64,000 nt of DNA from Anaerolineae bacterium. GTDB lineage: Bacteria; Chloroflexota; Anaerolineae; Aggregatilineales; Aggregatilineaceae. Location: assembly GCA_016930015.1 (NCBI GenBank), contig JAFGHR010000019.1:1-64000 (forward strand), read 5' to 3'. The translations under genes were made by a program, and so were the position numbers. Below the pieces are notes generated by a model. The model was given only the letters and a program-made list of their open reading frames with translations. It did no database searches and was not told the DNA's origin. Positions 1 to 64,000 of this stretch are shown piece after piece; the stretch's first letter is position 1, and every line of letters begins with the position of its first letter.

Positions 1-1
1 C

Positions 2-1663
2 AATCCCGCCGTGACGGCTGCCTTCAATGTCATCGTGACCGCGCCTAACCTGCCGTCGATCAATGCCATTGCCGACCAGTCGATGACGGTCGGTGACACA
101 CTCGACGTGGCCTATACGGTCGTGGATTCGATCGGGAACGTGATCACGGGCAGCGTGACAACAGAAGCGTTATCCGACAACGACGGTATCGCCGCCGCAG
201 TGGTCACCGCGCCGGGCACGATCCAACTCACGGCGAACGGTGTTGGACAGGTGAACATCACCGTGTTGGCCAATGATGGGGTTAATCCAAGCGCCAGCAC
301 CCAGTTTTTGGTGAACGTAACCCCCGCGGCAGCGGCGCCTACCGTGGAGCAGGTGGGTGACCAGTTTTTGAATGCAGGCGCCGTTCTTGATGTGCCGTAC
401 AATGTGCTCGATTCCAGCAGTAATTCGATCACGGCCTCGGTATCGGCTAACGCCGTTTCCAACAATGACGCGGTTGTATCGGCAGTCGTAACGGCACCGG
501 GTGTGATTCAACTGACCGGCAACAGCGGCGGGACCGCGATCGTGACTCTGACGGTCAGCGATGGTGTGACCAACCCGGTTGATATGGCGTTTAACATCAC
601 CGTCAATTCGCCACCCACTATCGACCCGATAGGCGACCAATCACTTACATCGGGCGAAGAGATCACCGTTGCGCTCACGCTCGCCGATCCCGACCCCGGC
701 GAGATCCTCACGCTCACGGCGATCTCGCGGAATGAAGGCGTGGCGTCGGCATCTGCCGTCAACAATAACGCGGTCGTATTGCGGGGCGTTTCCGAAGGCC
801 AGACGATCATCGATCTCACGGTCGATGATGCACGCGGCGGCGTGACACAGCTATCGTTTACCGTCAACGTGTCCAGTGCGGCCCCCTCATTTGACCTGAT
901 GGCCTACCCGGTCCTGCCTGATATCACACCGCAGATGGCGCAAACGTTAGGGCTGGTTTATCAAGGCGGGCTTGGCCTTGGCAACCGCGCGAACGCGTTC
1001 GCCAAGGTGGGCGACGACGCGATGGACAGTGCCAATTTTATGGCGCCGTTCGCCGCGCCGGGTTATAACCTCGGCGATTTCGGCCAGCTTCAGGGCATGA
1101 TAGACACCTACGCAGCCACGACCGTCCACGGCGACACGGCGAACAGTTTCAACGTGGACAGTGTCGCCGCCGGGCCATCGTTTGGCATCGATACGTTATC
1201 AGCTTCGGCCCCGGCAGGTCCTCCCTGTGACGCGGTAGGTGCCAGCACGATACTCGGCTGCGAACTGCAAGCAACGGCGCCCAGCATCGCGTTGATCAGC
1301 TTCAGCGCGGCCAACGTAACCTATATGGACCCCAGCCAGTTTCGGGGTGAACTACAAGCGCTGGTCACCGAGAGCATGAGCACCTACGGCGTGATCCCGG
1401 TCCTGGCGACTATTCCCACCGGCAGTGATGATCAACTGCCCGACTACAACCAGATCATCGTCGAGGTCGCGACACAGTCCGGTGTACCGCTGTGGAACCT
1501 GTGGCGGGCCATGCACGAACGCGGGATCGGTGATCCGAACGGGGTTGCGCCCGGTGGAGCCGGTGATCTGACCGATGCCGCGCTGGGCTTCGGCTATAAC
1601 ATGCGCAACCTGACGGCCCTGCAAGCACTCCAGGTAGTACGCCAGGCGGCGGGTATCCAATAA
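2..1663 (+). CDS. Ig-like repeat surface protein with degenerate SGNH-like C-terminal domain (5' partial)
   Basis: The frame is open to the left edge, so the N-terminus lies outside the window. The visible 550-odd residues begin with about three tandem Ig/cadherin-like repeats of roughly 90 residues, each with a start like 'P.I..I.DQ.L..G' and an end like 'VSDGV.NP....FNVTV'. After residue 295 comes a region resembling the SGNH/GDSL-like domain that often ends Chloroflexota surface proteins (GNRANAFAKVGD...PF...YNLG, then VIPVLATIP, VPLWNLW and NMRNLTALQAL). The block I serine (GDS) is replaced, reading GDD, the usual GTND block reads SAAN, and no clear D-x-x-H triad end is seen, so catalysis is unlikely. 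The role is inferred to be extracellular adhesion or glycan binding. A hairpin terminator follows. Confidence 0.75.
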   Translation, partial: NPAVTAAFNVIVTAPNLPSINAIADQSMTVGDTLDVAYTVVDSIGNVITGSVTTEALSDNDGIAAAVVTAPGTIQLTANGVGQVNITVLANDGVNPSASTQFLVNVTPAAAAPTVEQVGDQFLNAGAVLDVPYNVLDSSSNSITASVSANAVSNNDAVVSAVVTAPGVIQLTGNSGGTAIVTLTVSDGVTNPVDMAFNITVNSPPTIDPIGDQSLTSGEEITVALTLADPDPGEILTLTAISRNEGVASASAVNNNAVVLRGVSEGQTIIDLTVDDARGGVTQLSFTVNVSSAAPSFDLMAYPVLPDITPQMAQTLGLVYQGGLGLGNRANAFAKVGDDAMDSANFMAPFAAPGYNLGDFGQLQGMIDTYAATTVHGDTANSFNVDSVAAGPSFGIDTLSASAPAGPPCDAVGASTILGCELQATAPSIALISFSAANVTYMDPSQFRGELQALVTESMSTYGVIPVLATIPTGSDDQLPDYNQIIVEVATQSGVPLWNLWRAMHERGIGDPNGVAPGGAGDLTDAALGFGYNMRNLTALQALQVVRQAAGIQ

Positions 1664-1687
1664 GCGTTTGACACCACCCGTAAAAAC

Positions 1688-1718
1688 AACATCCCTGGCC
1701 AATTGGGTCAGGGATGTT
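1688..1718. terminator. Bidirectional rho-independent terminator
   Basis: A perfect 10-bp stem (AACATCCCTG with CAGGGATGTT) and an 11-nt loop lie between two convergent genes. An A run precedes it and a T-rich stretch follows, so it can serve both strands. Confidence 0.8.
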
Positions 1719-1742
1719 ACATTCTAACAAGGCGCCGTGCCG

Positions 1743-2408
1743 TTATTGGCCCGGTTGGATCGGGCTGTTCGGTATTGGTTCATCACCCATCGGGGGCAGC
1801 TTAACGGCGGGCATTCTGGCTTGCGTCATCTCTGTCGAACCGGTCATTTCGGTCCAGCTTGGCAGCAGCCGCCAATAGTCAGGCCCCTGCATATACGACT
1901 GGGGCTTGAATGGCAGCGCGTGTTTATGGAGATTCGACAGGTCGGTAAGCCGCCCGTGTATCGACTCCCGGTAGTAGTACAGCCGGAAAACATGAACGCC
2001 ATCGGTCACGGCAAAAGCCGGTTCGTGACCCTGGTTACGCACATAGGCCCCGGTGCTCTGGATAAGTGCAACGTCCAGGTACGCGGCATCAAGTGCCATG
2101 TCTTCAGTAGGGAAGACAAAACACGTCGCCCGGTCGTTTTCGGTTAACTCAATCCGTGAGCGGTAGACCGGCAGCATACGCCCTCGCCGGATTAGCGGCA
2201 GGTGCCTGCTGGGGAAAGAGCCAGGAATTAAGGCGACTTCCGTTTCTTCGGATTGACGCCATTCACGCGCTTTATGAAACCCACCGGACCCGGTTTCGGT
2301 AACCCGGAAAATGCGACCTTCGGCAAAAAAGAGTGTACCTTTAGGAAAACGGGATGTATCAATCTCTGGAAGGCTGGATATATACTCAGCAGTCTTCGCG
2401 TCTAACAC
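1743..2408 (-). CDS. Hypothetical protein, about 221 aa
   Basis: I do not recognise the family. The protein is soluble with no signal peptide or membrane segment. It has a basic, beta-rich middle and a proline-rich tail (LPPMGDEPIPNSPIQPGQ). Two starts compete: a TTG at 2432 with AAGGG only one base away, and a GTG at 2408 preceded by AAGGG at 8 nt. I prefer the GTG because of spacing; the longer form would add eight residues (start MIKKRVDA). The gene is convergent with the surface-protein gene and divergent from the lipoprotein gene at 2550. A 12-bp palindrome sits in the shared upstream region. Confidence 0.6.
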   Translation of the reverse strand: MLDAKTAEYISSLPEIDTSRFPKGTLFFAEGRIFRVTETGSGGFHKAREWRQSEETEVALIPGSFPSRHLPLIRRGRMLPVYRSRIELTENDRATCFVFPTEDMALDAAYLDVALIQSTGAYVRNQGHEPAFAVTDGVHVFRLYYYRESIHGRLTDLSNLHKHALPFKPQSYMQGPDYWRLLPSWTEMTGSTEMTQARMPAVKLPPMGDEPIPNSPIQPGQ

Positions 2409-2448
2409 GGCGTCTACCCTTTTTTTGATCAAACCCTTGAGTGTTGTT

Positions 2449-2460
2449 TACCATATGGTA
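2449..2460. promoter_or_regulatory. 12-bp perfect palindrome, possible operator
   Basis: TACCATATGGTA sits in the 140-bp space between two divergent genes, flanked by TGTT on the left and CAACA on the right. TGGTACAAC inside it resembles an extended -10 element for the rightward gene. No regulator gene adjoins it. Confidence 0.35.
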
Positions 2461-2549
2461 CAACAGTTTTCATGATTATTCGTTGCGAAATTCGTACAGG
2501 CGGACCGTTGATGATCGACGGTCACCAACCGCTTAGACTGTGACCTGCT

Positions 2550-4160
2550 ATGCACACATTACGTTATCTCAGCATTTGTGTGGTACTTCTGATCCTGCTG
2601 GCCGCCTGCCAGGAAACACCGTCCGGCTCAAGTGAGTTTTCGGTCACGGTGGACGCCGACGGCAGCAGCCGAGTGTATTCTTTTGACAAAAACGTCTCGG
2701 TTGGCCAGTTTCTTGAAACGATAGGCATCACGCTCAGCGAGCTCGATCAAGTCAATCCACCGCTGTATACCCAGATCGCGAACGGGATGCGGATCACGAT
2801 CACGCGCGTGATCGAGCGCACCGAGTGTGAAGACGAAGTCCTGCCGTATGAAACTGAACGCCAGACCACGCAGAGCCTATCCCCTGGCGAGCAGCAGATC
2901 GCCCAGACGGGCGAAAACGGCACCGTGCAGATTTGTTATCGCATCATCGAGCAAGACGGCGAGATCGTCAGCCGTAACGAAACCAGCCGGATCATCATCA
3001 AGGCGCCGCGCAACGAGATTGTGTATACCGGTAGCCAGCCGCCTGAAACCCTGATTCCCATCGACGGGGTGTTAGCGTACATTTCGAACCAGCAGGTTTG
3101 GGTGATCGAAGGTAATACGACTAAACTGCGCCCGCTGACAACGCAGGGCAGGCTGGACAGCCGCGTTTTTGAACTGTCACCGGATGGCAGCCAGTTGGTG
3201 TATACGCGCAGCACCGAAAGCCCGACGGACCCCGAATTCTCAAATGAGTTATGGATCATTCTCGACACGTCCGCAGCGGCGCCGGACCCCGTGCAACTGG
3301 TCCCCAGTGATGTACGCCAGGCGCAGTGGGTGCCAGGTAGACCCGCCAACACGATCGCCTACTCCACCGCTGACCCTACCAACAGCGTGCCCAACTGGCA
3401 GGCGTACAATGACCTGCACCTGATGCAATTGGACCCCGATACCGGCGAAACTCTGACACTCGACCAGGTCATCCGGCCCAATGCGCTGGGCGTCTACGCC
3501 TACTGGGGACGCCGTTACCGCTGGTCGCCGGACGGCACACAGCTTGCCTGGGCGCTGGCGGACAGCGTCGGGCTGGTTGATCTCGACACGGGCGATTTCA
3601 TCACCCTGGCGACTTTTCCGGAATATGCGACGGCGCTGGCGAATTTCTGGGTGTGGGTCCCTACGCTGTCATGGTCCGAAAACAGCCAGATCGTGACCAC
3701 CGTACACGGCCCGCCGTATGGGTCCGAGCTTCCCGGCGACAGTATCGTGTTTGACCTGGCCGTGATCGACCCTGAAACCGAATTACAGGTTAACCCGTTC
3801 TTCCCCAAGTCGGGCATCTGGGCCACACCGACCTACTCTCCCACCGTGACCGGCCCGGACGGCAGCACGACCACCTCTATCGCTTATTTCCAGGCGCGTG
3901 ATCCGCTCAACAGTCCGGGGTCACAGTACGATCTGGTGGTAGCGGACAGTGACGGCAGCAACGCCCGCGTGTTGTTTCCCGGTCCGGACCGGCCCGGTTT
4001 GCGCCCGGACCCGGAAGACGGCATCGCGTGGAGCCCACAGGCCCGCCAGATCGCGGTCATCTACCAGGACAACGTATGGATCGTCGATGTCGAGACAGGG
4101 CTGGCTAACCAGATCACAAGCGACGGCCAGGCTTCACGTCCACGGTGGGCAGACAAATGA
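2550..4160 (+). CDS. Lipoprotein with DUF348, G5-like domain and TolB-like beta-propeller
   Basis: The N-terminus is a lipoprotein signal (MHTLRYLSICVVLLILLAAC) with lipobox LAAC, so the protein should be anchored outside the membrane. Residues about 35-85 match the ubiquitin-like DUF348 fold seen before G5 domains (VGQFLETIGITLSELDQVNP). Residues about 90-150 look like a G5 domain, a module linked to cell-wall and glycan binding. The remainder (about 165-536) holds WD40/PD40-type repeats such as 'LSPDGSQLVYTRS', 'WSPDGTQLAWAL' and 'WSPQARQIAVIY', as in TolB. The stop overlaps the next start by 4 bp (ATGA), so the two are probably co-translated. The role is inferred to be an exported wall-associated sensor or scaffold; no enzymatic motif was seen. 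Confidence 0.75.
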   Translation: MHTLRYLSICVVLLILLAACQETPSGSSEFSVTVDADGSSRVYSFDKNVSVGQFLETIGITLSELDQVNPPLYTQIANGMRITITRVIERTECEDEVLPYETERQTTQSLSPGEQQIAQTGENGTVQICYRIIEQDGEIVSRNETSRIIIKAPRNEIVYTGSQPPETLIPIDGVLAYISNQQVWVIEGNTTKLRPLTTQGRLDSRVFELSPDGSQLVYTRSTESPTDPEFSNELWIILDTSAAAPDPVQLVPSDVRQAQWVPGRPANTIAYSTADPTNSVPNWQAYNDLHLMQLDPDTGETLTLDQVIRPNALGVYAYWGRRYRWSPDGTQLAWALADSVGLVDLDTGDFITLATFPEYATALANFWVWVPTLSWSENSQIVTTVHGPPYGSELPGDSIVFDLAVIDPETELQVNPFFPKSGIWATPTYSPTVTGPDGSTTTSIAYFQARDPLNSPGSQYDLVVADSDGSNARVLFPGPDRPGLRPDPEDGIAWSPQARQIAVIYQDNVWIVDVETGLANQITSDGQASRPRWADK

Positions 4161-7100
4161 ACAACATGACAAAATGGCTTCTTTTTACCGGGTGCCTGGT
4201 GCTGGTGATTGGCAGCGCCGCCGGTGCCCTCGTCACACAGAACCAGCGAGCCAACACGTTACGCGGCTGGGAAGACGCAACCGGTACACTGGACCTGCCG
4301 TACCGGCAGCCGCTGGCCGGGGTGAACGTGGATTTACGGCAGTACAGCCCGGATGATCTATCCGCCGAGCTGGATCACATCGCGGCGGCGGGATTCACGT
4401 GGGTCCGGCAGTTTGTGCTGTGGCAGGACATCGAGCCCGAACCGGGACAATACACCTGGGATGTTTACGACGCTATCGTTGCCGCCGTCGATGAACACGA
4501 ATCGCTGGAACTGGTCGTCGTGCTGGACGGCACGCCCGCCTGGGCGCGGCACACACTCGCGCCGGAACACCCATTCGCGCCACCGGCCAGCGTCACCGAT
4601 TACGCGCAGTTCGCCGGGGCCGTGGCCGCGCGTTATGCCGACTCGCTCACGATGTATCAAATCTGGGACGAGCCGAATATCAAGAGTCACTGGGGCAACA
4701 TGGACCCGCGCCCGGCGCATTATGTCGCCATGCTGCGCGAAGCTTACATCACGATCCATGCCGCCGACAGCACCGCCAGCGTGATCGCGGCGGCGTTGGC
4801 GCCCACGGTCGAAACCGGCCCGGAAAACATCAGCGATCTGCTGTTTTTACGCACGATCTACGACCAGGGTGGGCAGGGCTATTTTGATGCCGCCGCCGGT
4901 AAACCCTACGGGTTCGATACCGATCCGGACGACCGCCGGGTTGACCAGGATATCCTCAATTTTTCGCACATTATCCTGCTGCGTGAAGAAATGGTCAGCC
5001 GGGGTGATGGCAACAAACCGCTGTGGGGCAGTCACTTTGGCTGGAATCACCTGCCCGATGACTGGATCGGGCCGCCGTCGATCTGGGGCAGTGTGTCCGC
5101 CGAGGAACAGCAGCGTTACACACGGGACGCTTACCAGCGTGCCATGCAAGAATGGCCCTGGATGGGCGGTTTGATCCTGCAACATTGGCAGCCCGACGCC
5201 CCGGTCGATGATCCGATTCAGGGATTCGCGCTGGCGCCGGTTATCGATTCCTGGCTGGCGCAGGGTGATCTGCTGCCGGATGATGGACTTATGCCCGGCC
5301 TGTACCCGGCCCAAAACGCGTTCGCTACCTATTCTGATAACTGGCGGTTTAGCGATCTCGGCGCGGACGCCGTGATTCCTGATCCCGACGGCGTGACTCC
5401 GGACATGGAAAACCGGATCACGGTTCAGTTCCGGGGCACCGAATTCGCGCTGCCGACTCGCCGCGACGATTACATTGCCTATCTACACATCACGGTTGAC
5501 GGCGAACCGGCTAACGCCCTGCCACGTAACCAGGACGGCGAAGCCTACATCATTTTGACATCACCGGAGCGCGAACCTGAATTGACCCTGATCACGGTCG
5601 CGGACGGATTATCGGATGGCGTGCACACTGCCGAGATCATTCACCGCCCGTACAACGGTGATGATCGCTGGCCGATCGCCGGGTTTGCAGTGGCCTCGCC
5701 GTTAGATACCGGGCGTTATGACCGGGCGCTGGTGATCTGCACCGTTATCGGGCTGCTGGCGGCTTCAGGGGCCATAATCACGGCTGCCCGGCTGCCCTGG
5801 CGGCACGTAAAACCACCTTCAATCGACGCGATCCGGCTGGCGACGGAATGGCTGCTCAGCCTGTTTGTTTCGTTCGTGGTGCTGGTTGGTACGCTGCTGA
5901 CGTGGGGAGAAGCCGTTCCAACCGTTTTACGCCGTGACCCGCCCGCGCTGGCGATCACAATCGTCACAGCGGGGATCGCGTCCCTGTCGCCGGTATTCAT
6001 CATTACGTTAGCCGCGCTGGGTGTGTTGTTTGTGCTGATCTATAACCGTCCACTGCTGGGCGTGATGCTCGTCATTTTCTGGTCGGCGTTTTTCCTGACC
6101 AACATGGACCTCTTGTTCCGCCTGTTCGCTACGGTCGAGGTGTATTTTGCGCTGACGGCAGCGGCGTTGATCGCGCGAGCCGTCGTAGACTGGGCCAAAC
6201 AGCGCCAGCAGGATTCACAACCGGCGCGGCTCGTGATCCGGCTGCACGCGTTCGATTGGGTCGTGCTGGCGTTTGTTGTGCTGGCGACGGTGTCCCTGTC
6301 ATGGGTCACGTTTTGGGGGCACGCCGTCCACCAGTGGCGCGTGATCATCATCGAACCGGCAGCGTTTTACCTGATGCTGCGCCTGATGCGGCTGGACCGT
6401 CGTGATCTGACCTGGCTGGTGGATACGCTGATCTTCACCGGGGGCGCGATCGCTGTGGTCGGGCTGTATCTTTTCGTCACCGGGCAAAACGTGGTCGAGG
6501 CGGAAGAAGGCACACACCGCCTGGTTGGTGTATACGGCTCACCCAACGGGGTAGGGTTGTACCTGGGCCGCTGTATCCCGTTTGCGCTGGCTTACAGCGT
6601 GCTGCTGCCAGGAAGCTGGCGGCGTGTTTATGGTGGATTAGCCAGCGGCGTGATGCTGCTGGCCGTGCTGCTCAGCCAAAGCCGGGGCGCGATCCTGTTA
6701 GGGCTGCCCGCTGCCGTGGCCGTGATGCTGCTGGTCTGGCGCGGGCGGCGCGCGATCGTGCCGCTGGCGGTAGGGGCGGCGGTCGTGATCGCCGGTCTGA
6801 TCCTGCTGTCGCTGGTGCTGCCGCGCCTGGCCGATCTGTCCGGGGATACGGCGTTTTTCCGCGAACGCCTGTGGTTCAGCTCGGTGAACCTCGTCCGCGA
6901 ACGCCCGCTAACGGGTGTAGGGCTGGACCAGTTCCTATATTTCTACCGCAGCCGCTACCTGCTGCCCGAAGCCTGGGAAGAACCCGACCTTTCGATTCCC
7001 CATAACATTGTGCTCAATTTTTGGGTGAACCTGGGCATCCTGGGGGTAGCCGTCATCGCCTGGTTCCAGGTCGTTTTCTGGCGCGCGATACGCCACACAC

Positions 7101-7297
7101 GGAACCGGATCACAGCCGACCCGTTGATCCTGGTCATGATCCTGGGGCTGGCGGGCAGCATGGCCGATCTGCTGGGGCACGGCCTGGTGGACGTGGGTTA
7201 TTTCTCGATCAATCTCGCGTTTGTGTTTTTCCTGCTGCTGGCCTTGCTGCAACGATTATCCGCAAAAAACAGGTTGCTTGCTCAAAACACCGACTGA
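4157..7297 (+). CDS. Glycoside-hydrolase-like domain fused to O-antigen ligase/polymerase membrane domain
   Basis: The start is the ATG at 4157, overlapping the previous stop by 4 bp; a GTG 12 bases upstream is possible. After an N-terminal membrane anchor, residues about 45-400 form a (beta/alpha)8 domain like GH39/GH5 enzymes: the acid/base motif WDEPN is present (Glu172). At the usual strand-7 nucleophile (PLW..E.GW) the sequence reads PLWGSHFGW, so His293 replaces Glu. A beta-rich domain follows, then about 12 membrane segments from residue 520 with Wzy_C/WaaL features: 'GVYGSPNGVGLYLGR', 'RPLTGVGLDQF' and 'PHNIVLNFWVNLGI'. The membrane half probably joins or polymerises lipid-linked glycan outside. 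The sugar-hydrolase half may bind rather than cut the chain. Length is 1046 aa against about 400-500 for a plain ligase. Confidence 0.8.
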   Translation: MNNMTKWLLFTGCLVLVIGSAAGALVTQNQRANTLRGWEDATGTLDLPYRQPLAGVNVDLRQYSPDDLSAELDHIAAAGFTWVRQFVLWQDIEPEPGQYTWDVYDAIVAAVDEHESLELVVVLDGTPAWARHTLAPEHPFAPPASVTDYAQFAGAVAARYADSLTMYQIWDEPNIKSHWGNMDPRPAHYVAMLREAYITIHAADSTASVIAAALAPTVETGPENISDLLFLRTIYDQGGQGYFDAAAGKPYGFDTDPDDRRVDQDILNFSHIILLREEMVSRGDGNKPLWGSHFGWNHLPDDWIGPPSIWGSVSAEEQQRYTRDAYQRAMQEWPWMGGLILQHWQPDAPVDDPIQGFALAPVIDSWLAQGDLLPDDGLMPGLYPAQNAFATYSDNWRFSDLGADAVIPDPDGVTPDMENRITVQFRGTEFALPTRRDDYIAYLHITVDGEPANALPRNQDGEAYIILTSPEREPELTLITVADGLSDGVHTAEIIHRPYNGDDRWPIAGFAVASPLDTGRYDRALVICTVIGLLAASGAIITAARLPWRHVKPPSIDAIRLATEWLLSLFVSFVVLVGTLLTWGEAVPTVLRRDPPALAITIVTAGIASLSPVFIITLAALGVLFVLIYNRPLLGVMLVIFWSAFFLTNMDLLFRLFATVEVYFALTAAALIARAVVDWAKQRQQDSQPARLVIRLHAFDWVVLAFVVLATVSLSWVTFWGHAVHQWRVIIIEPAAFYLMLRLMRLDRRDLTWLVDTLIFTGGAIAVVGLYLFVTGQNVVEAEEGTHRLVGVYGSPNGVGLYLGRCIPFALAYSVLLPGSWRRVYGGLASGVMLLAVLLSQSRGAILLGLPAAVAVMLLVWRGRRAIVPLAVGAAVVIAGLILLSLVLPRLADLSGDTAFFRERLWFSSVNLVRERPLTGVGLDQFLYFYRSRYLLPEAWEEPDLSIPHNIVLNFWVNLGILGVAVIAWFQVVFWRAIRHTRNRITADPLILVMILGLAGSMADLLGHGLVDVGYFSINLAFVFFLLLALLQRLSAKNRLLAQNTD

Positions 7298-7338
7298 TGA
7301 TGTAATCCAGGCAGAACGTTCCCGGAGGATCATTCATC

Positions 7339-7884
7339 ATGCACGTCGTCAACAATGCTGTGACTGTGACACTCGTCCAGGGCGATATTACCGATCTTGA
7401 CGTTGATGCCATCGTCAACGCGGCCAATTCACAGCTCATCCTGGGTTCTGGCGTCGCCGGAGCTGTCCGTCGTAAAGGTGGCCCCACCATACAAAAGGAA
7501 TGCCTGGCTATTGGCTACTGCGAAGTTGGCAGCGCGGTGATCACCGGCGGCGGGGACCTGAAAGCCCGTCATGTGATCCATGCTGTGGGGCCGTGGATGG
7601 GCGAGGGCAGTGAATCGGGCAAGCTCGCTAACGCGGTCCGCGCCAGCCTGGACCTTGCCGAAAAACACGGTCTGAGCAGTATTGCGCTCCCGGCCATTTC
7701 AACCGGCGTGTTTGGTTATCCGCTGGAAGGCTGCGCAAAGGTGATGCTGCGCGTCATTATTGATTACACGTTTGAAGACCTGGACAGTTTAGAACACATC
7801 CTTGTTTGTTTGTACGACGACAAAGCTTACCGTGTGTTTGAAGCTGAATTCAAACACGAGATAGCCGGACTTGACACGGAGTAA
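7339..7884 (+). CDS. Macrodomain protein (ADP-ribose binding, O-acetyl-ADP-ribose deacetylase-like)
   Basis: The 181-aa protein is a single macrodomain. The motifs are 'VQGDITDLDVDAIVNAAN' near the N-terminus, 'GSGVAGAVRRKGG', 'VIHAVGPWMG' and 'ALPAISTGVFGYP', which form the ADP-ribose pocket. The family binds ADP-ribose and often removes acetyl or ADP-ribosyl groups (YmdB-like). A strong Shine-Dalgarno (GGAGG at 7323-7327) supports the ATG at 7339. It is flanked by polysaccharide genes but ends in its own terminator, so a shared role is not implied. The substrate is not known from sequence. Confidence 0.9.
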   Translation: MHVVNNAVTVTLVQGDITDLDVDAIVNAANSQLILGSGVAGAVRRKGGPTIQKECLAIGYCEVGSAVITGGGDLKARHVIHAVGPWMGEGSESGKLANAVRASLDLAEKHGLSSIALPAISTGVFGYPLEGCAKVMLRVIIDYTFEDLDSLEHILVCLYDDKAYRVFEAEFKHEIAGLDTE

Positions 7885-7898
7885 GTGAACGAGTAATC

Positions 7899-7917
7899 AC
7901 GCGTCTACGCGTTTTTT
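7899..7917 (+). terminator. Rho-independent terminator
   Basis: ACGCG pairs with CGCGT around a 4-nt loop (TCTA) and a run of T follows. It closes the macrodomain gene. Confidence 0.65.
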
Positions 7918-7929
7918 ACAGGTTGCGGC

Positions 7930-7957
7930 TTGGTGTTCGCTCATTCTGTGGTACACT
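7930..7957 (+). promoter_or_regulatory. Candidate promoter of polysaccharide operon
   Basis: TTGGTG and TACACT are 16 nt apart. The -10 is preceded by TGG, making it an extended -10 element. It lies about 50 bp upstream of the start at 8009 and after the preceding terminator. Confidence 0.45.
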
Positions 7958-8008
7958 TCGCCCGGTTTGATCAAACATTACAGACAACATACAGAGGAAG
8001 CAACTGCC

Positions 8009-8944
8009 ATGCGAGTCTTGATCACCGGCGCCGCCGGTTTCCTGGGGTCCCACTTGTGTGATCGATTTCTGGCTGAGGGGCACCAGGTTGTCGGCATGGA
8101 TAACCTGCTCACCGGCACGACTGACAACATCGCGCATCTGGCCGGACGCGATGATTTTAAGTTCGTCAAGTACGACGTGACCAACTACCTCTACCTCGAA
8201 GGCCCGCTTGATGCTATTTTGCACTTCGCATCCCCGGCGAGTCCCATCGACTACCTGACCTATCCGATCCAGACGCTCAAAGTGGGTGCGCTGGGCACGC
8301 ATAACACGCTGGGGCTGGCGAAAGAAAAAAACGCCCGGTTTCTGCTGGCGTCCACGTCGGAAATCTACGGCGATCCGCTGGTCCACCCACAAACCGAGGA
8401 TTACGCGGGCAACGTGGACACCATCGGGCCGCGCGGCGTGTATGACGAAGCCAAACGATACGCCGAAGCGATCACCATGGCCTATCACCGCACGCACGAT
8501 ATCGATACGCGCATCGTGCGCATTTTTAACACGTATGGGCCGCGTATGCGCCTGGATGACGGGCGCGTGGTGCCTAACTTTATCGGCCAGGCGCTGCGGG
8601 ATGAGCCGCTGACGGTATACGGTGACGGGTCACAAACGCGCAGTTTTTGTTATTGCAGTGACCTGATCGAAGGCATCTACCGCCTGTTGATGAGTGATTT
8701 TAATGATCCGGTCAATATCGGCAACCCGTCCGAAATGTCGATTCTGGAATTCGCCCAGCTCGTTAACATGCTCACCGACAACCCCGGCGGGATCGTGTAC
8801 AAGCAGGATTTGCGTATCAAGGGCGATCCGCAAACCCGCCAGCCGAACATCGAACGGGCACGTAACCTATTAAGCTGGGAACCCACCGTCGATCTGACAA
8901 CAGGACTGCATCGCACCATCCAGTATTTCAAGGACCGCGTTTGA
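8009..8944 (+). CDS. UDP-glucuronate decarboxylase (UDP-xylose synthase) family
   Basis: This is an extended short-chain dehydrogenase of 311 aa, the usual length. The Rossmann motif [10 protein letters not shown] lies at the N-terminus and the catalytic YxxxK is in '[11 protein letters not shown]'. The segment '[20 protein letters not shown]' is characteristic of UDP-glucuronate decarboxylases, which make UDP-xylose from UDP-glucuronate using bound NAD. The start at 8009 follows AGAGGAAG by a normal distance; an upstream in-frame ATG at 7967 lacks such a site. It shares TGATG with the O-antigen ligase gene, so it probably supplies a nucleotide sugar for the same surface glycan. Another UDP-sugar epimerase of this superfamily cannot be fully excluded. 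Confidence 0.85.
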
Positions 8945-10434
8945 TGTTTAAAACCGCTGCGCGCCCCGGCCCGGAACTGAGTTCGTTCGCCTGGGGTGCG
9001 CTGGCTGTGCTGCTGGGCATTGTGATCGCGCAAGCGCCTGTTTTCCTGGTGGGCGGCGGTTTAGCCCTGGCTGCGCTGGGGCTGGTCATCCTGATCGAGC
9101 CTGTTTTAGGGCTTGTGCTCATGCTCAGCGTCGCGCCGCTCAAAACCCTGATCGCGACCGAAGCGTCGCTGCCGCTGCCGGTTGACGTCGGGCAGTTGTG
9201 CCTGGGACTGGTCACCGGCGCCTGGTTGATCTGGCGCGTGACCCGGCAGCGGTATACCCGGCTGCCGCGCACACGTCTTTATCTGCCGTTAGCGGGTTTT
9301 ATGCTGGCCGCCGGGCTGTCCTTGTTCGGCGCAACCTCAGCCGGGGCCTGGCTCTCCGAAATGTTAAAATGGGCCGAAATGCTGCTGCTGATCATGATTG
9401 TGCTGGACCTGGGCCAGCAGGGCCACTGGACATGGATCGCGTTCGGCGTGGTGCTGGCCGCCGGGCTGCAAGCCTTGATCGGGCTGTATGAATTTCGCGG
9501 CGGGTCGGGTGCGCCGCACCTGTGGATCGCCGGATACCGGTTTTTCCGCGCATTTGGCACATTCGGCCAGCCGAACCCGTTCAGCGCGTTTATGGGGCTG
9601 TCACTGCCGCTGGCGCTGGGCCTGGCCTGGGGCTACCTGTGGAAAACGGTCAGCGCATGGCGCAACCGGGTGGCGGCCAACCACCAGGCATGGTTACTGT
9701 ACGCGGCGCTTACCGTGATGTACGGCGGGTTTAGCGTGCTGCTGCTGGCGGGTCTATTAGCTTCGTGGGGGCGCGGTGCGTGGATGGGTTTTGGTGCCGC
9801 CGCCGTTGTGATGGTATTCTTTGCTCCGCCCAGGCGCTGGCAGGGATTCGCGTTGCTGACCGTGTTTGGTGGTGTGTTCGTGATGGCGTGGCTCATGGGA
9901 TTTATGCCCTTGAGCATCCAACAGCGGATCGAAAACACGACCACGGAATTCACCGGTATCGAAGATATGCGTGGCGCGGCCATCAGCAACGAAAACTTTG
10001 CCATTGTCGAGCGGCTGGCGCACTGGCAAGCCGCGTTTTTGATGGCCAGCGACCGCCCGCTGACCGGTGTCGGGTTCGGAAATTACGAAGTGGTTTATCC
10101 CGATTACGGTCTGATCAGTTGGCCGCGCGCGCTCGGCCACGCCCACAACGATTACCTGAACCTGCTGGCCGAAACCGGGCTGATCGGTTTATCCGCGTAC
10201 CTGATGGCCTGGGCGGCTATCGCGGCCTGGACGCTGCGCGCCCTGAACCAGACTGATCCGCTGCTGCGCGGGCTGGTATTGGGGCTGCTGGGCACCTGGA
10301 CGCATCTGGCAGTTCACAGTTTAGTTGATAAACTGTACGTGAATAACCTGTTTCTGCATATCGGCGTAATGTTAGGACTGCTGGCTGTCGCTTACCAGCA
10401 CCATCGCAGGGTTGAACGAGGCAAATACGCATGA
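8944..10434 (+). CDS. O-antigen ligase / polymerase family membrane protein
   Basis: This 496-aa polytopic protein has about 10-12 membrane segments. The Wzy_C hallmark region is near residues 370-420: 'ASDRPLTGVGFGNYEVVYPD', then 'GHAHNDYLNLLAETGLIGL', which carries the conserved His of WaaL-like enzymes in the large outer loop. The family transfers or polymerises undecaprenyl-linked glycans on the outer face of the membrane. The start overlaps the previous stop (TGATG) and the stop overlaps the GtrA start (ATGA). This is the second ligase of this superfamily within 2 kb, unlike the one at 4157, which carries a hydrolase-like domain. Confidence 0.85.
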   Translation: MFKTAARPGPELSSFAWGALAVLLGIVIAQAPVFLVGGGLALAALGLVILIEPVLGLVLMLSVAPLKTLIATEASLPLPVDVGQLCLGLVTGAWLIWRVTRQRYTRLPRTRLYLPLAGFMLAAGLSLFGATSAGAWLSEMLKWAEMLLLIMIVLDLGQQGHWTWIAFGVVLAAGLQALIGLYEFRGGSGAPHLWIAGYRFFRAFGTFGQPNPFSAFMGLSLPLALGLAWGYLWKTVSAWRNRVAANHQAWLLYAALTVMYGGFSVLLLAGLLASWGRGAWMGFGAAAVVMVFFAPPRRWQGFALLTVFGGVFVMAWLMGFMPLSIQQRIENTTTEFTGIEDMRGAAISNENFAIVERLAHWQAAFLMASDRPLTGVGFGNYEVVYPDYGLISWPRALGHAHNDYLNLLAETGLIGLSAYLMAWAAIAAWTLRALNQTDPLLRGLVLGLLGTWTHLAVHSLVDKLYVNNLFLHIGVMLGLLAVAYQHHRRVERGKYA

Positions 10435-11033
10435 CATCATCTTCTCCAAGTGAAACGCTCGCCAAATCGCGGGGCCCCTGGTATCTGGCCCCCTTCGAGT
10501 TGTTAAACCGGCTGATCTACGCGTCGAGTCTGCGTTTTGGCTCAAACGCCAAAGAAGTCGAGCGTTTCCTTAAATTCGCCATTGTTGGTATCATTGGTGC
10601 TGTAATCGATTTTGGCGTGCTCAATCTGCTACAGGCAACCGCGCTTCAGCCTGAAAACCCTGATCTCCAGGTCAAAGTGGGGCTGGCCACAGGCATCGCG
10701 TTTACATCAGCCGTGACCAGCAACTTTATCTGGAATCGCTACTGGACGTACCCGGATTCGCGCTCACGTTCACTTCAGCAGCAGTTAGTTCAATTTTTTG
10801 TCGTCAACACGATTGGGTTGGCTTTCCGGCTGTGGTTTGTCAATGCCTTGTTTACTCCTTTTGGTGATATCGGCACCGATACGTTGGATGCGCTGGGCTT
10901 GATCGATAGCACGTTTTCCGATTCGGCTGCCAAGCAGTTAGGCACCAACATCGCTCAATTCTTCGCGGTATGGATCGTTATGTTGTGGAATTTTTTCGTT
11001 AATCGATATTGGACTTATAACGATGTGGAGTAA
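10431..11033 (+). CDS. GtrA-family membrane protein
   Basis: The 200-aa protein has four predicted membrane segments and the GtrA pattern: 'RFLKFAIVGIIGAVIDFGVL' in the first, 'SNFIWNRYWTYPDSRS' between helices, and 'WNFFVNRYWTYNDVE' at the C-terminus. GtrA-like proteins are thought to help flip lipid-linked sugars or act in their transfer. About 35 residues precede the first helix, and a loop near residues 145-165 is longer than usual. It overlaps the upstream ligase by 4 bp and lies 3 nt before the receiver gene, consistent with one operon. Confidence 0.85.
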   Translation: MTSSSPSETLAKSRGPWYLAPFELLNRLIYASSLRFGSNAKEVERFLKFAIVGIIGAVIDFGVLNLLQATALQPENPDLQVKVGLATGIAFTSAVTSNFIWNRYWTYPDSRSRSLQQQLVQFFVVNTIGLAFRLWFVNALFTPFGDIGTDTLDALGLIDSTFSDSAAKQLGTNIAQFFAVWIVMLWNFFVNRYWTYNDVE

Positions 11034-11036
11034 CAG

Positions 11037-11414
11037 ATGATGGCCAAACGAATCATGATTGTAGACGATGACCCCCTGTTATGTAAGCTGCTAGAAATGG
11101 CGCTCACACGCGAAAAGTACGAAACCCAGATCGCGTATTCCGGCCAAGAGGCCCTGGCTCATCTCAATGAACAACCGGTTGACCTGATGCTGCTGGACGT
11201 TATGATGGCCGACTTTAACGGCTTCGACGTTTTACGGCACCTCAAGGCGAACCCGAATTTTGCCAATATTCCGGTGATCTTTTTGACAGCACGCGTAGAC
11301 GCGATCAGCCAACGAACCGGTATGGATATTGGCGCCGTTAAATACCTGACCAAACCGATCACCCCTGACCAGTTGATCGAACAAGTCGAGTCTGCGCTGG
11401 CGGGCGAAGCGTAA
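11037..11414 (+). CDS. Single-domain response regulator (receiver only)
   Basis: This is a 125-aa CheY-like receiver with no output domain. The acidic triad is at residues 10-12 (VDDD), the phospho-acceptor is Asp54 (LLDVMM), the switch Thr is in 'FLTARV' and the conserved Lys is Lys106 (YLTKPI). It should therefore be competent for phosphorylation. It lies between gtrA-like and glycosyltransferase genes in one run, so a role in controlling polysaccharide assembly or motility is a fair inference. No sensor kinase lies nearby. Confidence 0.88.
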   Translation: MMAKRIMIVDDDPLLCKLLEMALTREKYETQIAYSGQEALAHLNEQPVDLMLLDVMMADFNGFDVLRHLKANPNFANIPVIFLTARVDAISQRTGMDIGAVKYLTKPITPDQLIEQVESALAGEA

Positions 11415-11425
11415 CCGTCCTGCAA

Positions 11426-12565
11426 ATGGCTGTTATCGGCATTGACTACACGGCTGCTTACGAACAAGGGGCAGGTATCGGTCGCCTTGTTCGCGAGTTG
11501 ATCACTGCCCTGGCCGCCCACGATTCCGCAACACCTTACCGGCTGTTTGTGGCCGGTGCATCACGCCAGACACTCCCACCGCCGCCGGGCGTTAATTTTC
11601 ACTGGCACCCCACACGCATTACACCTTTGTGGTTTGCTCGCATCTGGCACCGTTTCCGGGTGCCGCTGCCGGTCGAAGCCTTTGTCGGACGTGTAAACCT
11701 GTTCCACGCCACCGATTTTACCCTGCCGCCCACGCTGCCCGGCACCCGCACGATCCTGACGGTACATGATCTGTCGTATGTGCGTGCACCCGAAACCGCC
11801 ACGCCGGTTTTGAAAGCTTACCTGGATACGGTGGTGCCGCGCTCGGTCCGGCGCGCGTTTCACATTCTGGCCGACTCGCAGGCCACCAAAGACGATCTGA
11901 TCGAGTTGTACGGCACGCCGCCCGAAAAGATCACCGTGCTGCTAAGCGGGGTCACGGCCAGGTTTAGGCCGGTAGCCGACGAACAAATGCGCCTGGCTGT
12001 TTGCCAGCGTTATACTATTCCTGACAACCCGTATATTTTTTCAATCGGCACCGTTCAGCCGCGCAAGAACTATACCCGGCTGATTCAAGCGCTTCTGGCG
12101 CTGGGACCCGGTTTTAAGGATATCCACGTCGTGATTGCCGGTGGTCGTGGCTGGCTGGACGATCCCATTTACCGGACGGTTGAAGAAACCGGGCTGGCTG
12201 ATCGTGTTCACTTCATCGGGTTTGCCGATGACGATGACCTGCCCGTGCTCTATTCGGGCGCGGCGTGCCTGGCCTATCCATCGTTGTACGAGGGTTTTGG
12301 TTTCCCTATACTGGAAGCGATGGCCTGCGGAACCCCGGTCGTTACATCGACTGTATCGTCCATGCCCGAAGTAGCCGGTGACGCTACCCTGCTGATCGAT
12401 CCGTATGATGTCGATGCGCTGGCCGGTGCGCTGCGACGGTTGTTATCTGACAGCGGCCTGCGTGATGATCTGGCGGAGCGCGGTTTTAAGCAGGCTGCAA
12501 AATTCACGTGGGAGCAGTCGGCGCAGCATCTCCGGCAGATTTATACGACAATATTAAATGCTTAG
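11426..12565 (+). CDS. Glycosyltransferase family 4 (GT-B fold)
   Basis: The 379-aa protein has the two Rossmann-like halves of GT4 enzymes. N-terminal features are 'GAGIGRLVRELI' and 'FHATDFTLPPTLPGTRTILT'. The donor-binding half has 'FSIGTVQPRKNYTRLIQAL', 'RVHFIGFADDDDLPVLYSGA' and the 'YEGFGFPILEAMACGTPVV' stretch with the E-x7-E motif. Such enzymes use nucleotide sugars, often GDP-mannose or UDP-sugars, at the cytoplasmic membrane face. It probably builds the repeat unit handled by the neighbouring ligase. Donor and acceptor cannot be read from sequence. Confidence 0.88.
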   Translation: MAVIGIDYTAAYEQGAGIGRLVRELITALAAHDSATPYRLFVAGASRQTLPPPPGVNFHWHPTRITPLWFARIWHRFRVPLPVEAFVGRVNLFHATDFTLPPTLPGTRTILTVHDLSYVRAPETATPVLKAYLDTVVPRSVRRAFHILADSQATKDDLIELYGTPPEKITVLLSGVTARFRPVADEQMRLAVCQRYTIPDNPYIFSIGTVQPRKNYTRLIQALLALGPGFKDIHVVIAGGRGWLDDPIYRTVEETGLADRVHFIGFADDDDLPVLYSGAACLAYPSLYEGFGFPILEAMACGTPVVTSTVSSMPEVAGDATLLIDPYDVDALAGALRRLLSDSGLRDDLAERGFKQAAKFTWEQSAQHLRQIYTTILNA

Positions 12566-12599
12566 CTTCGATCGAGCGCCACACAGTTGAGGTGACCTT

Positions 12600-12977
12600 A
12601 TGAACGAAAAATCCCCCAATAAACCCGTCTTCATTTTTGACACACGCGGTGACTGGTACGCGACCAAAATAGGCAATTTTATTTTCAGCCCGCGCGGTGA
12701 GTATGTCGCCTACCTGGAAGGCGACGACGTGTATAAGCGTGATGGCGAGTGGATCGGAAACCTGAGTAAAGACGGGCGCATCTTGCGCAAACGTACTGTG
12801 CGGCGCCGCGATCTGCATCCGAGCCCGCCGCCTGCGCCGCCCAGGCCGGAAAAATTACCACCCCGCGCACCGCTGCCGCCCATGATGGCCGAATTGTCTT
12901 ACAGCATGGTGGATGTGTTGGACGAAGACCCGGATACGTTCAAAAAAATATCGGACCTGCGTCCGGATATGGACTGA
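12600..12977 (+). CDS. Small protein with repeated short beta motifs (4-fold beta-flower-like)
   Basis: The 125-aa protein begins with about four short beta repeats of the type F/Y-x-x-x-G-x-x-x-A-x-I/L: 'IFDTRGDWYATKIG', 'IFSPRGEYVAYLEGDD', 'VYKRDGEWIGNL' and 'SKDGRILRKR'. This resembles small 4-fold beta-flower proteins of unknown function. A proline-rich linker (PSPPPAPPRPEKLPPRAPLP) and an acidic tail follow. It has no signal peptide or membrane segment. The gene lies 34 bp after the glycosyltransferase and just before a possible 40-aa frame and the AAA+ gene. The domain call is by pattern only. Confidence 0.65.
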   Translation: MNEKSPNKPVFIFDTRGDWYATKIGNFIFSPRGEYVAYLEGDDVYKRDGEWIGNLSKDGRILRKRTVRRRDLHPSPPPAPPRPEKLPPRAPLPPMMAELSYSMVDVLDEDPDTFKKISDLRPDMD

Positions 12978-12978
12978 G

Positions 12979-13101
12979 ATGGCCAGCCAAATGCCCAAAC
13001 ACGAACGCCAGGCCGAGCGCAAAAAACATCACGAGCGCGAAATCGCGCTTTGCCAGCGCCGGTCACCATCCCAGGCTGATTCGTCGGAATCCGAGCCATA
13101 G
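12979..13101 (+). CDS. Possible 40-aa basic peptide
   Basis: An ATG overlaps the end of the preceding stop region and opens a 40-codon frame rich in Lys, Arg, His and Glu (MASQMPKHERQAERKKHHER). It ends 11 nt before the AAA+ ATPase start and fills the gap neatly. No family is recognised and no strong Shine-Dalgarno is seen. It could be a real translationally coupled peptide or simply an untranslated spacer. Confidence 0.3.
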   Translation: MASQMPKHERQAERKKHHEREIALCQRRSPSQADSSESEP

Positions 13102-13112
13102 GATCACACACG

Positions 13113-14297
13113 ATGTCGGATATACTGTCTGATCTCAGCGCAGGTGCACAGCGGTCCCGCCTGTTGGACATGTTAAACGAAGGAGGTGCCCGGCGCGTGC
13201 TGCGTGCCCCTTCACCTGACCTGGGCCTCGCCGAACACCTCCCGTTTCCTTTTCTGGCGATCATCGGCCAGCTTGAGATGCGAACCGCGCTGCTGCTGAC
13301 CGTTATCAATCCAGCCGTTGGCGGCGTGCTGTTGATCGGGCCGCGCGGCACGGGCAAAACAACCTGTGTGCGCAGCCTGACCGACCTGCTGCCGTATGTT
13401 GAGGTGAGCACCTGCCCGGAAGGCTGCCTGCCATCCGACCTGGACGACAACGGCGACCCGGATGTCTGCCCGGAGTGTCAAAAAAAGCTGGCAGCCGGTG
13501 AACCGATCACGCATCTCGAACCGGTGAAACTGGTCGAACTGCCGTTAAATGCGCGGCTGGATGACGTTGTCGGCGGTGTTAACGAGCGCATCGCCGTGCA
13601 GCAGGGCCGCATCCGGTTGGAACGCGGCATCCTGGCGCGGGCCGATCAAAATCTGCTGTATATCGATGAAGTGAACCTGCTGGATGATATCCTGGTTGAT
13701 GCCATTCTGGACGCGGCGGCCCAGGGCAGTTATACCGTGCGGCGCGGCGCGATGGTGGGCACGTATCGGTCGCGGTTTGTCCTGATCGGCTCGATGAATC
13801 CCGAAGAAGGCCGCCTGCGCCCGCAAATTATGGACCGGTTTGGGTTACGCGTCCCGGTGCAGGGGCTGACCGATCTGCGGGAGCGGTACGAGGTGTACCA
13901 GCATGTCCGGCAGTACCAGCGCAACCGCCGCCGTTTCCTGAGCGAGTGGGCCGCGCTCACAGCGGAGGCTCGTGAAGAGGTTACCTTAGCGCGCGAGATG
14001 TTAAAGGTCACCGAACTGAGCGAGCAGGCAGTTGAGGTTGGCCTGTCGCTGGTGCGCCAGTTGGGCATTGACTCGCACCGGGCCGAATATGCCATGTTCG
14101 AAGCAGCGCGGGCGCGTGCCGCCTCTGACGGGCGTGATCTGGCCGACATTGGCGATATCCGTGCCGTAGCGCCAATGGCCCTGCGCCAGCGCCGCAGCCA
14201 GTTTATGGTTGACTACTTCGAACGGCAGAACGCCGAAGATGATACGATTCAAGAACAGATCGACGCGCTGGTATCTGGCGACAACTGGGAGGAATAA
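13113..14297 (+). CDS. Magnesium chelatase subunit I-type AAA+ ATPase (BchI/ChlI-like)
   Basis: The 394-aa protein matches BchI-type AAA+ ATPases. It has 'FPFLAIIGQLEMRTALLL' at about residue 45, Walker A 'GPRGTGKTT', the insertion 'RLDDVVGGVN', Walker B 'LLYIDEVNLLDD' and the arginine-containing 'NPEEGRLRPQIMDRFGLRV'. Between Walker A and the first insert is a CPEGC...CPEC cysteine set that may bind metal, as in the longer archaeal and Chloroflexota members. In chlorophyll synthesis BchI works with BchD and BchH; neither is here. It is followed 2 nt later by a membrane-protein gene. It may instead be a general MoxR-like chaperone, so no gene symbol is given. Confidence 0.8.
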   Translation: MSDILSDLSAGAQRSRLLDMLNEGGARRVLRAPSPDLGLAEHLPFPFLAIIGQLEMRTALLLTVINPAVGGVLLIGPRGTGKTTCVRSLTDLLPYVEVSTCPEGCLPSDLDDNGDPDVCPECQKKLAAGEPITHLEPVKLVELPLNARLDDVVGGVNERIAVQQGRIRLERGILARADQNLLYIDEVNLLDDILVDAILDAAAQGSYTVRRGAMVGTYRSRFVLIGSMNPEEGRLRPQIMDRFGLRVPVQGLTDLRERYEVYQHVRQYQRNRRRFLSEWAALTAEAREEVTLAREMLKVTELSEQAVEVGLSLVRQLGIDSHRAEYAMFEAARARAASDGRDLADIGDIRAVAPMALRQRRSQFMVDYFERQNAEDDTIQEQIDALVSGDNWEE

Positions 14298-14299
14298 CC

Positions 14300-14962
14300 G
14301 TGACACATTGGCGTCCCTGGATCATAGTGATCGGTTTGCTGCTTATGATCGGCTGTTATCACATGCCGTGGTTCAGCCATACGACCGCCGGATTCACCAT
14401 GAATGGTTTTGACCTGGCCGAGTGGACCAGCCTGCACCCGGCTGTCCGCAGCAGTTCGCCAGCGATGCTGACCAGTTTTCTGCTGCGTGTTCCTCAACTG
14501 GCGGCAGCCGCCGCGCTGGCGCTGACCGCCAACCAACTGCGCGATCCACGCAGCCGGTGGTTAATTCGAGCCGCAGCCATGCTTGCCGCCCTGCGCCTTA
14601 TCCCGCCCACCGACTTTTTCACCGGCGCCAGCGATGATCCCAACTACCGCCAGATGGCGCTGCTCACGGCAATAGGTGCAGCGGCGGTGCTGGGGAGCAT
14701 GCCACTCTCACGCGTGTCTTCACGCTGGCAGGTAGGGGGGCTTGTGGTGATATTATTCGGCGGCACGGCAGCCGGATGGTGGGGATTATCGCGCGCGCAT
14801 ACGCTGCTGGGCAATTTCCAGATTGACGTGTCGATTGGCGTGGGGATCGTGGGTTACAGCCTGGTCGCCGTGCTGACTGCCGGGCTGGCTCTGGGCATAG
14901 GCTGGCTGCGCCGCCGTCATCCGGGGCTTGATGCGGCCCGGCAGCCTGTCACTACCGGCTAA
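14300..14962 (+). CDS. Hypothetical membrane protein, 220 aa
   Basis: Translation starts at a GTG 2 nt after the AAA+ gene stop, suggesting coupling. About five membrane segments are visible: residues 7-23, a pair near 65-100, one near 120-135, one near 145-165 and one near 180-205. Two Arg/His-rich stretches (LRRRHPGL near the end) probably face the cytoplasm. A first outer loop contains 'MPWFSHTTAGFTMNGFD'. No family is recognised. Its position as the last gene before a terminator links it to the operon that begins at 8009. Confidence 0.65.
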   Translation: MTHWRPWIIVIGLLLMIGCYHMPWFSHTTAGFTMNGFDLAEWTSLHPAVRSSSPAMLTSFLLRVPQLAAAAALALTANQLRDPRSRWLIRAAAMLAALRLIPPTDFFTGASDDPNYRQMALLTAIGAAAVLGSMPLSRVSSRWQVGGLVVILFGGTAAGWWGLSRAHTLLGNFQIDVSIGVGIVGYSLVAVLTAGLALGIGWLRRRHPGLDAARQPVTTG

Positions 14963-15001
14963 CCTCTATAGTGAGGCCAATCTCATAGTGAAGCAAAAAA
15001 G

Positions 15002-15030
15002 GGCGGTTGACAATGTGTCAATCGCCTTTT
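15002..15030. terminator. Bidirectional rho-independent terminator
   Basis: GGCGGTTGACA pairs with TGTCAATCGCC (one G-U pair) around a 3-nt loop. Six A precede it and four T follow. It separates the rightward operon from the leftward acpP gene. Confidence 0.85.
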
Positions 15031-15071
15031 CGGTTCAATGCGAAAATAATCCGGCTGATGCCAGAGCGGGA

Positions 15072-15308
15072 TCAGATCAGGTGTTCGCCGATATAACTGA
15101 TTGCATCACCAACCGTGGTGATCTTCTGAGCCTCATCGTCGGAGATTTCACCGCCGAATTCGTCTTCAAAAGCCATGATCAACTCGACCAAGTCCAGCGA
15201 GTCGGCTTCCAGGTCTTCACGAAACCGTGCTTCTGGCGTGATCTTTTCTTCATCCACGCCCAGCAGATCAACGATAATCTTTGTTATGCGTTCCTGAGTT
15301 GTCGCCAT
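15072..15308 (-). CDS. acpP: Acyl carrier protein
   Basis: The 78-aa acidic protein carries the phosphopantetheine site DSLDLVE with its Ser in the motif '[18 protein letters not shown]'. It carries growing fatty-acyl chains in the cytoplasm after modification by holo-ACP synthase. Length and sequence fit the standard fatty-acid AcpP rather than a polyketide carrier. It is transcribed alone, divergently from fni, and ends at the shared bidirectional terminator. An AGGAG-like site (GGAGGCTATG on the coding strand) lies just upstream of the start. Confidence 0.95.
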
Positions 15309-15370
15309 ATTTCATAGCCTCCAATTCGGTACTTAGGCTTGTGCTTATAAAGGATATAAACTAGTGACGC

Positions 15371-15399
15371 ATTGTACCAGATGCTAGCCCATTTTACAC
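15371..15399 (-). promoter_or_regulatory. Candidate extended -10 promoter for acpP
   Basis: On the minus strand TACAAT is preceded by TGG, an extended -10, with GTGTAA 17 nt further upstream as a weak -35. It lies about 65 bp from the acpP start. Confidence 0.35.
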
Positions 15400-15518
15400 C
15401 AGGACCGTTACGCTGAACAGCAAGCTTTTTAGTATACTTTAATCTAATAATCTGCTCCATCTTTTGGTTAACGGTCATTACCCGCACTGGCCAAGCTATC
15501 TACAAGGAACACCGCCTG

Positions 15519-16565
15519 ATGGTGAAAGTTACGGACGGTTCACGTACAGAGCGCCGAAAAGACGACCATATCCGCATCAATCTTGACCAGCGGGTGCAGT
15601 TTCCCCACCTGACAACCGGGTTGGAATACTACCGGTTTATGCACCAGGCCGTTCCGGAGCTGAATTTTGAGGAGGTCGATACACACACAGTTTTTTTGGG
15701 CAAACACCTGAACAGCCCGCTGCTCATCTCATCGATGACCGGCGGAACCGAACACGCCGAGGCCATTAATCGTACCCTGGCCGAAGCCGCCCAGGAAACC
15801 GGTATCGCGATGGGGCTGGGATCACAGCGTGCGGCGCTCGAAAACCCCGCACTGGCCGACACCTATAATGTGCGCCCGGTTGCCCCGGACATCCTGTTAT
15901 TTGCCAACCTGGGCGCGGTGCAGCTCAATTACGGGTACGGGATCGACGAATGCCGCCGCGCGGTTGACATGATCGAGGCGGACGCGCTGATCCTGCACTT
16001 TAACGCCCTGCAAGAAGCCGTCCAACCGGAGGGCGACGGCAATTTCAGCGGACTGCTGCAACGGGTGGAAGCGGTATGCGCGGCGCTTGACGTGCCCGTG
16101 ATCGCCAAAGAAGTCGGGTGGGGATTCTCGCCGCAGGCCGCCCGCCAACTCGCTGACGCCGGGGTGTCGAGCATTGATGTAGCGGGTTCCGGCGGCACGT
16201 CGTGGAGCGAAGTTGAATACTACCGCGCCCCCACAGCGCAGCACGCGAACGTCACGCGCTGTTTTGCCGACTGGGGGATTCCTACGGCGGATAGCATTCG
16301 TTATGTGCGCGAAGCGGTCCCGGACATCGCGATTATTGCCAGCGGCGGGCTGCGTAACGGCCTGGATGTCGCTAAATGTATCGCGCTGGGCGCTGAATTG
16401 GGCGGCCTGGCGGGTCCGTTCCTGAAAGCCGCCGATCAGTCACTGGAAGCCGTGCGCCAGTTGATCTGGGAGTTATCAACCCAGATTCGCATCACCATGT
16501 TTGCCAGCGGCGCGGCTGACATCGCGGCGCTCAAGCAAACCCCGTTGCTGCGCGTTGGCCCGTAG
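15519..16565 (+). CDS. fni: Type 2 isopentenyl-diphosphate delta-isomerase
   Basis: This is an FMN-dependent TIM-barrel enzyme of 348 aa, the normal length. It interconverts isopentenyl and dimethylallyl diphosphate. Visible features are the N-terminal '[12 protein letters not shown]', the FMN and substrate segments '[18 protein letters not shown]', '[12 protein letters not shown]', '[18 protein letters not shown]', '[11 protein letters not shown]', '[13 protein letters not shown]' and '[19 protein letters not shown]'. Type 2 enzymes usually accompany the mevalonate pathway, but no other mevalonate gene is in the window. It is divergent from acpP and convergent with a lipoprotein gene only 5 bp away. 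Confidence 0.95.
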
Positions 16566-16570
16566 GGTGC

Positions 16571-17110
16571 TTACTGGATATCGCTCAACAGCGCCTGAGC
16601 CTGGGCCAGCGCATCACCGGCAGCACGCGCGGCCAATAACCCCGCGTTGATCACATCCGGCGACGGGTTAGTACGCGGATTCACACATTCCGCGCGCCAC
16701 AGGTTTACCGCCTCGCCCGTATCAATGGCCGCACGCCGCAGCAGGTCGGCCAGGTCACCATACGCCGGGTCATCTTGTGATAAGATGCTGGCCGGGTCGG
16801 GTACAACCGGATAGTCACCACACTGCGCTTGCTCACCCGCCGCCAGCGATTCCCACACATCCGAGATAGCCGCATACGCCGCCTGTATCGCTTCGTAACG
16901 CCGCTGGAGCGTCATCAGCACCGGTGACAGGGTAGCCGGGGCGTCATCACCGGGCAGCGGGGCAGACTCGGTACTTTGTTCGGCAGGTTCATCGTTGTTA
17001 TCGGTTTCGTCCGAGCCGCAAGCGCCTAAAGCCATCACGAATACGATCATCAATACCAGCATAAAAACAGCACAGACCCAACGCCACATAACCCGAATAC
17101 TCCTATACAA
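16571..17110 (-). CDS. Small lipoprotein of unknown function
   Basis: The 179-aa protein has a long hydrophobic signal ending in the lipobox ALGAC (Cys31), so it should be lipid-anchored outside the membrane. An acidic low-complexity linker (SDETDNNDEPAEQSTES) is followed by an all-helical domain of about 110 residues with two cysteines, 'QAQCGDYPV' and 'RAECVNPRT', which could form a disulfide. No family is recognised. The start overlaps the hemW stop by 8 bp, so translation may be coupled. An internal Met8 is an alternative start. Confidence 0.7.
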   Translation of the reverse strand: MYRSIRVMWRWVCAVFMLVLMIVFVMALGACGSDETDNNDEPAEQSTESAPLPGDDAPATLSPVLMTLQRRYEAIQAAYAAISDVWESLAAGEQAQCGDYPVVPDPASILSQDDPAYGDLADLLRRAAIDTGEAVNLWRAECVNPRTNPSPDVINAGLLAARAAGDALAQAQALLSDIQ

Positions 17111-18326
17111 ACTCTGCGAATACTTGATTCCCCAGCAGGCGACCGCGTGACGTTAATCGTACCCGTTCATCAGCCGTGCGTTCTACCAACCCGGCGGCGA
17201 TCAACCGGTCGAGGATCGCGCCATAGACCTGCCAGAGATCATCACCAAAACGCGCCTTAAATACACCCGGTGATATCCCCTCCCGGATCAAACGCAGCCC
17301 CATAAACATCGTATCGGCCATCACCTGCCGCCCGTCGAGGTGTTCGGACCAGGCGACCGCGTCCGACAAGGGGAACGGGCACGGCCCGGTTTGCGCCTGA
17401 ATACGCCTGATATAATCCGCGGGGTGCAGCACATTGGCATAACGTACCGCACTGGTGCCGGAAAAAACAGCGTGGCCGTGAGCGCCCGCGCCAAAGCCAA
17501 GATAGGACGTGTTGCGCCAATAGCGCAGATTGTGCTGGCAGGCAAAATCGGGCCGCGCCCAATTGCTGATCTCGTACTGCTCAAACCCGGCCTGGGCCAG
17601 GCGTTCGGACGCCCACTCGTACATATCCGCCGCCAGGTCAGGATCAGGTGAAGGAAACCGCCCATCCGCGATCCAACCGTGCAGCGGTGTGCCATCTTCC
17701 ACGCCCAACGCATACAGCGACAGGTGATCGGGCCGCATGTCAAGCGCCGTGTCCAGGCTGATACGCCAGTCATCCAGGGTTTGCAGCGGAATACCGTAGA
17801 TCAGGTCCAGGCTGATATTTTCGAAACCGGCATCACGCGCCGCCTCGACAGCCAACCTGACATCGCCCAATTGGTGCGTGCGCTCAAACAAGTTCAATTC
17901 ACGCGCGTGTGCGGACTGCATGCCGATACTCAACCGGTTGACACCATACTGCCTCAGGCTGTACAAATAGGAACGGCTGATCGTTCCCGGATTCGCTTCG
18001 AGCGATATTTCAGCATCTCCGGCTAACTCAAAGGACTGGCGACAGCTATCCAGAACCACGTTAAGATCATTCGCCGGAATCAGGCTGGGCGTGCCGCCGC
18101 CGAAAAAGAGCGTGGTAACCTCAACCGTGGCCGAAACACCGACTAAACGCACCTCGGTTGCGAGAGCGTGCATGTAGTGAGGAATCAGGCTATCCTGACC
18201 GGTGTACGTATTGAAGTCGCAGTAGGAACAGCGCGTCCGGCAGAATGGAATATGAAAATAACATGCGGTGTCTGGCACGCGTTCAGATAGGGGGGTGTGG
18301 TTGGGTTTAGTGGTCTGGCATGGCAT
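17103..18326 (-). CDS. hemW: HemW-like radical SAM protein (heme chaperone family)
   Basis: The 407-aa protein has the radical SAM cluster motif in 'CYFHIPFCRTRCSYCDF' (C-x3-C-x2-C). It lacks the extra Cys of true coproporphyrinogen dehydrogenase HemN, which favours HemW, a heme-trafficking protein. Other family segments are 'TLFFGGGTPSLIP', 'EANPGTI', 'GVNRLSIGMQSAHARELNLF' and 'LDLIYGIPLQTLDDW'. A HemN C-terminal domain follows. Family proteins insert heme into respiratory enzymes rather than oxidise coproporphyrinogen. It is divergent from the kinase gene, with a palindromic promoter region between. Confidence 0.9.
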   Translation of the reverse strand: MPCQTTKPNHTPLSERVPDTACYFHIPFCRTRCSYCDFNTYTGQDSLIPHYMHALATEVRLVGVSATVEVTTLFFGGGTPSLIPANDLNVVLDSCRQSFELAGDAEISLEANPGTISRSYLYSLRQYGVNRLSIGMQSAHARELNLFERTHQLGDVRLAVEAARDAGFENISLDLIYGIPLQTLDDWRISLDTALDMRPDHLSLYALGVEDGTPLHGWIADGRFPSPDPDLAADMYEWASERLAQAGFEQYEISNWARPDFACQHNLRYWRNTSYLGFGAGAHGHAVFSGTSAVRYANVLHPADYIRRIQAQTGPCPFPLSDAVAWSEHLDGRQVMADTMFMGLRLIREGISPGVFKARFGDDLWQVYGAILDRLIAAGLVERTADERVRLTSRGRLLGNQVFAEFV

Positions 18327-18340
18327 GTGTGATCGACCCT

Positions 18341-18384
18341 GGTTCTCGTTAACGATTGCGAGAACCCTAGTGCGACACTATAAT
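18341..18384 (+). promoter_or_regulatory. Promoter of the signalling island with overlapping inverted repeat
   Basis: TTGCGA (18356-18361) and TATAAT (18379-18384) are exactly 17 nt apart, near the sigma-70 consensus. An inverted repeat, GGTTCTCG (18341-18348) and CGAGAACC (18359-18366), overlaps the -35. A bound regulator there would block RNA polymerase. The site lies in the divergent space between hemW and the kinase gene. Confidence 0.65.
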
Positions 18385-18463
18385 AACTACAAACCGGGTT
18401 GCTATCCATAGCATATTACATCTCACACGTGATCCATCACGATCTAACCAAAGGTTGTGCCCA

Positions 18464-20374
18464 ATGGTTGATACGCAGAAATTCGCTAAAAACTTGCCCG
18501 AACAACCGATGGGAGAGGGCGCACTTCAGCCAGGCTCTGTTCTGCAAGGGCGCTACCGTATTACGGGCGTCATCGGCGTCGGCGGGATGGGGTCTGTTTA
18601 CCAGGCCCGCGACCTGCGCTTTCCCAACGTAACCCGCCATGTGGCCGTTAAGGAAATGCTCAACCTAACATCCGACCAGAGCGTACGCGAATTGACGCTG
18701 CGAACGTTCGAACGCGAGTCGGATATGCTGGCATCACTCAGCCATCCAGCAGTTCCGGAAATCTACGACTACTTCTCAAACAAAGACCGCGCCTACCTGG
18801 TGATGGAATATATCAATGGGCGCGATTTAGAAGCGATCATCAACTCGATCACGGAGTTTTTGCCGATCGAAACCGTGCTGCAATGGGCGCTTGAACTCTG
18901 TGACGTGTTGGGGTACCTGCATCTTCATGAACCTGAGCCCATCGTTTTCCGCGATGTCAAACCGTCAAATATCATGATCGACCAGCATGGCCGCCTGCGA
19001 CTGGTTGACTTCGGCATCGCCAAAACTTTCCAGGTGGGCCAAAAAGGAACCATGATCGGCACCGAAGGTTATTCGGCACCGGAGCAATATCGCGGTGAAG
19101 CCAGCCCGGCCAGTGATGTCTACGGGGTAGGAGCCACGATTCACCACCTCCTGACCCGCCGTGATCCACGCCTGGAACCCCCGTTTACATTCGCTGAACG
19201 CCCGATCCGCGATACAAACTCGGCGGTTTCGGCTGAATTGGACGCCACCATTATGAAAGCGCTGGCGTTTGAAGTTAACGAACGTTTTCCCAACGCGGCC
19301 CTGATGAAAGAAGCGCTCGAAAAACTCACCAAGCCGTCCTTTGTCGGTTTCAGCCGTCCATCCGAGGAAGTCGCAGACGATCTGGGTGAATGGGGCGCGC
19401 TCGAAGAAAATGAAGCCCGCATTATCTGGCGTTTTCAGTGTGAAGACGAAGTGCGTTCATCACCCGTGGTCCACCGGGGTGTTTTATACGTTGGTGCCTA
19501 CGACAACAACCTGTACGCGATCAGCATTAGCGATGGGTCGTTCAAATGGAAGTATCCCACCGAGGAAGGTATTTCCTCATCTCCGGCGATTGCAGAAACG
19601 GAAAACCTGGTGCTTTTTGGCTCACTGGACCACCTGCTATATGCGGTTGATTCACGCGTGGGACAAATCGCCTGGACTGTTCCAACCCAGGGTTCTGTTC
19701 AGTCATCACCTGCGATTGCGCATGGCCATGTCTTTTTTGGCAGCGACGATGGGAATCTTTACGCCGTGCGCCTGTCGACCGGGCGTGTACAATGGAAATG
19801 GGCAGGCGGTGCGCCCATTCGCTCGCGCCCCCTGGTGACAGGTGAAAACATCGTCATTGGCATGGAGTCCGGTGATGTTGTCGGCCTGGACTTGTCGGGC
19901 CAGATGATCTGGCGCTTTAAAGCCAAACGCGCGGTGACGTCATCACCGGTTGAACACGATGGGTTGGTTTTTTTTGGGTCGATGGATTGGCATGTCTACG
20001 CACTCGACATCACGCGGGGCTGGAAAGTCTGGTCCTATCGCACCAATAAACCCGTCATTTCTTCGCCCGCCATCGGCGAAGGCAAGCTTTTTGTCGGCTC
20101 AGTTGATGGGTCATTACATGCCCTCGATGCATCCAGCGGGAAAGAACGCTGGCACTTTGATACCGAAGGCCAGATCACATCTTCCCCCGCCTACGCTGAC
20201 GGGGCGGTGTATTTCGGCGGCATTGACGGAAAAGTATACAGCGTTGAAGTCAAAAACGGTCGCGCACGGTGGCAGTTCGAGACAAAAAGCCCAGTTCCTT
20301 CGTCGCCTGCTGTTCACGACGGGGTTGTATACATTGGTTCTATGGATCATTATATCTATGCCCTAAAGGCGTAA
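18464..20374 (+). CDS. Serine/threonine protein kinase with PQQ-type beta-propeller
   Basis: Residues about 25-300 form a Hanks-type kinase: glycine loop GVGGMGSVY, Lys63 in VAVKEM, catalytic loop FRDVKPSN with Asp164, and DFG at 182-184. The usual HRD reads FRD. An acidic linker leads to seven or eight repeats of about 40 residues (328-636), each like 'SSPAIAETENLVLFGSLDHL' or 'VYFGGIDGKVYSVEVKNG', typical of PQQ/YVTN-like propellers. No membrane segment separates the halves, so the propeller appears cytoplasmic, unlike most PQQ propellers. The ATG at 18464 follows AAAGG. It is first in a co-directional row with PP2C, VWA and FHA genes, and is probably the phosphate writer of that module. 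Confidence 0.92.
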   Translation: MVDTQKFAKNLPEQPMGEGALQPGSVLQGRYRITGVIGVGGMGSVYQARDLRFPNVTRHVAVKEMLNLTSDQSVRELTLRTFERESDMLASLSHPAVPEIYDYFSNKDRAYLVMEYINGRDLEAIINSITEFLPIETVLQWALELCDVLGYLHLHEPEPIVFRDVKPSNIMIDQHGRLRLVDFGIAKTFQVGQKGTMIGTEGYSAPEQYRGEASPASDVYGVGATIHHLLTRRDPRLEPPFTFAERPIRDTNSAVSAELDATIMKALAFEVNERFPNAALMKEALEKLTKPSFVGFSRPSEEVADDLGEWGALEENEARIIWRFQCEDEVRSSPVVHRGVLYVGAYDNNLYAISISDGSFKWKYPTEEGISSSPAIAETENLVLFGSLDHLLYAVDSRVGQIAWTVPTQGSVQSSPAIAHGHVFFGSDDGNLYAVRLSTGRVQWKWAGGAPIRSRPLVTGENIVIGMESGDVVGLDLSGQMIWRFKAKRAVTSSPVEHDGLVFFGSMDWHVYALDITRGWKVWSYRTNKPVISSPAIGEGKLFVGSVDGSLHALDASSGKERWHFDTEGQITSSPAYADGAVYFGGIDGKVYSVEVKNGRARWQFETKSPVPSSPAVHDGVVYIGSMDHYIYALKA

Positions 20375-20393
20375 TCTGCCGGAGAAACTACTT

Positions 20394-21449
20394 ATGGATT
20401 TTCTACGCCGTATACTGGGTTGGTCTACCGGTTCGGAAACAACTCCGCCCAAAGATGACATCATCATAACCCAGGGCGATACCGAGCCAGCCAGCCCACC
20501 AGAACCGATCATCGAAACACCGGCCAACGCTCAACCACCGGCTGAGGCATCTACAACCTTGGCTCAGGCAGGCGAAGAGGAGGTCAGCTTAGACAAAGCA
20601 CAAACGGCGCCCATCATGACGCCGGTCGCTGGAACGCGCCAACTGCCTCCCCTCGAAACAGTGGTTCCCAGACCCGGCCAACGCCTCACGTTTGGCCAGT
20701 TGAGTGATATCGGCATGGTACGAGGGAATAACCAGGATGCTGTATTTAGCATCATATCATCCAGCATCAGCAGCGATGATCTACCCGATTTTGGCCTGTT
20801 TATTGTGGCGGATGGCATGGGTGGACATCACGACGGAGAAAAAGCATCGGCTATCACCGTGCGCACCATTGCCAATTATGTCACGGGTAATATCTTTCAT
20901 GCCCTGACACAGAAACAAATGGACGACGAAGACCGTCCGACCATCACTGATGTGTTGCTGTCAGCGGTGCAAAAAGCCAATGAAGCCGTCACCGACCTGA
21001 TCCCCGAAGGCGGTACAACCGTCACCACCACCGTCATTATGGGCGACCGGGCCTATATCGCCCATGTGGGAGACAGCCGCGCTTACCTGATTAACGACGA
21101 AGGCATCGAGCAGATCACGCGCGATCACTCGTTGGTGCAGCGGCTGATCGAACTCGACCAACTCACACCGGAAGAAGCAGCCGAGCACCCCCAGCGTAAC
21201 GTGCTCTATCGTGCCATTGGGCAAAATGACAACCTGGACGTAGACGCGATCACACGCCGCCTGCTCCCCCGCTCATGCCTGCTGCTGTGCAGTGATGGCT
21301 TGTGGAACCTTATACCCGAAGATGTCATTCGTAACGTCGTTTCAAAACACGACAATCCACAACACGCATGCCATGAACTGGTCGATATGGCCAATGACCG
21401 CGGCGGACCCGACAACATCACGGTCATCATTGTCGAAATACCGGGTTAG
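20394..21449 (+). CDS. PP2C-family serine/threonine phosphatase with disordered N-terminal tail
   Basis: The 351-aa protein has about 95 low-complexity N-terminal residues rich in Pro, Glu and Ala, then a complete PP2C domain. The metal-binding motifs are 'SDIGMVRGNNQDAVF', 'IVADGMGGHHDGEKAS', 'AHVGDSRAYLI', 'LLLCSDGLWNLI' and 'GGPDNITVIIVE'. It should remove phosphates from Ser/Thr, most likely those placed by the kinase 20 bp upstream. GGAG lies upstream of the ATG. The tail contains several Thr (TTLAQAG, TAPIMTPV) and might itself be a kinase target; that is inference. Confidence 0.93.
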   Translation: MDFLRRILGWSTGSETTPPKDDIIITQGDTEPASPPEPIIETPANAQPPAEASTTLAQAGEEEVSLDKAQTAPIMTPVAGTRQLPPLETVVPRPGQRLTFGQLSDIGMVRGNNQDAVFSIISSSISSDDLPDFGLFIVADGMGGHHDGEKASAITVRTIANYVTGNIFHALTQKQMDDEDRPTITDVLLSAVQKANEAVTDLIPEGGTTVTTTVIMGDRAYIAHVGDSRAYLINDEGIEQITRDHSLVQRLIELDQLTPEEAAEHPQRNVLYRAIGQNDNLDVDAITRRLLPRSCLLLCSDGLWNLIPEDVIRNVVSKHDNPQHACHELVDMANDRGGPDNITVIIVEIPG

Positions 21450-21482
21450 CCGTTTTCCGGAGCGGCAACTTAAAGGCTCTTT

Positions 21483-22970
21483 ATGGACACACCGCGAAAC
21501 CTGTACGCAATCCTGGGAATACCGCCTGAGGCCACACAGAGCGATATACGCGAAGCCTATCGCGTGGCGGCCAGACGCTTCCATCCTGATGCAAACGACC
21601 ACGAAGGCGCCGATATCCTGTTCCGTGATATTGCGACCGCCTACGAAATCCTGGGTGATTCCAAGCAGCGGATGGATTACGACATTGCCCGTGCTAAGTT
21701 CAAAGATGAGCCGAATTATTTCACGCTGCGTGTGACCCCAAGCAAACGCGTACTGAATACACTCGACGAACCCCAGGTGATGTACTTACTGCTAGAGATT
21801 GTTCCCTTGCGCCAGGGGCACAAGAAAGAACGCCACGATGCACGTGTCAACCTGACTCTGGTGTTGGATCGCAGCACATCGATGAAAGGCCCGCGCCTCG
21901 ACAAGGTCAAGATCGCGGCCCACCAGATCATCGACCAACTCGCACCAGAGGATGTCCTGTCGATTGTGAGTTTCAGTGACCGCGCCGACGTGCTCATTCC
22001 AGCCTCCGCCGTGACCAACAAACTTGAGTTTCGCTCTATGGTAAACATGATGCGAGCGGATGGCGGAACCGAGATTTTTCATGGCCTCGCCGCTGGCGTC
22101 GAGCAGTGTCGCCGTTACCTCGGCCCCAAAATGGTCAACCATGTCATTCTGCTCACTGATGGGCGCACATTTGGCGACGAAGAGCAGTGTCTCCAACTGG
22201 CCGATGAAACCGCCGATATGGGGATCAGCATCAGTGCCATGGGGATTGGCGAAGAATGGAACGATGCGTTCCTGGATGCCCTGGCGTCACGAACGGGTGG
22301 AACATCAACCTACATTAATTCGCCATCAGCCGTTGTCCGCTTCCTGAATGACCGCGTGCGCAGTTTGGGTGATACTTTTGCCGAACGTTTGAGTTTGGCG
22401 ATCGCGCCTGATGCGGATGTCATGATGGAGTCAACGTTTAAGCTGCATCCAAGCCCGCAGCCGATCAGTGTACGTCCTCAACCCATCCCGATTGGCTCAC
22501 TCGAATACAACCGGCCTGTCTCGGTCCTGCTTCAACTTCAAATGCCGTCCAGCACGTCGCCGGGTTTCCGAACGGTTGCCCGCCTGGATGTTACCGGTGA
22601 TATCCTGATGGCTGACCGTATGGGATATAAAGTGTTGAGCGATATTTCGGTCGAGATCAGTGATAATCCGCCACCAGAAGAACCACCTATCGCCATTCTG
22701 GATGCCCTGGGTAAGCTGACGTTGTACCGCATGCAACAAAGAGCCGAAGAGTCTATTGAAAAAGGGAATGTGGCCGAAGCCACACGCCGCCTTGAGAATC
22801 TGGCTACCCGCCTGCTCGCCGCCGGGGAAGACGACCTGGCCCATATGGCTGCCGCTGAAGCGCGGCGTGTCGCCAACACCAACATGTTGTCTGAGGAAGG
22901 GCGCAAAACACTCAAATTTGGCACTCGCATGTTGCTCGCTTTACCCGAATCGACGGAAGGTGAGACATGA
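21483..22970 (+). CDS. J-domain plus von Willebrand factor A domain protein
   Basis: Residues 5-70 are a DnaJ J-domain with the HPD motif at 34-36 (RRFHPDAND). Residues about 120-300 are a VWA domain with a complete MIDAS: DRSTS at 129-133, Thr196 in GGTEI and Asp226 in LLTDGRT. Residues beyond 300 form a beta-rich segment and a helical C-terminus ('LEDLATRLLAAGEDDLAHM'-like repeats). J-domains recruit Hsp70; VWA domains bind partners through metal. The fusion suggests Hsp70-linked assembly of a complex in the signalling island. The gene's stop overlaps the FHA start by 4 bp, so stoichiometric co-translation is likely. Confidence 0.9.
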   Translation: MDTPRNLYAILGIPPEATQSDIREAYRVAARRFHPDANDHEGADILFRDIATAYEILGDSKQRMDYDIARAKFKDEPNYFTLRVTPSKRVLNTLDEPQVMYLLLEIVPLRQGHKKERHDARVNLTLVLDRSTSMKGPRLDKVKIAAHQIIDQLAPEDVLSIVSFSDRADVLIPASAVTNKLEFRSMVNMMRADGGTEIFHGLAAGVEQCRRYLGPKMVNHVILLTDGRTFGDEEQCLQLADETADMGISISAMGIGEEWNDAFLDALASRTGGTSTYINSPSAVVRFLNDRVRSLGDTFAERLSLAIAPDADVMMESTFKLHPSPQPISVRPQPIPIGSLEYNRPVSVLLQLQMPSSTSPGFRTVARLDVTGDILMADRMGYKVLSDISVEISDNPPPEEPPIAILDALGKLTLYRMQQRAEESIEKGNVAEATRRLENLATRLLAAGEDDLAHMAAAEARRVANTNMLSEEGRKTLKFGTRMLLALPESTEGET

Positions 22971-23464
22971 AACCGTGCCCCTATTGTGGAAACAATAATA
23001 TGGAAGGCGTGCTTTTCTGCGACGAATGTGGCCAGCCACTGGTGGGTAGAAGCGGGCAGACAACCAGCCAACTTGTCCAACAGCAGACCCACAGTCTTCG
23101 CGGGCGTGCCACATGGGGGACCGCACGATTTGATCTGGCATCATCGATCGTGATTCACGTTCGTGATCACCTGGAACCGATCAGCCTTGTTCCGAAGCAA
23201 GAAATGCTTATAGGTCGAACTGACACCCAATCGGATTTTACCCCTGATCTTGACATGACCCCATATGGGGCAGCGGAGTATGGTGTTTCACGCCAACATG
23301 CCATCATCAAACGGGGTGAAGACACACTCACATTGACCGATCTCGGCAGCACAAACGGCACCCACCTGAATGGCCAGCGGCTGATTCCACGCCAGCCACG
23401 TGTTCTCCGTGATGGCGATGAAATCCGGTTAGGCCGGCTCGTTTTTCACATCTTCTTTAAGTGA
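22967..23464 (+). CDS. Zinc-ribbon plus FHA domain protein
   Basis: The 165-aa protein starts with a short zinc ribbon (Cys4, Cys7, Cys18, Cys21: CPYC...CDEC). After a linker, residues about 60-165 form a FHA domain with the key residues in 'LIGRTDTQ', 'GVSRQHAII' and 'DLGSTNGTHLNGQ'. FHA domains bind phosphothreonine, so this is the natural reader of the adjacent kinase's marks. It overlaps the J/VWA gene by 4 bp, which makes a physical complex plausible. It lacks any output domain, so it probably acts as an adaptor. Confidence 0.93.
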   Translation: MKPCPYCGNNNMEGVLFCDECGQPLVGRSGQTTSQLVQQQTHSLRGRATWGTARFDLASSIVIHVRDHLEPISLVPKQEMLIGRTDTQSDFTPDLDMTPYGAAEYGVSRQHAIIKRGEDTLTLTDLGSTNGTHLNGQRLIPRQPRVLRDGDEIRLGRLVFHIFFK

Positions 23465-23499
23465 TTCTATGGTCTTCCACACCATAAGGCGGTTACGTC

Positions 23500-23739
23500 A
23501 TGCACACACTTATCATCCATATCTCGAACGAAGACGCCATCATGGCCGAAGTTGAACAACTGCCGGCCCCTACTGACCAAACGCTTATTTGTATCAACCC
23601 CCGCCGGCGTGATGGTAAGGACCTGCATTATGTGCAAGCCGAAGTAAATTCGATCATCCTGCCCTGGTGGCGCATTAACTTTGTGGAAATCATGCCAACC
23701 GGTGATGAAGAAGAAATCGTCGCCTTCTACCGCGACTGA
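23500..23739 (+). CDS. Hypothetical protein, 79 aa, in the signalling operon
   Basis: The small soluble protein has alternating hydrophobic strands: 'HTLIIHISNEDAIMAEVEQL', 'TLICINPRRRDGKDLHYV' and 'IILPWWRINFVEIMP', and an acidic end 'GDEEEIVAFYRD'. No family is recognised; the pattern suggests a small alpha/beta fold. It lies 35 nt after the FHA gene and 23 nt before the response regulator, in the same direction, so co-expression is likely. Confidence 0.7.
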   Translation: MHTLIIHISNEDAIMAEVEQLPAPTDQTLICINPRRRDGKDLHYVQAEVNSIILPWWRINFVEIMPTGDEEEIVAFYRD

Positions 23740-23762
23740 CGCACAATCGGAGATAGTCTGTT

Positions 23763-24509
23763 ATGGCAGGTAAACCACCGCGTCCCATCCCACGCGATGC
23801 CAAACGTATTCTCGTTGTGGATGATGAACCGCGCATGATTGGCTTTATCCGCTTGAACCTGGAGTTGGAAGGGTATCAGGTTCTTGAAGCACATACCGGC
23901 CTGGAAGCGCTGGAAAGTATCCGGACGCAACTTCCTGATCTCGTGCTGCTGGATGTCATGATGCCCCAGTTGGACGGCTTCGAAACGCTCCGCATGCTGC
24001 GCGAATTTTCCAGCATCCCCGTCATTATGCTGACGGCCAAAGGTGAAGAAGACGACAAGGTCTATGGGCTGGAACTGGGCGCAGATGACTATGTAACCAA
24101 ACCATTTGGCTCACGTGAGCTGTCAAGTCGCGTGCGTGCTGTCTTACGACGTGCAGAAATGCCCAGCGCATCACCTGAACAAGCTATTCTGCACATTGAT
24201 GACCGGCTGCAAGTTGACTTTAACCGGCGTGAAGTGATCGTTGACGGCGAACATATCAAGCTGCGCCCAACCGAATACCGGCTGCTCTACCATTTGATTG
24301 AAAACGCAGGCTGGACAGTGCCACACGAGCAACTGCTGGCCAAAGTGTGGGGCTACGAATACCGGGATGAGACCCACTACGTGCGGTTATACGTGAACTA
24401 TTTGCGCGAAAAAATCGAGGAGGATCCGTCAGCTCCCAAATATATCCTCACCGAACGCGGGGTTGGTTATCGTTTCTTTGATTTTAAAAACGAGATAGAC
24501 CCGTCGTAA
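23763..24509 (+). CDS. OmpR/PhoB-family response regulator
   Basis: The 248-aa protein has a receiver domain (residues about 13-125) with the acidic pocket VVDDEP, phospho-acceptor Asp64 (LLDVMMP) and Lys113 (VTKPF). Residues about 150-245 form a winged helix of the OmpR type, with '[17 protein letters not shown]', '[20 protein letters not shown]' and '[11 protein letters not shown]'. It should bind direct-repeat DNA when phosphorylated. No histidine kinase gene is next to it; the partner may be elsewhere, or the Ser/Thr kinase upstream may act on it. That link is inference from position. Confidence 0.93.
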
Positions 24510-24600
24510 ATGTTTGCAAAAATGCTTCATGCCACGGCACGTTATCACGACCATCCATCAACACGGTTGTCGCGGCGGGTCCCTCTTTAAGGAGGTGTTT

Positions 24601-25131
24601 GTGTCCAATCTGTATAAAATTATCGTCACTGGCCCGTTTAACTCTGGCAAGACCGCGTTCATCAGCACGATCTCTGACATTGCAGTCGTCACCACCGAAC
24701 GAAAAATCACCACCGAGGATCGTGGGATCAAAGCCGAAACCACGGTAGCCATGGACTATGGCCGTGTTGAACTCGATGGTAAAGTGCTGCACTTAAACGG
24801 CACCCCTGGCCAGGCTCGTTTTGATTTTATGTGGGAAATCCTGGCCAATGAGATGAACGGTTTCATCGTGCTGGTTGACAGCACCGATCCGCCATCCTTC
24901 CCCGAAGCCGCCGACCTCATCCGGCTGTTTTCGGGTTTCCACGACGCACCCTACCTGGTTGCGGCTAACAAAACCGATCTGCCGGGTGCGGTCAGTTTGA
25001 GCGAACTGAGACGGGGAATCGATCCGGGTGCTGATGTAACCGTCATGCCGTGCGTCGCGATTCAAAAATCCAGCGTGCGGCAGGTGTTATTGCAGGTCAT
25101 TGAACTGATTGACAAAAGGCGCAGCGTGTGA
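24601..25131 (+). CDS. Ras-like small GTPase (CvnD/MglA-like)
   Basis: The start is a GTG 5 nt after a strong GGAGG (24591-24595); another in-frame GTG lies at 24595. The 176-aa protein has G1 'GPFNSGKT', a G3 region 'LNGTPGQARFDFMW' resembling the FGTPGQ-RF-FMW of actinobacterial CvnD GTPases, and G4 'ANKTD'. Such GTPases pair with Roadblock/LC7 proteins, which act as their regulators; one Roadblock gene lies about 3 kb away on the other strand. It closes the co-directional signalling run and is followed by a repeated element. A polarity or signalling switch role is inferred. Confidence 0.88.
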   Translation: MSNLYKIIVTGPFNSGKTAFISTISDIAVVTTERKITTEDRGIKAETTVAMDYGRVELDGKVLHLNGTPGQARFDFMWEILANEMNGFIVLVDSTDPPSFPEAADLIRLFSGFHDAPYLVAANKTDLPGAVSLSELRRGIDPGADVTVMPCVAIQKSSVRQVLLQVIELIDKRRSV

Positions 25132-25225
25132 CGGCGCCACCCTGTCACTGCTCAGCAGGCGTGCTGACTATTTCCCCGAAAAAGCAGGCCGGACACTCAC
25201 GCGGCGTCTGGCCCATTTTTTATCT

Positions 25226-25301
25226 GGCTACGTCATAAAAACAAGTGCCCGATCCCCGGCAAGGACAAACAATCAGGAGATTTATTTTCCTGGTTCAGCC
25301 T
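25226..25301. repeat. Copy 1 of a two-copy intergenic repeat
   Basis: The 76-bp segment begins GGCTACG and ends GGTTCAGCCT. It matches the segment at 63376-63493: the first 33 bases differ at about five positions plus one gap, and the last 26 bases (25276-25301) are identical. The ends GGCT and AGCC form a short inverted repeat. It sits between two convergent genes and has a shorter middle than copy 2. Confidence 0.75.
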
Positions 25302-25556
25302 CTATACGTCCGGCCCTGCTTCCGGTGCACCAGAGTCGTTTGCATCCCCGTCATTCATAACCATGTCGGCAAGCGCATCGAGCGCAATCCGGGCCGATAA
25401 ACGCTGCTGGTCGTGCCAGCCATCTTCCGACACCATCCGCTGTAAATGTGCGCTCACAGCCTGCTGTTCGTCAGCCGGTAGACTGCGCCACAACGCACAA
25501 ATGGCCGCTGGCTCGCGACCGAGCATGATCCCCCAGAATTCTTCCAGGCTGTCCAT
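25302..25556 (-). CDS. Hypothetical protein, 84 aa
   Basis: The small helical protein starts MDSLEEFWGIMLGREPAAIC and ends in an acidic tail (NDGDANDSGAPEAGPDV). The ATG at 25556 comes 4 nt after the adenosine deaminase stop, so translational coupling is likely; an ATG at 25574 would add six residues and overlap the deaminase gene. No family is recognised. The stop lies immediately beside the repeated element at 25226. Confidence 0.65.
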   Translation of the reverse strand: MDSLEEFWGIMLGREPAAICALWRSLPADEQQAVSAHLQRMVSEDGWHDQQRLSARIALDALADMVMNDGDANDSGAPEAGPDV

Positions 25557-25560
25557 TCGT

Positions 25561-26607
25561 TTACGTGGCCCCATCTATGCCATACTGCGCCCGTAGTTGT
25601 TTGTACTCGCTGCGAAAGTCCTGGAGCAGCGCGGACTTTTCATCTTCCGGCAGGTAGCTGACACGCACGGCATTAAGCGCCATGTCTTCGAGTTGTTCAA
25701 GCGTCAGGCCGCAGTCCTGTACGGCGTGCTGGTATTCATCCGCAAGACAGGTGTTGAACAACGCCGGATCATCTGAATTGATCGTGACACATACACCCGA
25801 CTCGATCAAGTGGCGGATCGGGTGAGCCGCATAGGACGGGTAAACACCCAGGCACAAGTTGCTGGTCATGTTGACCTCAAGCGGAACCTGGTGTTCGACC
25901 AGATACGCTACCAGTTCGGGGTCTTCGACAGACCGCACACCGTGCCCGATACGTTGCGCTTGTAATGCTCGAAGCGCGCCCCAGACACTCGCCGGGCCGA
26001 CCGTCTCGCCCGCGTGAGGATTACCGGGCAGCCCGCGAACCGCCGCCAATCGAAACGCGTCGGTGAACAATTCCGGCGGGAAACCGACCTCCGGCCCGCC
26101 CAGCCCCAGCGCAACTACACCCCCGTCACGCGCTTCGGGAGATGTGACCCATTCCGCCACGGATTTCGCTGTCTCAGGGGAACTCCGCGCAATGTCAGGA
26201 ATCCAGCGCATCTGCACGCCCCATTCAGCGTGCGCCTGCTGGCATCCGGCGTTAATGCTCGCCAGCAAAACCTCCCATGGCAACCCATTGGTCACATGTG
26301 CGGCAGGCGTCCATGTCACTTCGGCATACCGGATGTTTTGCTCGGCCATGATTCGCCCGAACTCGTACGTGATCCGCACGAAGTCATCCGGCATCTGCAA
26401 ACAACTACAGATCGTCCCGTAGATTTGAATGAAGTGATCAAAATCGCGGAACGTGTACCAATCACGCAGTCCCGCCACATCAGACGCGGGCAGGTGAACG
26501 CCGTTTTTTTCCGCCAGAGCCAGCAGCGTTTCCGGCTGTACAGCGCCCTCCAGGTGAACGTGTAACTCCGCTTTAGGCATAACACGGATATAATCGGCCA
26601 GAGACAT
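25561..26607 (-). CDS. add: Adenosine deaminase
   Basis: This 348-aa TIM-barrel amidohydrolase turns adenosine to inosine in purine salvage. The zinc ligands are in 'AELHVHLEGAVQPETLL', 'GNPHAGETVGP' and 'VTINSDDPALF', and the catalytic Glu lies in HAGE. Length is standard. It lies 3 nt after pyrG and probably shares its transcript, joining purine salvage with CTP synthesis. The related adenine deaminase or aminofutalosine deaminase cannot be ruled out from motifs alone. Confidence 0.88.
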   Translation of the reverse strand: MSLADYIRVMPKAELHVHLEGAVQPETLLALAEKNGVHLPASDVAGLRDWYTFRDFDHFIQIYGTICSCLQMPDDFVRITYEFGRIMAEQNIRYAEVTWTPAAHVTNGLPWEVLLASINAGCQQAHAEWGVQMRWIPDIARSSPETAKSVAEWVTSPEARDGGVVALGLGGPEVGFPPELFTDAFRLAAVRGLPGNPHAGETVGPASVWGALRALQAQRIGHGVRSVEDPELVAYLVEHQVPLEVNMTSNLCLGVYPSYAAHPIRHLIESGVCVTINSDDPALFNTCLADEYQHAVQDCGLTLEQLEDMALNAVRVSYLPEDEKSALLQDFRSEYKQLRAQYGIDGAT

Positions 26608-26610
26608 GAA

Positions 26611-28272
<1,662 letters not shown>

Positions 28273-28293
28273 TCAATGATGTGTTTACTCAAA

Positions 28294-28344
28294 ACAAAAA
28301 AAGCGACGGGGAGGTTGAACTTTCGGCTGTTCCCTCCCCGCCGT
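28294..28344 (-). terminator. Rho-independent terminator of the Roadblock gene
   Basis: On the minus strand CGGGGAGG pairs with CCTCCCCG, extended by partial pairing, and a run of seven T follows. It lies between the Roadblock gene and pyrG and overlaps the likely pyrG leader. Confidence 0.8.
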
Positions 28345-28403
28345 TTGGCATCGATATTGAGTTGGACGTGCGTTTGCCGCTGGCAAACACACGTAGAAAT
28401 TTA

Positions 28404-28775
28404 CTACACAAGCTTCTCAAGATCATCTGCTGCGCGTTTCATGTCCAAAAACACAAGTCCAAGCTTAGCGCTTTCACGCACCAGGGCCGTCAGCACGGCC
28501 TCTTCACCAACCGACATCAGGATCACAAAACCGCTGTCACCACGAATATAGACTTGATCGAGCTCTCCGCGCCCCAGTTCACTCGCGATCCGATCACCCA
28601 GCGAAAGCATAGCTGCCGACATAGCCGAAACGCGATCTTCCTCTACGCCAGCCGGTAACGACGACGCCATAATCAGCCCGTCGACGCTAACCACCGCCGA
28701 AGCTTCAATATCAGGGGTGCCAGATTGCAAATCGCGTAAACGATCAACCATTAATTCTGTCCGCGATTTTGCCAT
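28404..28775 (-). CDS. Roadblock/LC7 domain protein (MglB/CvnB-like)
   Basis: The 123-aa protein is one Roadblock/LC7 domain: 'ELMVDRLRDLQSGTPDIEAS', 'VVSVDGLIMASSLPAGVEED', 'SAAMLSLGDRIASELGRGEL' and 'RGDSGFVILMSVGEEAVLTA'. Family members bind small Ras-like GTPases as activators or scaffolds. The nearest partner is the GTPase at 24601. AAGGAG lies upstream of the ATG. It has its own terminator, so it is probably a single-gene transcript. Confidence 0.92.
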   Translation of the reverse strand: MAKSRTELMVDRLRDLQSGTPDIEASAVVSVDGLIMASSLPAGVEEDRVSAMSAAMLSLGDRIASELGRGELDQVYIRGDSGFVILMSVGEEAVLTALVRESAKLGLVFLDMKRAADDLEKLV

Positions 28776-28853
28776 GGATCGTGCTCCTTTTCAGTTTTTA
28801 TGGAGGCTATGCGTATCGAACTCGAACCGCATTTTTTTGCTCAGTGGGCCATA

Positions 28854-28862
28854 TTTATACCA
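28854..28862 (-). promoter_or_regulatory. Candidate extended -10 upstream of the Roadblock gene
   Basis: On the minus strand the sequence reads TGG followed by TATAAA, about 80 bp upstream of the start. No convincing -35 was seen. The form TGGTA is shared with elements upstream of acpP, the TPR gene and the polysaccharide operon. Confidence 0.3.
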
Positions 28863-29027
28863 CATCAAGACGCCTGCATGATAGCATAAGCCCCTGTACT
28901 CGTCAACCAGCGCAACCCAATTTGAACGCCCGGTACGGCTATCGCGCCAGCATGATCTGTGTTACAACACAAAACGCTTGTCCGAATAACCCGTAGACCG
29001 CCTTGTCTCATTGATAGGAGTCACGTT

Positions 29028-29501
29028 ATGCCACTTTCGATTGTGATCCCAGGATATATGGCATTATCCATCAACACGGTGCTGTTCGATCTCAATGGAA
29101 CGCTGGCCTGTGACGGACTCATTGCCGATGCCACGCGCGAGCGCCTGATCACACTGGGGCGCACGCTGTCGCTCTATGTTATGACCGCCGACACCCACGG
29201 TACCCTGGATCACGCCCTGGAGGGACTGCCAATCACAGCCCGGCGGGTAACGAAGGCAGCAGGCAGCGAAGAAAAAGTCGCATTCCTTCGTGAGCTTGGA
29301 GCATCTGAGACCATTACAGTTGGCAACGGTCGCAACGATGTTGCCATGCTCAAAGCAGCCGCCCTGGGAATCGCCATTCTCGGCCCCGAAGGCGCCGCCT
29401 CAGACGCGATTCTGGCAGCGGACATTGTATTTCAAGATATCAACGATGCCCTCGACGCTGTGGCTAACCCTAAACGCCTGATCGCTTCCCTGCGGGCCTA
29501 G
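29028..29501 (+). CDS. Soluble HAD-family phosphatase (COG4087, P-type ATPase-like)
   Basis: The 157-aa protein matches the soluble P-type-ATPase-like HAD group: start 'MPLSIVIPGY', catalytic 'VLFDLNGTLACDG' (DxNGT in place of DxDGT), Thr motif 'YVMTADTHGTLDHA', and 'VGNGRNDVAMLKAAALGIAI'. It should be a phosphatase of unknown substrate and lacks any membrane or cap domain. TAGGAG upstream supports the ATG at 29028. It is alone on its strand and divergent from the Roadblock gene. Confidence 0.88.
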   Translation: MPLSIVIPGYMALSINTVLFDLNGTLACDGLIADATRERLITLGRTLSLYVMTADTHGTLDHALEGLPITARRVTKAAGSEEKVAFLRELGASETITVGNGRNDVAMLKAAALGIAILGPEGAASDAILAADIVFQDINDALDAVANPKRLIASLRA

Positions 29502-29848
29502 ACCGGGTTGGCACCTGTGTCTGATATGCCACATGGTTAAGTACCGGCGGCAACACAGCCTCAGCAAGTCTGAAGCAAGTCTGAATTTTTTGTGATTTTT
29601 GCCCGTTTTAAGCTGCTGGCAGGCAAAAACATACCATTAACCTATTTGCAACGGTCTCTAAATTCGTTACGATAGAGACAGGTGTGAGATAAACCGGTCG
29701 AAACAATCGGTTCTCATTCCATAAAAAACGGGTATAATTGGGATCAAGTCGTATTGGCAGTTTTGTTTGAATGTAACGTGTTTATAAGTAAAACTGCGAT
29801 CACGATCCGGCTGGCATCTCCAATTTTTAGCAAGCAGGACATTGAATC
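29502..29848. other. Intergenic region with tandem repeat and three hairpins
   Basis: This 347-bp gap holds no credible gene. It has a perfect tandem 11-bp repeat (GCAAGTCTGAA twice, 29563-29584) followed by a T run; a hairpin with stem TTTTTGCC/GGCAAAAA (29596-29629); a hairpin with stem GTCTCTA/TAGAGAC (29654-29679); a promoter candidate; and a long-loop hairpin CAGTTTT/AAAACTG (29758-29796) in the likely leader of the next gene. Confidence 0.6.
29711..29738 (+). promoter_or_regulatory. Candidate promoter of the receiver/Roadblock-like gene
   Basis: TTCTCA and a perfect TATAAT (29733-29738) are 16 nt apart. The site leaves a leader of about 105 nt before the start at 29849, with a possible hairpin in it. 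Confidence 0.5.
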
Positions 29849-30985
29849 ATGACCTCGGTCCCTCGTGTCGTTCTTGTTGATCCCACTCATGATGTTACGC
29901 GCATCATCAATGGTGCGTTTGCGCTTCTGAACCGCCAGTTTATTCTGGTTGAGGTGCCCACGGCTGAAGACGCATTGGCGGAAGTTCTGGGGTCACCCAT
30001 TGATCTGGTTGTCACAGCCTACGACATTCCCGGACATATGCATGGCATTGAGTTGGCTACCCAGATCAGCCATGAATCACTGGGTACACCCGTCATTGTG
30101 CTTGGCAATGAAAATGACCCGAACATTGACGTAGAAGCCCTAAAAGAAGCCCCGTTCCAGTATTTTCTGCGCCCTACAGCCGAACCCTTCTTGCACGGAC
30201 TCCGTGTAGCGCTGGACGGTGAAGCCGCGGTCGCCACCGATCAGACACCGAGCAAACCGGCGGTGGACCTGGGGCCGATCCCCAACATTGATCTTGATAA
30301 TATGCGTAACATCGTGGTGCCCTTGATGCGCGATGTAGGGGCTATGGGCGTCATCCTGGCCAACCGCCGCGGGCGCGTGCTCATAGACGAAGGGGCTACC
30401 GGGTATGTTGACCGCGAAAAGCTGGCGGTGCTGCTTGGTCCGGCCTTCGCCAGTTCGCGCGAAATGGGAGAGCTGGTCGGCGGCAATGCCTGGACAATGC
30501 ACTATTATGACGGCGACCGGCTGGATGTGTTTGGCCTGGCACTGGGTATTCACTATTTTATATGCCTGATCTTTGACGGGTCAAACCGGGGCGCGTTTGG
30601 CGCTGTCACCATGTTCGGGCGGCGTGCGGCTGACCAGATGATCGACATGATCGGTGATACGGCGTATGTCACTCGCGAAGCCGAGGCCCTGCCACCACCG
30701 AAGAAAAAAGAAGAAGAAATGGTCGCGGCCGAGCCCCAGCCCCAGGCAAAGAAAAAGCCAAAAGCAGCGGCTGAACCCGCTGTCGAAGTCCCGGTGTCAC
30801 CCGAAGCCGAACCGATCAGCGACTTTGACGCCGACGATTTATTCGGGCAGCTCATTGATGAATCTATGGCGGACAGCTTGTTCGATCCGGAAAAACTGGA
30901 AGAACTCGTGGTGTCAATCGGGGCGGAAGAAGAAGAACGTGTTGGTTACGATGAAGCGATCCAGCTCGGTATTTTGAACGAGTAA
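29849..30985 (+). CDS. Degenerate receiver domain fused to a Roadblock-like domain
   Basis: Residues 5-122 keep a CheY-like fold pattern but the phospho-acceptor position holds Ala57 (DLVVTAYDIPG) and the conserved Lys is Arg108 (FLRP), so phosphorylation is unlikely. Residues about 148-275 resemble a Roadblock/LC7-type domain ('VGAMGVILANRRGRVLIDEG', 'ASSREMGELVGG', 'GLALGIHYFICLIFDGSNRG'). Residues 285-335 are a Lys/Pro/Ala-rich linker (PPPKKKEEE, KKKPKAAAEP). The end is acidic, with 'DADDLFGQLIDESMADSLF'. It may be a scaffold that joins GTPase signalling to receivers; that is inference. It has its own promoter and terminator. Confidence 0.75.
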   Translation: MTSVPRVVLVDPTHDVTRIINGAFALLNRQFILVEVPTAEDALAEVLGSPIDLVVTAYDIPGHMHGIELATQISHESLGTPVIVLGNENDPNIDVEALKEAPFQYFLRPTAEPFLHGLRVALDGEAAVATDQTPSKPAVDLGPIPNIDLDNMRNIVVPLMRDVGAMGVILANRRGRVLIDEGATGYVDREKLAVLLGPAFASSREMGELVGGNAWTMHYYDGDRLDVFGLALGIHYFICLIFDGSNRGAFGAVTMFGRRAADQMIDMIGDTAYVTREAEALPPPKKKEEEMVAAEPQPQAKKKPKAAAEPAVEVPVSPEAEPISDFDADDLFGQLIDESMADSLFDPEKLEELVVSIGAEEEERVGYDEAIQLGILNE

Positions 30986-31012
30986 TTTAACTCAACTGGC
31001 CGGTTATTACCC

Positions 31013-31043
31013 ATCACGCCCATCACCAATGGGCGTGATGTTT
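31013..31043 (+). terminator. Rho-independent terminator
   Basis: A perfect 11-bp stem (ATCACGCCCAT with ATGGGCGTGAT) with a 5-nt loop is followed by GTTTT. It ends the receiver/Roadblock-like gene. Confidence 0.88.
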
Positions 31044-31176
31044 TGCTCAACAAAACGGTGTTTTGGATACTTGCCGAGAGTCACCACCCATACTAGAGTA
31101 ACGTGTACTGCATGTTATTGTCTGAAACAAAAACTGCAAACGTATAGCCTGAAAACTACTGATGGAGATTCGAAAT

Positions 31177-32940
31177 ATGACAGTCCCCAGTGATCTTGAC
31201 ATCGCCCAGGCAGCCGATGTACGGCCCATTCTTCAAATTGCTGAAAAACTTGGGCTATCTCAAGATGACCTCGATCTATACGGAAATTTCAAAGCCAAAG
31301 TACACCTTTCTGTTCTCGACAAATTTAACGATCGCCCCACCGGCAAGTACATCGATGTGACGGCCATCACGCCAACGCCGCTTGGTGAAGGCAAAACCAC
31401 AACCACAATCGGACTCACACAAGCATTAGGCCGCTTAGGACATAATGCAGCGACCTGCATCCGGCAGCCCAGCATGGGACCAACATTCGGCATCAAAGGC
31501 GGGGCAGCCGGCGGCGGTTACAGCCAGGTGATCCCCATGGAAGAATTTAACCTGCACCTGACCGGCGACATTCACGCGATCACCGTGGCGCACAACCTGG
31601 TTGCCGCTGCTATCGACACACGTCTGTATCACGAAAGCCGCCAGTCGGACGCCGCGCTGGCACGCCGGGGCATCGACCGCCGCCTGGATATTGATCCAGA
31701 AACGATCACGTGGAACCGTGTCGTCGATGTCTGCGACCGGAGCTTGCGTGCTATCCAGATCGGGTTCAACGACAACATCGTGAGCGACGGCTCGCCCAGC
31801 CCGATCTTCCCGCGCCAAACGGGGTTTGATATTTCGGTTGCCAGCGAACTTATGGCTATTCTGGCGCTGACAACCGGTCTTAAGGACCTGCGCGAGCGTG
31901 TCGGACGGGTGGTGATCGGGACGAGCAAAGCCGGTGATCCCGTTACGCTGGAAGACCTGGGGGTGGCGGGCGCCGTAACTGTGCTGCTCAAAGACGCGAT
32001 CATGCCCAACCTGCTGCAAACGCTGGAAGGGCAGGCCGCATTTGTCCATGCGGGACCGTTTGCCAACATCGCGCACGGCAACAGCAGCATCCTGGCCGAC
32101 CAGATCGCGCTGCGGCTGGCCGACTACGTGGTGACCGAGAGCGGCTTTGGCGCCGACATCGGTATGGAAAAATTCTTCAATATCAAATGCCGCTATTCCG
32201 GCCTGGTTCCGGATGCGGTTGTGCTGGTAGCCACCATCCGAGCGCTGAAAATGCACGGCGGCGGCCCGGTTGTCAAGCCCGGCAGCACCCTCGACGAAGC
32301 GTATACCACTGAAAACCTGGCGCTGCTTGAAGCCGGTGGGGGCAACCTGGCAAAACACATCGCGATTGTACGCAAATTCGGCGTGCCGGTGATTGTGGCC
32401 GTTAACCGGTTTGCGACAGATACCGAAGCAGAGATCGCCCTGGTTCGACGCATCGCCGAAGAAGCCGGGGCCGAAGCGGCGGTAATGTCGGATCACTGGG
32501 CACGCGGCGGCGAAGGTGCGCTCGAACTTGCCGAAGCGGTTGTGGCGGCCTGCGAAAAACCCAGTGAATTTAAGTTCCTCTACCCGCTCGACCTGCCGAT
32601 CAAAGACAAAATTGAGATCATCGCCAGAGAAATCTACGGCGCGGACGGGGTCACGTATGACCCCCTGGCCGAACGCCAGATCGAACAATACGAGCAGGCC
32701 GGTTTTAACCAACTGCCGATCTGCATGGCTAAAACTCACTTGAGCCTGAGCCATGATCCGGCCCTGAAAGGTGTGCCCACCGGCTTTACGATCCCCGTGC
32801 GCGAGGTGCGGGCGAGTGTAGGCGCCGGATTTGTATACCCGCTGTTGGGCCAGATGAGCACCATGCCAGGGCTGCCAACACGTCCGGCGTTCATGAACAT
32901 TGATCTGGACGAAGATGGTAATGTGGTCGGCCTGTCTTAG
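31177..32940 (+). CDS. fhs: Formate-tetrahydrofolate ligase
   Basis: The 587-aa enzyme joins formate to tetrahydrofolate using ATP, feeding one-carbon metabolism. The P-loop is in '[20 protein letters not shown]'; other family stretches are '[20 protein letters not shown]', '[18 protein letters not shown]', '[11 protein letters not shown]' and '[20 protein letters not shown]'. I chose the ATG at 31177 because GGAG lies 9 nt upstream; an ATG at 31162 would add five residues. It is monocistronic here, so the window does not show whether it serves a Wood-Ljungdahl pathway or folate interconversion. Confidence 0.96.
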
Positions 32941-32962
32941 CTGCTGAGCGACCATCAACTTA

Positions 32963-32971
32963 TGGTATGAT
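32963..32971 (+). promoter_or_regulatory. Candidate extended -10 upstream of the TPR gene
   Basis: TGG followed by TATGAT lies about 77 bp before the start at 33048. No clear -35 was found. A second possible -10, TATAGT, lies at 33010-33015. Confidence 0.3.
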
Positions 32972-33047
32972 ACATGTACGCCGGAACAGAAACCGGTGCA
33001 GGATTATTGTATAGTGAATACCTAGTATGAGGCGGTGAAGGGGAAGC

Positions 33048-34379
33048 ATGTCGGACGTGGACGCATTGATTCAAAAGGCCGTTGACGCCTACAAAACCGA
33101 CCGCAAAGAAGAAGCACGCGAGATTCTCATGGAAGTTGTGGAGCAAGACGAACACAACGAACAGGCATGGCTGTGGCTTAGCGCCATGGTGGACTCGCTG
33201 GAAGAACAACAAATATGTCTGGAAAATGTGCTGACGATCAATCCGGACAATGACCGTGCCAAAAAAGGGCTGGATGTTGTCAGCCAGAAACTCGCAGCCC
33301 GGAGTACGAGCACGTCGTCGAACAGCTCAATTGCTCCGTCGAAATCGCCCCCTGCATTTGCATCGCCCAAACCTTCTACCGGATCATCTGCCCCAATCGG
33401 CGCAGAGTTTGCTTCAGCATCAGGTGACAGTTTGTTTAGTGACGCCGAAGACCTGCCGGCGGTTTCAGGATTCAGCAGCGCATTTGACGCACAGCACCAG
33501 CCAGCGGCGGATGACAGCGCTAGTAGTTGGTTTGCCCCAACACCTGAGCAGCCCAAAGCACCTTCCGAGCCCGCCGTGCCGCCTCCATCTTCCAGCGTAG
33601 ATTGGAACAAAGGGCAAGGCGTAGCTGCTCATGGCAGTGGTAAACAGGTTAACCTACCCTCCTCAAGCGAATATGACGATTGGGTCAGAGGCTTGAATCT
33701 GGATGGGCTTCCCATACCCCCTGGAGAAGCCCCCGGTGGAGCCGCCGCCGATGCCGCGTCTCCGTTTGTAAGTCGTGGGGCAGCCGGACCGTTCGGCGAT
33801 ACGTCGTTCATGGCCGAGTCGGACCTGTTCAGCCCGTCCAGTGACAGCCGCAACCAACCCGATGCTTTTGCCGATGCGTACGAATCACCTGGTGAAGCCG
33901 CACCATGGGACGACAGTCTGCCGGACATGGACTCAAGCCAGAGTGGGTTTGAAAGTCCAGCCTCCGTATTCAACAGCCACCCATCAGCACCGGTTTTTGA
34001 GCCGGGAACCGGGTTCGGGCAGGATAACGTTTTTGTAGACGAGGACGGCAGTTCGGATTTATCCGCTTTAGAAAGTTCCTTCCCATTTGACGATGAAGAA
34101 GAAATCGGTGTCGGTACACTGCCCAGACGGGATACTGATGAGAACCTTGATGTCGATTGGTTGGATCGGTTGGAAGGCTCTGGTGATGAAGTCGCGCCGG
34201 TATTTGCCGCTGCGGACGCCTCGTCGATCCAGGCGGAGCAATACTACCAATACATCCCGGCTGAAATCGAACCCAAAGCGGGCGGGTTGAACCGGGAAAG
34301 CCTGATGATGCTGGGCGGTATTGTGTTGTTGTCTGTGCTTAACCTGGTTTCGATCATCGTTTTTTTTAACGCGTTGTAA
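33048..34379 (+). CDS. TPR-like protein with long disordered middle and C-terminal membrane anchor
   Basis: Residues 1-85 form two TPR-like helix pairs ('AVDAYKTDRKEEAREILMEV', 'NEQAWLWLSAMVDSLEEQQI', 'VLTINPDNDRAKKGLDVV'). Residues about 85-400 are Ser/Pro/Ala-rich and disordered with many Phe-containing acidic patches. The last 25 residues are a membrane segment ('LMMLGGIVLLSVLNLVSIIV') with almost nothing after it, so the protein is tail-anchored with its bulk in the cytoplasm. It may tether partner proteins to the membrane. GGGGA precedes the ATG and two hairpins follow the stop. Confidence 0.72.
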   Translation: MSDVDALIQKAVDAYKTDRKEEAREILMEVVEQDEHNEQAWLWLSAMVDSLEEQQICLENVLTINPDNDRAKKGLDVVSQKLAARSTSTSSNSSIAPSKSPPAFASPKPSTGSSAPIGAEFASASGDSLFSDAEDLPAVSGFSSAFDAQHQPAADDSASSWFAPTPEQPKAPSEPAVPPPSSSVDWNKGQGVAAHGSGKQVNLPSSSEYDDWVRGLNLDGLPIPPGEAPGGAAADAASPFVSRGAAGPFGDTSFMAESDLFSPSSDSRNQPDAFADAYESPGEAAPWDDSLPDMDSSQSGFESPASVFNSHPSAPVFEPGTGFGQDNVFVDEDGSSDLSALESSFPFDDEEEIGVGTLPRRDTDENLDVDWLDRLEGSGDEVAPVFAAADASSIQAEQYYQYIPAEIEPKAGGLNRESLMMLGGIVLLSVLNLVSIIVFFNAL

Positions 34380-34395
34380 CACACCCGATAGCGTT

Positions 34396-34451
34396 GCGAG
34401 CGAACCTCGCTCTCGTTTTAAAAGTGGCGTTGTATCAGCAGCGTCACTTTT
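34396..34451 (+). terminator. Two consecutive hairpins ending the TPR gene
   Basis: The first stem is GCGAG/CTCGC (34396-34410) followed by TCTCGTTTT. The second is AAAAGTGGCG/CGTCACTTTT (34420-34451, one G-U pair). Together they probably stop transcription before moeA. Confidence 0.65.
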
Positions 34452-34483
34452 AACGCATAACCCAATTAAGGACTGTTGGAGCG

Positions 34484-35719
34484 ATGCCTGAGTTTTTTAA
34501 TGTGCTGCCGCCAGACGAGGCTCGCGCCCGCTGGCTGCCGCGCATCAGTCACCGTGTGCCCGATGAACGAATCCACACAGTTGATGGATTGGGGCGTGTT
34601 ACAGCCAACCCCGTCACCAGCCCTGAAGCGCTGCCTGCCTTCCGCCGTTCGACGGTTGACGGGTATGCGGCGCGTGCAGCGGATACGTTTGGCGCGTCGA
34701 GTTCGCTCCCGGCTTATCTAACGCTTGCCGGGGAAATCTTGATGGGGCAGGCCCCCGCGCTCGACATCAACCCGGCTGAAGCGGCCCTGATCCATACCGG
34801 CGGCATGCTGCCGGAAAGCGCCGATGCGGTCGTGATGATCGAGAATACCCAATCCGTCAGTGAGCACGAAATCGAGGTGCTGCGCCCGGTCGCGCCTGGC
34901 GAAAACGTGATCCAGGTCGGTGAGGATATCATGCCGGGTGCCGAGATTCTGCCCGCCGGGCACCGCATCCAGCCGCAGGATATTGGCGCGCTGCTGGCCC
35001 TGGGTTTTTCGGATGATCTGGCCGTTCGTCAGCAGCCGCGCGTGAGCCTGTTTTCTACCGGGGACGAGCTGGTCACGCCGGATACCCAACACTTACGTCC
35101 CGGCCAGATTCGTAACATTAACAGCAGCACCATTCGAGTGCTGTGTTTCCAGGCTGGCGCCGACGTTTATGATCATGGCATTGTGCCGGACGATGCAGAA
35201 GCCCTGTATGCCGCGCTGGTGGAAACGTTCGCCGCCAGCGATATGCTGGTCGTGACGGCAGGCAGCAGCGTGAGCGCGCGCGATATCACAGCCGACACGA
35301 TCAACCGGCTGGGCGCGCCCGGCGTGCTGGTGCATGGCATAGCGGGGCGTCCCGGCAAACCAACCATCCTGGCCGTGGTCGATGGCAAGCCGGTCATGGG
35401 ACTACCCGGAAACCCGGTATCCGCCTTTGTGATGTTTTCCTTGTTTGGCATCCCAGCCATTGCGCACATGATGCAGGCGGCGGCACCCCGGCGCGTGTCG
35501 GTGCAGGCGCGTGTCACAGTCAATGTACCCTCAGTGGCCGGGCGGGAAGACTATATTCCGGTTCGGCTGACCGAACGGGATGGCGAACGGTGGGCCGAGC
35601 CAATGTTCGGTAAAAGTAACCTCATTTTTCGACTGGTCGGCGCCAGCGGGCTGCTCAAGGTGCCGCTGGACCAGACAGGCCTGCGTGAAGGCGCGTGGGG
35701 GGAGGTCATCCTGTTCTGA
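34484..35719 (+). CDS. moeA: Molybdopterin molybdenumtransferase
   Basis: The 411-aa protein has the MoeA four-part layout. Domain III has the MoCF-binding pattern 'VSLFSTGDELVTP', 'SSTIRVLCFQAGADVYDHGI' and 'DMLVVTAGSSVSARDIT', and later 'GKPVMGLPGNPVSAFVMF'. The N-terminal 'ALPAFRRSTVDGYAARAADT' and 'LIHTGGMLPESADAVVMIE' are also diagnostic. MoeA inserts molybdate into adenylated molybdopterin. The usual GGVS(V/M)G stretch reads AGSSVSARD. The stop shares TGATG with the second moeA gene. Confidence 0.92.
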   Translation: MPEFFNVLPPDEARARWLPRISHRVPDERIHTVDGLGRVTANPVTSPEALPAFRRSTVDGYAARAADTFGASSSLPAYLTLAGEILMGQAPALDINPAEAALIHTGGMLPESADAVVMIENTQSVSEHEIEVLRPVAPGENVIQVGEDIMPGAEILPAGHRIQPQDIGALLALGFSDDLAVRQQPRVSLFSTGDELVTPDTQHLRPGQIRNINSSTIRVLCFQAGADVYDHGIVPDDAEALYAALVETFAASDMLVVTAGSSVSARDITADTINRLGAPGVLVHGIAGRPGKPTILAVVDGKPVMGLPGNPVSAFVMFSLFGIPAIAHMMQAAAPRRVSVQARVTVNVPSVAGREDYIPVRLTERDGERWAEPMFGKSNLIFRLVGASGLLKVPLDQTGLREGAWGEVILF

Positions 35720-37644
35720 TGGCAGATACAAACAACCGTCATATTTATCTGGAAGATATCCCGATGGACGAGGCGCAGGCGCGCTTACAGGCTGCGCTCG
35801 ATGCCGCCGGTACAGCGGCTCCACTGCCCGGCGAACGCGTGTCATTGGATGATGCGTTGGGCCGCGTAACGGCAGAACCGGTGTGGGCTAAAATCAGTTC
35901 GCCGCACTACCACGCCGCCGCGATGGACGGTTACGCGGTGTGGGCCGCGTTTACGCTCGGCGCGACGGAAACGCGCCCGCTGCGCCTGGCCGTGCCCGAT
36001 CAGGCGTATCCGCTCAATACCGGCGCGCCGCTCCCCGAAAACGCCAATGCCGTGATCATGATCGAGCATACGCAGCCGGTCGGGACCGATCAGATCGACA
36101 TCCGGGCATCGGTCGCACCCTGGCAGCATGTCCGCACGATGGGTGAGGACATGGTCGCCACCGAATTAGTCCTACCGGCCAATCACCAACTGCGCCCGCA
36201 CGATCTCGGCGCGACTGCCGGATGCGGTCACATCGATGTGTTGGTACGGCGCAAACCGAAAGTCGCGCTGCTGCCCACCGGCTCCGAACTCACCGCGCCG
36301 ACCAACGCTCCTGAACCGGGACAGGTTATCGAATATAACAGCATTGTCCTGGGCGCCCAGATTCGCCAGGCAGGCGCACAATTCACGCGCTGGCCGATCC
36401 TGCCGGATGAAATCGACGCCATACAATCTGCTATACGCGACGCTGCCATCGATCACGACCTGGTGCTGGTGCTGTCGGGATCATCGGCAGGCTCAAAGGA
36501 CTTTACCGCGCGCGCTGTTCAGAACAACGGCACGCTGCTGGTTCACGGCGTGGCCGTGCGCCCTGGGCACCCGGTGATCATGGGTATGGTCAACAATACG
36601 CCCGTTATTGGCGTGCCGGGTTATCCCGTATCGGCGGCGCTGACAGGCGAGCTTTTTATCCAACCGCTGCTAAAACAGTGGCTTGGCCTGTCCGCACCAT
36701 ATTACGAACACATCCGGGCCACACTGACCCGCAAGATCGTGTCACCTACGGGCGATGATGATTTTGTGCGCGTCACGGTCGGCCAAGTTGGCGATCGCAC
36801 ACTCGTTACGCCGCTTGCCCGTGGGGCAGGCGTGATCACGTCGCTGGTGCGCGCCGATGGCCTGCTGCACGTTCCGCGCTTCAGCGAAGGGTGTGATATC
36901 GGCAGTGAGGTAGACGTGCTGTTATTCCGCACGCCGGACGAAATCGCCCGAACGGTGGTAGTCGTCGGTAGTCACGATCCCATGCTGGACCTGCTGGGGC
37001 AGTTTTTAGCGGTGCGTTTCCCCGGTTTCCGGTTGGCCTCGGCCAATGTGGGCAGTTTGGGCGGGCTGGTTGCGCAGAAACGCGGTGAAGCGCATCTATC
37101 CGGTACACATCTGCTCGATCCTGAAACCGGCGAGTATAACATCGCCGATATCCGCCGGACACTGGGCGATAAACCCGTGCGCGTGGTGACATTTGCCCAC
37201 CGCGAGCAAGGGTTGATGATCGCGCCGGGTAACCCAATGGGGATCACATCGCTTGATGACCTGCTGCGGGTGCGGTACATCAACCGGCAGCGCGGCGCGG
37301 GTACGCGTGTCCTGCTGGATTACGAACTCCAACAGCGCGGGATTGATCCCGCCCAGATCGACGGCTACGAGCGCGAGGAATACACACACCTGGCCGTAGC
37401 GGCGGCGGTTGCGTCAGGCAGCGCCGACTGCGGCATGGGTATTCGCAGCGCAGCCGTAGCGCTTGAACTGGACTTTATCCCGGTGACGCACGAACGGTAC
37501 GACCTGGTGATCCCCAAAGCCTTTGTTGATCTGCCGATGATTCTGTATGTGCTGTCGCTGCTCGAAGATGACGAGTTCCGGGCCGCCGTCGCCGCGCAAC
37601 CCGGTTATGACTCAACCGCCATGGGCCAGCCGGTGATCGTGTAA
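35719..37644 (+). CDS. MoeA-like protein fused to a periplasmic-binding-protein-like domain
   Basis: Residues about 1-405 are a second complete MoeA ('SPHYHAAAMDGYAVWAAFTL', 'NTGAPLPENANAVIMIEHTQ', 'VALLPTGSELTAP', 'LVLVLSGSSAGSKDFTARAV', 'VIGVPGYPVSAA'). Residues about 410-641 form a PBP-like (LysR-substrate or ModA-like) domain: 'VVVVGSHDPMLDLLGQFLAV', 'FAHREQGLMIAPGNPMGI' and 'RGAGTRVLLDYELQQRGI'. MoeA-PBP fusions are known in archaea and some bacteria and may sense or deliver the metal oxyanion (molybdate or tungstate). With no signal peptide the binding domain must be cytoplasmic. The gene overlaps moeA by one base. Confidence 0.9.
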   Translation: MADTNNRHIYLEDIPMDEAQARLQAALDAAGTAAPLPGERVSLDDALGRVTAEPVWAKISSPHYHAAAMDGYAVWAAFTLGATETRPLRLAVPDQAYPLNTGAPLPENANAVIMIEHTQPVGTDQIDIRASVAPWQHVRTMGEDMVATELVLPANHQLRPHDLGATAGCGHIDVLVRRKPKVALLPTGSELTAPTNAPEPGQVIEYNSIVLGAQIRQAGAQFTRWPILPDEIDAIQSAIRDAAIDHDLVLVLSGSSAGSKDFTARAVQNNGTLLVHGVAVRPGHPVIMGMVNNTPVIGVPGYPVSAALTGELFIQPLLKQWLGLSAPYYEHIRATLTRKIVSPTGDDDFVRVTVGQVGDRTLVTPLARGAGVITSLVRADGLLHVPRFSEGCDIGSEVDVLLFRTPDEIARTVVVVGSHDPMLDLLGQFLAVRFPGFRLASANVGSLGGLVAQKRGEAHLSGTHLLDPETGEYNIADIRRTLGDKPVRVVTFAHREQGLMIAPGNPMGITSLDDLLRVRYINRQRGAGTRVLLDYELQQRGIDPAQIDGYEREEYTHLAVAAAVASGSADCGMGIRSAAVALELDFIPVTHERYDLVIPKAFVDLPMILYVLSLLEDDEFRAAVAAQPGYDSTAMGQPVIV

Positions 37645-37650
37645 TACCGG

Positions 37651-38091
37651 TTAGGTGTCATCCTGGGCGCCGGGGATGCCTTTTCGCATAATTTGTGCCC
37701 AACTTTCGGGGATTTTGCACACGCGGCCCTCATGGTTGATGCACACGTGCCTGGAGTAACCGGTGACGCAAACCTGGCCGGTTTCGGCATCGACAATTTC
37801 ATACATAAATGTCAATCCCCGGCTCTTGAATTCGCCCAGCCAGCAGCGCGCCGTGATCCGCTGGCCGTAGCGGGTGGGAACGCCGAAACGGGCATAAACC
37901 TCGGCCACCGTCAACCAATAGCCGCTGCGCTCAAAATCGGCGTAGCTCGCACCCTGAACGCGTGAATAATGGCTGCGCGCTTCTTCAAAATAAACGACGT
38001 ATACGGAATGGTGAACGATGCCCATGGCATCGGTTTCGGCGTAACGCACATAAAATGTGTTCTCAGAAACAAAGCGGTCAGTTGGTGCCAT
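37651..38091 (-). CDS. Acyl-CoA thioesterase, YbgC/4HBT family
   Basis: The 147-aa protein has a single hot-dog fold. The active-site helix is 'VRYAETDAMGIVHHSVYVVY' with the Asp of the YbgC/4HBT family. Later segments are 'ARFGVPTRYGQRITARCWLG' and 'KSRGLTFMYEIVDAETGQ'. It should hydrolyse acyl-CoA thioesters in the cytoplasm; the chain length is unknown. The start at 38091 is preferred because the family begins there and GGGAG lies upstream; a longer frame to 38154 has poor similarity. It is convergent with the MoeA-PBP gene, 6 bp apart. Confidence 0.88.
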   Translation of the reverse strand: MAPTDRFVSENTFYVRYAETDAMGIVHHSVYVVYFEEARSHYSRVQGASYADFERSGYWLTVAEVYARFGVPTRYGQRITARCWLGEFKSRGLTFMYEIVDAETGQVCVTGYSRHVCINHEGRVCKIPESWAQIMRKGIPGAQDDT

Positions 38092-38551
38092 TCTGGCTAT
38101 TTCTCCCGAATGTAAAACCCGCCGCATTCTAGCGCCGTCGCTCGCACAGCGCAACGATTAACCCAACTCGCAGCCCGCAATACCAGCATAACAGCTTTAT
38201 ACGTATGCCTGTAAAGCAATCGTTTTGTTTATAATTACCAACGAAAAAACACCAAAGACGTGTTATAGTGAGGGACATTCCAAACCGAATGATGCTTGGT
38301 TTGTCACCGGACTTCGTTCTTCTCTTGCGGCAGACTTACTTATCGGGTATTTTTGTATCAATATAGGTTCACGGAACCACCACCCCTACCCGGAACAACG
38401 CCTTACCATGTCTACCTGCATAATGGTTCGTGGCTTGTTGTGTGCGAAAGGAGTCTTTATCGCCCAAAATGCCGATTGACCAACCAGTGACAAATCTGTA
38501 TGTTTCATTCGTAGGATTTAGTACACACATCACAAGAAGGGGAATATAAAC
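38092..38551. other. 460-bp divergent intergenic region
   Basis: No gene is supported here. A hairpin with stem CAAACC/GGTTTG lies at 38281-38303, and TATAGT at 38264-38269 is a possible -10 without a good -35. The last bases contain AAGGGGAAT, the Shine-Dalgarno of the binding-protein gene. The long leader may carry regulation of the importer operon. Confidence 0.5.
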
Positions 38552-40207
38552 ATGCGTAAATACCTTCGTTATTTTGGACCCGCGTTTCTTATTGTCGCAA
38601 CTTTGGCTGTCTCAGTGGTGGGCGTGTCTGGTGGCACCAAAGCCCAAGAGTTTGAGCCAATGGTCTATTCGGCGGAAAACTGTGACTACGGTGGTGAATT
38701 CCTGTCGATCGAAGCCCTTGATGAAACCACCGTGAAGTTCACGCTTTGCCGGCCCGATCCGGCGTTCCCATCCAAGGTCGCGTTTTCGGCTTTTGCCATT
38801 CACAGCTCGGACTACCTTGAAACCACCGGCGGCGGTGGTGATCTGGTTGAAAAACCGGTCGGCACCGGTCCGTACATGCTCGAAGAATGGACCCGTGGTG
38901 ACAGCCTCACCCTGAAGCGTTACGATGGTTACTGGGGCAGCCCGGCGCTGACCGACACCCTCGTGTTCCGCTGGAACTCCGAAGGTGCAGCCCGCCTGAC
39001 CGAACTACAGGCCGGCACGGTCGACGGTATCGACAACCCGACTCCCGATGACTTTGAAGCCATTCGCGAAGACGAAAACCTGGTGCTCTACGACCGCCCC
39101 GGCACAAACGTCTTCTACATCGGCCTCAACAACTGGTTCGAGCCGCTGGATAATGTCAACGTCCGCAAAGCGTTGGCTATGGGCATTGACCGCCAGCGTA
39201 TCGTCGACAACTTCTACCCGCCCGGATCGCTGGCTGCCACCCAGTTCATGCCGCCGGTCATCTTCGGTTATACACCCGAAGTTTCCTGGTATGACTTTGA
39301 CCCGGCTGCCGCCCGTGCACTACTCGAAGCTGAAGGGCTGGGCGAGGGCCTTGAAATCGACCTGTACTACCGCGACGTGTTCCGTTCATACCTGCCGGAA
39401 CCGGGCCGTGTAGCCGAAGACATCCAGGCCCAGCTTGCAGAGAACCTGGGTGTTACCGCCAATATCACCGTCATGGAATCCGGTGCGTTCATTGACGCCA
39501 GCGATGCCGGTGAGTTGTCGATGTACCTGTTGGGTTGGAACGCTGACTACCCCGACGCGACCAACTTCTTAGACTTCCACTTCGGCGCCGGTAGCTCTGA
39601 TCAGTTCGGTGACAAGTTCGATGCCATCACCGGCCCGCTGAGCGAAGCCTCACAGATTGCCGACCCGGCCACCCGCCTGGGTATCTATATCGAAGCCAAT
39701 ACCGCCATCAAAGACAACGTGCCCATGATCCCGGTGGCGCATGGTGCCTCGGCGACCGCCTTTAAGGCGGCGGTCGAGGGTGCGCACGCCAGCCCGCTCG
39801 GCAACGAGTACTTCGCTGTGATGCAGGTCGCCGGTCAGGATACCCTGGTCTGGATGCAGAACGCCGAACCGATCGGCCTGTACTGCGCCGACGAAACCGA
39901 CGGCGAATCACTGCGCGCTTGCGAGCAGATCAACGAATCGCTGCTGGCCTTCGAGGTTGGTGGAGCGGCAGTCGTGCCCTCACTGGCCGAGAGCTATGAG
40001 GCCAACGAAGACGGCAGCGAGTGGACCTTCAAGCTGCGCGAAGGCGTCACGTTCCACGACGGCTCCAGCCTGGACGCCAACGATGTTGTGATGTCCTACG
40101 TTGTCCAGTGGGACGCGTCACACCCGCTGCACGTTGGGCGTAACGGCAGCTTCACATACTTCCCCGGCCTGTTTGATGGGTTCCTCAACCCGCCCGCGGA
40201 AGAGTAA
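38552..40207 (+). CDS. Family 5 (peptide/Opp-type) solute-binding protein with circularly permuted order
   Basis: A signal peptide (about residues 1-32) ends near TKAQEF with no lipobox Cys. The mature chain starts where normal family members are already about 120-150 residues in ('EALDETTVKFTLCRPDPAFP', then 'KPVGTGPYMLEEWTRGDSLT', 'NVNVRKALAMGIDRQRIVDN') and runs to the normal C-terminus near residue 425 ('DNVPMIPVAHG'). Then comes the part that is normally N-terminal: 'TLVWMQNAEPIGLYCADETD', 'INESLLAF', 'PSLAESYEANEDGSEWTF', 'LREGVTFHDGSSLDANDVV' (about 430-545). It should still deliver a peptide or other solute to the permeases encoded downstream. A terminator-like hairpin follows, as often after binding-protein genes. 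Confidence 0.88.
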   Translation: MRKYLRYFGPAFLIVATLAVSVVGVSGGTKAQEFEPMVYSAENCDYGGEFLSIEALDETTVKFTLCRPDPAFPSKVAFSAFAIHSSDYLETTGGGGDLVEKPVGTGPYMLEEWTRGDSLTLKRYDGYWGSPALTDTLVFRWNSEGAARLTELQAGTVDGIDNPTPDDFEAIREDENLVLYDRPGTNVFYIGLNNWFEPLDNVNVRKALAMGIDRQRIVDNFYPPGSLAATQFMPPVIFGYTPEVSWYDFDPAAARALLEAEGLGEGLEIDLYYRDVFRSYLPEPGRVAEDIQAQLAENLGVTANITVMESGAFIDASDAGELSMYLLGWNADYPDATNFLDFHFGAGSSDQFGDKFDAITGPLSEASQIADPATRLGIYIEANTAIKDNVPMIPVAHGASATAFKAAVEGAHASPLGNEYFAVMQVAGQDTLVWMQNAEPIGLYCADETDGESLRACEQINESLLAFEVGGAAVVPSLAESYEANEDGSEWTFKLREGVTFHDGSSLDANDVVMSYVVQWDASHPLHVGRNGSFTYFPGLFDGFLNPPAEE

Positions 40208-40210
40208 GAT

Positions 40211-40280
40211 TGGCAGAGTCCGTCTGCCATAACGGACACATTCCTGGGGGCACTGCATAAGTGCCCCCTACGTTTTTTTT
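40211..40280 (+). terminator. Hairpin pair with T run after the binding-protein gene
   Basis: TGGCAGA/TCTGCCA (40211-40229) is followed by GGGGGCACT/AGTGCCCCC (40246-40268) and eight T shortly after (40273-40280). It probably causes partial termination, giving more binding protein than permease. Confidence 0.8.
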
Positions 40281-40300
40281 ATTGATCGGGATATACTCTC

Positions 40301-40389
40301 AGCTAACGTTACGCAGTTGTTTATCTTCGTGAAGGAAAGACGAGTGTCTGTCCCAGCAGAAACTTTCCTTCAGGTGTGTACCGTTAGCT
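40301..40389 (+). ncRNA. Candidate structured leader RNA of the permease genes
   Basis: Nested pairings are visible: an outer stem AGCTAACG-x-TAC (40301-40312) with GTA-x-CGTTAGCT (40378-40389), an inner 10-bp stem TGAAGGAAAG (40330-40339) with CTTTCCTTCA (40363-40372), and a small AGAC/GTCT hairpin inside it (40338-40349, which competes by two bases). The start at 40417 follows. No known riboswitch class was recognised. Confidence 0.45.
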
Positions 40390-40416
40390 CTCAGCAAAAA
40401 TCGAGGCAGTAACATC

Positions 40417-41490
40417 ATGGCAGGCTTTGTTGCACGGCGTCTAACACTCGCTGTCCCGGTGCTGTTAGGTATCGTGTTCGTTACTTTCGCACTGGCGCGC
40501 CTGTTGCCCGGCGACCCGTGCCGCTCTACCCTGGGCGAAAAGGCCACCGACGAAGTATGCGATGCGTTCAACGAACGATATGGTCTTAATGATCCTATCC
40601 CAGAACAATTCCGCATTTACTTGCGCGATGCACTAAACGGTAATCTTGGCGACTCGATCAAATTTGGTCGGCCCGTCACTGAGCTGATGGTTGAACGCCT
40701 GCCAGTTACCGTCGAACTGAGCGTTTATGCGATGCTGTTTGCAGTTGTCATCGGCATCCCCCTGGGAATTATCTCCGCCTATTATCACAATTCATCTATT
40801 GATGTGGGCACAATGATCGGGGCCAATATCGGCGTTTCGATGCCTGTATTCTGGCTGGGATTGATGCTTTCCTACTTTTTCGGGGTGATGCTCAAGGATA
40901 CCCCGCTGTGGCTGCCGCCAAGTGGCAGGCTTACCGCCGGTACTACGATCCAGCCCTTTTATGAAGTCTGGGGGCTGGATGTTAACGGTGATGCGCTGAC
41001 ACTGCCGGGCTTTATTGCCAACATCAACACCCTGAATGCCGCGTTAGTCGGCGACTGGGCCGGGCTGCGTGACGCGCTGCGTCACATGATCCTTCCGGCC
41101 ATGGCTCTGGGCACGATTCCCCTGTCCATCATTGCCCGTATGACACGTTCCAGCCTGCTGGAAGTGTTGGGGCTGAACTACATCCGAACCGCACGAGCCA
41201 AAGGCGCACGTGAACTGGTTGTCGTGCTGCGACACGGACTCCGAAACGCACTTCTGCCGGTAGTGACCATCATTGGGTTACAGCTTGGCACACTGCTCAG
41301 CGGTGCCGTCCTGACAGAAACCATTTTCGGTCTTTCAGGCGTTGGCCGGATTCTATACGATTCAATCACCGGGCGGGACTATACTGTTGTGCAGGCGTTT
41401 ACGCTGATTATCGCGGTCATTTTTGTATTCATCAACCTCATCGTAGACTCGCTTTACGCCTACCTTGACCCACGCATTCGACTTGAGTAG
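40417..41490 (+). CDS. Opp/Dpp-type ABC permease (DppB/OppB-like)
   Basis: The 357-aa polytopic protein has six predicted membrane segments. The N-terminal 'FVARRLTLAVPVLLGIVFVT' helix and 'RLLPGDPC' loop are typical of OppB. The ATPase-coupling EAA loop is in 'ARMTRSSLLEVLGLNYIRTA' and 'RAKGARELVVVLRHGLRNAL'. A loop near residues 185-215 ('WGLDVNGDALTLPGFIANIN') is somewhat longer than in E. coli. It forms the translocation pore with the next gene's permease. It lies 5 nt before that gene. Confidence 0.92.
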   Translation: MAGFVARRLTLAVPVLLGIVFVTFALARLLPGDPCRSTLGEKATDEVCDAFNERYGLNDPIPEQFRIYLRDALNGNLGDSIKFGRPVTELMVERLPVTVELSVYAMLFAVVIGIPLGIISAYYHNSSIDVGTMIGANIGVSMPVFWLGLMLSYFFGVMLKDTPLWLPPSGRLTAGTTIQPFYEVWGLDVNGDALTLPGFIANINTLNAALVGDWAGLRDALRHMILPAMALGTIPLSIIARMTRSSLLEVLGLNYIRTARAKGARELVVVLRHGLRNALLPVVTIIGLQLGTLLSGAVLTETIFGLSGVGRILYDSITGRDYTVVQAFTLIIAVIFVFINLIVDSLYAYLDPRIRLE

Positions 41491-41495
41491 TAACG

Positions 41496-43427
41496 ATGCA
41501 ACATACTGACTCTGCTTCACCTGAACTGCAACTACCCGCCGCCGACACGACGATACACACACGCCCACCCAAGGGCCTGTGGCGCGAAACACTCGAACGG
41601 TTGATCCGCAAACCTTCAGCGGTTGTGGGCCTGATCATCCTGGGCACATTGGTATTGATCGCGATCTTCGCCCCGGTCATTGCCACACACGATCCCCTGG
41701 CCGTGCTGCTGGATGTTCCTGAAGAGGGCGCGGTTAAGCGTATGGACCCATGTATCCATCTATTGGGATGCCCGTCAGCAGGCGATGAACTGGTCCATAC
41801 ATCAACAGAAACGAACATTCAAGCTGCCCGGCTCAATTCAACCAACTCGCTGATGTCAGCCGCTGATGGCAAGACCATCACCGTTTGGAAAACGGATGAT
41901 GGCAGCGTGTTATTCTCACTTCAGCACGAATCGCCTGTCACGTCATTTGACTGGAGTCCGAACGACCAGACCATTTTGGCGGCAAGCGGCGAAGAATTGA
42001 TTGTGTGGGATATCAACAGGCGCATCATCAGCCGGACGCTGCCGCATGAGGGCGGCGTTGACCTGGTTGAGTGGAATGCAGACGGCACACGCTTCCTGAC
42101 CGCCAGTGGGCGCACCGTGCGTATCTACGACACGTTATCGTGGACTCCGGTAGGCACCATCGAACTTGAAAATGATCGCCTGGCTGCTGCGTGGAATAAC
42201 AACGGTACGGTTGTGATGACGGCCAGCGGCAACCGCGTGCAGTTGTGGAACGCCTTCGTCGGCACCGAAGTCGCCAGCCTGGACCATGACGCACCACTGA
42301 CCAGCGCTGTGTTTAACGGTTCCACTAACCGCATATTGACGACCAGCGGCAACACGCTGCACGTGTGGAACACAGCTTCCTACGTCGAAGAAATCGTCAT
42401 TGAGCACGATCGTGACCTGACGCACGGCGCGTGGAGTGAGAATTTATCACGCGGGGTTGAAAACGTGATGGCGATCAGCGGCAATACCGGGTTTGTCTGG
42501 AAGTCAAAAACCGGTGAACTGTTGATGACACTCGATCACGGCGATCCCATTCAGCGCATATCGAGCAGTCCGCTGGCCACGCGCTTAATCACCCAGAGTG
42601 ATACACATATCACGGTCTGGGATGCGAATAATGGCGACAGCATTTCATCGATCGAACTGGAGGCCCCCATTACTAACGTCGCGTGGCAAAACAACGGCGG
42701 CGGTCTTTTGGTCACCAGTGGCCGCGACCTGCGTATTATCAAAACATCCAACTACCAGTACATCATGGGTGTAGACGGGAATGTGCGCGACCAGTTCAGC
42801 CGCGTTATATACGGAACGCGCGTTTCGCTGATGGTCGGCCTCACAACCGTAAGTTTTGCCGTGATCATCGGCATCATCGCCGGTGCTGTCGCCGGTTTTC
42901 TTGGCGGCTGGGTAGACAACCTCATCATGCGTATCATGGATGTGGTGCTCGCGTTCCCGCCCCTGATCCTGGCGATTGCGGTGGTCACCGTTCTCGGTCC
43001 GGGACTGCAAAACGCGCTGTTAGCTATCTCGATTGTGTTTATCCCGGCCTATGCCCGTGTCGCCCGTGCGGGTGTGCTGTCGGTCAAAGAAGAAGACTTT
43101 GTCACAGCCGATCGTGCCCTGGGCGTTCACCCGGCACGTATTTTGTTCCGGCGCGTGCTGCCAAATGCGCTCGCACCGCTTATTGTGCAGGCTACACTGG
43201 GTATCGGCACAGCCATCCTTGACGCGGCGGCGCTGTCCTTTCTTGGGCTGGGTGCCCAACCGCCCATGCCAGAATGGGGTTCTATGTTGGGAGCAGAACG
43301 CAACCAGATTTTCACCGCGCCACATCTTGTGTTCTATCCCGGCATCGCCATCATGATTATCGTGCTGGCATTTAACCTGCTTGGCGATGGTTTGCGTGAC
43401 GCACTTGATCCGCGTTTGGATCGCTGA
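41496..43427 (+). CDS. DppC-type ABC permease with extracytoplasmic WD40-like propeller insert
   Basis: The first membrane segment is at about residues 43-63. A normal DppC would continue 'HLLGTD..GRD.LSR.IYG'. Here HLLG occurs at 88-91, then about 330 extra residues, then 'YIMGVDGNVRDQFSRVIYGT' at 422-441 and the usual five-helix core with EAA loop 'ADRALGVHPARILFRRVLPN' and 'LSFLGLGAQPPMPEWG'. The insert (about 92-420) has eight repeats of about 40 residues ending in W/I-type strands: ITVWKTDDG, LIVWDINRR, VRIYDTLSW, VQLWNAFVG, LHVWNTASY, GFVWKSKTG, ITVWDANNG and LRIIKTSNY. That is a WD40-like beta-propeller. The loop faces outward in DppC, next to the binding-protein dock. Length is 643 aa against about 300 for ordinary members. 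Confidence 0.93.
   Translation: MQHTDSASPELQLPAADTTIHTRPPKGLWRETLERLIRKPSAVVGLIILGTLVLIAIFAPVIATHDPLAVLLDVPEEGAVKRMDPCIHLLGCPSAGDELVHTSTETNIQAARLNSTNSLMSAADGKTITVWKTDDGSVLFSLQHESPVTSFDWSPNDQTILAASGEELIVWDINRRIISRTLPHEGGVDLVEWNADGTRFLTASGRTVRIYDTLSWTPVGTIELENDRLAAAWNNNGTVVMTASGNRVQLWNAFVGTEVASLDHDAPLTSAVFNGSTNRILTTSGNTLHVWNTASYVEEIVIEHDRDLTHGAWSENLSRGVENVMAISGNTGFVWKSKTGELLMTLDHGDPIQRISSSPLATRLITQSDTHITVWDANNGDSISSIELEAPITNVAWQNNGGGLLVTSGRDLRIIKTSNYQYIMGVDGNVRDQFSRVIYGTRVSLMVGLTTVSFAVIIGIIAGAVAGFLGGWVDNLIMRIMDVVLAFPPLILAIAVVTVLGPGLQNALLAISIVFIPAYARVARAGVLSVKEEDFVTADRALGVHPARILFRRVLPNALAPLIVQATLGIGTAILDAAALSFLGLGAQPPMPEWGSMLGAERNQIFTAPHLVFYPGIAIMIIVLAFNLLGDGLRDALDPRLDR
41769..42755 (+). other. 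WD40-like propeller insertion inside the permease gene
   Basis: This marks the inserted domain, about residues 92-420. The frame is continuous on both sides and codon use looks like the surrounding permease, so a recent artefact is unlikely. The segments HLLG before and YIMG after look like a split or duplicated copy of one motif. Confidence 0.85.
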
Positions 43428-43438
43428 TAGGTATAATC

Positions 43439-44473
43439 ATGGCAGCCTTAAAAGACACCAACCGACAAAACAAGCAGCCGGCAGACGACCAACCGCTGCT
43501 CGAAGTAACCGACCTGCGCACGTACTTTTTTACCCGCGAAGGAACGGTTAAGGCCGTTGACGGCGTAAGCTTAACGGTCAAACGGGGTGAAATCCGCGGT
43601 ATTGTGGGTGAATCGGGTTGTGGAAAAAGTATGACAGCCATGTCGATCCTGCGATTGGTCGATAAACCCGGCAAAATCGTATCCGGCGAAATTCTGTTCA
43701 AAGGCAAAAACCTGCTGGAAAATTCCACGCGCGAAATGACGGCGCTGCGTGGCAAACAGATTTCTATCATCTTTCAGGAACCCAAATCATCGCTCAACCC
43801 GGTTCTAAAAGTGGGTTCGCAGTTACTCGAAGTGCTGCGCATTCACCAGGGATCAAAGCGGAAAATAAATCGAGACGAAGCCGTTAGTTTGCTGCGAGAC
43901 GTCGGTATCCCAGACCCACAAATGCGCGTATCGAACTATCCGCACGAAATGTCGGGCGGTATGGCTCAGCGCGTGATGATTGCGATGGGCATGGCGTGTG
44001 AGCCGGACCTGCTGATCGCGGATGAGCCAACCACCGCGCTGGATGTCACTATCCAGGCCCAGGTGCTGGACTTGATCCGCAATCTCCGCGACGAATACGG
44101 TATGGCCGTGATGCTCATTACACACAACATGGGCATTGTTGCCGAAATGGCCGACATCGTCACCGTGATGTATGCCGGAACAGCCGTCGAGGAGGCCAGG
44201 ACTGACGACCTGTTTGAAGCCCCGCTGCATCCTTACACGCAGGGCCTGATCGCGTCTATCCCTGTTATGGGCAAGGTCAAAGACCGGTTGGAAGTCATAC
44301 CCGGCATGGTACCCAGTTTGATCGATATGCCGCCGGGCTGTCGTTTTGCGCCACGCTGCGTGGCGCGGGTAAAGCACCAACTCCAACAATGTGAAGTCGA
44401 AGAACCGCATATGATCGAGGCAAAACCGAATCACTATGTGCGCTGCTGGCTGTACGAAAGCGAGGAGTCATGA
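43439..44473 (+). CDS. Opp/Dpp-type ABC ATP-binding protein (DppD/OppD-like)
   Basis: The 344-aa ATPase has Walker A 'GESGCGKSM', Q-loop '[10 protein letters not shown]', signature '[13 protein letters not shown]', Walker B '[12 protein letters not shown]' and H-loop 'LITHNMG'. The C-terminal oligopeptide extension carries '[20 protein letters not shown]' and a further Cys, a set that holds an iron-sulfur cluster in some DppD proteins. It would power import together with the following gene, which it overlaps by 4 bp. Confidence 0.95.
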
Positions 44474-45468
44474 CTAACTCCGAAAACTTGCTGGAAATCC
44501 GCGATTTGAAAGTGTACTTCGAAGTCAAAGGCGGCATCCTCAAGCGTACAGTGGGGCACGTGAAAGCGGTTGATGGCGTAAACCTGTCAATTAAACGGGG
44601 GGAAATTCTGGGCCTGGTCGGCGAATCCGGCTGTGGCAAAACCACGGTTGGCCGCGCGCTGCTGCGCCTGATTCCTGCCACAGAAGGCACGGTCTACTTT
44701 AACAACCAGAATATCTTTAAGCTCAAACCGTCCGAACTAAAGCCGCTGCGCAGCCAAATGCAGCTTGTGTTCCAGGACCCCTATTCGTCACTCGACCCAC
44801 GCTCACGCGTAGGGGACATCGTGGGTGAAGGGCTGCGCGTACACGGCGTAAGTAACCGGGGTGAACGTCACCAGCGTGTTCTGGAAGCGCTGCGAATGGT
44901 TGGCCTTCAGGAACATCATATGCGCCGTTTCCCACACGAGTTTTCGGGAGGACAGCGGCAGCGTATCGGTATTGCGCGGGCCCTGGTGCTTAACCCCAGC
45001 TTCATTGTGTGTGACGAACCGGTGTCGGCACTGGACGTATCGATCCAATCACAGGTGCTCAATTTGCTCAAAGACTTGCAGCAGACGCTCGACCTGACGC
45101 TGCTGTTTATTGCGCATGACATGAGCGTGGTGGAGCATTTGTGCAACCGGGTCGCCGTGATGTACCTGGGTAAGATCGTCGAAGTGGCCGACCGCGAAGA
45201 GTTGTTCAGAAATCCACAACATCCCTACACCCAGGCGCTCATGTCAGCTATCCCCATAGCTGATCCCAAAATCAAGCGCCAACGAATTATTCTCCAGGGT
45301 GACCCACCCAGCCCCTTGAATCCCCCGCCGGGCTGCCGGTTCCATACACGCTGCCAGGAAGTCATCGACATTTGCTCCCAGGTGATACCGGAGCAAATCG
45401 ACCTGGGCAACCAGCATTTTTGCGCCTGTCACCGGCGCCAACCCGTGCAAGAAGCGGCTACCAGCTGA
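44470..45468 (+). CDS. Opp/Dpp-type ABC ATP-binding protein (DppF/OppF-like)
   Basis: The 332-aa ATPase has Walker A 'GESGCGKTT', Q-loop '[12 protein letters not shown]', signature '[15 protein letters not shown]', Walker B '[12 protein letters not shown]' and H-loop 'FIAHDMS'. The C-terminal extension has '[20 protein letters not shown]' and a closing CAC motif. Its substrate-side partner is the DppD-like protein encoded just upstream. A short hairpin terminator follows, ending the importer operon. Confidence 0.95.
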
Positions 45469-45508
45469 TTCTGTACCAACGATGCGCATGCCCCCTAACG
45501 TTATTTTG

Positions 45509-45536
45509 AAGCCCAGTGTTAAACCGGGCTTGTTTT
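45509..45536 (+). terminator. Rho-independent terminator of the importer operon
   Basis: AAGCCC pairs with GGGCTT across an 11-nt loop and is followed by GTTTT. Confidence 0.6.
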
Positions 45537-45699
45537 GACTGCCTCTTAACACGCAGCCAGTAAAATCAACATAACGTGCGACACATCGCCGTCGTTGGGC
45601 ATTGAGAATAATCCGGATGTTCACCACGTGGTGAATATCTCAATATGACAAAAGTCACCCGGATCAGGTGATCTTCGTCGCAGTGCATTTCTGAATATC

Positions 45700-45728
45700 T
45701 TGACAGCACGGGCCACAAGAAATATACT
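45700..45728 (+). promoter_or_regulatory. Strong sigma-70-like promoter of the cellodextrin operon
   Basis: TTGACA and TATACT are exactly 17 nt apart. The first operator begins 12 nt after the -10, so it covers the expected start of transcription. Confidence 0.75.
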
Positions 45729-45739
45729 GGATATAAGGC

Positions 45740-45755
45740 TTGGGAGCGCTCCCAA
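45740..45755. promoter_or_regulatory. LacI/CebR-type operator O1
   Basis: TTGGGAGCGCTCCCAA is a perfect 16-bp palindrome. Its core TGGGAGCGCTCCCA equals the published CebR/CelR box for cellobiose control in actinobacteria. It lies just downstream of the promoter and upstream of a LacI-family gene. Confidence 0.85.
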
Positions 45756-45865
45756 AAGAACATACAAATCCATTCCGAAACCATCAATAGTAGCGGCTTT
45801 ATTAAGCAAAACTTGTATAAAATACAATTGTAGCCGTGGTGATAGCTGGTGTTTTTCATTTGTTC

Positions 45866-45879
45866 TGAGAGCGCTCCCA
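45866..45879. promoter_or_regulatory. LacI/CebR-type operator O2
   Basis: TGAGAGCGCTCCCA differs from the CebR box at one base. Its centre is 125 bp from O1, close to 12 helical turns, so repression by DNA looping is possible. It ends 32 bp before the regulator's start. The rest of the 443-bp gap (45469-45911) holds no gene; a TTGTAT/ATACAA palindrome lies at 45813-45827. Confidence 0.75.
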
Positions 45880-45911
45880 AAATGCTGGGGCATTAGTACA
45901 AGATTTTGATT

Positions 45912-46922
45912 ATGAACCTTGAAGATATTGCTCGATTTTCTGGCGTTTCCCGCTCAACCGTTTCGCGTGTTATTAACAATGACCCTCATGTCAGTGATAA
46001 AACACGCGAAAACGTGTTGAAGATCATTGCGGAACACAACTATGCTCCCAATATTGCCGCGCGCGCGCTGGTCACCAAACGTACCCACGTCATCGGAATA
46101 TACATCTCAAATGTGATTGGTGATCTTTTTTCTGATCCCTACTTCTCAACCCTGCTCCAGGCCATTGTCACTCGCGCCAACGAACAAGACTTTGACGTGA
46201 TGTTATGGTTAAAGGGTCAGGAAACTAGTATCGAACACTTTCACCAACGGATCCTCGACAATCGTATGACCGATGGCCTGGTGTTGTCGTCAACGTCACG
46301 ATACGACACGCTGCCACAGGCATTACTCCAACGTAATCGTACATTTGTGCTCAACGGGCGCCCCTGGTGTGATGAAGAGCATATGAATTATGTTGACGCC
46401 ACAAACCAACACGGGGCCCAACAAGCGGTCGAACACCTGGCACGCATGGGCCACAAGCGTATCGCTACCATCACCGGACGTCTTGACCTGATATCGGGTT
46501 ATGATCGCCTGATCGGTTATCGACAGGCGATTGAACACTTAGAACTGCCTTTTGAAGACAGCCTGGTGATCGAAGGCGACTTTACAGAAATCAGCGGTTA
46601 CATCGGCATGCGAAAGTTAATCTCTGAAAAACCAGATGCCGTTTTTATCGCCAGTGATCATATGGCCATTGGCGCACTGCGTGCCATCCGCGAGTCAGGG
46701 CTGCAAGTGCCCGACGACATCGCCCTGGTAGGTTTCGATGATATGTCGTTTGCCACCATGACCAGCCCTCAATTAACCACTGTGCGCCAGCCGGTACAGC
46801 GGCAGGGCATTTTGGCTACCGAGGGCTTGATCGGACTGCTAGAGGGTAGCATTACGCCGCCCTATCAAGTGTCGTTGCCGACACAACTTGTTATCCGTGA
46901 ATCATGTGGTTTTCCAGCTTAG
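45912..46922 (+). CDS. LacI-family transcriptional regulator (CebR-like)
   Basis: The 336-aa protein begins with a LacI helix-turn-helix ('EDIARFSGVSRSTVSRVINN') and hinge ('APNIAARALVTKRTHVIGIY'), followed by a periplasmic-binding-protein-like effector domain ('GHKRIATITGRLDLISGYDR', 'PDAVFIASDHMAIGALRAIR', 'GFDDMSFATMTSPQLTTVRQ'). I prefer the ATG at 45912 to a TTG two codons earlier. Two operators precede it, so it is probably autoregulated. The downstream genes suggest cellobiose or a cellodextrin as inducer. The inducer is inferred from operator sequence and context. Confidence 0.92.
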   Translation: MNLEDIARFSGVSRSTVSRVINNDPHVSDKTRENVLKIIAEHNYAPNIAARALVTKRTHVIGIYISNVIGDLFSDPYFSTLLQAIVTRANEQDFDVMLWLKGQETSIEHFHQRILDNRMTDGLVLSSTSRYDTLPQALLQRNRTFVLNGRPWCDEEHMNYVDATNQHGAQQAVEHLARMGHKRIATITGRLDLISGYDRLIGYRQAIEHLELPFEDSLVIEGDFTEISGYIGMRKLISEKPDAVFIASDHMAIGALRAIRESGLQVPDDIALVGFDDMSFATMTSPQLTTVRQPVQRQGILATEGLIGLLEGSITPPYQVSLPTQLVIRESCGFPA

Positions 46923-46933
46923 TTGTTTGGAAG

Positions 46934-46954
46934 CGGTTGGGACCTCCCCAACCG
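46934..46954 (+). terminator. Hairpin between regulator and binding-protein genes
   Basis: CGGTTGGG pairs with CCCAACCG around a 5-nt loop, 12 bp after the regulator's stop. No T run follows, so it is more likely an RNA-processing or stability element than a full terminator. Confidence 0.5.
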
Positions 46955-47049
46955 GTAAGGAGGAGTGATCGACAACACACATATCACACACAACCCCACC
47001 CAATATCCGTTATATGACAGCATTTTAGTTCTGAGGAGTATCACACAAA

Positions 47050-48447
47050 ATGTCTAAAGTCAAAGTTTTGGTTCCCGTTCTGGTGATGGTCGCGCTTGTC
47101 GCGCTTGCCCTCGCTCCAATGACCGGTGACTCGGCTGTCGAAGCCCAGGAACCTGTGACCGTCACGATCTTCGTTGGTGTCGGTACGGGTTATCAACCTT
47201 ATCAGCAAGATGCTCAGAACGCCCTGGCTGATGAATGGAACGCCACTCACGACGACATCAAGGTCGTCTTCGAATATCACGACAACACCACCGCTCGTGA
47301 CGAACTGCTGACCCGCGTTGCCGCTGGCGATCCGCCCGCGATCGTGGGTCCGGCTGGCGTTCGTACCGTGTACGAAATCAGCAACATGTGGGCTGACATC
47401 GGCGCTTTGATGGAAGCTGACGTTGCTGAAATCAACATGGACGACTTCGACGCCGCCAGTTTCGATATGTACGAACTGGGTGGTCGTCAGATCGCCATCC
47501 CGCTGGGTGTGTATCCCTCCTTCGTATATGTCAACGAAACCATCTTCGAAGATGGCGAAGTTGAACTGCCGCCAGTTGAGTATGGTGAGTGGACCTGGGA
47601 CGACCTGAAAGAAAAGGCCATGGCGTTGACGCAGGACGTCAACGGCGTTTATCTTGGTGAAGAGGGCTTTGACGCCGCGAATATCGAAGTTTACGGCTAC
47701 TTCCCCTTCTGGACCAACTTCCGCGCCAGCACCATCCTCTTCAGCCCTGAAGATGCTGGTGTTCAGATTAACGATGACGGTTCCGTGACTGCCACCTTTA
47801 ACCAGGAAGCGATCCTGACTGCCTCGAAGTTCTACCACGACGGCATCTGGAAGGACACCTACATGCCCAACATCGACGCCGAAGGCGCCATCGGTGAGGG
47901 CGTTAGCAACCCGTTCGTCTCTGGCCGCGTTGCCATGGGCGTCAGCCACACCTGGCTGTTCGGCGGTATGAAGGACGGTGTCGAAAGCGGCGCTTTCACG
48001 GATAGCTGGAACGTTTACCCGTCCCCAACCGCCCTGAACGGTATCACCACCGCTCGCGTGCACGCCGACACCTTCGCCATCATGGATGGCTTCGAGAACC
48101 AAGACGCGGCGTGGCAAGTTCTCAAGTGGCTAACCAGCCAGGACGTCTCGCTCGAACTGTGCAAGACCTACGGCTGCATGCCCGCTCGCCTCTCCGTCCG
48201 CGGTGACTGGGAAGCCGAATGGCTCGAAATCTTCCCCGAGCTCGACCTGGACGTAGTCTATGGCGCGCTCGAATACCTCGACGCCCCCAACCACGAGGGC
48301 TACATGCCCAACTACGCCCGCGCCTGGGACGCGCTGGAACTGTTCTGGAACAACCTGCGCACCGATCCTGATATGGATGTCGAAGCATCGCTGAACGAGG
48401 TGAACGCCGAAGTTCAGGCTCTCTTCGATGAGGCCCTGGCTGAGTAA
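47050..48447 (+). CDS. Family 1 (CUT1) sugar solute-binding protein
   Basis: The 465-aa protein has an N-terminal signal peptide ('LVPVLVMVALVALALAPMTG') and a cleavage zone near VEAQEP, without a lipobox Cys. The mature part matches carbohydrate-binding proteins of the MalE group ('LADEWNATHDDIKVVFEYHD', 'DELLTRVAAGDPPAIVGPAG', 'FVYVNETIFEDG', 'SGRVAMGVSHTWLFGGMKDG'). It is acidic and highly codon-biased, consistent with strong expression. GAGGAG precedes the ATG. It should capture cellodextrins for the two permeases that follow. The lack of an anchor is odd for an organism without an outer membrane. Confidence 0.93.
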   Translation: MSKVKVLVPVLVMVALVALALAPMTGDSAVEAQEPVTVTIFVGVGTGYQPYQQDAQNALADEWNATHDDIKVVFEYHDNTTARDELLTRVAAGDPPAIVGPAGVRTVYEISNMWADIGALMEADVAEINMDDFDAASFDMYELGGRQIAIPLGVYPSFVYVNETIFEDGEVELPPVEYGEWTWDDLKEKAMALTQDVNGVYLGEEGFDAANIEVYGYFPFWTNFRASTILFSPEDAGVQINDDGSVTATFNQEAILTASKFYHDGIWKDTYMPNIDAEGAIGEGVSNPFVSGRVAMGVSHTWLFGGMKDGVESGAFTDSWNVYPSPTALNGITTARVHADTFAIMDGFENQDAAWQVLKWLTSQDVSLELCKTYGCMPARLSVRGDWEAEWLEIFPELDLDVVYGALEYLDAPNHEGYMPNYARAWDALELFWNNLRTDPDMDVEASLNEVNAEVQALFDEALAE

Positions 48448-48477
48448 TAACCAGTCACTAGCTTGTACACAATTGCA

Positions 48478-48503
48478 TGTGGTGGGTCTTTCGACCCACC
48501 ACA
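48478..48503 (+). terminator. Strong hairpin after the binding-protein gene
   Basis: A perfect 11-bp stem (TGTGGTGGGTC with GACCCACCACA) with loop TTTC. No T run follows. Such hairpins commonly protect binding-protein mRNA and lower downstream permease expression. Confidence 0.7.
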
Positions 48504-48599
48504 CGTCTACTCACAGGCTATTTAGGCCAGACCCTGAGTGTGTGTAACCATGCAGGATTGTGGGTAACCCCCGTTTGGAATGCAACGCCGAGGTAGAAC

Positions 48600-49670
48600 A
48601 TGACTACTGAAATAGATACGACAAGTGATATACAAGCGGACCTACGGACAGAAATTGCTGAGCCCAGATTGACACCGAGGCGTGCTCAAATTCTATGGGG
48701 CTACCTGTTCCTGGCACCATGGATCGTGGGTTTTCTTGTGTTCATTGCAGGCCCAATGCTTGCCTCGTTATACCTATCCATGACGAACTATAGTATTGGC
48801 TCAGATAGGCCTACAGAGTTTATTGGCCTGGATAACTACAAACGTATGTTTGCCCTGGATATCCAGAAGGGCGATGAGGGCGAAGAAATCGTCTTTAAAC
48901 CGGGCTACCAGGAGTGGACAAGTGTCGGGGATTACCACATTGGGGCAGAGGACCACCGCTTCTGGCAGTCGGTTGAGGTTACACTAAAATATGCCGTCGT
49001 AGCACTGCCTCTATCGCTCGCGCTGGCCTTGTTCCTTGCGATTCTCACGAATATTAGAGTCCCAGGTGTTACAGTTTTTCGAACGCTGTTCTATTTACCA
49101 ACCGTCATTCCTGCTGTTGTGTCCGCATCGGTATTTTTGCAGTTTTTACGCCAGCAGGACGGTTGGCTAAACAATTATGCACTCGAACCATTTGGGATTA
49201 CGGGTCCAGACTGGCTGCAGAACCCAGAGTTTGCCATTCCCACCCTGACACTCATCGCAACTTGGGGAATCGGCACGACCATGTTGATGTTCCTGGCCGG
49301 GCTGCAGAACGTGCCCACCGAACTTTATGAGGCCGCCCGCGTGGATGGGGCGAATTTCTTTTCGCGCTTCTGGCATATTACGGTCCCCATGATTTCCCCG
49401 GTCATTCTGTATAATCTCGTTATTGGTCTGATTGGCACATTCCAATATTTCACCATCGCCTATGCCCTCACGGCTGACGTCCAGATGGGTGGACGCGATT
49501 TGTCAATGTACTTCTATAACATGCACGTCTACCGCGAAGCCTATGTGTTCTTTGAAATGGGGTATGCCTCGGCGCTGGCCTGGATTCTGCTGATCATCAT
49601 ATTAATTGTGACCGTAGCAGTCTTTCGTACTTCCACCCGTTGGGTGTATTACGCGGCGGGAGGCAGATAA
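48600..49670 (+). CDS. CUT1-type sugar ABC permease (MalF-like)
   Basis: The 356-aa protein has six membrane segments, starting with 'WGYLFLAPWIVGFLVFIAGP'. The EAA loop is 'LYEAARVDGANFFSRFWHIT'. An outer loop of about 35 residues near positions 83-118 ('IQKGDEGEEIVFKPGYQEW') is longer than in typical bacterial homologues. It pairs with the permease whose start is 2 nt downstream of its stop. No ATPase gene lies in this operon, so a shared MsmK-like ATPase elsewhere must energise it. Confidence 0.93.
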   Translation: MTTEIDTTSDIQADLRTEIAEPRLTPRRAQILWGYLFLAPWIVGFLVFIAGPMLASLYLSMTNYSIGSDRPTEFIGLDNYKRMFALDIQKGDEGEEIVFKPGYQEWTSVGDYHIGAEDHRFWQSVEVTLKYAVVALPLSLALALFLAILTNIRVPGVTVFRTLFYLPTVIPAVVSASVFLQFLRQQDGWLNNYALEPFGITGPDWLQNPEFAIPTLTLIATWGIGTTMLMFLAGLQNVPTELYEAARVDGANFFSRFWHITVPMISPVILYNLVIGLIGTFQYFTIAYALTADVQMGGRDLSMYFYNMHVYREAYVFFEMGYASALAWILLIIILIVTVAVFRTSTRWVYYAAGGR

Positions 49671-49672
49671 TC

Positions 49673-51151
49673 ATGAACCGATTAATGAGTTTATTCACTA
49701 ACAACCCCGCCGGACGACGCGGCTATCTGAAATACGATGCCTACAAATACATTGGCACCGGTATGCTGTTTATGTTTCTGGTCCTCCTGGCTACGGTTTA
49801 CCTGAGCCCACTGTTGTATATGGGCAGCACCGCGTTAAAGAGTGAAGTGCAGTTGTCCGATCCGGATGATCCCATCATCCCGCAGGGAGCCAAAACCTAT
49901 CATTATGTCAGCCCTGATCACGAAAGCTTCAAATACACCTACCGCCGGCCTGTCACCCTGGAGTACAACGGTGAAGAAATGCCGGTCTACGAAGTGATCG
50001 CGCAAGGGCAGATTCTCAATTATGCGCTGGTTGATGCCGAGACGGCCCTGTTTATTGACACGGGAAACATTGAGGCTGGCCCGGTTGAACTCGATATCGA
50101 CATCAGCAGCCTGAAACGTGCCATCGAGCGCGAACGGCTCGAAGTGCCGCTTTACGATGTTGATGTCAATGGTGAAACTAAGCGATTGGGCCTGATCGAA
50201 AAATACGAAGACGGCTCCACGCTGTGGATGGACCCCGAAAACATCAATGTTGAACCGGTTCGTCTGCCGATCGAAGCCAATCCCGATAACCTGGTACGCA
50301 CTGAAAGTGACCTGCGGCTGTACCATGTTCCAATAGATGGCGAAACGAAAGTGCTGGCGCTGCTGGAATCCAAGCGTAACAGTGCCACATTTGTCGATCC
50401 AGACAACCCCGAAGAACTCATCAAACTGGATGATATCCGGGTGCGTGGCCTGGACTCGGTCTGGGAACTGGAATTCCATCCCGAAAACTTCAAGGATGCG
50501 ATTGACCAGATCGAGTACTTCCGCCTGTTCCGCAACACGCTCATCATGTCGGTTATCGGCGGTTTTGGTGCCATGATATCGGCTACGCTGGTAGCGTATG
50601 GGTTCACCCGGTTCAATATTCCCTACGGTAACATTCTGTTCCTCATCCTGCTGGCGACGATCATGCTGCCGCCACAGGTTACCCAGATCCCGACATATAT
50701 TGTCTTCCGGGAAATCGGGTGGATTGGTACGCTCTTACCCCTCATCGTGCCGCATTTCTTCGCGAACGCGTATAACGTGTTCCTGCTGCGCCAGTACATG
50801 ATGGGTATTCCGCTGGAACTGGATGACGCGGCCCGCGTTGATGGCGCCAACCCGCTGCAAATTCTCTGGCATGTCATCATTCCTGAAGCACGCCCAGCCA
50901 TGGTAGCGGCCTATCTGTTCCATTTCCTGTTTGCATGGAACGACTTCCAACAACCGCTGATCTACATCGGCGGCAACGAGGATAACCAGGTGCTGGCCGT
51001 TGGTTTGCAGCGTTTCACCCAGATCTATTCATCGCAGCAGCACCTGATGATGGCAGCCGGTATCCTGACCATGCTGGTACCGCTGGCCGTATTCTTCCTG
51101 GCCCAGCGCATCTTCATGCAAGGTGTTGTGATCACTGGGGTTGAAAAATGA
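49673..51151 (+). CDS. CUT1-type sugar ABC permease (MalG-like) with large extracytoplasmic insert
   Basis: The ATG at 49673 follows GGAGG; the 492-aa product is about 200 residues longer than usual MalG. After the first membrane segment (about 28-52), residues about 72-262 form an insert with two clear and one weak tandem repeat of about 55 residues: 'LYDVDVNGETKRLGLIEK', 'LYHVPIDGETKVLALLES' and an earlier 'MPVYEVIAQGQILNYALV', each followed by a W/F-x-D-P stretch. The remaining five helices and EAA loop 'LDDAARVDGANPLQILWHVI' are normal. The insert faces outside, where the binding protein docks. The stop overlaps the GH8 gene by 4 bp. Confidence 0.92.
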   Translation: MNRLMSLFTNNPAGRRGYLKYDAYKYIGTGMLFMFLVLLATVYLSPLLYMGSTALKSEVQLSDPDDPIIPQGAKTYHYVSPDHESFKYTYRRPVTLEYNGEEMPVYEVIAQGQILNYALVDAETALFIDTGNIEAGPVELDIDISSLKRAIERERLEVPLYDVDVNGETKRLGLIEKYEDGSTLWMDPENINVEPVRLPIEANPDNLVRTESDLRLYHVPIDGETKVLALLESKRNSATFVDPDNPEELIKLDDIRVRGLDSVWELEFHPENFKDAIDQIEYFRLFRNTLIMSVIGGFGAMISATLVAYGFTRFNIPYGNILFLILLATIMLPPQVTQIPTYIVFREIGWIGTLLPLIVPHFFANAYNVFLLRQYMMGIPLELDDAARVDGANPLQILWHVIIPEARPAMVAAYLFHFLFAWNDFQQPLIYIGGNEDNQVLAVGLQRFTQIYSSQQHLMMAAGILTMLVPLAVFFLAQRIFMQGVVITGVEK

Positions 51152-53043
51152 AGCGGCTTATTCTTTGCATCGTTGTTCTTTTGCTCTTGGGCACCGGCAG
51201 CGCTGCTGTTGCCCAAGATGGCGGCGATCTGCTCGCCCCAGAACAGATTCCGGGCGAAGCCGTATACATTCCCTTCCCGGTGGCCATCACGGTTGATGGT
51301 GATCTGGCCGATTGGGAAGGGGTCCCCATGATCACGGTCGATAAAGGGCCGATGATCTCACCAGACCCGGCTGAAAACGGCTCATTCACATTTGCCGTCG
51401 CAGCCGATGCCGATTACGTCTACATCACCATGTCCATGCCCGACAAAAACATCATTGCCGGGCAGCACGGGTCGGAATATTGGAACGAAGACTCGCTCGA
51501 ATTTTACCTGAATGTGTCGGACAATGTGTTTTCTCAGGTTTATACAGACGGCATCTACCAGATCAATATCAATGCAACCAATATCGGCAACACCGACCCG
51601 GATGCGCTCACGCTAACCGGGGTGCGCAGTCAGGAATTGGCCGTCAGCGGGTTTGTGTTCGAGACTGGCGACGGGTGGGGGTTTGAAGCCTCAATCCCCC
51701 TCGAAGGCCTGGTCGAACCCGGACACGGTGTGGAAATCGGCTTCCAGGCGCAAGCGAACGGCGCCAGCAGCACCGACCGGAACGTCAAGCTGATCTGGTC
51801 CAACGCCGACACCGGCGATTCCTCCTGGCAGAATCCCGGCGTGTTTGGTCGCGGATTGTTCTTTGAAATCGGCCAAACAGAGATTCCGCTGCCCAGTGAG
51901 CCGCCGGAAGACGAAGGGCTTACATTTGATTGGGGTGATATGGAATGGAATGAGATCGTAACCAGCACCTGGGAAGGTTATAAACAGAACTATATCTACT
52001 GCGGTGAGAACTGCGGCGATAACCTGGGCCTGGTGTTTGATCCCAACATGGACTACCAGGCTGTCAGCGAGGGTGTCGGGTACGGTATGCTGATGGCCGT
52101 GATGATGAATGATCAGGACACGTTCGACACCATATACGACGCCGCACACGACATCATGCTTGACGAGCGCACGGGGCTGTTTCACTGGCGTGCCAGCAAT
52201 ACCGGCGAGATCACGGGGCGTACATCAGCTACCGACGCCGAAGAAGATATCGCCGTCGCGCTGATTTTCGCCCAGACGCGAGTAGAAAACGGCGAATGGA
52301 CCCAACACGCCACGCGGCCTTACAACTGCCGGGCCAACGACATGATCGACGCCATTTACGAGTACGAAGTTTACGATGGCCGTTATCTGACGCCCGGCGA
52401 TGACTGGGGCGGCAACGGGCAGGATATCCTGAACCTGTCTTACTTTGCCCCAGCCTGGTACCGTATTTATGACCAGTTCCAGGGCACCGATCGCTGGGAC
52501 AGCGTGATTACCTATGGCTACCGTGCGCTGTTCCTGACCGAAGGCGCCGACAAAGGGCTTGCGCCCGATTGGTCAACATCAGAGGGCGGCCCGGCATTTG
52601 CCTACTGCGAAGCAACCGATCGCCCCCTCGACACGTGCCGGTACGAAATGTACTACGATGCTATTCGTGTGCCCTGGCGAATCGGGCTGGACTGCCTGTG
52701 GTTTGGCGACTCACGTGCATGTCGATGGTCCAAACGCAGCGCTGACTTTTTGAGCCAACTGCCACCCGAACAGTTTGCGCGTATGTATGATATGGACGGT
52801 ACGCCGATCATCAGCTACCAGAACGAGCTGACGGTTGGCATGTGGTTACCGGCGGCGTTGGCAGCCGAAAATGCCGAACTGGTTGCCGAATTGGCGCAGC
52901 AGCTCTACGGTTATGCTGGCAATGCGATTTCTGAAGGGTATTGGGGCGGAACATCGCAGTATTACTTCAACCAGAGTTTAGCGTGGTTTGGAGCCTCACT
53001 CCTTTCAGGAGATTTCCAAAACCTGTACCCACAACCCGAATAA
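51148..53043 (+). CDS. Secreted GH8 glycoside hydrolase with N-terminal CBM9-like domain
   Basis: A signal peptide ends near AVAQD (residue 22). Residues about 40-245 form a CBM9/DOMON-like beta-sandwich ('AITVDGDLADWEGVPMITVD', 'YWNEDSLEFYLNVSDN', 'GWGFEASIPLEGL'). Residues about 270-631 match GH8: general acid Glu309 in 'AVSEGVGYGMLMAVMM', and 'TSATDAEEDIAVALIFAQTR' with conserved Asp363. GH8 enzymes cut beta-1,4-glucans, xylan or chitosan by inversion. With the cellodextrin importer and phosphorylase alongside, endo-glucanase is favoured over xylanase. Translation is coupled to the permease by a 4-bp overlap. Confidence 0.9.
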   Translation: MKRLILCIVVLLLLGTGSAAVAQDGGDLLAPEQIPGEAVYIPFPVAITVDGDLADWEGVPMITVDKGPMISPDPAENGSFTFAVAADADYVYITMSMPDKNIIAGQHGSEYWNEDSLEFYLNVSDNVFSQVYTDGIYQININATNIGNTDPDALTLTGVRSQELAVSGFVFETGDGWGFEASIPLEGLVEPGHGVEIGFQAQANGASSTDRNVKLIWSNADTGDSSWQNPGVFGRGLFFEIGQTEIPLPSEPPEDEGLTFDWGDMEWNEIVTSTWEGYKQNYIYCGENCGDNLGLVFDPNMDYQAVSEGVGYGMLMAVMMNDQDTFDTIYDAAHDIMLDERTGLFHWRASNTGEITGRTSATDAEEDIAVALIFAQTRVENGEWTQHATRPYNCRANDMIDAIYEYEVYDGRYLTPGDDWGGNGQDILNLSYFAPAWYRIYDQFQGTDRWDSVITYGYRALFLTEGADKGLAPDWSTSEGGPAFAYCEATDRPLDTCRYEMYYDAIRVPWRIGLDCLWFGDSRACRWSKRSADFLSQLPPEQFARMYDMDGTPIISYQNELTVGMWLPAALAAENAELVAELAQQLYGYAGNAISEGYWGGTSQYYFNQSLAWFGASLLSGDFQNLYPQPE

Positions 53044-53055
53044 GGATAGGTCTTT

Positions 53056-53146
53056 AACTCTCTCTGATCCAGTGGGCCAGGGAGAGTTATGTTAACTCGT
53101 GTATGCTAATTACCATTCTGGCCCCCGTCACACATAAACTGGGGGC
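53056..53146 (+). terminator. Two hairpins between GH8 and GH94 genes
   Basis: AACTCTCTCTG pairs with CAGGGAGAGTT (53056-53088, one G-U pair). A second stem GCCCCC/GGGGGC spans 53121-53146. Neither has a good T run, so partial termination or mRNA processing is likely. Confidence 0.55.
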
Positions 53147-53183
53147 GTCTAGAAAACAGCTTAACACAGAGTCTGGAGAAACA

Positions 53184-55628
53184 ATGCGCTACGGCTACTT
53201 TGATGATAAACACCGCGAATATGTGATAACCCGGCCCAATACACCCCTTCCATGGATCAACTACCTGGGCAGCGAAGACTATTTTGGCCTGATATCAAAC
53301 ACCGCAGGCGGCTACTCGTTTTACCGTGATGCCCGGCTGCGGCGGCTGACACGTTATCGGTACAACAACGTGCCGTTCGATCTTGGCGGACGGTACATTT
53401 ATCTTCGCGATAACACCAGCGGCGACTTCTGGTCGTCCTCATGGCAGCCGACACGCCGCCCATTGCAGAACTACACCTGCCGTCACGGATTGGGCTATAC
53501 CACCATCGCCTCTACGGCCAACGGGATCAACGCTCAAACACGCTACTTTGTTCCAGTAGGCGAAACCCTGGAAATCTGGCAGTTCACGGTAGAAAACCAA
53601 CGCCCGGAATCCGCGTCATTTTCCGTTTTCGCAAGCATCGAGTTCTGCCTGTGGGATGCATACGACGACATGACCAACTTCCAGCGCAACTTTAACATTG
53701 GCGAGGTTGAAGTTGAAGATGGCGTAATTTATCATAAAACAGAATACCGCGAGCGCCGTGATCACTTTGCTTATTTCGCCTGCTCCGAAAAAACAGCCGG
53801 TTATGATACGCAACGTGACGTGTTCTTGGGACCCTATCGCGGCTGGGACAACCCCGAAGCCGTCGAACGTGGGCAGTGTTCCAATTCCATCGCTCATGGC
53901 TGGGCACCGGTCGGCGTACACCAGGTCATGATCAACCTGGAACCCGGCGAAACGCGCGAAATCATCTTTGTGCTGGGGTATCATGAAAACCCACGCGACC
54001 AGAAATTTTCATCGCCAGACTTACAAACGCTAAACAAAACAACCGTAAAACCAATTATTGACACGTTTTTGAAGCCGGAAAATGTAAACGCGGTCTTTGA
54101 AACCCTGCGCACGTATTGGGACGGCCTGTTGAATGTCCTACAGGTCGATACGCCCGACATTCACACCAACCGGATGGTCAACATCTGGAACGCTTACCAA
54201 TGCATGGTGACATTTAACCTGTCGCGCTCTGCGTCCATGTTCGAATCCGGTATTGGGCGCGGAATGGGTTTCCGCGACTCCAACCAGGACTTGCTGGGTT
54301 TTGTTCACATGGTACCGGCACGCGCCCGTGAACGTATTATTGATATAACATCTACCCAACTCGAATCCGGCGGCGCCTATCACCAGTACCAACCGCTGAC
54401 CAAACGCGGCAATGCAGCCGTTGGCGGCAACTTTAACGATGACCCGCTGTGGCTCGTGTTGGCCGTGGCCGCGTACATCAAAGAAACGGGCGACTGGGAT
54501 ATCCTGGATGAGCAGGTCCCCTATGACAACCGACCCGGCTCGGAAACGCCGCTCTACGAACACTTGCAACGCTCCCTTCAATATACACTCAACAATATGG
54601 GACCTCATAACCTGCCCCTGATTGGCCGTGCCGACTGGAACGACTGCCTGAATTTGAACACGTTTTCCGCCGAATCCGGTGAGTCCTTCCAGACGACCAC
54701 GACTATGGATGGCAAAGTGGCCGAGTCGGTATTCATTGCCGGGTTATTCACGCTGGCTGCGCGCGACATGGTAGGAATTGCCCGGCACAGGGGACACGAC
54801 GCGGAAACCAAAGCCTACGAAGACGCCATTGAGCAGATGACCGCCGTAGTAAATGAACATGGCTGGGACGGCGAATGGTTCCTGCGCGCTTACGATCACT
54901 ACGGCGAAAAAGTCGGCTCGCACGAACTTGATGAAGGGCGTATTTTTATCGAACCGCAGGGAATGTGCGTAATGGCCGGGATCGGTATCGACAATGGCCG
55001 CGCCCAACAAGCCCTGGCCTCCGTCAGCCAACATCTGGCAACCCAACACGGTATTATTTTGCACACTCCGGCCTATACCCGGTACCAGCTCAAGCTGGGC
55101 GAAATTTCGACCTATCCCCCAGGATATAAAGAAAACGCCGGGATATTCTGCCATACCAATCCCTGGGTGATGATCGCGGAAACGATACTGGGTGACGGCA
55201 ACCAGGCTCACGCCTACTACACGGCAATTAACCCCTCGGCCCGCGAGGATATCAGCGAGATTCATCGCTGTGAACCTTACGTGTATGCCCAGATGATCGC
55301 CGGGCGTGATGCGCCTACGCATGGCGAAGCCAAAAATTCATGGCTGTCCGGTACAGCGGCATACAACTACGTCGCTATCAGCCAGTGGATTCTTGGCATT
55401 CGGGCCGAGTTCAACGGGCTGCGCGTCGCCCCGGTCATTCCGGACGACTGGACGGGTTTCACAGCCAGGCGCCAGTACCGCGGCGTAACCTATTACATTT
55501 CAGTCAAACGCGCTGGCCCCGGCAACACAACAACAATAACCGTCGACGGCCAGCCAATCGAAGGCAATGTAATTCCCGTGCCATCCTCCAACCAGCGCGA
55601 AGTCAATGTAGAAGTAACACTGACATAA
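53184..55628 (+). CDS. GH94 cellobiose/cellodextrin phosphorylase
   Basis: The 814-aa protein starts at the ATG after GGAG (MRYGYFDDKHREYVITRPNT). It has the GH94 layout: N-terminal beta-sandwich, helical linker and (alpha/alpha)6 barrel. Diagnostic stretches are 'GGYSFYRDARLRRLTRYRYN', 'WYPTRRPLQNYTCRHGLGYT'-like text near residue 90, 'GIGRGMGFRDSNQDLLGF' and 'LIGRADWNDCLNLNTFS', where DWND (484-487) carries the general acid. GH94 enzymes split beta-glucosides with phosphate to give glucose-1-phosphate, saving ATP. With no signal peptide it is cytoplasmic. Cellobiose versus longer cellodextrin cannot be settled by sequence. Confidence 0.92.
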   Translation: MRYGYFDDKHREYVITRPNTPLPWINYLGSEDYFGLISNTAGGYSFYRDARLRRLTRYRYNNVPFDLGGRYIYLRDNTSGDFWSSSWQPTRRPLQNYTCRHGLGYTTIASTANGINAQTRYFVPVGETLEIWQFTVENQRPESASFSVFASIEFCLWDAYDDMTNFQRNFNIGEVEVEDGVIYHKTEYRERRDHFAYFACSEKTAGYDTQRDVFLGPYRGWDNPEAVERGQCSNSIAHGWAPVGVHQVMINLEPGETREIIFVLGYHENPRDQKFSSPDLQTLNKTTVKPIIDTFLKPENVNAVFETLRTYWDGLLNVLQVDTPDIHTNRMVNIWNAYQCMVTFNLSRSASMFESGIGRGMGFRDSNQDLLGFVHMVPARARERIIDITSTQLESGGAYHQYQPLTKRGNAAVGGNFNDDPLWLVLAVAAYIKETGDWDILDEQVPYDNRPGSETPLYEHLQRSLQYTLNNMGPHNLPLIGRADWNDCLNLNTFSAESGESFQTTTTMDGKVAESVFIAGLFTLAARDMVGIARHRGHDAETKAYEDAIEQMTAVVNEHGWDGEWFLRAYDHYGEKVGSHELDEGRIFIEPQGMCVMAGIGIDNGRAQQALASVSQHLATQHGIILHTPAYTRYQLKLGEISTYPPGYKENAGIFCHTNPWVMIAETILGDGNQAHAYYTAINPSAREDISEIHRCEPYVYAQMIAGRDAPTHGEAKNSWLSGTAAYNYVAISQWILGIRAEFNGLRVAPVIPDDWTGFTARRQYRGVTYYISVKRAGPGNTTTITVDGQPIEGNVIPVPSSNQREVNVEVTLT

Positions 55629-55655
55629 AACGCCTCCCATGTTTTACGCAAAAAG

Positions 55656-55683
55656 CCCGCTGGTGTGTGACAGCGGGTTTTTT
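55656..55683 (+). terminator. Rho-independent terminator of the cellodextrin operon
   Basis: CCCGCTG pairs with CAGCGGG around an 8-nt loop, followed by TTTTTT. Confidence 0.85.
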
Positions 55684-55926
55684 GTTTGCCTAAAATCGTA
55701 CCGGGCGCCGAGTCCAACCGATGGTATTCGGTCCCCGAAAACAAAACCGGTCCCAGCCGCACACGCGGCCATTGTTAACCTGTTGGTTCGGCACGCAGTG
55801 TGCGGCCAATATCACACACTACACCAGAATATTGCCAAAAACGCAGCAGCGATATTTTGTGCGGCGTGTTACCATCAATACCATGATCTCTTGGCAAGCA
55901 ACAATCACAAAGTGGCCATAAACCGC

Positions 55927-57744
55927 ATGTCTTCTGAGTTCATCGCACGCACATTTGATCAAACCGATTTTTCCAGCCCTACACGGTTCGTCTGGTCGCA
56001 CATCCGCAGCAACCCCGTATTTGCTTCATTGATGATCGTCGGGGCCTTCAGCAACGCCGCATTAACTTCATTGGTGCCCATTCTAATAGGCATCGCGGTG
56101 GATGCCATCATTGACGACAGCGATCTCACGCGGGTTGGCTGGATAGGTCTGACGATCATTGGCAGCCAGCTTTTGCGCGGCATACTCCAGTTTATGCGCA
56201 ATTTCTCATCCGAGACATTTGCCCAGCGCATCGAACGCGACGTGCGCAACGAATTATACGTCAGCCTGCTGGGCAAAAGCATGTCCTACCATGATTTTCA
56301 GCCGGTCGGTGAAATCATGGCACGGGTCACCAACGATGTACGCGAAATCAACCTGATGATGAATCCCGGCCTGAACCTGATCATCGGTTCCAGCATGTTT
56401 ATTCTGCTGCCGATGCTGGCCACGCCCGGTATTCACCCGGCGCTGATCGTGTCGCCGTTGTTATTTGTGTGCGCCTATGTGGGCGTGCAGTACCACTATG
56501 TCAAAACCCTGCACACCATCGCCCAAAAAGGCCGGGCCAGTTTTGGGCACATGAATGCGCGGCTTGCTGAAACGTTAGACGGCGTTGAAGTGGTCAAGGG
56601 CACCGCCCAGGAAGACCAGGAAATCGATAAATTTAACGGCCTGGTCGACCAGGTACGCTATTGGTTTGTCCGGCAGGGCGATGTCGAAGCCCGCTATTTT
56701 GCCATTCTGTTACTGGGGCTGGTGCAGGTCGGCGGCTTTATGCACGCTATTTATCTGTACAAAACCGGCACGATCAACACAGGTGATATTGTGGCTTTCA
56801 TGGGGCAGCTCAGCCTGTTTGGCTTCCCGGTGTTCACATCGATTTTTGCGTTGGGGCGAGTCGCATCGGGACATGCCAGCGCGGCGCGCATCCTGGCGAT
56901 CATCAACGCCGAAACCGATCTGGATCAGAATGCTGAGGGCTACCATGCTGCGATCCAGGGCGCGATCACGTTTGAACATGTCAATTTCGGATACGTTAAT
57001 AACAAACAGGTGCTGCATGACGTGTCGTTCAGCATCCGGCCCGGCCAGACCGTCGCCATTGTGGGGCAAACCGGATCGGGCAAAAGCACCCTGACCAAGC
57101 TCACTAACCGCACCTATGACGCCGACAGCGGGCGGGTGCTGGTCGATGGGGCGGATGTCCGCGCGTGGGACCTGGCCGCGCTGCGCTCTCAGATCAGCAT
57201 CATCGAGCAGGAAATCTTTCTGTTCAGCCGGACGGTTGCCGACAACATCAGCTTTGGCAAACCGGATGCCTCGCAGGATGTCATCGAGCAGGCCGCACGG
57301 AATGCCCAGGCTCACGACTTTATCATGGCCCTGCCGCACGGTTACGACACCGTGATCGGGCAGCGCGGTGTTACGCTCAGCGGCGGCCAGCGGCAGCGAT
57401 TGGCCATCGCGCGGGCTTTTCTGACCGATCCGCGCATTTTGATCCTGGATGACAGTACCAGCGCCATCGACAGCGCCACCGAAGACCGGATTCAACGCGC
57501 GATCTGGGCTGCCGCGAAGGGTCGAACCACGATCTTGATCACGCACCGGCTGTCACAAATTCGTTGGGCCGATCATATCATCGTGCTCCGGAAAGGCCAC
57601 ATTGCCGCGCAGGGAACGCATGAGGACCTGCTCCAGACGTCAGCAGCCTACCAGCGCATTTTTGCCCGTTTCGAAGACGACGACATACCAACCACCAGCA
57701 GCACACACCCGGCATCATTGCACCAGGCAGGAAACAGGTCATAA
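55927..57744 (+). CDS. ABC exporter half-transporter with degenerate Walker B (subunit 1)
   Basis: The 605-aa protein joins a six-helix exporter membrane domain to an ATPase domain. Motifs: Walker A 'GQTGSGKST', intact signature 'LSGGQRQRLAIARAF', and Walker B 'ILILDDSTSAID', in which the catalytic Glu is Asp. The start at 55927 gives the usual exporter length; longer upstream frames lack a Shine-Dalgarno. It lies 6 bp before a second half-transporter with complementary changes, so the two probably form a heterodimer. The substrate (lipid, drug or peptide) is not evident. Confidence 0.9.
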   Translation: MSSEFIARTFDQTDFSSPTRFVWSHIRSNPVFASLMIVGAFSNAALTSLVPILIGIAVDAIIDDSDLTRVGWIGLTIIGSQLLRGILQFMRNFSSETFAQRIERDVRNELYVSLLGKSMSYHDFQPVGEIMARVTNDVREINLMMNPGLNLIIGSSMFILLPMLATPGIHPALIVSPLLFVCAYVGVQYHYVKTLHTIAQKGRASFGHMNARLAETLDGVEVVKGTAQEDQEIDKFNGLVDQVRYWFVRQGDVEARYFAILLLGLVQVGGFMHAIYLYKTGTINTGDIVAFMGQLSLFGFPVFTSIFALGRVASGHASAARILAIINAETDLDQNAEGYHAAIQGAITFEHVNFGYVNNKQVLHDVSFSIRPGQTVAIVGQTGSGKSTLTKLTNRTYDADSGRVLVDGADVRAWDLAALRSQISIIEQEIFLFSRTVADNISFGKPDASQDVIEQAARNAQAHDFIMALPHGYDTVIGQRGVTLSGGQRQRLAIARAFLTDPRILILDDSTSAIDSATEDRIQRAIWAAAKGRTTILITHRLSQIRWADHIIVLRKGHIAAQGTHEDLLQTSAAYQRIFARFEDDDIPTTSSTHPASLHQAGNRS

Positions 57745-57750
57745 CCAACT

Positions 57751-59589
57751 ATGGGTATCTTTGGCGGTCTTGAACAAGATCAATACGACCGGCAGTATAG
57801 TGATGCTTATCTGTTCCGCCGCTTAGGAAGTTACTTCCGCGCGCAAACGAACCGGTTTGTCGTGTTGATCGTCATGGGGCTGGCGGTTTCGATCGCGCAG
57901 GCACTCGCGCCCATCATCATCGCGGCGGGAGTCGGCGCACTCGAAACCGGTTCGAACACGCGCCAGTTGGAGCTGCTGGTGGGCGCATTGCTGGGCACCG
58001 TGGTGATGCAGTATATCGCCAACTGGCTGCGCCGCCGTATGACCAATCGTATCGTTGGTGATCTCACTGCGCAGATGCGCAAGGATGCGTTTTCAGCCGC
58101 TGTCGAACGTGACATGGCGTTTTATGATGAGAACAAAACAGGCAAAGTGATCAGCCGCATCACCAGCGATACAGACGACTTTGGCCAGATTCTCATCGTT
58201 ACTTCCGACATCGTCAGCCAGATGATCCAGGTTGTTATCCTGTCCGGGGTGCTGATCTGCCGCAATGTATTTCTGACGCTGCTGCTGCTCGTGTTTATGA
58301 TCCCGATGCTGGCTGTGGCGTTGATCTTTCGCAGAATTGCGCGTGAAGTGACCCGCCAGGGATCACGCGCAATGGCCGCCGTTAATGACAATATTCAGGA
58401 AACAGTCACCGGCATCAGTGTTTCAAAAAACTTCCGCCAGGAAGCGGCGATCTACGACGACTTTGTGCGTGTCAACGAACAGTCCTACCGTATCAATATG
58501 CAGCGCGGGGTGGTGCTGGCTTCCATTTTCCCGGTGCTGAATGCGCTTTCCGGGTTTGCAACGGCAGCTATCGTTTATGTTGGGGCGCGAACTGTGATCA
58601 AGGGAGCGCTGAGCGTCAGCGGGTGGTATCTCTACATTCAAGCGGCGGATCGCTTCTGGTTCCCGCTGATCAACATCGCGTCCTACTGGAGCCAATTCCA
58701 GCAGGCGATGAGTTCGTTAGAGCGCCTGTTTGCCCTGATCGACACCGAAAACACCGTCCGGCAGACGGACAGCCGGGCAGATAACCACCTCGCGGGACAA
58801 ATCACGTTCGAGAATGTGGTTCTTGAATACAAACCGGGGCTGCGCGTGCTTGACCAGTTCAGCCTGACGATTGCGCCCGGTGAAAATGTGGCCTTCGTCG
58901 GGCATACCGGCGCGGGCAAAAGTACCCTCGCCAAACTGCTCACGCGGCTGTACGAGTTTCAGCAAGGCACAATCCGGATCGACGCGCATGATATCCGGTC
59001 GTTTGATCTCCATGCCTACCGCAGCCAGATCGGTTTTGTGCCCCAGATGCCATTTTTGTTCAGCGGCACCATTGCCGACAATATTCGTTATGGCAAACCG
59101 GCGGCAACCGACGACGAGATCGAACATGTCGCGTACAGTGTGGGGCGCGGCGAGTGGCTGGAAACACTGCCGGACGGTCTGCAAAGCAGCGTCGGGGAAC
59201 GTGGCGCACGCTTAAGTATCGGGCAGCGCCAGCTTGTCAGCCTGCTGCGTGTATTGGTGCAAAAACCGGCGATCTTTATTCTGGATGAAGCTACCGCGAG
59301 CATTGACTCGTTCACTGAGGCGCAGGTTCAAGAAGCGCTGGACCTGATCCTGGCGCAGTCAACCTCGATCTTGATCGCGCACCGGCTCAGCACGGTACGC
59401 AGCGCCGACCGTATTATCGTGCTGCGCCAGGGTGAAATCATCGAGGAAGGGAATCACCGCACACTGATGGAGCAGGGGGGACATTACGCCGAACTTTATA
59501 ACGCATACTTCCGCCACCAATCATTGAGTTACATCGAAAACGCACGCGCCATGTTTGCGGCAGATGACATTCCTCCTGGCGCGGACTAA
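57751..59589 (+). CDS. ABC exporter half-transporter with altered signature (subunit 2)
   Basis: The 612-aa protein has the exporter fold with Walker A 'GHTGAGKST', a changed signature 'RLSIGQRQLVSLLRVL' (LSIGQ for LSGGQ) and a normal Walker B 'FILDEATASID'. With subunit 1, one composite site would have a normal Glu and LSGGQ, and the other Asp plus LSIGQ. This is the asymmetric design of TM287/288-type exporters. The gene ends 9 bp from the convergent chemoreceptor gene. Confidence 0.92.
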   Translation: MGIFGGLEQDQYDRQYSDAYLFRRLGSYFRAQTNRFVVLIVMGLAVSIAQALAPIIIAAGVGALETGSNTRQLELLVGALLGTVVMQYIANWLRRRMTNRIVGDLTAQMRKDAFSAAVERDMAFYDENKTGKVISRITSDTDDFGQILIVTSDIVSQMIQVVILSGVLICRNVFLTLLLLVFMIPMLAVALIFRRIAREVTRQGSRAMAAVNDNIQETVTGISVSKNFRQEAAIYDDFVRVNEQSYRINMQRGVVLASIFPVLNALSGFATAAIVYVGARTVIKGALSVSGWYLYIQAADRFWFPLINIASYWSQFQQAMSSLERLFALIDTENTVRQTDSRADNHLAGQITFENVVLEYKPGLRVLDQFSLTIAPGENVAFVGHTGAGKSTLAKLLTRLYEFQQGTIRIDAHDIRSFDLHAYRSQIGFVPQMPFLFSGTIADNIRYGKPAATDDEIEHVAYSVGRGEWLETLPDGLQSSVGERGARLSIGQRQLVSLLRVLVQKPAIFILDEATASIDSFTEAQVQEALDLILAQSTSILIAHRLSTVRSADRIIVLRQGEIIEEGNHRTLMEQGGHYAELYNAYFRHQSLSYIENARAMFAADDIPPGAD

Positions 59590-59598
59590 GTAACACGA

Positions 59599-62500
59599 TC
59601 ATAGTTGATACCGGGTAACCGTTTGTTCCATCTGGCGCGCCATGTTATCCAGGTCCTGGGCACTGCGTTCGGTCTGACGCGTGCTGATTGCAGCCTGGGT
59701 TGTGGCTTGTTTAATCGATACCATCGCCGCTGTGAGTTGTTCCATACCGTTGATCTGCTGGTGCGTACTGGCCGCGATTTGCGCCGATGCCTGGGCCGCT
59801 TTTTCGATCGTCTCTGCAAGTTCACGGATAGCCGAACCGGCACGTTCGACAAGCGCCATCCCGTTTTCAGCCACTTTGCTGCCCTCTTCGGTAACCATCA
59901 CTGCGGTGTTGGTTGCCTGTTGAATTTCGTTAAGAATATCGCGTACACGGGCTGTTGCATGGCGCGATTGTTCGGCCAGTTGGCGTACTTCGCTGGCGAC
60001 AACCGCAAAACCCTTACCTTCCTCGCCCGCGCGTGCGGCCTCAATACTGGCATTGAGCGCCAGCATCTTGGACTGGTCGGCAATATCGTTAACCGTATCA
60101 ATAATCTCACCGATTTGCTGAGTACGCTCAGACAACATCAGGATGTTTTCGGCAATGCTGTCAACCTGCCGCAAAATTTGCCCCATGCCGCCAATTGTAT
60201 CCGATACGGCTTCCTGCCCGTTGCGCGACACGGTTAATGATTCGCGGGATGCGTCGGCTACCGACTGGGCACGTTCGGCGGTTTGAGACACGGTGGTTCG
60301 CACCTGTTCAACGGTGGTCATCGTCTGTGTGACAGCGGCATCCTGTTCGGTCGTCGTAGCGCTTTGCTGGGTCGTCGCTGCCAAAATTTCCGCGGCAGAC
60401 GCCGAGATGCCATTTGCCGTCTCACGGATTTGAATCGTGATTTCATTCAAGCTGTCCACCATCCGATTCAGGTTTATTTCCAACCGGTACAGGTCATCGC
60501 TTTCATCTTGATCCCGACCATCGCCGGTAACATTCAAACGCACCGACAGATCACCGTTTGCTACTCGCTGCGCAAAATTCACATACTCGGCCACTTTGGC
60601 TCGAAGCAGTTCTTCGCTGGCACGCAGCGCAGCAGTCCGTTCCTCAACACGTTTTTCGAGTTCGTCGCGGGCTTCTCGTAACTCATCCTGAATTTGTTTT
60701 CGTGCGGTGATATCACGTCCGAGGCCAACAATGCTTGTAATGTTGCCGTCCGAGTCACGAACGGGGGTTTTCGTCGTCAGCAGCCATCGCTGCTCGCCCT
60801 GACGGTTAATGACACTCTCTTCTTCGCCAAGCATCGGCTCGCCGGTGCGGAGGATAGCGCGCTCATCTTCATAGTACTTACGGGCTTCGTCTGCTGAGAA
60901 ATAATCAAAATCCCAGGTGCCAACAGCGTCGTCCGGGGACGCAACACCGCACAGATCTGCCTGGGCAGTGTTAATTTTTACAAAGCGGCTTTCCACATCT
61001 TTCACATATATCACATCCGGCAAATTGTTGATGAGCGCATTCAGCAGATTACTTTCTTCTGCCAGCCTGGCCGACGCTTGCTCCAACTCCAACGTGCGTT
61101 TTTCAACACGCTGCTCCAGTTCGTCACGCGCCTGCCGTAACGCCTCCTCGATTTGCTTACGCTGTGTGATGTCCTGCATCGTCCCGATAAGCTTAACCGT
61201 CTGCCCCTGGGCATTGGTCTGTGCATGGCCTTTGGACAGCATATAACGAACCGGTTCTTCCTCCCAGTCAATACGAAATTCCACTTCATAGGGGGAGCCT
61301 TGAGCAACGGCCTGGTTGATCTGTGCATCAACTTCATCACGATCATCAGGGTGAATCGCCTCGGAAAAATCAGCGCCCATCAAGGGGCCCCTGGAGGGGT
61401 CCGCGCCAAACAGCTTGTAGACCTGTTCGGACCAATAAGTTGTCCACGTATCGACGTCTAATTCCCAATTGCCGATCAGGGCGACTTCCTGCGCTTGTTT
61501 AAAACGCTCAGCATTTTTGACCAACTCTACCGTTCGCTCGGAAACCATCTGTTCCAGGTTATCCAACGTGCGGCGGTTGGCGATAGACGGTGCCGCCAGG
61601 GAAGGCAGCGCCCGGTAAATGATGTTTTCCTGATCAGAAAACGCATGTGGTTTGGTCCACCCGATCCGCAGCGCGCCAACCCAACGCCCGGCTTGAATAA
61701 TCGGAACCAGCGCCAATGAGCGCCAACCTATACGGGCCAAAAAGTTGCGGATTCCATCATCCAGACGCACATCAGTCGTCACATCGCTAATCAGTTTCGC
61801 AGCGTTTTCTGTGCCAAATAACAACAACCGTGTCAGCGGGAACTCTGGTAAGTATTTACGCTTGCCCAACTCCAGGAATTCACTATTATCGCTGGACCAG
61901 GCGGCCACTTCCCAGGCCCATTCCGGATCATTTTGATCATCCAGATCAATGAACGATAACACCGCCGATGACGCGCCATTGTCAATCGCCGGTTGCGCCA
62001 GCACACGCAGCAGATCATTTTCGTCCTGGGCCGCGTTGAGTCCCTGGCTGATCTGGTATAGGGTTTCGAGTTCGACCTTCTGACGCTCGATCAACATGCG
62101 CCGGTTGGCAACCGCGGGCGCCGCCAGGGAACCAAGCGCGAGATACACGGCCATTTCTTCTTCGATAAAGGTGTGGATTTCCGGCCAGAAGAAGACAAGT
62201 AATCCAACCCATTCTCCCAACTGCATAAGCGGAACGATCACCGCCGCCTTGAATCCGGCTTCAGCAAAGCGCTTGCGTCCTACATCGTTCACCAGCGCAG
62301 ATACTTCAAGGTCTGACACAAACAACGGTACGTCGGGGTTAGTCAACCATTGATCCGAAAACGACAGGCTGCGCGCAAGAAACGTTGAGCCAATGGACAC
62401 ATACGGTTCGCCCCGTGCCCGCCAACTGGCCACAGTTTCCGATCGTGCCGGTTTGTCTTCGTGATCCAGATCGATGTATTGCAGTGTCGCTTCCACACAA

Positions 62501-63345
62501 CCCGTATCCCCGGCGGCCTGTACCAGGACTTGCAGCAAATCATTTTCGTTCTCAACCTGGTTTAGGCCCCGGCTGATACTGTAGAGAAGCGCGGTTCGCG
62601 AGGCCAAACGCTGTTGTTCTTCCTCAGCACGTTTGCTTTGGATGATATCACGGGCGATAATGCCGATTTTGCGGTCAGCGCCGGTATCGTCTTGAAGCAC
62701 GGTAAAAACCTGCGATACGGGGAAATCACGGCCATCTTTGCCGCGAATTGTCGTTTCACCCGACCATAACCCCTGCCGTAGAACTGTCTCTAAAACCCCA
62801 TCGGGCAGGTTCGGTTGTATGGCATGCAGCGTCAAAGAAGGCATTTCCTCTGGCTGGTAGCCCAGCACAGTGGGCACGGTGGAATTCCAATAGGTGAGCT
62901 GCCCGTCATCATCCGCGATCATGACAAGATCGGTTGTATTTTCGATAATGCCCAACAGGCGCTCGCGTTGTGTCGTCGCTTCCTGAAGGTTATCAGCCAT
63001 ATGATTAAACGCACGCGCCATCGTGCCGATCTCGCCTGCGGCTTCAACATCAAGCCGGTGGCTCAAGTCACCCGCCGCGATCTTATCTGTCAGGTCAAGC
63101 ACCCGTCCCAGCGACCGGATAACCCCACGAATGAGTATCCAAAACACACCGGCACCCACTACCAGCGGGGCAGCCAGGGCCAGGAAGGTTACAACAGCGA
63201 TTGTTTGCTGTTCGGAATACAGATCGTGCTCGCCTTCCAACTCAATGACAAGCGCAACACTGATCAAGCCGAAAAACATAATCGCAAACGTCACTGCAAA
63301 ACTCGTGACCAGTCTGCGTTCGACGGTTTTGGTGAAAAAACTCAT
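59599..63345 (-). CDS. Large chemoreceptor-like protein: HAMP-PAS-GAF-GAF-PAS-PAS-HAMP-MA
   Basis: The 1248-aa protein starts [10 protein letters not shown] after AGAGGA. Two membrane helices (about 13-34 and 49-72) leave only a 14-residue outer loop, so sensing is cytoplasmic. Then come HAMP (73-125), PAS (about 127-250), two GAF domains (about 255-600), two PAS domains (about 610-900) joined by coiled coils with '[17 protein letters not shown]'-type linkers, a HAMP-like stretch, and the methyl-accepting domain. The tip has '[20 protein letters not shown]' and '[20 protein letters not shown]'. It should drive a CheA/CheW complex, but no che gene is present here. GAF and PAS could bind redox or small ligands. 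Confidence 0.93.
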
Positions 63346-63375
63346 GACCTGTCCTCTCACATCCGCGCGCAGTAA

Positions 63376-63493
63376 GGCTACGCCATAAAAATAATTACCC
63401 CAATCCCCGCGCGAACAAGTTCGCGTTACCCCTTCCCTTGGGGAAGGGGAGCAAAGGCGAACAAACGGGAGATTTATTTTCCTGGTTCAGCCT
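63376..63493. repeat. Copy 2 of a two-copy intergenic repeat, with internal hairpins
   Basis: The 118-bp segment begins GGCTACG and ends GGTTCAGCCT like copy 1 at 25226-25301; its last 26 bases are identical to copy 1. The extra middle contains two palindromes: CGCGAAC/GTTCGCG (63410-63425) and CCCCTTCCC/GGGAAGGGG (63429-63449, 9 bp). The flanks AGGCT and AGCCT form a terminal inverted repeat. It lies upstream of the chemoreceptor gene. Confidence 0.75.
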
Positions 63494-63574
63494 AACACTA
63501 AGCCGGTTGGTTGTCCGGCACACGATCAACGCAGCCAACCGGGTTAACATGTGCTTTAGCCAACACCTATGCCG

Positions 63575-64000
63575 CTATTCGGCAAGTTCCGGGTCTTCGG
63601 CCTGCCCTTCAGGTTGAATAGCGGTCACTTTGCCCCGTGCTCGAACCGATTTGATAATCTTGTCGATGACCACCGCCGTCCGTTTACTGTAATGCCACGC
63701 GATGCCGGGTTTTACATCCACCGGGCACATCACTACCAGCGACACCGCATGGGGTTCGCTAAACTCGATGATGTATACACTGTAGTGTTCGCCCTCAAAC
63801 CGGGTCGAGTGGAACGACGTTTCGCCAAGCACGCTCAACAGGGATGTATTCGCGCTGTGATCAAATGACAAGGCTTTTTTGAGCAGCATCAAGTCATATT
63901 CTTCGAGCGTACCGGCGGCGCCGATCATGTTTTTGTCAGCATCCATCAGGCCGACAAACTTCGCCCGCACGTGCCTGCTCAGCGCTTCAAGTTGGGCTGT
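63575..64000 (-). CDS. Roadblock/LC7-like protein (N-terminus outside the window)
   Basis: The frame is open through the right edge, so the start is beyond it; about 141 residues are visible. The pattern 'ARFVGLMDADKNMIGAAGTL'-like opening, 'SANTSLLSVLGETSFHSTRF', 'EGEHYSVYIIEFSEPHAVS' and 'VVIDKIIKSVRARG' resembles Roadblock/LC7 domains, with a short acidic tail. Such proteins pair with small GTPases. It lies about 230 bp upstream of the chemoreceptor in the same direction, with the repeat between them. It is the third Roadblock-like domain in the window. Confidence 0.72.
   Translation of the reverse strand, partial: TAQLEALSRHVRAKFVGLMDADKNMIGAAGTLEEYDLMLLKKALSFDHSANTSLLSVLGETSFHSTRFEGEHYSVYIIEFSEPHAVSLVVMCPVDVKPGIAWHYSKRTAVVIDKIIKSVRARGKVTAIQPEGQAEDPELAE

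Follow-up and report, generated by a model that had tools for sequence, protein, structure and literature searches.

The DppC-type permease gene in the window (the whole stretch of 64,000 nucleotides of Anaerolineae DNA analysed here) raises the question of whether a peptide importer can carry a folded β-propeller on its outer face and, if so, what such a propeller would do. The original prediction described an ordinary DppC core split by about 330 residues with eight WD40-like repeats. The corresponding frame is organised as follows:

41496..43427, + strand: WD40-DppC permease, 643 aa, one open frame
41577..41696, + strand: OppC_N domain with TM1, residues 28–67 (Pfam, AlphaFold2 model)
41739..41786, + strand: outer hairpin R..PCIHLLGCPxAGD, residues 82–97, N-side base of the propeller (conserved, two invariant Cys)
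41787..42746, + strand: eight-bladed WD40 propeller, residues 98–417, velcro strand 98–103 (model, fold matches, periodicity)
42750..42791, + strand: re-entry segment NYQYIMGVDGNVRD, residues 419–432, equivalent to QHIMGxDGNxRD in uninserted orthologs
42792..43424, + strand: permease core, TM2 to TM6 and EAA loop, residues 433–643 (Pfam, model)

The ordinary core was readily recognised. Both domains by which DppC/OppC permeases are identified (PF00528 and PF12911) exceeded their Pfam cut-offs, with OppC_N at residues 28–67 (45.7 bits, cut-off 23.9) and BPD_transp_1 at residues 459–642 (118.9 bits, cut-off 26.4), and the WD40 repeats scored 73.2 bits (cut-off 27). None of the curated equivalogs was reached; the protein scored 269.9 bits for the E. 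coli-type DppC equivalog NF008160, below the curated cut-off of 483. It is accompanied in the operon by genes for a family 5 binding protein, a B permease and two ATPases with oligo_HPY domains.

The insert has a periodicity of exactly 40 residues, with a mean BLOSUM62 score at lag 40 of +0.53, and the best lag never exceeded -0.32 in 1000 shuffles. The AlphaFold2 model, which rests on a single other inserted homolog, had a mean pLDDT of 79.9 and a pTM of 0.66, with values of about 90 for the propeller (blocks mostly 87–95). It arranges 32 strands into eight four-stranded blades, and strand 98–103 completes blade 8 (392–416), such that the predicted structure is a closed ring with velcro closure. 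Structure prediction, named beforehand as a way to refute the propeller, therefore returned one with the expected number of blades; the insert is somewhat smaller than first estimated, at about 320 residues (98–417). The position of the propeller relative to the membrane part is unreliable in this model, and the hairpin underneath has a pLDDT of 53–75. The fold matches obtained with Foldseek and VIA-align were eight-bladed WD40 propellers, with TM scores of 0.82 (by target length) for the designed protein Tako8 and 0.80 for TBL1XR1. Z scores were 37.7 for ODA16 (322 residues aligned, rmsd 2.4 Å), 34.0 for TBL1XR1, 33.0 for Rsa4 and 32.5 for Tako8, over about 300–322 aligned residues. Tako8 is a design and the other three are proteins of the cytoplasm or nucleus; the DppC insert has the same eight-bladed fold but, unlike them, is placed in the outward loop of a membrane transporter. 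No donor was identified among the WD40 proteins of the same genome, the best matches being 23–32% identical over parts of the sequence.

Comparison with uninserted Chloroflexota orthologs (L033-L065, L121-L140), the cores of which are 66–79% identical and which have the same Cys hairpin and the same operon partners, including a permuted DppA, located the insertion point precisely. These proteins read PCIHLLGCP-xDQP-QHIMGxDGNxRDxFSR at this site, where HLLGCP and QHIMG are only some five residues apart. The propeller lies between the hairpin PCIHLLGCP and the QYIMG segment, taking the place of the middle four or five residues, and the rest of the permease has lost none. The Cys pair of the hairpin is invariant among the inserted proteins and nearly so among their relatives. 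The two half-copies of a motif previously noted on either side of the insert are real, but they are not derived from the insertion: both HLLG and HIMG are already present in the uninserted orthologs and are, thus, ancestral. The propeller is joined to the loop by short linkers, of about five residues at its N-terminal end and four at its C-terminal end, so it is probably mounted rigidly. DppC typically has six TM helices, with a periplasmic TM1–TM2 region and the EAA loop inside (PMC12136057); by analogy with this topology, the loop carrying the propeller would face outside, in agreement with the original prediction. The accompanying suggestion that this loop touches the binding protein in known DppC proteins was not upheld, because the contact established in E. 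coli is the DppB scoop (PMC12136057). Taking these data together, we consider it nearly certain (probability of about 0.97) that a WD40 propeller is built into the outward TM1–TM2 loop of a DppC/OppC-type permease.

Full-length WD40-DppC was found in nine of the 18 genomes and eight of the 12 genera of the window's family, and in one genome (G031) of a second family of the same order, always between DppB and DppD. Every ortholog found within the window's family has the propeller. A further 70 genomes of the order have an ortholog not matching the propeller part, and no propeller-bearing ortholog was detected in samples of 395 other genomes from across the class and 399 from across the phylum; of 396 genomes of the class, including that of the window, 156 possess the permease ortholog itself. 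In a quick tree built from the permease after removal of the insert, the ten inserted proteins formed one group, consistent with a single change (SH-aLRT 80). The gain of the propeller was therefore apparently a single event, in an ancestor shared by one Chloroflexota family and a sister lineage, and the earlier suggestion of a new importer subtype holds in the sense of a variant defining a single clade. In one member (L032/L119; 770 aa), the propeller contains an acidic spacer as well as further long loops. An assembly chimera or a frame error can be set aside almost completely as a source of the insert, since the same junctions, in the same operon, recur in ten independent genomes from nine genera, G+C content is alike across the N-terminal part, the insert and the core, and the propeller is under purifying selection, as described below.

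Some uninserted orthologs (L136, L141, L225 and L226) carry additional hydrophobic segments on an extended N terminus. A Chloroflexota-type DppC with the Cys hairpin, accompanied by a permuted DppA, was also found on a 204 kb contig of the alphaproteobacterium Allorhizobium sonneratiae (L052), possibly through horizontal transfer.

The remainder of the importer is encoded by four genes flanking WD40-DppC:

38552..40207, + strand: DppA-type family 5 binding protein, circularly permuted, Sec signal, no lipobox
40417..41490, + strand: DppB permease, scoop-loop charges E41 and K42
43439..44473, + strand: DppD ATPase with oligo_HPY domain (Pfam)
44470..45468, + strand: DppF ATPase with oligo_HPY domain (Pfam)

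This gene set is that of E. coli DppABCDF (PDB 8z1v-8z1z; PMC12136057), with strong matches for the DppC core (4e-68 against 8z1v_B), DppB (2.5e-78) and DppA (2.8e-75 against 1dpp). The window's importer differs from it in the DppC propeller of about 320 aa, the Cys hairpin preceding the insertion point and the permutation of DppA. Residues 53–423 of the binding protein match residues 127–503 of E. coli DppA, and residues 431–540 match residues 2–118 (1dpp numbering), indicating that the first 110 or so residues of the DppA fold have been moved to the C terminus with the ligand residues retained. The predicted structure of the permuted protein (pLDDT 86, pTM 0.85) matches dipeptide-binding proteins. 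In E. coli, R383 and D436 of DppA hold the ends of the dipeptide (PMC12136057). Their equivalents here, R278 and D332, are invariant in 20 relatives, and the DppB scoop has E41 and K42, as against E41 and R42 in E. coli, a conservative change. Because the ligand residues and scoop charges of a Dpp-type importer are all retained, the core machine looks like a canonical Dpp system, to which the propeller is an addition rather than a replacement for the usual interface.

The permuted DppA (window 38552-40207; L032-L065) is encoded beside every uninserted relative of this DppC clade with its gene in range, so the permutation is an older trait of the clade, predating the propeller. The survey thereby disposed of the proposed coupling between propeller and permutation. 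The binding proteins of the propeller clade (window 38552-38660; L112, L114, L116-L119, L143) carry a Sec signal that ends in AQ but lack a lipobox, a motif present in most binding proteins from uninserted relatives outside the order. Anchor loss does not require a propeller, as the binding proteins of L141, L146 and L147, uninserted members of the same order, also lack a lipobox. A lineage-wide loss of lipoprotein anchoring was rejected as the cause: Lgt was found in 154 of 154 genomes, and the lineage is thus able to make lipoproteins. In two genomes of genus g12 (L113 and L115), the operon begins at dppB, with no adjoining binding-protein gene.

Between two closely related genomes, the propeller gave a dN of 0.027 and a dS of 0.41 (dN/dS of about 0.07). 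Over all pairs, median identity was 53% for the propeller and 89% for the permease core. The propeller is therefore under purifying selection, yet fast-evolving. The positions constant in all ten propellers are mostly Trp and Gly residues of the blade core. Comparison of strand and loop classes among the ten members revealed no clear conserved binding face: conservation was 0.46 (D-A) and 0.41 (B-C) for the top-face loops, and 0.63 (A-B) and 0.49 (C-D) for the bottom loops. The rapid divergence relative to the core and the existence of the spacer-rich 770 aa variant might be expected of a neutral passenger, an insertion tolerated without function. Such an explanation is nevertheless improbable given the purifying selection: the frame is open in all ten genomes, the blade-core Trp and Gly positions are retained, and the family has no ortholog lacking the propeller.

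Other domains occupy the same loop elsewhere. In another family of the order, a DppC ortholog (L142 3000-4451, G036) has a fasciclin domain (FAS1; 58.3 bits, cut-off 22) at the same point as the propeller, between LGC and HIMG; this form is on a tree branch separate from the propeller clade and was found in one genome only. A DppC paralog (L150 492-1913) gave a PPC match in the TM1–TM2 loop at 19.6 bits, below the cut-off, and its loop domain is probably PPC. A different DppC paralog in the window's family (L149 2554-4005, G007), truncated at the N terminus by the contig end, has a second WD40 array ahead of YLLGTDGAGRD, and a more regular one; no insert is present in the orthologs of this paralog from other genomes. 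With WD40 propellers occurring at least twice, together with FAS1 and PPC, the TM1–TM2 loop of DppC in this order might be a recurrent slot for foreign outer domains, giving modular importers with interchangeable heads. We regard this idea as a lead, and rather an unlikely one, since FAS1, PPC and the second WD40 array each rest on one genome.

Two further DppC paralogs (L152 and L158) have about 110 residues in the TM1–TM2 loop that gave no Pfam match and read like a fragment of a solute-binding protein. The window also encodes a MalG/UgpE-type sugar permease of 503 aa (49640-51151) in which some 200 residues, giving no convincing Pfam match, separate TM1 from the core; it is thus a further permease of the window with a large outer insert. 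Long frames of DppC paralogs in the family were considered as additional insertions and rejected: the longest were upstream overcalls of the frame, and the remainder contain a conserved loop, roughly 100 residues long, with no Pfam match.

As to function, we tentatively favour, at somewhat less than even odds, a platform on the outside of the translocator for docking or retention, similar in role to MalF P2. The propeller would hold the binding protein, which here lacks a lipid anchor, or a partner bearing cargo, near the pore, with substrate capture by R278 and D332 of DppA and release via the DppB scoop presumably continuing in the usual way. The short linkers and invariant hairpin Cys residues, the missing lipobox in the propeller clade and the occupation of the same loop by other domains in other importers are consistent with this reading. 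In the maltose importer, likewise of type I, the permease MalF has a large folded domain in an outer loop (P2, MalF 91-271) that makes direct contact with the binding protein (PMC3150292). The fold of P2 differs, and such contact, shown for P2, is conjectural for the propeller. MalF P2 also lies in another loop of another permease family, and no homology to it was found for the insert, which is a WD40 propeller, so the comparison concerns role only. The binding proteins are about 71–84% identical to that of the window, and a propeller evolving rapidly beside so well conserved a partner, with no strongly conserved face, counts against a fixed docking face.

Two explanations come next after docking, neither of them likely. 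The propeller might itself act as a receptor that uses its central channel or top face to bind extracellular peptides or protein fragments, thereby enriching them at the importer. Rapid surface evolution would suit a changing ligand, and the close structural matches include the peptide-binding WD40 domains of TBL1XR1, Fbw7, Cdc4 and Rsa4, but likeness of fold proves no function, the top-face loops are less conserved than those of the bottom and no conserved pocket was found among the ten members. With a similarly low probability, the propeller might serve adhesion or positioning by tying the importer to the cell surface, whether through the wall, the S-layer, the extracellular matrix or a partner protein. 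FAS1 and PPC domains are typical of surface and secreted proteins, and their presence (probable for PPC) in the same loop of another genome of the order and of a paralog, respectively, points in this direction, although these cases and the second WD40 array were each seen in a single genome. The probable rigid mounting beside TM1 on short linkers would also suit a ligand sensor or regulator altering transport through TM1–TM2; this reading is distinctly improbable, and no conserved ligand site was found. The substrate-capturing lid offered in the original prediction gained no separate support from these data. Docking or retention thus remains the preferred reading.

Importers of this type and the WD40 fold are both known; it is their joining that is apparently new. 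No publication linking WD40 and an ABC permease was found in the open-licence part of PubMed Central, in line with the original statement that no importer with a β-propeller at this site was known to have been described. The general view is that type I ABC importers meet their substrates through nothing but the binding protein and a handful of short loops. With a conserved propeller on the permease itself, there would be a second outer module, like MalF P2 but built from a fold used for protein-protein interaction. If the loop is indeed a recurrent slot, peptide importers of this order would acquire a docking module or surface receptor as an integral part. The circularly permuted DppA found throughout the clade is of interest in itself, and the uninserted sister importers that share it provide a natural experiment on what an outer permease domain adds.
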